DNA of 24,008 nucleotides from a virus: IMG/VR virus record IMGVR_UViG_3300045741_000043, positions 1-24,008 of that record. One strand, written 5' to 3'. The notes below the pieces were generated by a model. It worked only from the letters and a program-made list of their open reading frames with translations. It did not search any database and had not been told where the DNA came from. A program made the position numbers and the translations under genes. Positions 1-24,008 of this stretch are shown piece by piece; positions within the stretch are counted from its first letter, which is position 1; the number at the start of each line of letters is the position of its first letter.

Positions 1-1
1 G

Positions 2-436
2 CTTTACGGAATGACCACAGGTATCGCGAAGATTACCAAGACATTCATTGGCGGTACTACGCAAGATATTAGTATCGTCACTGCGTTCTCTGGACAGACG
101 GTCTTTGCAGAAACGAAGGATATTGATTTCGGGCAGCCCAATTTTAATAAGTCTTTACACGCATTAACGCTCGGAATTACTCAACGAGGGAATATTAACG
201 ACGTGTCTTTCTACGTCGGTGGAAGGCAGCGACATGAGGATGCTATCACTTGGTATGGGCCATATTCTCTCTCAGGTGGAGATACGCAAATCTGGTTCCA
301 CATTCCGAAGCATCGATACTTCCGCTTCAAGATCATTGACGCGCTTCCAAAAAAGCAGTGGAAGTTGAATCGGATAGAAGCGTACGGTAAAGTGTACAAT
401 GATCAGGCTGGACAGGGACCAAAGAGTCGGACATGA
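2..436 (+). CDS. C-terminal part of a phage structural protein (5' end outside window)
   Basis: The frame is open from the left edge of the window. An ATG lies at position 11, but there is no room for a proper ribosome-binding site before it and the codons upstream (L-Y-G) continue the frame, so I read this as the end of a longer gene. The visible 144 residues are rich in beta-strand-like stretches with aromatic residues (WYGPYSL, QIWFHIPKHRYFRFKI) and end in a Lys/Gly-rich tail. The style fits a tail or head-tail stabilisation protein, but no family is recognised with certainty. The stop overlaps the next start as ATGA (433-436), so it is translationally coupled to the collagen-like fibre gene. 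A complete 141-residue gene starting at 11 is the alternative. Confidence 0.6.
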   Translation, partial: LYGMTTGIAKITKTFIGGTTQDISIVTAFSGQTVFAETKDIDFGQPNFNKSLHALTLGITQRGNINDVSFYVGGRQRHEDAITWYGPYSLSGGDTQIWFHIPKHRYFRFKIIDALPKKQWKLNRIEAYGKVYNDQAGQGPKSRT

Positions 437-1392
437 AAATTCCTGATCCTAACTTCTTTGCTAAGAATGGAAAGAGTTGGGTGGATTGGGCCACTGAGCT
501 GAAAAAGAAGCTTGAAGCGCCGGATGTTAATACTGCGACGATATTGCAGAGTTTTCCGTCAACAGGACTTCCTAGTGCAGAACAGTCGGGTATTCTAATC
601 TTTGAACCTGATGCAAATGCAGTTGTAGTCTCGTACGGAGGAACTTGGAATACGATTGGTGCAGGTGGACCTGGTGGAAATACTTATAACATTTCTTATC
701 AAGCTCTTTTTGAAGATGCTGCCTTTGAGCCTCTAATTATTCCAGGCCCAGCAGGTAATGACGGTGCAGTTGGAGTTGCTGGAGCTGCTGGAGCGCAAGG
801 TGCCGATGGAGCAGATGGTCTTGAAGGAGAGCGTGGATTTCCAGGTAAAGATGGCATAGATGGTGCTCCTGGAATTCTTGGCCCTCAAGGTTTTGATGGA
901 CTAGATGGAATAGATGGCTTTCCAGGTGCCACTGGTGCCAATGGTGTAGATGGAGTTACACTTCAGTATCAAATTATTGAAGAGGTAATTGCAGAACCAC
1001 TGTACATTCCTGGTAGACAAGGCGATACTGGTCCTGGTGGTATTACAAAAGGAACTGCGACTTTAGACTTCGGCGCCTTTCCTGGAGCGTCTGATACATC
1101 AGTAACAGTTACAGGACAGACTGGAATTGGTTCTGGCGCAGCTGTTCAAGTTTGGCTTGCTCCGGCGGCGACGGCAGATCATACCGCAGATGAACACATT
1201 GTAGAGACACTGAATGTCTTTTCTGGTAATGTGATTGCGGGTGCAGGATTTACAATCTACGGTGTCAATTCTTCAAGAACTAATGAGCCTCTGAATTTAT
1301 ATCCTAGAGATATAGTTCGAGCTGGTGGTGTTGGAGGAGTTGGCACAAGGCTTTATGGAAAATGGAACATAGGCTGGAGCTGGAGTAATTAG
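433..1392 (+). CDS. collagen-like repeat virion fibre protein
   Basis: The protein has 319 residues. Residues about 107-175 are a run of Gly-X-Y triplets (for example GPAGNDGAVG, GADGLEGERGFPGKDG, GFDGLDGIDG), the hallmark of collagen-like triple helices that phages use in trimeric fibres. The run is flanked by two related segments (EDAAFEPLIIPG and EEVIAEPLYIPG), and a second short Gly-X-Y stretch follows at about 198-206. The N-terminus (MKIPDPNFFAKNGKSWVDWA) is probably the virion attachment region. The C-terminal 110 residues look like a beta-rich tip. The start overlaps the previous stop as ATGA. The role is inferred as an appendage or tail fibre; receptor binding by the tip is possible but not shown. 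Confidence 0.8.
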   Translation: MKIPDPNFFAKNGKSWVDWATELKKKLEAPDVNTATILQSFPSTGLPSAEQSGILIFEPDANAVVVSYGGTWNTIGAGGPGGNTYNISYQALFEDAAFEPLIIPGPAGNDGAVGVAGAAGAQGADGADGLEGERGFPGKDGIDGAPGILGPQGFDGLDGIDGFPGATGANGVDGVTLQYQIIEEVIAEPLYIPGRQGDTGPGGITKGTATLDFGAFPGASDTSVTVTGQTGIGSGAAVQVWLAPAATADHTADEHIVETLNVFSGNVIAGAGFTIYGVNSSRTNEPLNLYPRDIVRAGGVGGVGTRLYGKWNIGWSWSN

Positions 1393-2055
1393 ATGGCTAT
1401 TCAAATTCAGGGAAATGGTGGTGTAGTTCAAGATGTTGGCGGAACTACATTTAGAGGAGCCAATGTTCACATTAAGCCGTTAGAATATGGTGCATTGGGA
1501 CATTATTCCTTCTCCATTACATTGACAGCTGCGGCAGCACAAGTAGCTAACTCACGCGTACTTGAAATTCGTAACACACACGCTACGAATTTGATTATTC
1601 CGACTCGTCTTACAATGCGCGCTATTCAAACTGCAGCGGGCACAGCGCAGTTCAATGCACTAGATGCGTATAAGTGTACAAGCTTTTCTGCAGTTGATAC
1701 TGTTAATACTGTGACTCCAGTGAGTTCTGTTAAGCGTACTTCGATGGCAGCCTTTCCCGGCGGTGCCGCAGTACGTCATGTGACTATCGCTGGTGCAGCT
1801 GCAGGTATGACTGGTGGTACGCTTACGAAGGATACACAGGCTTTTGCGACGTTAGGCTATAACGTTGCGGCGGCTATTAATACGACTACTATTTGGGGGC
1901 CGACAGAAGCTATACCACAAAATGGTATCTGGGAAGCTCCTTTTGTACTTGTGCAGAATGAAGGAATAATTGTTGAGAATCGCATTCTCAATGTTACTTC
2001 CTATGGTATAACTTGGATTTTGGATTTTGCTTGGGCTGAAGTTACAGCGTTCTAG
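1393..2055 (+). CDS. putative virion protein, 220 aa
   Basis: The gene starts directly after the TAG of the fibre gene; GGAG lies 7 nt before the ATG. The protein is rich in Ala, Thr, Gly and beta-branched residues, with no transmembrane segment, cysteine cluster or enzymatic motif that I can see. Its centre (VLEIRNTHATNLIIPTRLTM) and its position between the collagen-like fibre and another small beta-rich protein suggest a capsid-decorating or tail-fibre-associated structural protein. It shares a general style with the next gene (LEIRNT... versus ILRHIRILNKT...), so the two may be distantly related modules. No family is recognised. Confidence 0.6.
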   Translation: MAIQIQGNGGVVQDVGGTTFRGANVHIKPLEYGALGHYSFSITLTAAAAQVANSRVLEIRNTHATNLIIPTRLTMRAIQTAAGTAQFNALDAYKCTSFSAVDTVNTVTPVSSVKRTSMAAFPGGAAVRHVTIAGAAAGMTGGTLTKDTQAFATLGYNVAAAINTTTIWGPTEAIPQNGIWEAPFVLVQNEGIIVENRILNVTSYGITWILDFAWAEVTAF

Positions 2056-2064
2056 GAGGTTAAA

Positions 2065-2436
2065 GTGGCAGCAAATAGACTCTTTACTTTTGGTCCTATA
2101 GCGTTGACAAATACGCTGACGACCAATATTCTCAACGGTGCAGTTACGTCGTTAGCTGGTCCAGTGGGATTAACACTTCCACAACCGATTCTGATTCTGC
2201 GACATATCAGAATCCTGAATAAGACTGCTAGTGCAGCGAATTTTTCGCTTTGGCTCGGTCTTACTGGTGCCAATACTGCAGGTACTGAATTTATCGGGAC
2301 TGGACAGAATGTAGCAGCAAACTCAGCATTTGACTGGTACGGTCTTGTTCAACTCGCTAGTACGCAGTTCCTTGTTGGTGGTGCTAGTGCAAACACGACT
2401 CTGACTTTCCATGCTGAAGGCGAGATAGGGTTCTAA
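2065..2436 (+). CDS. putative small virion protein, 123 aa
   Basis: The start is GTG at 2065, chosen because TAGGAGGTTAAA gives a strong Shine-Dalgarno five bases upstream and no nearby ATG is in frame. The 123 residues (AANRLFTFGPIALTNTLTTNILNG...) are Ala/Thr/Asn/Leu-rich with alternating hydrophobic pattern, like a single beta-sandwich domain. There are no catalytic motifs and no membrane segment. It lies 9 nt after the previous gene in the late operon. It is probably a minor structural or decoration protein, with function inferred from context only. Confidence 0.6.
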   Translation: MAANRLFTFGPIALTNTLTTNILNGAVTSLAGPVGLTLPQPILILRHIRILNKTASAANFSLWLGLTGANTAGTEFIGTGQNVAANSAFDWYGLVQLASTQFLVGGASANTTLTFHAEGEIGF

Positions 2437-2438
2437 TC

Positions 2439-2699
2439 ATGGATGTTTATTCATCTGTCTCTGCGGGTGTTATTGTACTTGCGCTTGGAGTCGCAGTTAT
2501 ACTGCCCAAACCGAAGCCACCAGAAATTGAACAGAAAGTTGAAACACCTCCGCTACCGAAGAACGAGCAGCAGATTGTGAATGAACCAAAATCTGATGCA
2601 AAACGCGCAGAAGAGCTTGAGTATATCTTGAAACACTTGAAAGAACAGACGGCTAGGATAGATGCAAAACTTGCAGCTAAAGTGGAGGGACAGCCGTGA
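2439..2699 (+). CDS. small membrane protein with N-terminal anchor and charged helix
   Basis: The protein has 86 residues. Residues 5-22 (SSVSAGVIVLALGVAVIL) form one predicted transmembrane segment. A Pro-rich linker (PKPKPPEIEQ) follows, then a Lys/Glu-rich helical stretch (residues 50-80) likely to form a coiled coil. This layout, a short N-terminal anchor and an extended soluble tail, is that of an inner-membrane spanin or a virion membrane-associated protein. It begins a cluster of four small membrane or lipoprotein genes, and the stop overlaps the next GTG start (GTGA), so translation is coupled. The lysis role is inferred. Confidence 0.55.
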   Translation: MDVYSSVSAGVIVLALGVAVILPKPKPPEIEQKVETPPLPKNEQQIVNEPKSDAKRAEELEYILKHLKEQTARIDAKLAAKVEGQP

Positions 2700-2917
2700 A
2701 CTTGGATAAGTGGATTGGACCGACGCTGATTATTGCGATTGCGGCGGCTCTAATCTCAGTCGGCGCATTATACGCCAGAGTTGATGCGCTTGAAAGCGCC
2801 AATCGATCAGACGATGACATTAAACGTCGTCTGGCAACTGTCGAAGGTCTTGTCGTAGGAGTAGATCATGACCTAGATAGAATTGAAAAGAAAGTAGACA
2901 CATTAAAGGAGAGATGA
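2696..2917 (+). CDS. small membrane protein with coiled coil (i-spanin- or holin-accessory-like)
   Basis: The start is GTG at 2696, overlapping the previous stop (GTGA), with GGAGG seven bases upstream. Of 73 residues, 7-27 (IGPTLIIAIAAALISVGALYA) form a transmembrane helix. The rest is a heptad-patterned helix (VDALESANRS..., VEGLVVGVDHDLDRIEKKVDTLKER) likely to make a coiled coil. A single N-terminal anchor plus coiled coil is typical of inner-membrane spanin subunits and of several holin-cassette accessory proteins. A lipoprotein gene follows two genes downstream, consistent with a two-component spanin. The exact function is not certain. Confidence 0.55.
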   Translation: MNLDKWIGPTLIIAIAAALISVGALYARVDALESANRSDDDIKRRLATVEGLVVGVDHDLDRIEKKVDTLKER

Positions 2918-2918
2918 G

Positions 2919-3146
2919 ATGTTGAATATCTGGACTAAACTTCAAGGTTGGAAAGTACATGGTGTAGCCTGGTCATGGATCGCAGGCTGTATCCTGGAGA
3001 AGGTTCTCGGTATTCCGATTGAGGGTTTCGATCCTGGAGCGGACTGGCTTAATACTGTATTCATTGCACTTGGTGTTTCCGCTGGCCGCAGTACGATCGC
3101 CAGTGTAGTACAAATGATCCTGGATGGAATGGAGAAAAAAGCATGA
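2919..3146 (+). CDS. putative holin-like membrane protein, 75 aa
   Basis: GGAG lies 7 nt before the ATG, one base after the previous stop. The 75 residues contain two moderately hydrophobic stretches, about 17-33 (AWSWIAGCILEKVLGIP) and 45-69 (NTVFIALGVSAGRSTIASVVQMIL), separated by a short acidic turn, and end in a basic tail (EKKA). Small size, two membrane segments and the position between a membrane coiled-coil protein and a lipoprotein suggest a class II-like holin. No family is recognised, and no endolysin gene is visible in this window. Its stop overlaps the next start (ATGA). Confidence 0.45.
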   Translation: MLNIWTKLQGWKVHGVAWSWIAGCILEKVLGIPIEGFDPGADWLNTVFIALGVSAGRSTIASVVQMILDGMEKKA

Positions 3147-3511
3147 AAATTTACGGAGCACTTTTAATTAGTACTCTTGCGCTCACAGGCTGTGCCTCGT
3201 GGGGTAAACAAACACTTGGAGAGACGAGGAAAAATGCGAAGCTGGTGTTGATGGCCTATGAGACGGCTCAAGAGGGTATCATATTCTACGGCCATCTACC
3301 GGATTGTGCGCCAACAGCACCGAAATTCTGCCGTGATAAAGAAGTCTGGACGAGAATTCAGATTTATAATAAACTGGCAACGAATGCAATTCAGGCGGCT
3401 GAACCTGTGCTGAATGGTGAACAAGTGGATGCTGGTGAGATCATCGCAGCGTACAATGCTATTTCAACTGTTAAATCTGCGTATGCAGAAGCGATGGGGA
3501 AACTCAAATGA
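3143..3511 (+). CDS. lipoprotein (possible outer-membrane spanin)
   Basis: The start overlaps the previous stop (ATGA), with GGAG eight bases upstream. Residues 1-17 form a short signal peptide ending in the lipobox LTGC (ISTLALTGC), so Cys17 should be lipidated and the mature protein attached to a membrane. The mature part (about 105 residues) is mainly helical with two further cysteines (DCAPTAPKFC) in a Pro-rich segment. Outer-membrane spanins are small phage lipoproteins encoded beside an inner-membrane partner, which matches the neighbours, but at 122 residues it is long for that role. The lipoprotein call is strong; the spanin role is inferred. Confidence 0.6.
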   Translation: MKIYGALLISTLALTGCASWGKQTLGETRKNAKLVLMAYETAQEGIIFYGHLPDCAPTAPKFCRDKEVWTRIQIYNKLATNAIQAAEPVLNGEQVDAGEIIAAYNAISTVKSAYAEAMGKLK

Positions 3512-3717
3512 CAATCGCAGCGGCAATGTTAATTTTGCAGGAGATCATCGACAATCTTCCTGCAGCGATTTCGACAGGCGAAGAAGTGATCAAACTGGTC
3601 AATCAATGCTGGAATGCGCTACAAGAACGCATTAAAGGGACTGAAGTAACGCCAGAGGAAATCTCGAAGATTGTCTCCGAAATCGTAGCTAATACGAAGA
3701 TCATCGACTCACTATAA
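3508..3717 (+). CDS. small helical protein of unknown function, 69 aa
   Basis: The ATG overlaps the previous stop (ATGA at 3508-3511). The 69 residues are almost entirely amphipathic helix (MLILQEIIDNLPAAISTGEEVIKLVNQCWNAL...), followed by a TPEEISKIVSEIVANTKII segment. No membrane span is clear and no motif is recognised. The stop overlaps the next start as TAATG (3715-3719), so it is translationally coupled on both sides. It may belong with the preceding membrane and lipoprotein genes, but the sequence alone does not show a function. Confidence 0.5.
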   Translation: MTIAAAMLILQEIIDNLPAAISTGEEVIKLVNQCWNALQERIKGTEVTPEEISKIVSEIVANTKIIDSL

Positions 3718-4115
3718 TGCAACTGATATACTTACCAGTACTGAGAACCGCAGACTTCGAGGCCATTAAACTGGGCCTCGAAGTATCACATTCGACGAAG
3801 CCTTTCGATGTGTTCTTAGAGGAACTATACAATAACTTGTACCAAGTCTGGAGACTTAGAGGAGCTGATACTGAAATTCTAATCATTACCTCTATCAACG
3901 ATGAGAAACACTGGAAAGAACTCTGGCTGTTTCTCATCGTTGGCAGAGGCTGGATTGGGCATCTTAAGGAAATTGAGAAAGAGCTACATGAGATTGCACG
4001 CTTAAAAGGCTGTAAATATCTCAGTGGTCTTGCAACTTCTCCAGGACTTGAAAGAGCATATACCCATTTCGGCGCTAAAAAAGTTGGCACAGTATTTCAG
4101 AAGGAGGTCTTCTAG
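3717..4115 (+). CDS. GNAT-like acetyltransferase-fold protein
   Basis: The 132 residues start at the ATG in a TAATG overlap. The C-terminal part (LKEIEKELHEIARLKGCKYLSGLATSPGLERAYTHFGAKKVGTVFQKEV) has the classic end of a GNAT fold: a helix followed by GCKYL, then an LERAY..FGAKK motif like the R-x-Y-x-x-x-G-F element of N-acetyltransferases. The N-terminal acetyl-CoA-loop signature Q/R-x-x-G-x-G/A is not clear (the sequence is IVGRGWIGHLKEIE), so the enzyme may be divergent or inactive. Many tailed phages carry such a small GNAT-like protein beside the internal virion genes; its role there is unknown. The next gene starts at a TAGTG overlap. Confidence 0.5.
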   Translation: MQLIYLPVLRTADFEAIKLGLEVSHSTKPFDVFLEELYNNLYQVWRLRGADTEILIITSINDEKHWKELWLFLIVGRGWIGHLKEIEKELHEIARLKGCKYLSGLATSPGLERAYTHFGAKKVGTVFQKEVF

Positions 4116-5062
4116 TGGGTGGTTCTAAGACGACGCAAACGCAGGAAGCCTGGGCTCCAGCAGTACCGGGATTGAAGAAGGCCATTGGATATACCTCTGA
4201 TTGGTATAACGATCCTTCACAGCATCCAGTGTACTCTGGACGGTTTACGCCTGAGAATGACCCAAGACGGAGTGAAGCAATTGCTGGCACAACTGACCTT
4301 GCGAACAATCTTAAGAGTTCAAATTTCGGCGGCGCTTATAGTGATGCTGCTAGCCATTTCGCTCAGTATCTAGCGGGACGAACGCCAGGGGTTCAGAGTT
4401 TCGCAAACTATGATCCGAGCGGAGTTCGGAGTGTAGTCGATACTCTTGTTCGCCCGATGACGCAGAAATTCCAGCAAGAGACTTTGCCTAGTATTTATGA
4501 TAATCTGGATCGCTCTGGTGCTGCGCATAATTCACGCGCGGCAATTCCGCTTGCTGATGCATCAGAACAGTATGGCCGTGGTATCTCCGATACTGCAACG
4601 CAGTTTGCGTATAATGACTTCACGCATATGGCAGATCAAGGGCAGCAGCTTGATGAGTTCTTGCTTGGAAATCTTCCGGCAATGCAAGCTGCAGGAGTGT
4701 CTTTGCAAGACACTCCGAATAAGATGCTGGATTTCGCTGGACAGCAACAACAGAGTTTACAGGGAAATGAAATTCAGAATGCGCTGTTGGGTAATCAGTA
4801 TGCACGTGACGTCCCCTATCAGGATTTGTCCAGATATATTAATGCGATGATTTCTCTGGGCTCCACTGGTGGAACTACGACAACCGTGCAGCAAACTGAT
4901 CCGATTGCTACGGCGCTTCAAGTTGCTGGTGGCCTCGGTGCAGCGTATTTGTCGGGTGGAACTAGCCTTCTTGGCGGCCTCGGTGGTGGCGGCGGCGGAG
5001 CGAACGTCCCTGCTACGGCGGCGAATAGACCGGCTCCACAGCTCTTGCCTGGAGGATACTAA
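4115..5062 (+). CDS. virion-associated protein, 315 aa
   Basis: The start is GTG, overlapping the previous stop (TAGTG), with AAGGAGG seven bases upstream. The N-terminus (GGSKTTQTQEAWAPAVPGLKKAIGY) resembles a class of phage minor virion proteins that begin with a Thr/Gln stretch followed by a W-x-P-x-x-P motif. The middle is Gln/Ala-rich and helical. The C-terminus is a low-complexity Gly-rich tail (GLGGGGGGAN) ending in a Pro-rich segment. No enzymatic motif is seen. It sits directly before two large virion genes and is probably a tail or internal virion component, by context. Confidence 0.6.
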   Translation: MGGSKTTQTQEAWAPAVPGLKKAIGYTSDWYNDPSQHPVYSGRFTPENDPRRSEAIAGTTDLANNLKSSNFGGAYSDAASHFAQYLAGRTPGVQSFANYDPSGVRSVVDTLVRPMTQKFQQETLPSIYDNLDRSGAAHNSRAAIPLADASEQYGRGISDTATQFAYNDFTHMADQGQQLDEFLLGNLPAMQAAGVSLQDTPNKMLDFAGQQQQSLQGNEIQNALLGNQYARDVPYQDLSRYINAMISLGSTGGTTTTVQQTDPIATALQVAGGLGAAYLSGGTSLLGGLGGGGGGANVPATAANRPAPQLLPGGY

Positions 5063-5065
5063 GTC

Positions 5066-6418
5066 ATGGCCCAATCTGTTCCGCTTCAAGTTCCAGTGCC
5101 TAAGTACGGACCTTATGCTGATTGGGCAACAAGGAGTAAGTATGAAAATGACCCTAATCGAACAACTCCAGATTATGAGACTTTCCATAATCACTTGGCT
5201 GCAGTCATTGACCAGATGCATAAACTTGGGACTCCTTACCCTGACTCGCCCAATTGGGATGCTAATGACAAAACTCCTGCTTATGGTCCTGGCTGGGAGC
5301 AGATGCTTGGCTTTGGAGCTAATACCGCCGCTGCTGCTGCTGTTGGGCTTGGCAATCTCGTGGCTATTCCTGCTGCTGGTGCTCTTGATTTCGCTAATGA
5401 TGCTGGTAATTGGTTGGATTATGGAAATCCTAAGCCAAAGCAAACAAGTGCTGACATCGCAAATCCGAAAGCTCCGCCTAAGGCTCCAGGCATTGCACCA
5501 AATCCTTATGCCGGATTAGGTCTAGATAAAAAGTATGATATTCCTGGAATTGGTCCACTCCCAGATATGCCAGGGCATACGGTACTTCCAACTTATAATC
5601 CGGATTATACTAAAGCGGATGAACTTATAGCTGCTGCTCGACCGAAGCTTGATACTTCTGCGTTCCCAGATCAGTTGAGGACTGGAGCTGCTCAGGGGTT
5701 GGCACAGGCAGCGGGACAGATTGATAATAAACAAGGCTGGGGACAGGCGTTAGGTCAATTAGTCTCTGGCTTCGCGCAAGGATTGACTGGAACGAAGAAA
5801 GCGCAAGATGATTTGAAGCTGCAACAGGAACAGAAGCTGGAGCAATTTAATCTGCTTCAGGCTGGCGTACAGAGTGATCGCGCTGAGGCACTAGCGAAAG
5901 CGAAGGTAGACCAGGCACGAGTGCAAGCTGAAGTTACGCGGATGGAATATGCAACTGCGATGGAGCGTTATGCACTCTTGCAACCGAATGTGCAGACACT
6001 TGGTGATGGCTCAATCGTTTCTATTACTCGCGATCCTAAGAGTGGTGCGGCGACTGTTCAGCGGTACGGACAAGAAGATGCACTGAAACTTGCAATGGCA
6101 CTGGCACAAGCTAAGGATGTAAAATCGGCGGAGCATACATTTGCAAGTGAGTTGCGTACTCGTGGACCTATGGCGGCATCTATGGGCTATATTGCGAATA
6201 AAGCTATGCAAGAACCCGGTAGTATGGAGTTTCTTATTCCATCTGATAAGGTTGAAGCTTATCGTACTGAAATGGCTGATCAGATGGCACAAACTGCAGG
6301 ACTAAGTGGAACTGCACAGCTTGAAGCAGTACGTGGAATTCGGAATAAGCTATTAATGAAATACATCTTAACTGATCCTGAAGGTCGTAAGAATTTCAAC
6401 GCCTATATGACGCAGTGA
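5066..6418 (+). CDS. putative internal virion protein, 450 aa
   Basis: GGAGG lies ten bases before the ATG. The N-terminal half is Pro/Ala/Asp-rich and low complexity, with a hydrophobic Ala run near residues 83-105 (TAAAAAVGLGNLVAIPAAGA). Residues about 210-310 are Gln/Ala/Glu-rich helix with heptad character (KKAQDDLKLQQEQKLEQFNLLQ), a likely coiled coil. The C-terminal 140 residues are helical. The long helical, Gln-rich composition and the position before a giant protein are typical of podovirus internal (ejection) proteins. No lysozyme or other enzymatic motif is seen. Ejection into the host is inferred. Confidence 0.55.
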   Translation: MAQSVPLQVPVPKYGPYADWATRSKYENDPNRTTPDYETFHNHLAAVIDQMHKLGTPYPDSPNWDANDKTPAYGPGWEQMLGFGANTAAAAAVGLGNLVAIPAAGALDFANDAGNWLDYGNPKPKQTSADIANPKAPPKAPGIAPNPYAGLGLDKKYDIPGIGPLPDMPGHTVLPTYNPDYTKADELIAAARPKLDTSAFPDQLRTGAAQGLAQAAGQIDNKQGWGQALGQLVSGFAQGLTGTKKAQDDLKLQQEQKLEQFNLLQAGVQSDRAEALAKAKVDQARVQAEVTRMEYATAMERYALLQPNVQTLGDGSIVSITRDPKSGAATVQRYGQEDALKLAMALAQAKDVKSAEHTFASELRTRGPMAASMGYIANKAMQEPGSMEFLIPSDKVEAYRTEMADQMAQTAGLSGTAQLEAVRGIRNKLLMKYILTDPEGRKNFNAYMTQ

Positions 6419-6422
6419 GATC

Positions 6423-9400
6423 ATGGCAGAGAACCCCTATACATTGCCTAATACTGTCTTCGCGGATACTGTGCAAAGGCCGCCAGAGCAGCAATCTCGA
6501 CTATCGAATGGCTTCAATCCTATTGATTGGGGCCAAGCGCTGGTACGTGCCGGTGCAGAGGATACGCTGAATGTCTTTGGTATTGATAAGTCGCCACAGA
6601 CGATTCAGTTTGAGAAAGACAATCCACTGGCAAGTCTCGCAGCGAGTTTCGTTGGTGGAGGTATTCCGTACGTAGGCTGGTATAAAGCGTCAAAGAGGAT
6701 TAAGCAGTTTGACTCTCTTTTAGAGGGAATTAGTGCCGCACGTGCTACTGGACCAATCGTGCAGGGGACGATACGCGAGGCAGCGAGATTCGCTCCACTC
6801 GAAGCTGCACGCTTTATGTCTACGGCAGTTAATAATCCAGATCGACTGCCGGAAATTGCTGGCTCTGCAGCACTCGACACTGCACTTGGCGGTGCCTTTG
6901 GTGCTCTTGGCGGTATCGGTGAGTCCTATGGTTCTGTTGCAAAGCAAATTAAAGACCTGGCTCCGAATGTAAATCTTCGAGACCCGTGGACGCTTCAGCT
7001 TAGAACTTTGCGAGACGCACTCTTAGGCGGCCAAATTGCTCCTGAACGCGCGGCTGAAGCTCAGACCTGGATTAACAGGATGAGCAAAGTTGTTCTGACG
7101 GAACAACTGCCAGAGGATCGTAAGTATATTACTTCAGTTTACAATGACACTGGTGCCGGAGGAGCACAAGCGACTGAGAAAGCAAACTGGCTTAATAACT
7201 TCTTTAAGCCGAGACAGCATAAGAATTTGGCTGTCCGAATGCTTACTGTGGCGGATGAAAAGAGTCCATTAGGATATAACTCACAGGAAGCTGTGGACTC
7301 GAGACTTGCTTCACTACCAGATGGTGCAACTGCGTATATGCAATTCCCGAGAGTCCTAGAAGTTCGTGCTGCTGGCGAAGGCGGTGTAGAGTACTTGCAT
7401 GGTCGTATCTCGCAGAACATGACGCAGATTGCGAAGGACACATATCTGACCAGAGAGGGAGACTCTGGACTTTTCGTGATGATGAAGAAGATTAAAACTG
7501 GAGGATCGCGTGAAGCGGTTCCGCTTCAGTTCCCGAGAAGTCAGACTGGTTCGACTGATGAGTACTTGGTCTTTAAGACTGATAATCCTGGCTTCTTTGT
7601 GAAACGTGCTCAGGCTTGGCAGGATCGGCAGATCGCAAAGAGTGCCTGGTATGACCAAGGCGCTATGCAGAATATTCAGTATGCGGATAATACATCTGGA
7701 AAGTTTATCCAGAATACTATGGAACAGATGACGCTGCGGAATTTCTATGACGATCTTAGCAAGGCTAAGACGGATGAGGAGTTCACGAGTCGTATGCTTG
7801 GAAAGGTGGGCTTGAAGCCATCCGAAAAGCTGAGTGATGCAGCACGAGGCATTTATTCTTTTATGAAGGAATATTTCTCTCCGCTACAATTCCAATTCTC
7901 TGGTCCCGGAGGCACCATCGCCAGGTATGTTCTCGGTGTTACAAAGCCGACATACGATCGCGCTAATTGGGTTGCCGAGGATATGGTTTATGGTAAGCCG
8001 ATTTCTCCGCAAGGTCGGAACTTGGTCGTCTCGAACTTCTTCCAAGGTGCTCGTGATCGGCACGGTGATGCGCTGATGCCGCTCATCGAGCGTTTGGATG
8101 GCAAGGATCGACAGAAGCTTCTTGAAGTAATGGGTGGTGGTTGGAGTTCAGAGGTCATTAATAATGCTCATATCAAAGGAGACATCTCGGATAATTTGAA
8201 ATCTCTCTTGTCTCGCCTGGACTCGCAAGATACTGCACAGATGACTGAACTAATGCAAGCTCAGATGAATGCGGGATTGACTAAGAGTGTGCCACTGAAG
8301 GGCCACTTAATGCTTTCTCGCATGTGGGATGGAGATATTCGACTCCGTATTCGTGGAGAAAAAGGCGAGACCGTTTACATGGTCGGCTCAAAGAGCCGTG
8401 GCCAGGCCATAGCGGATGCCGATGCTATTATCAAAACTGCTGGACAAGAAGGTAAGTGGACTTACGATAAGAGCGCACAATGGACTCCTGATCTATTCTT
8501 GCGGGGAACAGACTCTGGAAAGAATGACCTCGCTGAACTTGCGGGCATAGATTTCGGTTCTGTCTCGTACCGCAAAGCGGCGGCTGCCATGGAAAAACGG
8601 ATCAGAGATGTCTACCGTCCTACTACGCTCAAGGAGCGTCTCGGGGTAGAAGGATACTCTATGGATATGTCCGACAAAGCAATCGCCGGACGAATCTTCA
8701 AGCATGCGCAGCAAATCCAAACACATATCGCGGATATTAATATCTCGAATCTCTTACAGCGTGAAGCGATGATGCTGGCGGATCAAAACCCTGGTATGCA
8801 TCGTCAGGTAATGGAACGCATCGGCATGATGCGCGGACAAGCTGGCATTGGCAGTGAAATGCAGAATGCCATTGTCGATAGAGTACTTGGTCCCTATCTC
8901 GGAAAAAATAGTGCAACAAAAATTGTAGGAGCACTGAACACTACCCAGCATAATCTCCAGCTTGGCATGGGTAACATCATGTACCCTATTGTTAACATGA
9001 TGCAGTTTGTTCAAACTGTGCTCCCACACGTTGCGTTCGTAGCGACTGCTGATGCGCGCTCGCTAGCCGAGCACTACAATTCCTTGATAGTCCCCGGTGC
9101 GGATGGCTTTGCGCGCGGGACTGTGCACTGGCTGGACCCAATAAAGCTGACATACAAAGGCTTTAGGATTATGTCGTCTCCTTCTGGCGCGGATCGTGGC
9201 CTTTTCAATCGAGCGGTTGAAGAGGGTATCTTCGCTCCAAAGCTTGTTGAAGAGCATATCGGGGTGAACGCTCAGTTTAAGCAGCGGCTCGGTAGTTTGC
9301 TTCAGGAGAAAGGTGGCTTTGTAAAGTTCATCCAGTATCTCTCTGAGTGGCTCCCCAATAAGAGTGAGCAATTCTCCCGTCTCCATAGCTTTACGACAGG

Positions 9401-10445
9401 CGTCGCCGTTGGGCGTGATCTCATGAAACTCAACGGGGACCAGCTTTACAACTTTGCCAAAGAATTCACACACAACACTATGTTTGGGTACAATATGGTG
9501 GACCGAGCGAAGGCGATTACCGGACCCGTCGGTAGCTTTCTCGGACTTTATAAGAACTGGCAAATGCATTACCTTGGCTGGTTTTTGCAGTATGCTGGTG
9601 AGGCGAGCAAAGGCAATTTCGCTCCGCTCTTGTGGAGCAATGCCGGTACTATGGCCCTCGCTGGAGTGGGTGGGACTGCTTTCTACGGGATGGCTGACGC
9701 ACTCTCGCGAGGACTCACTAATCGTAGCGCGTTCCAGAATACTTATAGTATGTTCTCTCTTGATCCCAATGGTCATCCTGATACCCTTTCTGATGCTATG
9801 TTTTACGGGCTTCCAAGCTTTCTCAATGTGTCGCTGCAAGGCAGCACGGCGGCTCCGGGTTCTAATCCGATGAAAGATGCGTCTCAGTTATTCTCGTTCG
9901 TCCAGCTCGAAAGGGCAAACGCGATTGGCAAAGCAGTTGGTAATGCGTTTTCAGTTGCTGACGCAACAGGAGGTTCTCCGTTTGCAGACCCGGTAGTAAG
10001 GGATACGCTGCTACGAGCGCTTTCTCCGCGTTCAATAATGCGTTCTGCGCAAGTGTTAGAAGGAGATTTTCTAAAAAGTCTCCATACAGGGAATCCCGTC
10101 GTAAAGGGTCTCGGTCCTGTTGAGCGGTTCTCGTACGCATTGGGTTTCAACTCTCCTGAGATTGATCGGGCGTATCGGGTGTCAGATGAACTATTTGCAG
10201 ACGAAGAGAAACGGTTAAACGCCGTGCGCTCATTTGCGCGTCAGTTGAATGTCCTTCAAGACTCCAAAGACTGGACCGGAGTTTCTCGGTTACAAAGGGT
10301 GGTAGTAGCCTCTGGAGTGGGTCTTGACTCGGTGATTCGATCTGCGGTTTATCAGAAGGAACGCGCGCAGCAGGGTATGGTCGCGTATCGGGCAGGGAAG
10401 AAAGCTCCACCAGCAATTGCGAAACAGTTTGAAGACGCTCCATAA
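6423..10445 (+). CDS. giant internal virion (DNA-ejection) protein, 1340 aa
   Basis: This is the largest gene in the window, starting 4 nt after the previous stop with only a weak Shine-Dalgarno. The N-terminus is helical and Pro/Gln-containing. Hydrophobic segments occur at about residues 847-875 (GNIMYPIVNMMQFVQTVL...) and 1070-1095 (TMALAGVGGTAFYGM), which could insert in a membrane. Size, position last in the structural block, and the helical composition with late hydrophobic patches resemble the large ejected proteins of podoviruses that form a DNA conduit through the cell envelope. I see no clear lytic transglycosylase, peptidase or polymerase motif. The last 299 nt are overlapped antisense by a minus-strand ORF. 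Confidence 0.6.
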   Translation: MAENPYTLPNTVFADTVQRPPEQQSRLSNGFNPIDWGQALVRAGAEDTLNVFGIDKSPQTIQFEKDNPLASLAASFVGGGIPYVGWYKASKRIKQFDSLLEGISAARATGPIVQGTIREAARFAPLEAARFMSTAVNNPDRLPEIAGSAALDTALGGAFGALGGIGESYGSVAKQIKDLAPNVNLRDPWTLQLRTLRDALLGGQIAPERAAEAQTWINRMSKVVLTEQLPEDRKYITSVYNDTGAGGAQATEKANWLNNFFKPRQHKNLAVRMLTVADEKSPLGYNSQEAVDSRLASLPDGATAYMQFPRVLEVRAAGEGGVEYLHGRISQNMTQIAKDTYLTREGDSGLFVMMKKIKTGGSREAVPLQFPRSQTGSTDEYLVFKTDNPGFFVKRAQAWQDRQIAKSAWYDQGAMQNIQYADNTSGKFIQNTMEQMTLRNFYDDLSKAKTDEEFTSRMLGKVGLKPSEKLSDAARGIYSFMKEYFSPLQFQFSGPGGTIARYVLGVTKPTYDRANWVAEDMVYGKPISPQGRNLVVSNFFQGARDRHGDALMPLIERLDGKDRQKLLEVMGGGWSSEVINNAHIKGDISDNLKSLLSRLDSQDTAQMTELMQAQMNAGLTKSVPLKGHLMLSRMWDGDIRLRIRGEKGETVYMVGSKSRGQAIADADAIIKTAGQEGKWTYDKSAQWTPDLFLRGTDSGKNDLAELAGIDFGSVSYRKAAAAMEKRIRDVYRPTTLKERLGVEGYSMDMSDKAIAGRIFKHAQQIQTHIADINISNLLQREAMMLADQNPGMHRQVMERIGMMRGQAGIGSEMQNAIVDRVLGPYLGKNSATKIVGALNTTQHNLQLGMGNIMYPIVNMMQFVQTVLPHVAFVATADARSLAEHYNSLIVPGADGFARGTVHWLDPIKLTYKGFRIMSSPSGADRGLFNRAVEEGIFAPKLVEEHIGVNAQFKQRLGSLLQEKGGFVKFIQYLSEWLPNKSEQFSRLHSFTTGVAVGRDLMKLNGDQLYNFAKEFTHNTMFGYNMVDRAKAITGPVGSFLGLYKNWQMHYLGWFLQYAGEASKGNFAPLLWSNAGTMALAGVGGTAFYGMADALSRGLTNRSAFQNTYSMFSLDPNGHPDTLSDAMFYGLPSFLNVSLQGSTAAPGSNPMKDASQLFSFVQLERANAIGKAVGNAFSVADATGGSPFADPVVRDTLLRALSPRSIMRSAQVLEGDFLKSLHTGNPVVKGLGPVERFSYALGFNSPEIDRAYRVSDELFADEEKRLNAVRSFARQLNVLQDSKDWTGVSRLQRVVVASGVGLDSVIRSAVYQKERAQQGMVAYRAGKKAPPAIAKQFEDAP

Positions 10446-10566
10446 GAATTTCGGCTTCTTTACTGGATAATTTATCTAGCTTTATATTTATCCAGTATTG
10501 GAGATTAGCTTGCTCTATGTACATACGTTCAACTTGCCTTGCAGTCAATACGATTTGCTTCGTCAT
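10147..10566 (-). CDS. ORF of unknown function, partly antisense to the giant virion gene
   Basis: The ATG at 10566 overlaps the stop of the helicase-like gene (ATGA), and AAGGAGAT lies 11 bases upstream, so translation initiation is well supported. Residues 1-50 (MTKQIVLTARQVERMYIEQA..., SSKEAEILMERLQTVSQLL) look like a normal helical protein. From about residue 41 onward the ORF runs antisense to the last 299 nt of the 1340-residue virion gene, and this part is Pro/Ser-rich. A real gene with a tail that grew into the neighbouring convergent gene, or an intact short gene that lost its stop, would both explain this. No family is recognised. Confidence 0.45.
   Translation of the reverse strand: MTKQIVLTARQVERMYIEQANLQYWINIKLDKLSSKEAEILMERLQTVSQLLVELSSLPDTRPYPAARVPSDKPQIESPSQDPLQRLLPPFVTEKLRSSLWSLEGHSTDAQMSARRLTVSLRLQIVHLTPDTPDQSQES
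10461..10497. terminator. 10-bp perfect inverted repeat between convergent operons
   Basis: The arms TACTGGATAA (10461-10470) and TTATCCAGTA (10488-10497) are perfect complements with a 17-nt AT-rich loop. The element lies 16 nt after the last + strand gene, between the convergent blocks, where a bidirectional terminator would be expected. The stem is AT-rich and lacks a clear T-tract, so it is a weak intrinsic terminator at best. It also falls inside codons of the minus-strand ORF starting at 10566. Confidence 0.4.
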
Positions 10567-11768
10567 CTTAACATGATCTCCTTTGGATCGAGTGGGGTGT
10601 ACGCGTCGATGGTACTGGTGCCGAACTTAAGCTGATCACGCTTGAACATCCCGGCTTTAATCATTGTCTCAAGCGTCGGCATAATCTGCACATTCGGGAT
10701 TTTACCCTGTAGGAAGAAGATCAGCTTTGCTTGCGGTATTGGCTTCTTCGTTTTGATATACAGTTCTTGCGCGAATTGATGTACTTCATGGTTGACGTCA
10801 GCGAATCCGTGGGTTGACATTTCTGTAAAGATTTGAGGCATGTGACGTTCAGCATCATGGAGATAATGAAGCGCGGTTTCGATATGCGACTTTGTAAGAA
10901 TTAAGTCTGAGTTCTCTCCGACGGCTACGGCCATTGCGATCTTAAGGATGTGAACGATTCTACGTCCATTGTAATGCTGTAGTTTTGGATGTTCAGGCTG
11001 AGGGGCAAAGCTATTCTTATACGCTTCTTCGTAGAAAGCTTTCGCTTCTTCATCGATACTGAAATCTCCAATAAGCTCAACAACTTCTTCAAGATCCGAT
11101 CGCAACATCGCTGCAAGTTTTTTGTTCTTTTCTGGCGCGTCAAAGATAGAAGTTTTAGGTGCGCTTCCACTATAGATAAGTATAAATCGAGAGAAGAAAC
11201 CCATTCCAAAGGCTTCTTCCGGAAGTAGAACTCGAAGGTATTGCGGCTGAGTTCCTGCCACAATGTGCATGTAAGGTCCTTCAATAACCTTTTCTCCGAG
11301 GGCTCGAGTTCTGGCACGGAATATGACGCCGCAGTCATAAAGCTCGTTAAGTTGGTTAATCCAGTCATTCTCGTAGGCTGGGACAAGGTTGCCAAACTCC
11401 GATGAAGCGACGAGCATAGGATGATAAATCATAGGCCCATCAGGGGTTAGTATCGTTTTCCGACTTTCCTCTAGAATATCAATCATACCTGCTCTAGTGA
11501 TAGCCGAAGGTGCCAAGAAGAGTCCACCTGCATCAGTCCAGAATTTTCTAGCCTCTTCAATAATAATCGACTTTCCCGCCGCAGGAGGTCCAACGAGCAT
11601 AACGAAGGTGTTAGGGTAGAGTATTCCACGCGCTGTTTTAAGTCCAACTCTACGCTCAAGTGCTCCTCCGAGGATACTAATAGCTGTCCAGCGTCGCCAT
11701 ATCTCAGGTGAACCGACATTCTTTGTGTAGTCAAGAAACCCTCCTATCCAAGATTTCAGCCGTCTCAT
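10563..11768 (-). CDS. DUF3987-like P-loop ATPase, probable replicative helicase
   Basis: The protein has 401 residues. The N-terminal half carries SPEIWRRWTAISILGGALERRV, then LYPNTFVMLVGPPAAGKSIIIEEARKF with a Walker A motif GPPAAGKS at about residues 59-66. A segment LVASSEFGNLVPAYENDWINQLNELYDCG (about 122-150) follows and is typical of DUF3987 and related phage helicase-like ATPases. The C-terminal 120 residues are helical and may form a winged-helix or partner-binding region. It directly follows the polymerase gene, overlapping it by 38 nt, with no good Shine-Dalgarno, so coupled translation is likely. The inferred role is unwinding at the phage replication fork. A DNA-packaging or repair ATPase is less likely from context. 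Confidence 0.7.
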   Translation of the reverse strand: MRRLKSWIGGFLDYTKNVGSPEIWRRWTAISILGGALERRVGLKTARGILYPNTFVMLVGPPAAGKSIIIEEARKFWTDAGGLFLAPSAITRAGMIDILEESRKTILTPDGPMIYHPMLVASSEFGNLVPAYENDWINQLNELYDCGVIFRARTRALGEKVIEGPYMHIVAGTQPQYLRVLLPEEAFGMGFFSRFILIYSGSAPKTSIFDAPEKNKKLAAMLRSDLEEVVELIGDFSIDEEAKAFYEEAYKNSFAPQPEHPKLQHYNGRRIVHILKIAMAVAVGENSDLILTKSHIETALHYLHDAERHMPQIFTEMSTHGFADVNHEVHQFAQELYIKTKKPIPQAKLIFFLQGKIPNVQIMPTLETMIKAGMFKRDQLKFGTSTIDAYTPLDPKEIMLR

Positions 11769-13212
11769 TTTTCGGTGCTCTTCGAGTATCAGGCTTGTTA
11801 CGGGACAGCTTCTTTAAGCCGTAAGGATTATCGTCGGATGCCTTGCTCCAATTCCATCCGACAGCAAGGTCAGAGGGATTAGCAAATCCATTCCATTCTC
11901 TGGAGACGATCTCAGATGCTTTGAAGCAAAGCTCATCTTGATCTTCGGGGTACTGGAATAAAATGGCGTCATGGACTTGAGCGTGGAGAGTAATCTCAGA
12001 CATTTCGTACCAAAGGGCCTTGAGACCCTTATTGAGATAGTCACCGATCATTGACTGAGGAACATGAGCCACAGCTTCACGATGAGTTGCAGTGTCCCAT
12101 AAGCGGCCAAGAAACCTACGACGACGCCCAAAGGGCGTAATGAGAATACCTGTTTTTTGAAGTTCCCCAATGGTTCGAGCTTGCCAAGATTGTATTCCGG
12201 GAAAGGCGCGAAAGTAATCTGTTTGGAAAGCTTTAGTGATGTCAGTTGTGAGTTTGAGATGCTTGGCCATCGTGATTGGATTGCCGAGATAATTTGTGAG
12301 GTGGCCTCCACGCTTAGACATGTCTCGATAGCTAAAGTGCCTATAAAAATTTTGATCAGCAAGTTTCCTGTCTCCATCAAGGTCACCTGTCCAAGGATGT
12401 TTCGGCCAGACGAGCCTTGCGACGGTAGTATGGAGATCGCCAGAGTAGCAGGCTTTTGTGTATCCAGGGTCTCCACTGAGGAAGGCAACTGCCTTAGACT
12501 CAGCCTGTTCGAGGTCAAGATAGCAGAACTTTTTGCCGGGATCAGCGACGAATATCCCTCGAAGTTTCTCGGTGATGTTTTGAGCATTCATACCTCCTGC
12601 TGTGATGTTCTTTGATGAGGACCACCGGCCTGTTTCTGTGCCAGCGATATTAAAGTTGAAGCGCATTCTGCCGTCTGGATCGACGCCAGACTGAAGAACT
12701 GAGAGCTTCTTGCCATTATCTCTACGAGCGAGCATCGTGTTGATTAGCGGATTTACGAAGATGAACTCTGTAGCGAGCTTTTCCAACGCCTCGCGATCGA
12801 GCGCAAGGACTTCTTCTTTCTTCTTGCGATCGTATTTCTTCTGCTCCGGAAGTCGGAGATTCGTATGAAGCGTAGTGTAGACTTGCTTGCGACTATTTGG
12901 GTTAAGTGGCTGGTCGATTACAGCCCGACCGAAGGTCGCAAGCAGTTCGTCAATGCGAATACGCTCCGCTTCCAGGTCTTTAATAGCAGCTTGCCTACGT
13001 TCTTCATCTACGAGAATACCACGTAGCATGATTTCCATAGCTGGTGCTGCGAGTTCGCGCTCGAAATTATAAGTTGCACGAGTAATGTCAGTTAACTGCG
13101 GTAGTGTGGCCGCAAGGATTTCCTCCGTTCCAAGACAATCGAGCGCGTTGTAGACCCAGAGTGTTTCCTCTGGGTCAAGCATTTCTGCTTTATCAGAGTA
13201 TAAAATTCTCAA
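11731..13212 (-). CDS. DNA polymerase family A, polymerase domain with Exo III motif (split gene)
   Basis: The protein has 493 residues and a TTG start at 13212 supported by GGAGGA nine bases upstream; the first ATG is at codon 11. The N-terminus contains the proofreading motif Exo III (YNALD, Tyr21-Asp25), but Exo I and Exo II are absent and lie in the upstream UDG/exonuclease gene. Polymerase motifs follow: TETGRWSSS (191-199), motif A DLEQAE with Asp233, motif B RDMSKRGGHLTNYLG (Arg296, Lys300, Tyr308) and motif C QVHDA (His414-Asp415). Motif B has His304 where E. coli Pol I has Phe762, and motif C has Ala in place of the usual Glu after HD. The protein should replicate phage DNA together with the separately encoded exonuclease half. 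It overlaps the next (helicase) gene. Confidence 0.9.
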   Translation of the reverse strand: MRILYSDKAEMLDPEETLWVYNALDCLGTEEILAATLPQLTDITRATYNFERELAAPAMEIMLRGILVDEERRQAAIKDLEAERIRIDELLATFGRAVIDQPLNPNSRKQVYTTLHTNLRLPEQKKYDRKKKEEVLALDREALEKLATEFIFVNPLINTMLARRDNGKKLSVLQSGVDPDGRMRFNFNIAGTETGRWSSSKNITAGGMNAQNITEKLRGIFVADPGKKFCYLDLEQAESKAVAFLSGDPGYTKACYSGDLHTTVARLVWPKHPWTGDLDGDRKLADQNFYRHFSYRDMSKRGGHLTNYLGNPITMAKHLKLTTDITKAFQTDYFRAFPGIQSWQARTIGELQKTGILITPFGRRRRFLGRLWDTATHREAVAHVPQSMIGDYLNKGLKALWYEMSEITLHAQVHDAILFQYPEDQDELCFKASEIVSREWNGFANPSDLAVGWNWSKASDDNPYGLKKLSRNKPDTRRAPKNETAEILDRRVS

Positions 13213-13519
13213 GGGTCCGTTCCTCCACAGGTAAGCCGATTTTTCTAGCTGCCATGATTGCGTTCTCTACGCCATTCGACTTTCCGAGATCGGTATAGAC
13301 TACCATTGCGTCAGCTACGTGACGCCACGCAAGCCCCGCCTCGATCCCGAGAGTTCTCTCCTCTGACTTCAAATCATCAAGCACCTGCGGATAGAGCAGA
13401 TGACTTGCTATTGGAGACTCGCCACGACGTAAGCTATCGAGAAGACAAAGACGAGCGTAGCGAACATTGTGCTCAACATTTCCAGCATACGGGCTTTCAA
13501 GGATTACTCTCCTAATCAT
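13193..13519 (-). CDS. DUF7768-like / nucleoside deoxyribosyltransferase-fold protein, inserted in the polymerase
   Basis: The 108 residues start at ATG 13519 with GGAGA seven bases upstream; the ATG overlaps the end of the UDG/exonuclease gene by 8 nt (GATGATTAG). The sequence begins MIRRVILESPYAGNVEHN and contains ASHLLYPQ, GLAWRHVADAMVVYTDLG and a C-terminal GVENAIMAARKIGLPVEERTL. This pattern is seen in small phage and bacterial proteins of the nucleoside 2-deoxyribosyltransferase-like fold (DUF4406/DUF7768 type). Such proteins are thought to bind or modify nucleotides, but no activity is established for this group. It sits precisely between the exonuclease and polymerase parts of a family A polymerase and ends 20 nt inside the polymerase ORF. 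It may have been acquired by insertion. Confidence 0.75.
   Translation of the reverse strand: MIRRVILESPYAGNVEHNVRYARLCLLDSLRRGESPIASHLLYPQVLDDLKSEERTLGIEAGLAWRHVADAMVVYTDLGKSNGVENAIMAARKIGLPVEERTLENFIL
13213..13226 (-). promoter_or_regulatory. Shine-Dalgarno deciding the TTG start of the polymerase
   Basis: GGAGGA at 13226-13221 (minus strand) is followed after CGGACCC-type spacing by TTG at 13212. It lies inside the last codons of the deoxyribosyltransferase-like gene. It supports independent translation of the polymerase half rather than readthrough or fusion with the gene before it. Confidence 0.7.
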
Positions 13520-14570
13520 CTGATTTCTCCGAGTCCATTGAGAGCTTTGCTCTCTTGCGCATGTTTTTCCAGACAGGATTGTGGGTATACACACTTCCAA
13601 GGAAGTTTAAGTCTTTGCTCATCTCTGGTTGTAAAGCGTGATGTATGAGCATCGTATCATGTATAGTCCCCCGGATGGGGAAGCCGAGAAATTTGAACAG
13701 CCATTGCATGTCGTAGTTGCCATTTTGAAATACCTTCGAGTTAGGTGTCGCGAGTAAAGTGCGGACGCACTCCCAGGCTTCAATTTCCATCTCGTGACTT
13801 ACCCAGTACGATCCGTTATTAGTCCTACGGTCCCAGAAGGGAATGCAGATCGCGCGATCATCTGCGGAGAATCCAACACAGGTGATGTGTCGCCTGGCTG
13901 GCTTGGTTTCGATGTCAATGCTAAGGACTGCATCGCTTTTGAGAAGTCCGATCCAGCGTTTGATGTCGCCAATGCTTGGGCTAATCCAGATTTCTTTTCT
14001 TTTAGCTCTCGAAGTTGAGATTGACTTTTTGAAATCTGTAATGACAATTGGTCTGAGGGACCAGTTACGCAAGACGGCAGATGGATGATAGGTTGGCATG
14101 ATTCGACATCCAGATAGAAGCTTGGACTCAGCCACGTACCCTCGGAGTTTCGAGACACCAGTATGCCCAAAGAGCGCCCAGAGGGCCGAATTACCCAGCG
14201 CAAAACATAAGTCCCATCCACGAGAAAGCTCTTCTTGAAGTCGCCATACTTCGGGTAAGTATTTGGGACGAAGATACTTCCCGGCACCCGCAAGTGGTTG
14301 TAGGGTATAGGTAGCGGGCCAACGAGGGTCTGGTTGCTCCAGTTTGATTGCCGCAAGCTCTCGGATGACATCGATCTTTGAAAGACAAAGGTTCCGTAGA
14401 TCATTGCGATCTGGTCTAAGATTGAAGACGTTTGTATAGTGGATGCTCGTCGGGTCGATGCCCGCTTCTTTGAACATTTTTCTGAGCTCTTGTCCTGACT
14501 GGCCGACGAACGGCCGCTTCGCGATTTCTTCCTGCTCACCATATGCTTCTCCAACAGCGATGATTTTCAT
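13512..14570 (-). CDS. uracil-DNA-glycosylase-like domain fused to 3'-5' exonuclease (Exo I/II) half of a polymerase
   Basis: The protein has 352 residues. Residues 1-175 carry the UDG family 4/5 signatures: GEAYGEQE (7-14), PFVGQSG (20-26), TNVFNLRP (46-53) and YHPSAVLRN (161-169). The N-terminal CxxC of family 4 iron-sulfur enzymes is absent, so the cluster is probably lost. Residues about 205-345 are a DnaQ-like exonuclease: Exo I DIE (Asp219, Glu221) and Exo II FQNGNYDMQW (Asp287), followed by HDTMLIHHALQP. It then stops, before Exo III. Exo III is in the polymerase ORF two genes on. Related phages carry these parts as one chain, so this is a split polymerase. GGAGG lies 4 nt before the ATG. 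It follows directly after an intrinsic terminator. Confidence 0.85.
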   Translation of the reverse strand: MKIIAVGEAYGEQEEIAKRPFVGQSGQELRKMFKEAGIDPTSIHYTNVFNLRPDRNDLRNLCLSKIDVIRELAAIKLEQPDPRWPATYTLQPLAGAGKYLRPKYLPEVWRLQEELSRGWDLCFALGNSALWALFGHTGVSKLRGYVAESKLLSGCRIMPTYHPSAVLRNWSLRPIVITDFKKSISTSRAKRKEIWISPSIGDIKRWIGLLKSDAVLSIDIETKPARRHITCVGFSADDRAICIPFWDRRTNNGSYWVSHEMEIEAWECVRTLLATPNSKVFQNGNYDMQWLFKFLGFPIRGTIHDTMLIHHALQPEMSKDLNFLGSVYTHNPVWKNMRKRAKLSMDSEKSDD

Positions 14571-14580
14571 GTGGCCTCCA

Positions 14581-14606
14581 ATAAAAAGGAGGCCCTAAGG
14601 GCCTCC
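14581..14606 (-). terminator. intrinsic terminator on the minus strand
   Basis: The minus strand reads GGAGGCCC-TTA-GGGCCTCC followed by TTTTTAT: an 8-bp GC-rich perfect stem, 3-nt loop and T-tract. It lies between the DUF6378-like gene (ends 14644) and the UDG/exonuclease gene (starts 14570). The T-tract runs into the Shine-Dalgarno region of the latter, so the replication genes downstream need readthrough or antitermination, or an unseen promoter. Confidence 0.85.
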
Positions 14607-14643
14607 TCCATGCTCTGATTTTCTGATCGCCGTTTCAGTCAGC

Positions 14644-15147
14644 TTATTTACTGACTCCTGCTGCGGCTTTGAAAGCGGAGACGGCGTTTCCAACTCCAGT
14701 AGCAAGTGCGCTACCAGGACCGTTTGGCTTTGGAGGATTTGCCGAGAGAGTTCCGCCAGAGAGATTGAGTGGAGTTTGAACTGTGCTAGACTTTCCAGTA
14801 TCGAGTGGCTTACCAGCTTGTCCGCTTTTATCACTCGAGCCAAGATTTGATGTGGCTCCAAATGCGGCCATTTCACCTGCAATTGCGAAATATACTGCTC
14901 CATCAATGTAGTTATCCTCGTGGTTGATAGATGCAGGAATGCGACTGATCTTGGCAAGGACCATAGTCATTGCTGCATCGTGTGCTGAAAATTGCATTCC
15001 GAAGTACGCGGAAAGCAGTTCTGCAAAGCGAGTGAGATTTACAATCGGCTCGCCATAGGTAGCGGCTCTGTCTCCAGTTGTAAGGCCAATTCCTTTTTCC
15101 AGGATATTGGCTCTAATGGGCTTTTCAGTTTGCACTGGCTGACTCAT
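14644..15147 (-). CDS. DUF6378-family protein with low-complexity C-terminal tail
   Basis: The protein has 167 residues. Residues 20-95 (LTTGDRAATYGEPIVNLTRFAELLSAYFG...MVLAKISRIPASINHEDNYIDGAVYFAIAGE) match the pattern of the short DUF6378 phage protein family (GDRxxTYGdp...KxxRi...xDnyxDaxxYxai). Family members usually end near there. This one has an extra 70-residue Ser/Gly/Thr/Pro-rich tail, then a hydrophobic SALATGVGNAVSAFKAAAG end. The biochemical function of the family is unknown. The start overlaps the previous gene by 23 nt, with AGGA upstream. A strong terminator follows directly after the stop. Confidence 0.75.
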   Translation of the reverse strand: MSQPVQTEKPIRANILEKGIGLTTGDRAATYGEPIVNLTRFAELLSAYFGMQFSAHDAAMTMVLAKISRIPASINHEDNYIDGAVYFAIAGEMAAFGATSNLGSSDKSGQAGKPLDTGKSSTVQTPLNLSGGTLSANPPKPNGPGSALATGVGNAVSAFKAAAGVSK

Positions 15148-15358
15148 CTGCGATGTCCTTTAAGTATTGTTGACAATAGAGTATCATCTGCTCTAATCCA
15201 TGCGTGTCTTTTAGAACTCGCATGGAACCCATTGCTGCCCCTGCGTAGATACGGGACATTCTACCTGCGTGTGGATGATCAGTCAATTTCTTGCATAAGT
15301 CTCTTGTAATCAACTGACTTTCTTCATCCATTTCTTTTACTTCTTTAGCAGTCTCCAT
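15125..15358 (-). CDS. small protein of unknown function, 77 aa
   Basis: The start at 15358 (METAKEVKEMDEESQ) is chosen because GGAGG lies six bases upstream and the ATG overlaps the end of the Tas-like gene by 14 nt. A longer ORF reaching back to 15577 lies antiparallel in frame to that gene and has no ribosome-binding site. The protein is helical and charged, with a short Gly/Arg-rich middle (HPHAGRMSRIYAGAAMG) and a C-terminal helix (LEQMILYCQQYLKDI). No family is recognised. Its position directly after the Tas-like gene makes it a candidate accessory factor, by context only. Confidence 0.55.
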   Translation of the reverse strand: METAKEVKEMDEESQLITRDLCKKLTDHPHAGRMSRIYAGAAMGSMRVLKDTHGLEQMILYCQQYLKDIADESASAN

Positions 15359-16151
15359 GAGGGACCTCCAGCCTATGTACGTGTCCAAGGTGAGCAATCG
15401 GATATGGAAGAGGGGGCTTCCTATTATGCGTGTGTTCGTAAAGGACTTCAAAGAAGTGCGCGAGGAAAAGTTTTGCAGCATAACGTTTAGCCCTCTTATC
15501 AATAAGGAATGGTGGCAGGCGGCCGACGGCCAAGTGGCCTTGTGCTTCTTTAGTGTCTTTGAATTTTCCGCTGTCAAATAAGACTTTAGCTTGATCAGCG
15601 TAGTCTAAGTTTTCATTCTTTCTGGTTTCAAGCTCCTTTCGTTTTTTATAGACCTGTCCGTAGTACGCTTTCTCTTTGCCCGATACTTTGCAAAAAGACT
15701 CTCCGATGAAATACGCGATACGCTTCATGTCAGGAGACCAGTCAATCTTCTGGCCTTTAGTTTTCTTTTGCCCTGGGACGAGTCCACAGAAACGCCAGAC
15801 GGCTCCAGCTGTGTGCGCGATGTTACAGTCAATGTTCGCTATTAGCGCGGCAGCAATGACAGGTCCAATACCCATTTGTCTGCGTGCCCAAGCACCCGCA
15901 GGATGTTCAGCAGAGTAATGATCGAGGAGCTTCGCAGTGTACGTTTCAAGCTTATCGAAGTTTCCAGTAAGCCAGTCTGCGAGATTATGTGGAAGTTCTG
16001 CTTTCGTAAGTGCTTTCCCTTGGTTCGAGTTCTTGATCCGTGCCTCTTGTACGGAATAGTAAGTCTTAACTAGAATTGCGGCTTCATTCGCAGTCAGGCT
16101 CTTGGCTGCTTCACGCAGGTCTTGCGTGAGTTTATCTATCATAAGTTCCAT
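15345..16151 (-). CDS. Tas-like (Nop/IS110 C-terminal-like) RNA-guided protein without nuclease domain
   Basis: The protein has 268 residues. Residues 94-129 (GIGPVIAAALIANID...VWRFCGLVPGQK) match the helix-hairpin-helix and following helix of the IS110 transposase C-terminal domain. The C-terminus has AKRYAAKLFLAHFFEVLYEH (221-240) and PYPIAHLGHVHRL. The N-terminal RuvC-like DEDD domain of IS110 is absent, and the IS110 serine motif (QSG) is replaced by QKKTKGQK. It is therefore not a transposase. Tas proteins of TIGR-Tas systems have this Nop domain, related to IS110 and box C/D Nop5 proteins, and the gene sits 20 nt from a TIGR-type array. I infer a nuclease-less Tas that binds array RNAs and then DNA. 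GGAG is 8 nt before the ATG; the gene is in the replication operon. Confidence 0.8.
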   Translation of the reverse strand: MELMIDKLTQDLREAAKSLTANEAAILVKTYYSVQEARIKNSNQGKALTKAELPHNLADWLTGNFDKLETYTAKLLDHYSAEHPAGAWARRQMGIGPVIAAALIANIDCNIAHTAGAVWRFCGLVPGQKKTKGQKIDWSPDMKRIAYFIGESFCKVSGKEKAYYGQVYKKRKELETRKNENLDYADQAKVLFDSGKFKDTKEAQGHLAVGRLPPFLIDKRAKRYAAKLFLAHFFEVLYEHTHNRKPPLPYPIAHLGHVHRLEVPHGDC

Positions 16152-16170
16152 AGGCTGTGCTCCAGTTTAA

Positions 16171-16721
16171 GGTTCTCTTCTTAAGAAGGCTCGATCAGGG
16201 TTAAGGTACTCTAGGGATACAGGCTCGCTTCATTCAAAGGTTCTCTATTAGTAAGGGCTCGTTTTTATCTTTGGTACTCTAGTATCTATGCAGACTCGCT
16301 TATGCGCGTGGTACTCTAGTCATAAAGGCTCATTCAGTTGTGTGGTACTCTAAACGAAGAGACTCGTTTTGGCTGTGAGGTTCTCTCGTTAGTGTGACTC
16401 ATTCTTTTAACAGGTGCTCTGTGAAGTATGACTCATTTATGTCTAAGGTTCTCTAATTCTATCAGACTCACTTGTGGAAATGGTACTCTAATCGCCATGG
16501 TCTGCATTCTCTTCCGAGGTTCTCTTCAACAGTAACTCGTTTAGAGTTGAGGTACGCTTCATAAGGTAACTCGATCTATTGATGGGTGCTTTATGTCTCA
16601 TTAACGGTTATGGTGCTCTTATTCCGTAGACTCGTTAAATTCATTGGTGCTCTTACTTTGTAGACTCGTTAGAAATATAGGTGCTCTTTGAGGACTGGCT
16701 CACTAAGGAATGAGGTGCTCT
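16171..16721. repeat. TIGR-type array: 17 edge repeats and 16 loop repeats with 9-nt spacers
   Basis: Edge repeat GGTNCTCT starts at 16171, 16205, 16239, 16273, 16310, 16344, 16379, 16413, 16447, 16482, 16518, 16551, 16585, 16612, 16646, 16680 and 16714. Between each pair lies a loop repeat (consensus GRCTCGTT; variants GGCTCGAT, GACTCATT, AACTCGAT). Spacer A is 9 nt in 11 of 16 units (others 12, 10, 8, 2); spacer B is 9 nt in 14 of 16. The usual period is 34 nt (12 units). Spacers are all different. The unit order edge-A-loop-B-edge matches TIGR arrays. Unit 13 (27 nt) has a spacer A of 2 nt, unit 10 has a degenerate loop, and 16551 (GGTACGCT) and 16585 (GGTGCTTT) are variants. Transcription with the flanking minus-strand operon is likely but unproven. 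Confidence 0.9.
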
Positions 16722-16734
16722 TCCACCAACCAGG

Positions 16735-18072
16735 CTAAAACTCAACTTTGACTTTGTTACTCACTCGCTCAAGACGCAATTGTGTCTCAAGTTTCTCTTG
16801 TGCTGGTGTCACTGCCAGGACATTAATTTCAAGCCCCAAAGCGCGATTAGCATTGAGAGCGGCTGCAGCACGAATGGATGTTCCAGAACCACACGTAGGA
16901 TCAAGAAAGTCAGTGAGTGGTCCAACTGCCATATTAAAGAAATGCTTAAGCATTGCAATAGGCTTGGCACTAAGATGACCCTCCACATTCTTAGCTGTTG
17001 GACAGGAGTACACATCATTCACGACGTTGTTAATAAAGCGATCTCCACGTGAAGCAAAGAGCGCGGTTTCATACACATGCTTGGGACGGCGTCTAAAGTC
17101 CGAGGCAATTCCGGCTCCGTCTGATTTGTGCCAGATGATTGGAAGTTCCACTACGAAAAGATTATTCGCTTTGAAAAGCGTAAGCAGTTCATCATAATAC
17201 TTCATATGGAACCAGAAGAGAAGATGTGTGCTATCGAGCGAGATTCGGTCGAGATTTTCCACGAGACAATTAGTGAGTTCCCAGAAAAGCTCCGGACTAT
17301 CTTCGTACTGCGAGTCATCTCTCTCGGAGCCCGCAGAAGCGCTGTCCTGGAAATTAATGCCGTATGGAAAATCGCAGTGGATGAAATTAAATTTCTCTCC
17401 CTGATAAAATGGAGCCCACTTAAGGAAGTCTCCTTCTTTGATCTCGTACTGCGCAGACGGTTCCATTGGCGCTTCCGCAGTAGCAATATTCTCTTCAACG
17501 CTGTTGCTCCGTAAAGGAGGGATAGAAGAATGAAGCTTTGAAAGTTCAGTATCGAGTGCAATCTTTCTCCGATTATCTACAATCGCGATTGCTTGCGAAG
17601 CACTTTTGCACGCGAGTACCTTGGGGTCGGCTTTGAGGACTTCTTCTGCGACTTGGAGATACTTGGCAACGTGGGCGACAGAGAGTCCGATGTATTCAGC
17701 TGTTTCAGTTGCAGTCTCACTTCCAAGGAGAACGTGCAGTTGTTCGACAGCAAGAACTCTTTCTTGCCAAGATATGTCTTGGCGACGGAGGTTCTCGTCG
17801 AGTTCAACGAGCTTCTGATCTGTCGTAGAGAGAGTTCCAAAATATCTGGCAGGGATTGAGCCCTGGCCCATTTGAATAAAAGCTTCAAGGCGTCGTCGTC
17901 CAGCGAGGAGATTTCCGGAGTCATCCAAGATAATTGGATGGAGAAGCCCGTGTTTTTTAATGCTTGAGATAAGGTCATCTATTCCATTTAACTCCTTACG
18001 GTGACGCTCGGAGTCGTCGAATTTAATCTCTGTAAGTGGTACGAGCACCACTTGTGGCATTGCGTCTGACAT
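16735..18072 (-). CDS. ParB-domain / DNA methyltransferase fusion (beta-class MTase)
   Basis: The protein has 445 residues and GGAG five bases before the ATG. Residues 1-150 are a ParB/Srx-like domain (VPLTEIKFDDSERHR, GNLLAGRRRLEAF at 53-65, NLRRQDISWQER at 94-105) with a helix-turn-helix (122-140). The C-terminal domain is a DNA methyltransferase with motif IV DFPYG (234-238, a Phe variant of DPPY) before motif I DPTCGSGTSI (391-400), the order of beta-class N4-cytosine/N6-adenine enzymes. Phages use such fusions for genome modification; ParB may give sequence recognition. It stops 13 nt before the TIGR-type array, so it can be cotranscribed with it. Target sequence and base are unknown. 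Confidence 0.85.
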   Translation of the reverse strand: MSDAMPQVVLVPLTEIKFDDSERHRKELNGIDDLISSIKKHGLLHPIILDDSGNLLAGRRRLEAFIQMGQGSIPARYFGTLSTTDQKLVELDENLRRQDISWQERVLAVEQLHVLLGSETATETAEYIGLSVAHVAKYLQVAEEVLKADPKVLACKSASQAIAIVDNRRKIALDTELSKLHSSIPPLRSNSVEENIATAEAPMEPSAQYEIKEGDFLKWAPFYQGEKFNFIHCDFPYGINFQDSASAGSERDDSQYEDSPELFWELTNCLVENLDRISLDSTHLLFWFHMKYYDELLTLFKANNLFVVELPIIWHKSDGAGIASDFRRRPKHVYETALFASRGDRFINNVVNDVYSCPTAKNVEGHLSAKPIAMLKHFFNMAVGPLTDFLDPTCGSGTSIRAAAALNANRALGLEINVLAVTPAQEKLETQLRLERVSNKVKVEF

Positions 18073-18120
18073 TGTGGCTCCGATACGGATTGCGGTTTAA
18101 CGGGGTATTGCCGGGTTGTA

Positions 18121-18217
18121 AACGGCGAGTCCGCCGTTCCTGGTATATCGGGACCGGCGGTTTTAATGCCGGTCCCGCTGCGTTGTAACTATATGTACGT
18201 TCAATCGAATTGAACGT
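18121..18217. repeat. three consecutive inverted repeats in the leader of the ParB-methyltransferase gene
   Basis: The 157-nt gap at 18073-18229 holds no gene. It contains AACGGCG/CGCCGTT (18121-18138, 4-nt loop), CGGGACCGGC/GCCGGTCCCG (18149-18177, 10-bp stem, 9-nt loop) and ACGTTCAAT/ATTGAACGT (18197-18217, 3-nt centre). None has a T-tract on the minus strand, so they are not classical terminators. They may be protein-binding palindromes or leader-RNA structures for the gene at 18072. Confidence 0.6.
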
Positions 18218-18229
18218 CTTTATTCAAGC

Positions 18230-18673
18230 CTATAGCTTGAACGTGCTGTCAATGTTAGCGAAGACATCTCCGGTACGCTGGCTCGTTCCATGACGGACCA
18301 TAATTCCGATCTCGTTATTTGGAGCCTCGTTGATAACGTCCCCGAGAGGACGCCCAGAGTCATGCAGTCCAAGCTGCTCTACAAGGAATTCTTTTAGCCG
18401 GAAGAGGCTGTCCTTGGTGAGCCAGTAGGTAGTTTTCAGTTCACGATCGGAGTAGTCGAAGGAATTTGCGAGTGCATCATCCTCTGTCTCGATTGGCTGA
18501 AGCACTTTGAATTTGAACTCCGCTCCGGGAGTATTCTTCTTATCCGACTTCACATATGTGAAGCCTGTGATATGTGCACGATACTTACCCTGCGGGATAG
18601 GCTTCGGTTTCTCGATCGCCTCCATTTGGGTATTCAAGATTGATTCGAAGTCTGCTGCTTTTGCTTCGCTCAT
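18230..18673 (-). CDS. putative ssDNA-binding / recombination-associated protein, 147 aa
   Basis: The start at 18673 is in an ATGA overlap with the previous gene, with GGAAG ten bases upstream; an alternative start at 18700 lacks such support. The sequence (KPIPQGKYRAHITGFTYVKSDKKNTPGAEFKFKVLQPIET...TTYWLTKDSLFRLKEFLVEQLGL...GIMVRHGTSQRTGDVFANID) has the pattern of an OB-like phage protein often encoded next to Sak4-like ATPases. The GKYxAxITxxxxxxxKNTPGxEFxFxVLQP segment is characteristic of that group. By analogy it may coat single-stranded DNA for recombination or replication. The family is recognised only by pattern; no direct evidence of DNA binding is available here. Confidence 0.5.
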   Translation of the reverse strand: MSEAKAADFESILNTQMEAIEKPKPIPQGKYRAHITGFTYVKSDKKNTPGAEFKFKVLQPIETEDDALANSFDYSDRELKTTYWLTKDSLFRLKEFLVEQLGLHDSGRPLGDVINEAPNNEIGIMVRHGTSQRTGDVFANIDSTFKL

Positions 18674-18867
18674 GATTTTGTAACTTCCTTTACGATCCAC
18701 ATGACTGATTGTTCGAGATTTGTGAGTGCAAGAGATTTGAAACGCGACGGCGTGTCCATTTCAAAGAGTGCTTCAAGTTCTTCTGCTTTCATTTTAATCT
18801 GTTCGAGTCGGTGTTTCTCCTCTTCTGTCAGTGTACGATACTTGGTTCGGAAAGTATTGGTGGCCAT
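18670..18867 (-). CDS. Acb2/Tad1-hairpin-like anti-defence protein
   Basis: The 65 residues start at ATG 18867, in a TAATG overlap with the Sak4-like gene. The sequence has a basic N-terminus (FRTKYRTLTEEEKHRLEQIKMKAEELEALFE), then SRFKSLALTNLEQSVMWIVKEVTKS. This two-helix pattern (LTEEEKxxIxxIKxxAxELxxLxE...SRExSLAxTxLExAVMWxVKxIT) is that of the Acb2/Tad1 hairpin family, in which characterised phage proteins bind cyclic-nucleotide signals of CBASS or Thoeris defence. The protein is shorter than Tad1 and close in size to the core of Acb2. The family match is strong by pattern. Which signal, if any, this copy binds is unknown. Confidence 0.7.
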   Translation of the reverse strand: MATNTFRTKYRTLTEEEKHRLEQIKMKAEELEALFEMDTPSRFKSLALTNLEQSVMWIVKEVTKS

Positions 18868-19673
18868 TAAGTTTGCTCCCACAGTTTGAAGATTTCAGCG
18901 AGCCCGGTTTCGGCCGGAAGTTCTCTTGGAGCGTTAAGAATAGGGCACTTGGCCCCTACGACTCCTTCAGGCTTTGTGTAAATTACACGCTTGGTATTAT
19001 CTCCGACGCCCTTTGTCTTAGCATAGAGCATCATATTAAAGTACCTTCCGACTTCGGGCGGAAGATTCTTACCAAGGGCAGTTGGAAAGCCCTTGGTCAC
19101 AGCTCCTTCTTCATTCTCCTGATACTTGACGTGCGAGAGAATGACGACATTACACTTTACGTCTGAGGAATAGAGAATTGCGAGAGACTTCTCGAGCATA
19201 GACATGGCTGTGCCCCAATCGGACTGCCACGGCTGCTGCCCAGCGCGGTTGTTGTTCGCAGTTACGTAATTAAGTGCTGCCTTGCCCATGAAGGTCAGCG
19301 AGTCGATTACTAAAATCCGCTTCTTGTCCCAAGTACTAACTTTGCCAAAGTTTTCTTTGGAAACGGAGTCAATCCATCCTGAAGTTCCAAGAAACTTGAT
19401 AGCTTGAGGAAACGCTTTAGGGCTAAGGACACCAAGGCCGGTCCCAATTTGGGTATAAGAATCTTGAAGCGTTTCAATGTGACACTTGACCGTATCCAGC
19501 TTACCTTTAAGAGCGGACTGGAGAACGTCAGTACCCTCATCGAAGTCCAGTATAAACATCTCGTATCCTGCGAGTAGCAGGGATGCCAGGGCACCCGTTT
19601 TACCAGAGCCGGTATCGCCGATGAGCAGGAGTTTGAGCGGCTGCGAGGATTTTTTCTCAGCGAGGCTTGGCAT
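18867..19673 (-). CDS. Sak4-like RecA-fold ATPase
   Basis: The protein has 268 residues and a Walker A motif GDTGSGKT (residues 19-26) and Walker B LVID (121-124, in KRILVIDSLTFMG). GGGAG lies 5 nt before the ATG. The layout matches the AAA_24/Sak4 group of phage recombination ATPases: an N-terminal LLLIGDTGSGKTGALASL, then ILDFDEG, and a C-terminal VVILSHV segment with LPPEVGRYFNMMLYA. These are RecA-like single-strand annealing or strand-exchange enzymes and usually work with a phage SSB, which fits the gene two places downstream at 18230. No DNA-binding loops can be assigned with confidence. It overlaps by 17 nt the tiny membrane ORF. Confidence 0.75.
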   Translation of the reverse strand: MPSLAEKKSSQPLKLLLIGDTGSGKTGALASLLLAGYEMFILDFDEGTDVLQSALKGKLDTVKCHIETLQDSYTQIGTGLGVLSPKAFPQAIKFLGTSGWIDSVSKENFGKVSTWDKKRILVIDSLTFMGKAALNYVTANNNRAGQQPWQSDWGTAMSMLEKSLAILYSSDVKCNVVILSHVKYQENEEGAVTKGFPTALGKNLPPEVGRYFNMMLYAKTKGVGDNTKRVIYTKPEGVVGAKCPILNAPRELPAETGLAEIFKLWEQT

Positions 19674-19731
19674 CTGATCTCCCGAGAAAGAGTATGAGGA
19701 AGAATACTGCGAGTATGAGGAGGAGCCACAT
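19657..19731 (-). CDS. 24-residue transmembrane micropeptide
   Basis: The ATG overlaps the previous stop as TAATG (19733-19729), and GGAG lies eight bases upstream. The peptide (MWLLLILAVFFLILFLGRS..., then DAKPR) is almost wholly hydrophobic in its first 17 residues, one transmembrane helix with a short basic C-terminus. It ends 17 nt inside the Sak4-like gene. Starting position, signal and overlap style match other real genes here. A chance ORF of this length is possible, so the call is provisional. Function is unknown. Confidence 0.5.
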   Translation of the reverse strand: MWLLLILAVFFLILFLGRSDAKPR

Positions 19732-19916
19732 TAGAAGTTCTCCGCATCGCGTTCAGCGAGATCGTAGAGATCACCGATGAAACGTGCAAAGTCTATAAAG
19801 ATTTCTTGAAGATATGCTGGATTGATGCCACCAGATGCAAGAGCATCAACTTTCATACGAACATCTTTGAAGCGCGACTTCAAAGCTTGCGTCTCTTCTT
19901 TCGTTATCTGGCTCAT
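19731..19916 (-). CDS. small helical protein of unknown function, 61 aa
   Basis: The start at 19916 (MSQITKEETQALKSRFKD) is in an ATGA overlap with the nuclease gene, with AAAGGAAG four bases upstream. The 61 residues form a charged helical protein: a basic N-terminal helix (ETQALKSRFKDVRMKVDALASG), then a GINPAYLQEIFIDFARFIGDLYDLAERD acidic/aromatic helix. Nothing identifies a family. It lies between the PD-(D/E)XK nuclease and the Sak4-like ATPase, so it may assist recombination, by context. Confidence 0.6.
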   Translation of the reverse strand: MSQITKEETQALKSRFKDVRMKVDALASGGINPAYLQEIFIDFARFIGDLYDLAERDAENF

Positions 19917-20851
19917 TCCGCTTCCTTTCTCAAGATGGGGTCCCAAAAGACTTGTTCAAACTTTGCTGATAAATGGCCAATTCTTATGGATGGTGGTGAG
20001 CCACAGACAGCACGATAAGGACAACCAAAGCAAGCTTCAGTATTCCTCGGAACTTTAAGAGGATCAAGTTCGGGATTGTTAGCAAAAATTCTAGTTGCCT
20101 GTTGAATGTGATAGACGGCATCTTTCATCCACTCGTCACGTTGAGACTCTCCAAGGACTATGTAGCCTTTCCCGAAGCGAGTGAAATTAACTCCGCACTG
20201 AATGGCATCGACGAGGACACCTGCCACGGGTAAGTGGAATACGATCTCGGCTGCTACGAGGTAGCCGGGAAGCTGCGTCGAAGGGGTATACCCGGCGAAG
20301 TAATCCTGACCGATGGCATTCTTTGTGGTTTTGTAGTCCTTGACCCAGATGGAGTCTACGTTATCCACGACCACCTTATCCATATGACCGCAGTATGCGG
20401 CAGGTTCGCCAAGAATATCAAAGCCCAAGTCGTATTTGAAAGCGAGTTCGATAGCGGCAGTGCCGTTGACAGTGTAAGTATCATCGTGCTGGAAAGCTTC
20501 GGTGTGCCAGACACAGGCACGCAGAGCGTTCCAGAAGTTCTTGGCTGTGTCGTCAGTTTTCCAAGTGCCGTATTCTTCAATCAGGCCACGAGTCATGGTA
20601 GCCTGGGCTTCATCATGTAGGTCTCCAAGTGATCTGCACTTCCAATAGAACTCGAGGCCCTTATGGACCATTGAGCCGAAGTCCAAGTGGACTGAAGAGG
20701 ATTTCGTTCTGTAGCCGAGGACGATTTGATAGAAGTACCGTGTGGGGCACTTCATGTACGTCCCGAGGGACGTGGAGTCCCAAGCAACTTGCACTTGGAT
20801 TTGCTCTGAATGGAAACTAGCTCGTTTTGGAATTTTCAATGGCTCCGACAT
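19913..20851 (-). CDS. PD-(D/E)XK nuclease, Cas4/RecB-like, with likely iron-sulfur cysteines
   Basis: The protein has 312 residues and GGAG nine bases before the ATG. Catalytic motifs of a Cas4/AddB-type nuclease are visible: FGSMVHKGLE (Gly59, His63), GHMDKVV (Asp158) and WVKDYKTT (Asp172, Lys174), then QLPGY (Gln193). Cys35 in TYMKCPTRYF and Cys274, Cys277, Cys283 in ACFGCPYRAVC match the four-cysteine pattern of [4Fe-4S]-carrying Cas4/AddB nucleases. It is encoded with a Sak4-like ATPase and a UvrD-type helicase in the same operon, suggesting a phage end-processing and recombination set. Exonuclease polarity is unknown. Confidence 0.85.
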   Translation of the reverse strand: MSEPLKIPKRASFHSEQIQVQVAWDSTSLGTYMKCPTRYFYQIVLGYRTKSSSVHLDFGSMVHKGLEFYWKCRSLGDLHDEAQATMTRGLIEEYGTWKTDDTAKNFWNALRACVWHTEAFQHDDTYTVNGTAAIELAFKYDLGFDILGEPAAYCGHMDKVVVDNVDSIWVKDYKTTKNAIGQDYFAGYTPSTQLPGYLVAAEIVFHLPVAGVLVDAIQCGVNFTRFGKGYIVLGESQRDEWMKDAVYHIQQATRIFANNPELDPLKVPRNTEACFGCPYRAVCGSPPSIRIGHLSAKFEQVFWDPILRKEAE

Positions 20852-20854
20852 TGA

Positions 20855-21118
20855 TTAAAACTCCAAGTTGAGTTTATTCAAATCCACAGCCTCATTAGAT
20901 TTCTTATAGTTAGGGCGCTTGCCCGCAGTTTTACTTGCAAGCTCCTCGTGGAGGAACCCGAGACGTTGTGCGCGTAAGACCTTAACGATGTCGTTAATAT
21001 CCTGCTTAGTGAACTCCAGCGGGTCTTTATTAAAAAGATGCTGGAGGCTTTCTGGAATAGGACCAAGGGAGCCGCTCGAAAGCGGCTCCGCCAAGAGGTC
21101 CGTTGGACCTTCACTCAT
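20855..21118 (-). CDS. small phage protein of unknown function, 87 aa
   Basis: ATG at 21118 (MSEGPTDLLAEPLSSGSLG) is chosen for AAGGAG six bases upstream; the longer ORF to 21178 lies inside the previous gene. The middle (LFNKDPLEFTKQDINDIVKVLRAQRLGF) is a charged helix-turn-helix-like segment often seen in short phage proteins, and the C-terminus is basic then acidic (GKRPNYKKSNEAVDLNKLNLEF). No function is known. The gene overlaps the previous one by 8 nt and contains a perfect 9-bp hairpin near its start (21068-21089). Confidence 0.55.
   Translation of the reverse strand: MSEGPTDLLAEPLSSGSLGPIPESLQHLFNKDPLEFTKQDINDIVKVLRAQRLGFLHEELASKTAGKRPNYKKSNEAVDLNKLNLEF
21068..21089 (-). other. GC-rich hairpin with UUCG loop near start of a coding region
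   Basis: The minus-strand RNA would form GGAGCCGCT-UUCG-AGCGGCTCC, a perfect 9-bp stem with an extra-stable tetraloop, beginning about 29 nt after the ATG at 21118. There is no T-tract, so it is not a simple terminator. It may protect or slow the transcript or be an attenuation or pausing structure. It could also be an accident of the EPLSSGS codons. Confidence 0.5.
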
Positions 21119-21380
21119 CAGTGTCTCCTTCATCATTTTCTTCTTCGTATTCCTGCTCTGCTTTTTCGAGTTCTTCACTCACAGCAGCAACGATAGCAAC
21201 TTCGAGCGGCTTACCTTTGTAAGCCCAGTCTTTCCATTCGACTTCCTCGCCGTTATCAAAGCCAGTGAGCTGAGTAATCTCCCAGTCACCTTTACTGACC
21301 ATACCGAAGTCAGCAAATAGTGCGAAGCCGCCTACTGTGACTTCGACTTCTTCAAGTTCCGTCTGATAGATTTTCGCCAT
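21111..21380 (-). CDS. hypothetical protein with acidic C-terminus, 89 aa
   Basis: ATG at 21380 has GGAG seven bases upstream (GGAGCAAGATA) and is preferred to 21401, which has no such signal. Residues 1-60 are beta-rich (AKIYQTELEEVEVTVGGFALFADFGMV, EWKDWAYKGKPL). Residues 64-89 are strongly acidic (SEELEKAEQEYEEENDEGDTDE). Acidic tails of this kind occur in small DNA mimics and ssDNA-binding proteins, but no family is recognised. It overlaps the ribbon-helix-helix-like gene by 29 nt. Confidence 0.55.
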   Translation of the reverse strand: MAKIYQTELEEVEVTVGGFALFADFGMVSKGDWEITQLTGFDNGEEVEWKDWAYKGKPLEVAIVAAVSEELEKAEQEYEEENDEGDTDE

Positions 21381-21585
21381 TATCTTGCTCCAAAAGTGCA
21401 ATGTCAGGAACGGGGACGCTTACCTTACCTTTCTTATTCAAGGCTTCTTCGAGAACATTAAGCTGCTGATGTACGATCTCTCGTATCGCTCGATTGTAGT
21501 CGATCGACGGAAAGAAACGCTGGAGACGTTCCCTATCTCCGGCGTATATTCTGATAGTGATTAGAACTTTATCGCCGCGAGCCAT
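21352..21585 (-). CDS. ribbon-helix-helix-like small protein, 77 aa
   Basis: GAGG lies about ten bases upstream of the ATG. Residues 7-52 (VLITIRIYAGDRERLQRFFPSIDYNRAIREIVHQQLNVLEEA) fit a beta-strand followed by two helices, like a ribbon-helix-helix DNA-binding fold in which the strand pairs in a dimer. It follows an intrinsic terminator (21611-21637) and overlaps the next gene. It could be a transcription repressor of the operon or an RHH-type DNA-binding accessory; this is inferred from the pattern only. It starts 26 nt after the terminator T-tract. Confidence 0.5.
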   Translation of the reverse strand: MARGDKVLITIRIYAGDRERLQRFFPSIDYNRAIREIVHQQLNVLEEALNKKGKVSVPVPDIALLEQDNGENLSDGT

Positions 21586-21610
21586 GATTTAGTATCCTCT
21601 AGGGTGCTCC

Positions 21611-21637
21611 AATAAAAGAAGGGGGCCGAAGCCCCCT
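21611..21637 (-). terminator. intrinsic terminator with UUCG tetraloop
   Basis: On the minus strand, AGGGGGC-TTCG-GCCCCCT (7-bp stem; 21637-21620) is followed by TCTTTTATT. It lies after the promoter-proximal 158-residue gene (ends 21673), so that gene forms its own transcript unit. Downstream genes then require readthrough. The context (T-rich tail, then TTGGAG) resembles that of the terminator at 14581. Confidence 0.85.
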
Positions 21638-21672
21638 CCACATTAGAGTTAAAGGTTCTCTTCGCGCGAAGA

Positions 21673-22149
21673 CTAGAAATCCAAGGACTGTTCCTTGATC
21701 TGCTTGACCGAAGCAAGATGCGCTTCGGCGGCTGCACGGACTTGCGTCTCGTACTTCGTGAGGTAACGCTTGAGCAGGTCTTCTTTCTGCTCCGGCGTGA
21801 GATTGGCCCAGTTCTGATTTTGCTTGGCCAAGATCGGCTTGATGGCTTCGATAGCCAGATTGCGCATTTCGCGCAAGACAGGATCGTGAATACGCTTGCC
21901 ACCGCCTTTGGTAGCACCGAACTCGTACTTATCACAGTACTCATCGACAAGTGCTTGCATTTCAGGATGCGTCTTGCCTTCAGTGACCCAGGTTTCAACG
22001 GATTTTCTGATATTATTCCTGACGTTCTCCTCGAAGAGTTTGTTCATTGCATTGGCTTGCGCTTCATTCAGCACATGACCGTCCTTAAAGGGCTGGTCGA
22101 TTTCAAACTCTTGACCCGCAACTCCAAATGTTCTCACAGTCTCAGTCAT
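21673..22149 (-). CDS. promoter-proximal unknown protein, 158 aa
   Basis: ATG at 22149 (MTETVRTFGVAGQEFEIDQPFKDG) has GGAG six bases upstream; the longer ORF to 22179 starts inside the leader hairpin region. The protein is mostly charged helix (NEAQANAMNKLFEENVRNNIRKSVETW, KQNQNWANLTPEQKEDLLKRYLTKYETQVRAAAEAHL). No motif identifies it. It is the first gene after two sigma-70-like promoters and is ended by a strong terminator, so it is probably transcribed at high level on its own. This pattern fits an abundant early protein such as a regulator, ssDNA binder or host-takeover protein, but none is shown. Confidence 0.6.
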   Translation of the reverse strand: MTETVRTFGVAGQEFEIDQPFKDGHVLNEAQANAMNKLFEENVRNNIRKSVETWVTEGKTHPEMQALVDEYCDKYEFGATKGGGKRIHDPVLREMRNLAIEAIKPILAKQNQNWANLTPEQKEDLLKRYLTKYETQVRAAAEAHLASVKQIKEQSLDF

Positions 22150-22183
22150 AAAAGTCTCCAATTGTGATGTTCTTTGCAAAGAA

Positions 22184-22210
22184 ACACGCGAGCTAAGGGA
22201 ACCCGCGTGT
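22184..22210 (-). other. hairpin at the start of the promoter-proximal transcript
   Basis: The minus strand forms ACACGCG (22210-22204) pairing with CGCGTGT (22190-22184), loop 13 nt, followed by TTCTTTG. The start of transcription predicted for promoter P1 is close to 22209, so the mRNA 5' end would fold into this stem. It may be a stabilising 5' leader or a weak attenuator. Confidence 0.45.
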
Positions 22211-22216
22211 GGTGTG

Positions 22217-22245
22217 ACTATGGCATAAATCGCCAGCTATGTCAA
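22217..22245 (-). promoter_or_regulatory. sigma-70-like promoter P1
   Basis: The minus strand has TTGACA (22245-22240), a 17-nt spacer and CATAGT (22222-22217). The -35 box is a perfect consensus match and the -10 four of six. It overlaps one arm of the palindrome 22239-22261 and would drive the gene starting at 22149. Confidence 0.75.
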
Positions 22246-22261
22246 TACATTATATTGACAT
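22239..22261. promoter_or_regulatory. palindromic operator candidate overlapping P1 and P2
   Basis: Perfect 9-bp inverted repeat ATGTCAATA...TATTGACAT with a 5-nt centre (CATTA). It covers the P1 -35 box and the P2 -10 box, so a dimeric protein bound here could block both. The CtrA-like regulator encoded 25 nt upstream or the ribbon-helix-helix-like protein downstream are candidate binders. Confidence 0.65.
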
Positions 22262-22277
22262 CTGGTTATTTTGTTCA
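22249..22277 (-). promoter_or_regulatory. sigma-70-like promoter P2
   Basis: The minus strand has TGAACA (22277-22272; 4 of 6), a 17-nt spacer and a perfect TATAAT (22254-22249). It lies upstream of P1 and its -10 box is inside the palindrome that overlaps P1's -35. Tandem promoters sharing one operator are plausible. Confidence 0.6.
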
Positions 22278-22285
22278 CGAGTTTG

Positions 22286-22813
22286 TCATTTAAGATCATC
22301 TGTTTTATAATTCACAGCATCATGCTGGCTCTCTCCTTCTCTTGGGACGAAGTATCCACGTGCCCATACTGTGCCGATTGATAGTGCGGGACGATCAGAC
22401 TGTTCGTAATGGAAGAGCTTCTTTCTGATCTTGCAGATCATAACGTCCACGATCTTCATTTCGGGGGCGTCGGAGGCTCCACGGAGTTGATAGAGTCTAG
22501 AGTAAAGATGCTCCTTTGGAATCACTTTCCCTCGATTATTCATCAGGACATCAAAGAGCATGCTTTCAGCTGGAGTAAGCTTGTACTCGGACCAGCGAAG
22601 CTCCGGCGGCTGATAGTAGAGTCGTTCCTCAAGCTCGTCGATCTCAGCCATCAGATACTCGATCTTCTCGGCTGGCGTTTTTAGAACTCCAATTTGCTTA
22701 TATCGAAGGGCACGGCGGTCGGCGCGACTGAGTTTCGACGTGTCTTGAACTGCTGCGGCTGCACCATTAAGCGTTGTCTTAGGACGGGGCGCTCCATGTG
22801 TAGTACTAGACAT
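22286..22813 (-). CDS. CtrA/OmpR-type winged-helix DNA-binding protein
   Basis: GAGGA lies nine bases before the ATG. Residues 78-156 (KLTPAESMLFDVLMNNRGKVIPKEHLYSRL...IVDVMICKIRKKL...IGTVWARGYFV) are a classic Trans_reg_C winged helix, and IVDVMICKIRKKL with TVWARGY is very close to the pattern in alphaproteobacterial CtrA. There is no receiver domain; instead there is an N-terminal 60-residue helical part (SRADRRALRYKQIGVLKTPAEKIEYL). It may mimic or compete with host CtrA, or regulate phage promoters at 22217-22277. The first 44 codons overlap another ORF (to 22681), so a later start at 22654 (MAEIDELEERL) is possible but lacks a good Shine-Dalgarno. Confidence 0.8.
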   Translation of the reverse strand: MSSTTHGAPRPKTTLNGAAAAVQDTSKLSRADRRALRYKQIGVLKTPAEKIEYLMAEIDELEERLYYQPPELRWSEYKLTPAESMLFDVLMNNRGKVIPKEHLYSRLYQLRGASDAPEMKIVDVMICKIRKKLFHYEQSDRPALSIGTVWARGYFVPREGESQHDAVNYKTDDLK

Positions 22814-23007
22814 TGGATTAAATCCTCTACTGTTTCGACGTAGGTAAGGTATCCTGAGTCATCGCAAATGAGATACGTGCGTTCAGACTCTGGACCGTGA
22901 GGGATAATGCGGAGATTCTCTCTTCCGCTGATGAGGTCTTTGTCATTAGGATAAGGATCATTAGCGTGTTGGCGTAGAAGAGCGATAAAATTGCTATCAG
23001 CATTCAC
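22681..23007 (-). CDS. unknown protein, 108 aa, overlapping the winged-helix gene
   Basis: The GTG start at 23007 is chosen because GGAGG lies nine bases upstream and it follows the previous stop by one base; the ATG at 23061 has no ribosome-binding site. The sequence (NADSNFIALLRQHANDPYPNDKDLISGRENLRIIPHGPESERTYLICDDSGYLTYVETVEDLIQCL) looks like a compact alpha/beta domain, ending in VPFDISKLEF. No family is recognised. Its last 133 nt overlap the start of the CtrA-like gene in another frame, an unusually long overlap for this genome. Confidence 0.5.
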   Translation of the reverse strand: MNADSNFIALLRQHANDPYPNDKDLISGRENLRIIPHGPESERTYLICDDSGYLTYVETVEDLIQCLVLHMERPVLRQRLMVQPQQFKTRRNSVAPTAVPFDISKLEF

Positions 23008-23008
23008 A

Positions 23009-23311
23009 TCAAAGGTCCTCCACGTCAAGCTGGCCAAGAGGCACAGCGGTTTGCGGTTCAATCTTCAAGAAGTGACCCTTCTCATCTTTGCCGACAGCAA
23101 AACGGAGAGAGTCGTATTGACTGGAGTCCTCACCGAGGACTTCCTTGTTATTCTTTTTATCTACCTTGCGCGCGTTGTAGCAATCCCATCGAGCGCGCAG
23201 AGCCATTGTGACAGTCTCAAAGGAAATCCTGATGCCTTTCTCAGACATCAGGGCTCGATCCATGTACTCTCGGGCGTAGGCATAGGCCTGGTTATTGGTT
23301 GACGGGGGCAT
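23009..23311 (-). CDS. small phage protein of unknown function, 100 aa
   Basis: ATG at 23311 (MPPSTNNQAYAYAREYMDRALMSEKGIRISFETVTMALRARWDCYN) has AGGA seven bases upstream and lies 4 nt after the previous stop; upstream in-frame starts run into that gene. The N-terminal half is helical and aromatic, with conserved-looking RARWDCYNARK; the C-terminus is charged (GQLDVEDL). I do not recognise it, and no motif suggests an activity. It belongs to a row of short genes between the UvrD-like helicase and the CtrA-like regulator. Confidence 0.55.
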   Translation of the reverse strand: MPPSTNNQAYAYAREYMDRALMSEKGIRISFETVTMALRARWDCYNARKVDKKNNKEVLGEDSSQYDSLRFAVGKDEKGHFLKIEPQTAVPLGQLDVEDL

Positions 23312-23315
23312 GAGA

Positions 23316-23609
23316 TTATCCTGCTTTGAAATCTTCGAGGATGACGGAGCGTCCAGCATCGGGGTGCGAACCGAGATACTTGACTTCGAGCGTTGATGGA
23401 TCGACAGGCCAGCAAGAGTATGAATCGTCTGGCACAATCATGCCTCCGATATTTTCCTCGAAACGCTTGAATTCTTTATTCCAGTACATTCCACCATCAT
23501 GCTGTGGGTGCATGAAACGAGCAGTTTCATCCTCCTCTGCATAGCAGATGAAGGCACGAGTTTCATCGTAATCTACTTTGCCAGTACGGCGTACGAGATA
23601 AATGTTCAT
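23316..23609 (-). CDS. small phage protein of unknown function, 97 aa
   Basis: GGAG lies eight bases before the ATG, and the start overlaps the helicase stop by 4 nt. The protein begins MNIYLVRRTGKVDYDETRAFICYAEEDETARFMHP, a pattern (IYLxRRxxxVxYDExxxxxxxAExExxAR) common in short phage proteins of unknown function. It contains several aromatic and acidic residues and a C-terminal beta-strand-like VKYLGSHPDAGRSVILEDF. Function is unknown; no catalytic motif is visible. Confidence 0.6.
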   Translation of the reverse strand: MNIYLVRRTGKVDYDETRAFICYAEEDETARFMHPQHDGGMYWNKEFKRFEENIGGMIVPDDSYSCWPVDPSTLEVKYLGSHPDAGRSVILEDFKAG

Positions 23610-24008
23610 TGATTTTTCTCCAGATTAATAATTTGAAGCTTATCCTGCGAGCGAGTCGCGGCGACGTAGCAAAGGTTGTCCTCTTGCTCAAATTCCCATG
23701 GAAGCTGCGCGAAAGATGAGGGCTGATACGCATTAGGGCCGTACCAATAGACAGTGCTCCATTCGAGACCTTTGCTGCGATGAATTGTCATGAGGGTAAT
23801 AGTTCCGGCGCCGATCTTATCATCGAAGATAGAGTCGATCTTATCGAGTAGGGCTTGACGGCTGAAGTGCTTGAGTTGATCCGCGACGCAATAGAGCGAG
23901 TCTACTTTGTCGTGGAGCGTGCTTGCGGCAAAGTTCTTCTTCTTAGCCTTCAAAATTGCGAGTTCTTTTTCTTCCCACGAGGCTAAAGCCTCGTTGAACT
24001 CTTCGCGC
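23606..24008 (-). CDS. UvrD/Rep-type superfamily 1 helicase, C-terminal part (5' end outside window)
   Basis: The frame is open to the right edge of the window, so only the last 133 residues are seen. They include helicase motif V (TLMTIHRSKGLEWSTVYW) and motif VI (EQEDNLCYVAATRSQDKLQIIN), the arginine-finger region of UvrD/PcrA helicases. This pair is specific to superfamily 1A DNA helicases. With the PD-(D/E)XK nuclease (19913-20851), it may form an AddAB/RecBCD-like or replication helicase activity; the two are separate genes here. Its stop overlaps the next gene start. Confidence 0.85.
   Translation of the reverse strand, partial: REEFNEALASWEEKELAILKAKKKNFAASTLHDKVDSLYCVADQLKHFSRQALLDKIDSIFDDKIGAGTITLMTIHRSKGLEWSTVYWYGPNAYQPSSFAQLPWEFEQEDNLCYVAATRSQDKLQIINLEKNQ

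Follow-up and report, generated by a model that had tools for sequence, protein, structure and literature searches.

In the T4-related phages 25 and 44RR, the replicase is encoded as two ORFs, 43A and 43B, with an inserted gene or a stretch of untranslated sequence between them; it belongs to family B, the arrangement occurs in few phages, and it is linked to a seg homing endonuclease (excerpts of PMC2988022). Such a split phage replicase can reassemble: the same excerpts report that phage 25 gp43A and gp43B co-purify and are active as a polymerase. In the OM43 phages MEP401 and MEP402, a family A polymerase is likewise carried, recurrently, by two ORFs that flank a small unknown ORF, and there the cut falls inside the polymerase domain, with the exonuclease on the first ORF (excerpts of PMC10580990).

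The locus that we describe here, found in a stretch of 24,008 bases from an uncultured virus that we call the window, resembles both systems in having its replicase in two ORFs. Its domain order is seen intact in Microcystis phage Mel-JY34 and in MW202489, where a fused UDG-exo-polymerase, encoded by one ORF, shows 27-33% identity to the window halves; in Mel-JY34 a DUF3987 gene follows. Caulobacter phage Kuura (OQ067476) has the window's split, including the TTG start of the polymerase, at 41-43% identity, with two unrelated small ORFs filling the gap in place of DUF7768. Among the matches listed, Kuura is the only named isolate with this split. The deposited record names its halves "hypothetical protein" and "DNA polymerase", so polymerase surveys that look for full-length PolA would overlook one half; the word "split" is absent from the Kuura paper (PMC9959647), whose excerpts do not mention a two-part polymerase. 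Our best explanation, to which we give a probability of roughly 0.83, is that these phages carry an ancient, stably split, two-subunit family A replicase with a proofreading site that the two chains complete in trans.

Architecture of the locus

The first-pass annotation had placed three ORFs, encoding a UDG-exonuclease, a DUF7768 protein and a polymerase, on the minus strand of the window, and all three were re-found in the ORF list where it had put them:

13512..14570, minus strand: UDG-like domain plus N-terminal part of the 3'-5' exonuclease (Exo I, Exo II), putative subunit 1 (ORF, Pfam)
13908..13916, minus strand: Exo I, D219 (13916-13914) and E221 (13910-13908), SIDIET in the translation
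13710..13712, minus strand: Exo II, codon of D287, NGNYD
13527..13530, minus strand: Shine-Dalgarno-like GGAG for the DUF7768 ATG, within the UDG-exo coding tail (sequence)
13193..13519, minus strand: DUF7768 gene, 108 aa, predicted NDT/DNPH1-like fold, cargo of the gap (ORF, Pfam, AlphaFold2 and Foldseek)
13221..13226, minus strand: Shine-Dalgarno-like GGAGGA for the polymerase TTG (sequence)
11731..13212, minus strand: C-terminal part of the exonuclease (Exo III) plus family A polymerase domain, putative subunit 2, TTG start (ORF, Pfam)
13138..13152, minus strand: Exo III, Y21 (13152-13150) and D25 (13140-13138), YNALD

The UDG-exo ORF (14570-13512, 352 aa) matches the Pfam families UDG at aa 2-172 (E 2.4e-15) and DNA_pol_A_exo1 at aa 204-330 (E 2.8e-8). 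The polymerase ORF (TTG at 13212 to 11731, 493 aa) matches DNA_pol_A (PF00476) at aa 98-428, above the cut-off (E 7.1e-29), and phrog_17 at aa 14-468; D233, K300, Y308, H414 and D415 align with the family A motifs, and we take these to be the positions of polymerase motifs A, B and C. The DUF7768 ORF (ATG at 13519, stop at 13193; Pfam E 6.4e-29) overlaps the UDG-exo ORF by 8 nt and the polymerase ORF by 20 nt. As had been annotated, every ORF comes with a start and a ribosome site of its own, with GGAG before the ATG of DUF7768 and GGAGGA before the TTG of the polymerase.

All five DEDDy residues are present but spread over two ORFs, D219/E221 and D287 on the first and Y21/D25 on the second, just as the annotation had read them. 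TTG 13212 is the earliest possible start in the polymerase frame, and an alternative in-frame ATG, 10 codons 5' of Y21, would likewise leave Exo III on the polymerase chain. Judged from their sequences, the two halves together represent a family A DNA polymerase with a DEDDy 3'-5' exonuclease, cut between Exo II and Exo III; the ORFs, the Pfam matches and the same break in relatives all confirm the claimed position of the cut. The UDG part fits the UDG superfamily (PF03167, E 2.4e-15; the A2 profile matches 1vk2_A, E 6.3e-20). Type 4 uracil-DNA glycosylases feature an N-terminal CxxC belonging to an iron-sulphur cluster; a C..C within the first 45 residues was found in 0 of the 76 split loci described below.

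The split lineage and its variable gap

A break in the same loop was found in at least 91 loci (76 after 95% de-duplication), including Kuura and the window. These are the relatives recovered by scans with alignments of the window-Kuura pair, one of which covered the best 80 of 416 candidate loci. In two scans of the split lineage, 89 of the 90 loci with both halves found are split at this point, the exception (L022) being a distant fused protein. Besides L022, the set of 76 leaves out L012 (without a UDG-exo half on its strand), L023-L026 (distant, UDG-exo half not found) and L027, L030, L047, L064, L069 and L087 (locus without a polymerase half). Scanning viral_contigs with the window polymerase as a single sequence gave no match, and two scans of genome_contigs gave no relatives. 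Across the split loci both genes keep the same order and lie no more than 2.4 kb apart; on one contig, that of L012 and L087, the halves are divergently oriented, probably through an assembly chimera. The phages with this split polymerase form a large, mostly uncultured group.

The first-pass annotation had proposed a comparison with unsplit UDG-exo-polymerase relatives, and in our fused comparison set of 88 loci all 86 that could be assessed have an uninterrupted frame between Exo II and Exo III. It had also named a sequencing error as what might undo the split. The window is indeed an uncultured virus record, but neither a decaying pseudogene nor an error of assembly or sequencing is credible as the source of a break that recurs in many metagenome contigs and in an isolated phage, with purifying selection in the relatives; a sequencing error is ruled out by this recurrence.

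In a first tree, the split polymerases fell on one side of a branch with an SH-aLRT of 98. In a second, they formed a clade with UFBoot/SH-aLRT of 98/96, present in 98% of 200 bootstrap trees. Of the complete split polymerases, 63 in number, 45 were sampled (21 by choice and 24 at random); L022 was left out because of a stop within the coordinates used, and the second tree also omitted three long rows, L107, L108 and L110. As part of our best explanation, we take the split to be ancient and stable.

What lies between the halves is not constant: 64 of the 76 loci hold 139-2367 nt of varying cargo, and 11 have no insert, most of these with a 4-nt overlap of the two ORFs. Given these insert-free loci and the varying cargo, the inserted gene does not maintain the split; the cargo is interchangeable. 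The earlier reading of the DUF7768 gene as the splitter is not supported: the split rows form one clade, gap content turns over, and the DUF7768 gene is one of many alternatives.

The gap also bears on whether the halves might be made as one continuous protein, by RNA splicing, ribosome hopping or programmed frameshifting. Introns are frequent in phage DNA polymerase genes (excerpts of PMC10580990), but the window has no Rfam match at gathering thresholds, the gap sequence is 94% coding on the same strand, gap lengths are random modulo 3 (23/22/19), and the insert-free loci still have two ORFs. Splicing is very unlikely given the insert-free loci and the random frame offsets, and we regard the other routes to a continuous chain as similarly improbable.

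An AlphaFold2 model of DUF7768 has an NDT fold (Foldseek 8rpt_B, E 5e-5; 9emx_A, TMq 0.77; the protein also matches phrog_355), which it shares with the NDT-superfamily dNMP hydrolases human DNPH1 and phage DmtZ. Phages with Z-DNA use an NDT-like enzyme of their own to edit the dNMP pool (excerpts of PMC12884076). In our sequence alignment of DUF7768 (A9), the position after SxGM where the Glu nucleophile is expected varies, in possible contrast to DNPH1 and DmtZ; E34 is nearly invariant and H40 invariant. In 22 loci an NDT-fold gene (DUF7768 or DUF1937) lies directly 5' of the polymerase, an arrangement suggestive of a nucleotide-quality operon.

Proofreading residues and probable reassembly of the halves

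Across the de-duplicated split loci, both Exo I residues are conserved in 76/76, as are the Exo III Tyr and Asp; Exo III was identified by its fit to Y[NC]..D, which bears on its count. The Exo II Asp is present in 75/76 (Glu in the other), a conservation that is partly ascertained, one scan having used the pattern [FG]QN[GF][NM]YD. Ratios of dN/dS for the exo half are 0.06-0.24 in the 12 pairs with defined dS, among 16 of 25 close pairs, with dS near saturation in many of the pairs compared; these values point to purifying selection on the exo half in the relatives.

From the Exo II Asp to the Exo III Tyr there is a median of 66 residues in the fused set, compared with 61 + 22 in the split loci, and therefore no part of the exonuclease domain is missing. 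The same numbers bear on a split intein that would join the halves after translation, in the way known from fractured genes that carry split inteins. A split PolB is indeed described in phage MIJ3, accompanied by an intein and an HNH endonuclease (excerpts of PMC6892783), but the roughly 83 residues in split loci are only about 17 more than in fused ones, too short a surplus to make up an intein, and Pfam finds no intein family in either half.

In locus L016 the halves abut in frame with a single TAG between them, and we modeled this relative as one read-through chain, with the TAG read as Q, rather than as a two-chain complex of the window proteins. AlphaFold2 gave a pLDDT of 94.6 and a pTM of 0.92, with low confidence (pLDDT near 57) confined to residues about 331-350, around the junction at 343. 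Residues 184-845 align with the Klenow structure 1kfs_A (Z 30.3, rmsd 4.8 over 559 residues); the underlying fold alignment (A7) comprised 24 fused, 40 of 74 UDG-exo and 40 of 61 polymerase rows, Kuura rows left out. The L016 halves are thus predicted to make a complete Klenow-like exonuclease plus polymerase fold, uncertain at the junction alone, although AlphaFold2 tends toward completing known folds.

Translation of the two genes is probably coupled. SD-like 4-mers occur within the final 21 nt of the UDG-exo gene in 61/76 loci, compared with 733/3447 windows from the gene body, and Arg AGR codons make up 29/53 in this tail and 311/1764 elsewhere. A conserved KRDE tail, considered as a protein contact, is weakened as such, being largely explained as a ribosome site. 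An SD-like 4-mer precedes the polymerase start in only 46/76 split loci.

The first-pass annotation had left a choice between reassembly and lost proofreading, and reassembly is favored by the retained motifs, the low dN/dS and the confident fold of the abutting halves. Family A polymerases that lack proofreading exist, and interaction of the two chains rests on inference, which leaves some room for a polymerase that does not proofread beside a UDG-exo protein with a separate job. We consider this unlikely: the Exo III Tyr and Asp would have no known purpose unless Exo I and II were present, Exo I and II are kept in the partner chain, the exo half has low dN/dS, and the two genes stay together in order. 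Under reassembly, chain 1 would contribute the UDG-like domain and the first part of the DEDDy exonuclease, and chain 2 the polymerase domain together with the last exonuclease segment, which bears the Exo III Tyr and Asp. The two chains would be translated from a coupled operon in which the next gene's ribosome site is written into the UDG-exo coding tail, and would dock non-covalently, completing the proofreading site at the subunit interface. We infer, as part of the same best explanation, that the chains physically reassemble and that the exonuclease is active only in the complex; proofreading probably works only once both parts have docked. The break would mark an insertion-tolerant loop that connects Exo II with Exo III, and after the split the junction may have become a slot in which phage genes come and go, DUF7768 being its present occupant.

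Implications and comparison with known systems

Proofreading needs few residues in precise register, so the placement of Exo I/II and Exo III on two chains throughout a lineage tests how an active site can survive gene fission. A two-part family A polymerase would allow proofreading to be supplied or left out according to what is mixed, and the lineage offers a test of the order of events, in particular of whether such slots are first opened by mobile genes that later depart. Much more tentatively, the exonuclease site might exist only at the interface of the UDG-bearing subunit and the polymerase, with the subunit ratio, set by the gap genes and the polymerase start, tuning fidelity, and with the recurrent NDT-fold gene belonging to the same unit of dNMP hydrolase, uracil sensing and proofreading. 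If this doubtful scheme were true, proofreading in these phages would be a separable function.

As in the gp43A/43B system, relatives of the window have a contiguous polymerase, the window has two ORFs, and these have their own starts. The window lineage differs from 43A/43B in that its polymerase belongs to family A, the cut lies inside the proofreading active site, the split characterizes a whole lineage, and the cargo is mostly not an endonuclease. It differs from MEP401/MEP402 in that Exo I/II and Exo III are on separate chains.

A split polymerase as a lineage trait

In the window, a 24,008-base IMG/VR virus record, the first-pass annotation of the polymerase locus proved right in all details checked (ORFs, strand, motif placement and overlaps):

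14570-13512, minus: UDG-exo ORF, with Exo I (D219, E221) and Exo II (D287)
13519 (ATG) to 13193, minus: DUF7768 ORF, between UDG-exo and polymerase
13212 (TTG) to 11731, minus: polymerase ORF, with Exo III (Y21, D25)
11768-10563, minus: DUF3987 helicase/primase-like gene, after the polymerase

Each gene in this series overlaps the next, and the first three ORFs use three different frames. Inside the replication operon there is also an IS110-type transposase-like protein (15345-16151, minus), which matches phrog_4285 'transposase' with E 1.1e-37 and falls slightly below the Transposase_20 cut-off. The window further encodes an N6/N4 DNA methylase fused to a ParB-like N-terminus (16735-18072, minus; several relatives also carry methylase or ParB-like genes upstream of the polymerase), a collagen-repeat protein that is likely a fibre (433-1392, plus), and a 1340-aa protein (6423-10445, plus) with a weak phrog_11358 match and no Pfam match at E 0.01.

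Searching 50,697 phage records by tblastn returned a single close relative, Caulobacter phage Kuura, which is broken at the same place, again starts its polymerase at TTG, and has two unrelated small ORFs where the window has DUF7768. Scanning viral_contigs with alignments of the window–Kuura pair gave 21 loci plus 80 of 416 candidates. Both halves were present in 90 of these 101 loci, and among the matches listed 89 of the 90 were split, the lone fused locus (L022) being distant. Kuura and the window bring the split loci to at least 91, or 76 after de-duplication on the UDG-exo half at 95% identity. For comparison with unsplit relatives, which the first-pass annotation had proposed, we assembled a fused comparison set of 88 loci: 80 from a scan with fused relatives, seven from named phages, and L022. 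The frame from Exo II to Exo III is open in all 86 that reach both motifs (the other two stop before Exo III), and the split rows group together on one side of a branch in trees built from the polymerase sequence downstream of Exo III. The Exo II/Exo III split is a trait of a lineage.

Integrity and expression of the two halves

All 76 split loci retain the two Exo I residues (D, E) and the two Exo III residues (Y, D), and 75 retain the Exo II D. For the exo half, dN/dS is 0.06-0.24 in the 12 close pairs with defined dS (of 16 listed; 25 pairs in total). The segment joining Exo II to Exo III has median lengths of 61 + 22 residues in the split proteins versus 66 in the fused ones, and is thus complete in the former. 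In one relative, L016, the two ORFs adjoin in frame with a single TAG between them; modeled by AlphaFold2 as a single read-through chain with the TAG taken as Q, it gave pLDDT 94.6 and pTM 0.92, was poor only around the junction, and aligned to Klenow across both halves. The read-through model shows that the two chains together contain all that a Klenow exo-pol unit needs and that the break falls in a loop; as a model of one chain, it speaks to the fold and not to binding between separate chains.

Within its final 21 nt the UDG-exo gene has an SD-like 4-mer in 61 of 76 loci, versus 733 of 3447 body windows, and Arg codons in this tail shift to AGR (29/53 vs 311/1764); the conserved KRDE-like tail therefore largely reflects the next gene's ribosome site. 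Such 4-mers also precede the polymerase start in 46 of the 76 loci. On these signals, translation is probably coupled, with both subunits made side by side.

The gap as a slot for genes

The first-pass annotation had taken the inserted DUF7768 gene to be what splits the polymerase. This did not hold up: the gap (-4 to 2367 nt, median 495.5) is at most 1 nt in 11 of 76 split loci, and the cargo varies. One further gap is 56 nt, and same-strand ORFs cover 94% of the other 64. Parsimony on a 45-row tree places an insert in the ancestor of the split clade, with 8 insert/no-insert changes across that tree. L046 has no insert whereas L052, with a 95% identical polymerase, has one of 318 nt: a clean, recent difference located at the ATGA junction. 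The gap is thus a slot for genes, not the cause of the split.

The 141 cargo ORFs include DUF7768, DUF1937, MazG and a few endonucleases (HNH_3 in three; Endonuclease_7, GIY-YIG and NUMOD4 in one each), so endonucleases are a minority of the present cargo. The original splitter was possibly a mobile gene. That route is open to the HNH_3 family, since in L155 (3087-3428) and L122 an HNH_3 gene parts the UDG domain from the exo-polymerase, a second, independent split within the fused lineage.

The gap holds DUF7768 in 12 loci and DUF1937 in 11. In 22 of these 23 no more than 30 nt separate the end of the ORF from the polymerase start (211 nt in the exception, L031), a count that does not equal independent events because the loci share kinship. 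It is the sole gap ORF in seven loci and the last in 15 of the other 16. Only 2 of 87 fused loci, where flanks are shorter, have either family. In L038 (7614-8064) a DUF7768 ORF instead lies immediately downstream of the polymerase. Modeled from 13 rows (pLDDT 87.9), the window's DUF7768 resembles nucleoside deoxyribosyltransferases and human DNPH1 in structure; the position expected for the usual Glu nucleophile varies in the family alignment. This NDT-fold gene, the UDG domain and MazG among the cargo together suggest a putative nucleotide-quality theme.

Other breaks and known split replicases

Breaks elsewhere were also seen. In L108 (MW202554), deposited as two 'DNA polymerase' CDS, a NrdR-type zinc-ribbon ORF (2878-3138) separates a UDG-exo part that includes Exo III from the polymerase part, a further independent split. 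In L189 a Lon_C/ChlI-like ORF (4224-4880) lies in a gap within the polymerase domain, and L160, L181 and L183 are broken nearby. L175-L179 (e.g., L176:2501-5722) are fused, and their polymerase domain carries ~300 extra residues inserted in frame; in L176, neither an intein nor any other family of inserts was matched at E 0.01. The contig carrying L012 and L087 (IMGVR_UViG_3300020045_019936), with divergently oriented halves and the same ORF sequence at both ends, is probably an assembly chimera.

Our searches of the open-access PMC literature turned up no lineage that keeps a family A polymerase divided at the point between Exo II and Exo III; neither the Kuura paper nor PMC9069017, a study of viral PolA, mentions this cut in the portions available. 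Other split phage replicases are known, as excerpts of the respective papers describe: family B gp43A/43B (PMC2988022), an intein-containing split PolB in phage MIJ3 (PMC6892783), PolIII alpha in jumbo phages (PMC7824862) and a family A polymerase in OM43 phages (PMC10580990). On those searches, the Exo II/Exo III split is new within this known group; in the OM43 phages, according to the same excerpts, the cut falls inside the polymerase domain, whereas in the present lineage it falls between Exo II and Exo III.

What the first reader, a model, noticed from the sequence alone, without database searches (positions are those of the whole stretch)
15345..16721. Candidate TIGR-Tas RNA-guided system with a nuclease-less Tas protein
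A 551-bp array alternates two different 8-nt repeats with unique spacers of nearly always 9 nt. The order is edge-A-loop-B, repeated 16 times plus a final edge, with a period of 34 nt in most units. Beside it, 20 nt away, is a protein with the IS110/Nop-like RNA-binding domain and no RuvC or HNH domain. TIGR-Tas systems, in phages and parasitic bacteria, have exactly this pair: an array of tandem edge and loop repeats giving short dual-spacer RNAs, and a Nop-domain Tas protein. A Tas with no nuclease cannot cut by itself, so it may silence, mark or recruit another enzyme.
Basis: partly seen in the sequence, partly recalled or inferred. Interest (0 to 1): 0.96.

Follow-up and report, generated by a model that had tools for sequence, protein, structure and literature searches.

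The report
Phage TIGR-TasA guide-RNA module
A phage carries an array of tiny paired guide sequences beside a small RNA-guided DNA-binding protein that has no cutting domain: a genuine but already described kind of system (TIGR-TasA, published 2025), whose natural targets remain unknown.

Summary
On the minus strand at 16721-16171 there are 17 edge repeats (AGAGNACC) and 16 loop repeats (mostly ANYGAGYC) alternating with spacers of mostly 9 nt, on a 34-nt period. The longest such chain is 19 elements, against at most 3 in 200 shuffled windows. The 268-aa gene (16151-15345) starts 19 nt after the array on the same strand. It passes NCBI's curated TIGR-Tas model (162.7 bits, cut-off 100), matches solved TasR and TasH by sequence, and folds like both. 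Its alignment begins where their RuvC or HNH domains end, so it is a TasA. An array-only DNA pattern scan fetched 12 other viral contigs, 10 of them with a Tas relative. Of 52 non-redundant relatives with full flanks, 45 have an array within 1.5 kb (control 2 of 44).

TasA with dual-repeat arrays is a known kind; Faure et al. 2025 call it the commonest Tas. This locus is a new member with slightly short 34-nt units. The neighbouring ParB-methyltransferase looks resident: a related phage has that gene and the next one 5 nt apart, with no Tas between. All spacer-target searches were negative. The likeliest mechanism is RNA-guided binding and bending of DNA without cutting. Function is not shown.

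The parts
16171..16721 (-). TIGR dual-repeat array: 17 edge repeats, 16 loop repeats, spacers mostly 9 nt, 34-nt units
   Evidence: same class of array found beside tas in relatives
16490..16619 (-). four consecutive degenerate units inside the array (27, 34, 33 and 36 nt; repeats AAAGCACC, AGCGTACC, AATGAGAC, ATCGAGTT, AACGAGTT, AATGCAGACC)
16160..16164 (-). putative ribosome-binding site TGGAG of tasA
   Evidence: read; inference
15345..16151 (-). tasA, 268 aa, solo Nop-domain Tas protein (stop codon included)
   Evidence: NCBIfam NF052498 E 1.2e-47; PHROG 4285 E 1.1e-37; profile against TasR 1.9e-42 and TasH 1.4e-33; fold Z 19.9 / 17.6

Best explanation
A phage-borne TIGR-TasA system. The array is transcribed on the minus strand together with tasA and cut within the edge repeats into guide RNAs of about 34 nt (half edge, spacer A, loop, spacer B, half edge). 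A TasA dimer holds edge and loop as box C/D-like anchors, and the two spacers pair with opposite strands of an adjacent roughly 16-18 bp DNA target, opening and bending it. Lacking a nuclease domain, the complex cannot cut by the TasR/TasH route and most likely acts by occupying the site: blocking transcription or replication of a competing element or host gene. Shown here: the anatomy, family membership, fold, shared strand and linkage in relatives, and the absence of fused nuclease domains. Inferred from published relatives: processing, dimer, pairing rule. Inferred only: the outcome on the target.
For: Curated model NF052498 passed (162.7 bits against a cut-off of 100). Sequence profile against PDB: TasR 9mty 1.9e-42, TasH 21kl 1.4e-33, IS621 1.3e-4. 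AlphaFold2 model pLDDT 89.4 matches TasH Z 19.9, TasR Z 17.6, ISCro4/IS621 Z about 13.5, next unrelated 9.3; residues 20-267 align to TasR 110-322 and 17-267 to TasH 64-308, so the N-terminal RuvC/HNH parts are missing. A protein-blind DNA pattern of the array found 12 contigs, 10 with a tas relative. Arrays lie on the tas strand in 128 of 130 cases, with none in shuffles, and within 1.5 kb in 45 of 52 full-flank relatives against 2 of 44 control segments. Published FpTasA and a stem-loop TasA bind processed tigRNAs (PMC12045711).
Against: No RNA or binding data for this locus. No target was found for any spacer pair: the window itself, 1.8 Mb of relatives' DNA and a few host genomes gave chance-level matches. 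Four degenerate units in mid-array could mean decay. The 34-nt unit is shorter than the 36 nt seen in tested systems, though L117 shares it.
Confidence: 0.72

Rival explanations
1. TasA recruits the neighbouring ParB-domain/DNA-methyltransferase protein (18072-16735) so that tigRNAs steer DNA methylation, as box C/D RNAs steer fibrillarin.
For: The gene is directly upstream on the same strand, 13 nt before the array; it has ParB_N and N6_N4_Mtase domains; tasA-tasParB operons are reported (PMC12045711) and three relatives (L088, L097, L129) have a ParB gene next to tas and array.
Against: Homologues of the methyltransferase half near tas: none convincing in 109 loci (best E 0.009). In L148, a contig with the same MTase (44%), UDG-exonuclease (34%) and polymerase (42%) genes, MTase and UDG genes are 5 nt apart with nothing between, so the MTase looks resident and the tas module inserted. 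The ParB genes of L088/L097/L129 are coiled-coil-like proteins without MTase.
Confidence: 0.04
2. tasA-tigRNA regulates the phage's own genes by binding its own genome.
For: TasA should bind without cutting, so self-sites would be tolerated; the module sits in the replication gene cluster.
Against: No spacer pair matches the window with 3 or fewer mismatches in the tandem geometry; 4-mismatch hits were 16 against a re-paired mean of 8, which is weak at that laxity. Over 42 relatives own-spacer words in own loci are at chance with matched controls (p 0.11, 0.31, 0.57 for 9-, 8-, 7-mers). Only about 24 kb of the phage is held, so sites elsewhere are not excluded.
Confidence: 0.12
3. Decaying remnant: a once active TIGR-TasA that no longer works.
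For: Degenerate repeats in four consecutive units and irregular spacer lengths; some chromosomal relatives have stop codons in tas (G002, G004).
Against: The tas frame is intact with conserved Nop residues; 10 of 16 units are exact 34-mers; the final edge and spacing to tas are clean.
Confidence: 0.1
4. An IS110-family transposase with unrelated neighbouring repeats, as some databases label it (PHROG 4285 'transposase').
For: Weak Transposase_20 and IS110 matches (Pfam E 4e-4, just under its cut-off; NCBIfam IS110 24 bits against cut-off 140).
Against: IS110 model far below cut-off while the Tas model passes; the catalytic N-terminal domain is absent (model aligns only from IS621 residue 124 on); array linked in relatives.
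Confidence: 0.01

Closest known systems
TIGR-TasA systems (Faure et al. 2025, PMC12045711), e.g. Flavonifractor plautii FpTIGR
   Same: Solo Nop-domain protein; adjacent array of alternating 8-12 nt edge and loop repeats with about 9-nt spacers; found in phages
   Different: 34-nt units rather than 36; repeat sequences AGAGNACC/ANYGAGYC; terminal box bases less fixed than the CCA seen in most relatives
Microcystis phage Mvi-JY20 tas locus (PP438412.1, L002)
   Same: Named phage with tas and an array on the same strand with cognate motifs (ACGAAACCC / ATGCGAGCC)
   Different: Array downstream with a terminator, 25% protein identity, annotated only as hypothetical protein
TasR (9mty) and TasH (21kl, 9w04)
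   Same: Same Nop/coiled-coil fold and RNA/DNA-binding half
   Different: They carry N-terminal RuvC or HNH nuclease domains, absent here
IS110/IS621 bridge-RNA transposases
   Same: Shared Nop-like RNA-binding core (Z about 13.5)
   Different: DEDD catalytic domain absent; guide array instead of one bridge RNA

Membership tests
TIGR-Tas (TasA type) | Nop-domain Tas protein of the TIGR-associated family | tested here: met
   NF052498 above curated cut-off; profile hits to TasR/TasH; fold Z 17.6-19.9
TIGR-Tas (TasA type) | Array of two alternating 8-12 nt repeats with about 9-nt spacers beside the gene | tested here: met
   published definition
TIGR-Tas (TasA type) | Array linked to tas in relatives, on the same strand | tested here: met
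TIGR-Tas (TasA type) | No RuvC or HNH nuclease domain (distinguishes TasA from TasR/TasH) | tested here: met
   268 aa; aligns to TasR from residue 110 and TasH from residue 64; no nuclease domain in Pfam; upstream is the array
TIGR-Tas (TasA type) | Edge and loop share terminal box D/box C motifs | tested here: inconclusive
   Both repeats carry GAG and end in CC/YC followed by W; relatives show clear ...CCA ends; pairing of terminal bases was only looked at by eye
TIGR-Tas (TasA type) | Processing to tigRNAs bound by the protein | not testable with these tools
   needs small-RNA sequencing
TIGR-Tas (TasA type) | Tandem-spacer targeting of opposite DNA strands | tested here: inconclusive
IS110 transposase | N-terminal DEDD catalytic domain and curated IS110 score | tested here: not met
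   24.1 bits against cut-off 140; model aligns only from IS621 residue 124 on
tasParB-tasA operon | ParB-like gene operonic with tasA across loci | tested here: inconclusive
   ParB_N domain protein upstream, but fused to a methyltransferase and resident in a relative without tas between the genes

The most novel reading that the evidence does not exclude
TasA and its tigRNAs direct the upstream ParB-methyltransferase to chosen DNA sites, an RNA-guided DNA methylation system in a phage.
Probability: 0.03. Interest if true: 0.93.

Novelty: new member of a known kind. Interest (0 to 1): 0.4.

Why it matters
What nuclease-less Tas proteins do, how arrays are renewed and what they target are open questions stated in the founding paper. 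This locus adds a member with 34-nt units and, with contig L148, what looks like an occupied/empty site pair suggesting that the tas-array module moves independently of its neighbours. The survey indicates the clade is common in phages (419 relatives in one viral scan), so a culturable representative would make the question testable.

Tried and rejected
DNA similarity of 14500-18100 to phages: none. Plasmids: no tas match. Spacer-pair targets in A + gap 0-2 + rc(B) geometry: 948 pairs over 1.8 Mb gave 0 exact and 7 one-mismatch hits against 8, 16, 9 and 10 in re-paired controls. An own-locus single-spacer excess first seen (208 observed against 167) was no longer significant with wider masking and GC-matched spacers from other loci. 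Host genomes: four spacer pairs of the Halomonas sp. NO4 array gave nothing in its genome and one exact hit in a relative's genome, where the backwards control also gave one. A conserved partner gene: none in 109 loci; the second largest 'family' is antisense translation of arrays. Scanning viral contigs with single spacer pairs was not done, because a few chance hits per scan are expected in a collection that large. PADLOC has no model for the protein.

Full report
OBSERVATION. The window is a 24,008-base virus record. Read on the minus strand, 16721-16171 holds 17 edge repeats and 16 loop repeats. Edge is AGAGNACC in 15 of 17 copies. Loop is ANYGAGYC with small departures in 15 copies and AATGCAGACC in one. 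Spacer A is 9 nt in 15 of 16 units, spacer B in 12 of 16, and ten units are exactly 34 nt. The longest strict chain has 19 elements; 200 dinucleotide shuffles of the window never exceeded 3. tasA starts at 16151 on the same strand.

PROTEIN. Pfam gives only a sub-threshold IS110-type match, which is presumably why such genes are labelled transposase. PHROG 4285 matches at 1.1e-37, and NCBI's curated equivalog NF052498 'TIGR-Tas system RNA-guided endonuclease' matches at 162.7 bits against a cut-off of 100. A 27-sequence profile finds TasR (9mty, 1.9e-42), TasH (1.4e-33), IS621 (1.3e-4) and ISCro4 (5.4e-4) in the PDB. The AlphaFold2 model (pLDDT 89.4, pTM 0.85) aligns with TasH at Z 19.9, TasR at 17.6 and IS110-type transposases at about 13.5, against 9.3 for the best unrelated helix match. 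The alignment covers residues 17-268 and begins at TasR residue 110 and TasH residue 64. The nuclease half of those proteins is therefore missing: this is TasA. The curated model's word 'endonuclease' does not fit this protein.

ARRAY AND PROTEIN BELONG TOGETHER. A DNA pattern of the array alone, with no protein information, picked 12 contigs from 2.9 million; 10 of them hold a Tas relative, including one diverged relative (L008) and three near-identical phages (L009, L011, L012). Protein-based searches then gave 39 and 419 viral relatives (80 kept of the latter) and 13 in bacterial genome contigs. In all fetched loci, 128 of 130 motif-defined arrays lie on the tas strand and none appear in shuffled DNA. 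Of 52 non-redundant relatives at 38% identity or more with full flanks, 45 have an array within 1.5 kb, against 2 of 44 control segments. Most have 36-nt units; L117 shares the 34-nt unit. Clear examples are L004, L007, L020 and Microcystis phage Mvi-JY20, where the array follows tas and ends in a terminator-like hairpin and T run.

SURROUNDINGS. The minus-strand gene cluster is replication-like: PD-(D/E)XK, AAA, ParB-methyltransferase, UDG-exonuclease, family A polymerase, DUF3987. No gene other than tas recurs strongly near tas in 109 relatives; a DUF6378 family occurs in 7. The ParB-methyltransferase upstream is the tempting partner. But contig L148, which carries relatives of the MTase (44%), UDG-exonuclease (34%) and polymerase (42%), has MTase and UDG genes 5 nt apart. 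In the window the array, tasA and DUF6378 sit exactly between them. The simplest reading is a module inserted between two resident genes. Three relatives (L088, L097, L129) have a ParB-like gene after tas and array, resembling the published tasParB, but without a methyltransferase.

TARGETS. Using the published geometry (spacer A and reverse-complement of B adjacent, gap 0-2; the order A then rc(B) was worked out here from the reported 8-nt 3' overhangs), no spacer pair beats re-paired controls in the window or the fetched loci. Single spacers show no significant own-locus excess with matched controls. Four pairs of the Halomonas sp. NO4 array gave no hit in its genome and one chance-level hit in a relative. 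These are limited tests: the phage is incomplete and its host unknown.

COMPARISON. Faure et al. 2025 (PMC12045711) define TIGR arrays, name the solo-Nop protein TasA, call it the most common Tas, and leave its function open. This locus meets the protein, array, linkage and no-nuclease features; the box motifs and targeting were inconclusive here. It is a new member of a known kind. Its small peculiarities are 34-nt units, loosened terminal box bases and four degenerate units in mid-array.

MECHANISM. By analogy with characterised TasA, TasR and TasH, the array should be processed within edge repeats into about 34-nt dual-spacer RNAs that guide a TasA dimer to DNA and bend it. Without a nuclease the likely effect is occupancy, for example silencing of a rival element or host gene. 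The steps after RNA binding are inference.

Noticed in passing
L003:2705-3046 (Mycobacterium phage Ohno789, upstream of gene 72): Cluster-A mycobacteriophage tas relatives lack dual repeats but have several tandem hairpins just upstream by eye, like the published stem-loop TIGR arrays; annotated as transposase or hypothetical.
   Followed up: no
L148:1-1879 against window 14570-16735: Apparent empty site: MTase and UDG-exonuclease genes 5 nt apart in L148, separated by array, tasA and DUF6378 in the window.
   Followed up: partly
window 15345-16151 (NCBIfam NF052498 / PHROG 4285): Curated names 'endonuclease' and 'transposase' are applied to a protein with no nuclease domain.
   Followed up: yes
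G002:C1:136013-136786 and G004:C364:76-873: Chromosomal tas copies (Acidobacteriaceae KBS 96, Propionivibrio aalborgensis) show one in-frame stop each inside or at the end of the match, possibly decay in prophages.
   Followed up: no
L127:2109-3226 (coordinates on the minus strand reading): Two long arrays on the strand opposite to the detected tas and some kilobases from it; perhaps a second system.
   Followed up: no
window 14644-15147: DUF6378 gene next to tasA; members of the same family lie near tas in 7 of 109 loci.
   Followed up: partly
window 16490-16619: Degenerate units sit in the middle of the array, not at one end as is usual for CRISPR arrays.
   Followed up: no

Follow-up and report, generated by a model that had tools for sequence, protein, structure and literature searches.

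A phage recombination operon encodes a 65-residue Acb2/Tad1 hairpin-family protein, a probable compact Acb2-type sponge

We describe a 65-residue protein, encoded within a predicted early recombination operon of a phage, that is firmly supported as a member of the Acb2/Tad1 hairpin family (PF24729) and that we consider, with a probability of roughly 70%, to be a compact cyclic-oligonucleotide sponge of the Acb2 branch directed against CBASS. The window, by which we mean the whole stretch of DNA analysed here (24,008 bases, a complete IMG/VR record), probably represents part of a larger phage genome. Both the family and its mechanism have been described before, and so has the structure of a compact homologue; the window adds a confident minimal member (65 aa) to the phage sponge family, an accessory gene slipped into a Sak4-SSB operon with clean start and stop overlaps, and a view of a large uncharacterised branch, with threonine at the position of F82 in T4 Acb2, whose members occur in viral contigs and alphaproteobacterial genomes and whose ligand is directly testable.

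Results

The preliminary description had placed a 65-residue reading frame at 18670-18867; this frame exists and lies on the minus strand, a point left unstated there, running from 18867 down to 18670 as MATNTFRTKYRTLTEEEKHRLEQIKMKAEELEALFEMDTPSRFKSLALTNLEQSVMWIVKEVTKS followed by TGA, and the plus strand of the same interval is interrupted by stops. Its ATG overlaps the TAA stop of the preceding Sak4-like gene (a TAATG junction), its own TGA shares bases with the following start codon, also an ATG (an ATGA junction), and a putative ribosome-binding site, GGGAG, read directly from the sequence and assigned from the consensus, lies 8 nt 5' of the ATG (18876-18880, minus strand). Because of these junctions and the GGGAG site, we regard the frame as a real gene. 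A longer version starting at a GTG (18882) was set aside, since the ATG that overlaps the Sak4 stop and follows the GGGAG site was judged the better start.

Immediately upstream lies a gene for a Sak4-like ssDNA-annealing ATPase (18867-19673, minus strand; PF13479 AAA_24, E=8.9e-18; PHROG 124, E=1.2e-26), as proposed earlier, and the same operon carries a PD-(D/E)XK exonuclease gene (19913-20851, minus strand; PF12705, E=1.1e-18; PHROG 1218). The gene immediately downstream (18230-18673, minus strand; 147 aa from the ATG at 18673) gave no direct family match in Pfam or PHROG, and its SSB-like character follows from a transitive link, in which its product matches Kuura_031 of Caulobacter phage Kuura (E=5e-5) and Kuura_031 in turn matches PHROG 378 (SSB; E=4e-5). 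Of the ssDNA-binding neighbour suggested previously, an adjoining SSB-like gene therefore stands, through Kuura_031 only, and a direct assignment does not. Judged from sequence, the Sak4-like, exonuclease, SSB-like and hairpin genes form a predicted early operon.

Several other minus-strand genes of the window deserve mention in their own right. A family-A DNA polymerase appears to be split (11731-14570), with a UDG-like N-terminus and DEDD exonuclease motifs, recognized by eye, at 13512-14570, apart from the polymerase-domain gene at 11731-13212, and with a small ORF (13193-13600) between the two parts; phage Kuura shares this arrangement. The gene at 14644-15147 carries the PHROG 474 label 'phosphofructokinase', which looks wrong for a small phage domain protein. 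In the early region, the product of 15345-16151 matches PHROG 4285 'transposase' (E=1e-37) and by eye resembles IS110-type transposases in their C-terminal part, with no catalytic part evident. Finally, in the protein encoded by 16735-18072, a ParB-N-like domain is joined to an N6/N4 DNA methyltransferase.

The proposed membership in the Acb2/Tad1 hairpin family proved firm by HMM search, by comparison of profiles with the PDB and by fold comparison. In a Pfam profile search, PF24729 matched the protein with 55.2 bits (E=8.2e-15), about twice the curated gathering cut-off of 27 bits, over residues 9-63 and nearly the whole profile; as a yardstick, this model gives T4 Vs.4 (T4 Acb2) 71 bits and the 8h2j/8ixz Acb2 67 bits. 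The protein also matched PHROG 1454, of unknown function, and PHROG 717, the latter being the family in which homologues of T4 Vs.4 were reported (PMC10097602), and an NCBIfam search gave no meaningful match. Viral contigs yielded 23 homologues with 48-62% identity and E-values down to 2e-19, calculated relative to the candidate stretches. Given this and the PF24729 E-value, the resemblance to the family exceeds chance expectation by far. A single-sequence phmmer search of the PDB found no match, and profiles were required. When a profile of 71 window-type sequences, with no known Acb2 among them, was run against all PDB sequences, the Pseudomonas phage Acb2 known as p26 ranked first at a modest E=0.0035, followed by Tad1 entries (E=0.043-0.075, with one unrelated chain among them), by 'Acb2 homolog 43' (9ptq, E=0.12) and, further down, by Vs.4 (E=1.2); with the T4 and 8h2j Acb2 sequences added, the profile reached 9ptq at E=3.8e-4 and Tad1 at E=6e-4. 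An hhalign comparison of our first alignment with T4 Vs.4 alone was weak, the sequences of that alignment being too few and too similar.

An AlphaFold2 model built from an alignment of the window protein with viral-contig homologues (mean pLDDT 91.9) predicts two antiparallel helices, 15-36 and 42-64, and no strands. In a Foldseek search of the PDB with this model, the first 17 of 44 matches were all Acb2 (Vs.4 included) or Tad1 chains, the Acb2 chains with probabilities of 0.96-0.99 and 8h2x with a TM score of 0.77 and an rmsd of 1.3 A; the E-values were above 0.1, as expected because the protein is small (65 residues) and a helical hairpin. VIA-align gave a Z of 6.6 to Acb2, tied with unrelated helical proteins, and was given no weight. 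Our assignment of the predicted fold rests on the Foldseek ranking together with the sequence evidence. The protein has the Acb2 architecture, namely a short N-terminal segment and a hairpin (residues 9-63) with no further domain, whereas Tad1 begins with a beta-sheet domain that contributes to the gcADPR pocket (PMC12043709), the SBSphiJ7 Tad1 being 142 aa long. Because only about nine residues precede the hairpin and the beta domain is absent, we regard the protein as Acb2-like in architecture and reject membership in Tad1, and the anti-Thoeris role by the Tad1 mechanism that had also been entertained finds no support.

We then compared the residues known to matter in T4 Vs.4, in which Y8, H11, K23, R79 and F82 contact cGAMP, L29, A66, A73 and A77 contribute to the hexamer, T12 caps a helix and S74 affects binding (PMC10097602). 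By alignment, the contact positions correspond to Y10, L13, K25, K60 and T63 of the window protein, in that order, the oligomer positions to L31, A47, S54 and I58, and T12, S74 and T68 to T14, V55 and T49. Among the 71 sequences, Y10, K25, K60, M56, W57 and T63 are invariant, and T49 and R42 are each present in 70; in a much wider set of 13 sequences that includes the T4 and 8h2j Acb2 proteins, only Y10, T49 and M56 remain invariant and K25, R42 and W57 nearly so, with the proviso that the homologue sets were gathered by patterns from the hairpin motif and that the conservation of EQSVMW is therefore partly by construction. As T68M reduces the affinity of T4 Acb2 (PMC12657230), three of the family's best-conserved positions, as aligned, are ones known in T4 to contact the ligand or to influence its binding. 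Loss of the ligand-contact residues, which the preliminary description had named as evidence against its proposal, was not found as such: most of the positions known for Acb2 appear to be kept, but of the five T4 contacts Y8 and K23 are identical, R79 is K and H11 is L, and the point is touched in part by the threonine at the F82 position.

This threonine deserves attention because loss of F82 cuts the affinity of T4 Acb2 more than 25-fold (PMC10097602). It is found at that position in nearly all relatives and is thus the norm of the branch and no private loss. In addition, the proven 8h2j Acb2, as aligned here, has L, M, I and A at the positions of T4 H11, S74, A77 and F82, and since this active protein departs there too, such departures alone are no argument for lost function. 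In T4 Acb2, A77I is a loss-of-function change (PMC10097602); we considered inactivity on this ground and dropped it, as the 8h2j Acb2 has isoleucine at this very position and one solved Tad1 has leucine.

The replacement of F82 by threonine may nevertheless mean that ligand preference differs from that of T4 Acb2. A tentative alternative, which we hold to be possible but doubtful, is that the hairpin is a sponge for a signal other than the classic CBASS dinucleotides, such as cyclic tri- or oligoadenylates, a cADPR isomer or another molecule. The changes of F82 to T, H11 to L and S74 to V relative to T4 and the loss of about 20 residues from the distal hairpin would fit this proposal, as would the inclusion in the family of Tad1, whose hairpin shares the R..A..T..E..MW motif and which is known to bind trinucleotides too (PMC12043709); however, the dinucleotide-site contacts Y8 and K23 are invariant in the window's branch, which counts against it.

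The setting of the gene varies among phages. The closest collinear phage that we found, Kuura, has counterparts of the polymerase, the primase/helicase, the exonuclease-domain gene, the PD-(D/E)XK exonuclease, Sak4 and SSB, but its SSB gene directly follows Sak4, 59 nt apart, with no hairpin gene between them, and PF24729 found no match in the whole 43.8-kb Kuura genome. The hairpin gene sits elsewhere in the early region of L059 and L079, two viral contigs whose Sak4 and exonuclease genes are related to those of the window. About 48 non-redundant hairpin loci had flanks long enough for comparison, and near the others of this set no gene related to the Sak4 or exonuclease of the window was detected. 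Clustering of the neighbours of these loci, in which ORFs on high-GC contigs were picked crudely and of which we use only the negative result, revealed no common neighbourhood, and when viral contigs were searched with Sak4 for sites lacking the hairpin gene, no relative was returned. Homologues lie after a terminase-like gene (L080), without Sak4; between the annotated head-tail adaptor and stopper of Sinorhizobium phage Aussie (L116, 4950-5186), an odd place for a classic early anti-defence gene; upstream of an exonuclease/RecT pair in ctCJ8213; and beside ArpU in Paenibacillus phage Sitara, again without Sak4. The named genomes that carry the nearest bacterial copies are those of alphaproteobacteria, and Caulobacter is the host of the nearest collinear phage. 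Two Azospirillum homologues (L033, 5722-6297; L034, 5938-6261) have an insert of about 25-45 residues between the helices and represent a longer variant of the window's branch.

This coming and going between modules is the behaviour of anti-defence cargo and unlike that of a Sak4 or SSB partner, and the non-conserved setting fits an accessory anti-defence gene that was probably inserted into the early operon. The suggestion that an anti-defence gene hides among recombination genes is thus supported, as an accessory insertion, by the absence of the gene from Kuura and by the homologues in other modules. A more far-reaching version, that the compact F82-less branch forms a sponge class of its own, whose ligand is unlike those of Acb2 and Tad1, and moves as a cassette between phage modules such as the recombination and head-tail operons, seems to us unlikely. 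The apparent translational coupling between the Sak4-like and SSB-like genes could instead mark the protein as a small Sak4/SSB accessory, a non-anti-defence part of the recombination and replication operon that happens to have a hairpin fold, but this is very unlikely in view of the adjacent Sak4 and SSB genes of Kuura, the displaced hairpin genes of L059 and L079, the homologues without Sak4 in L080, Aussie and Sitara, and the coincidence of the conserved residues with cyclic-nucleotide contacts. A decayed member that has lost ligand binding, to which the altered F82 and A77 equivalents and a third-position GC below that of most neighbours might point, is the least credible of all, given the intact reading frame, the good ribosome-binding site, the tight overlaps and the retention of all family-invariant residues in a branch where threonine at F82 is normal.

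Discussion

For the Acb2-type sponge that we favour, oligomer formation, ligand and action against CBASS are inferred from characterised members of the family. By analogy with the trimer of dimers formed by Acb2, the hairpin (helices 15-36 and 42-64) would oligomerize, and the resulting assembly would bind cyclic oligonucleotide alarm signals by means of Y10, K25, R42, T49 and K60. The signals would be held intact and undegraded, so that CBASS-type effectors would stay off, and co-translation with early recombination and replication genes would ensure that the sponge is present early, before the alarm peaks. Because threonine replaces F82 and the hairpin is some 20 residues shorter than in the T4 and Pseudomonas-phage Acb2 proteins, the ligand range may differ, and we would guess, for example, at a greater share of cyclic trinucleotides than of dinucleotides. 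Our literature searches found no ligand spectrum for the branch with threonine at the F82 position, and those for PF24729 and 9ptq returned no paper beyond a review.

Among known systems, the Pseudomonas phage Acb2 p26 (8h2j/8h2x/8ixz) has the PF24729 hairpin in common with the window protein and is its best profile match in the PDB. The two share the YR-L start, K26 and R67 of p26 (the latter at the start of helix 2), T and M, and both have isoleucine at the A77 position; they differ in that p26 has 92-94 aa against 65 in the window, with about 24 residues absent between the window helices, and has alanine in place of W57, and identity is about 22%. T4 Acb2/Vs.4 (7uq2, PHROG 717), with 24% identity, shares the Pfam family and the fold, and its Y8, T12, K23, L29, F33, A66, T68, M75 and W76 are conserved in the window protein, whereas F82, H11, S74, A77 and R79 are replaced by T, L, V, I and K and about 20 residues are missing between the helices. 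Tad1 (7uav, 8kbb-8kbh; SBSphiJ7) has the motif of its C-terminal hairpin in common (the arginine, A-x-T, E and MW), but the window protein consists of the hairpin only and, without the N-terminal beta-sheet domain, has no gcADPR pocket of the Tad1 kind. Finally, 'Acb2 homolog 43' (9ptq, 76 aa) is a solved short homologue from a sequence branch different from that of the window, and it shows that compact members of this family are already under study.
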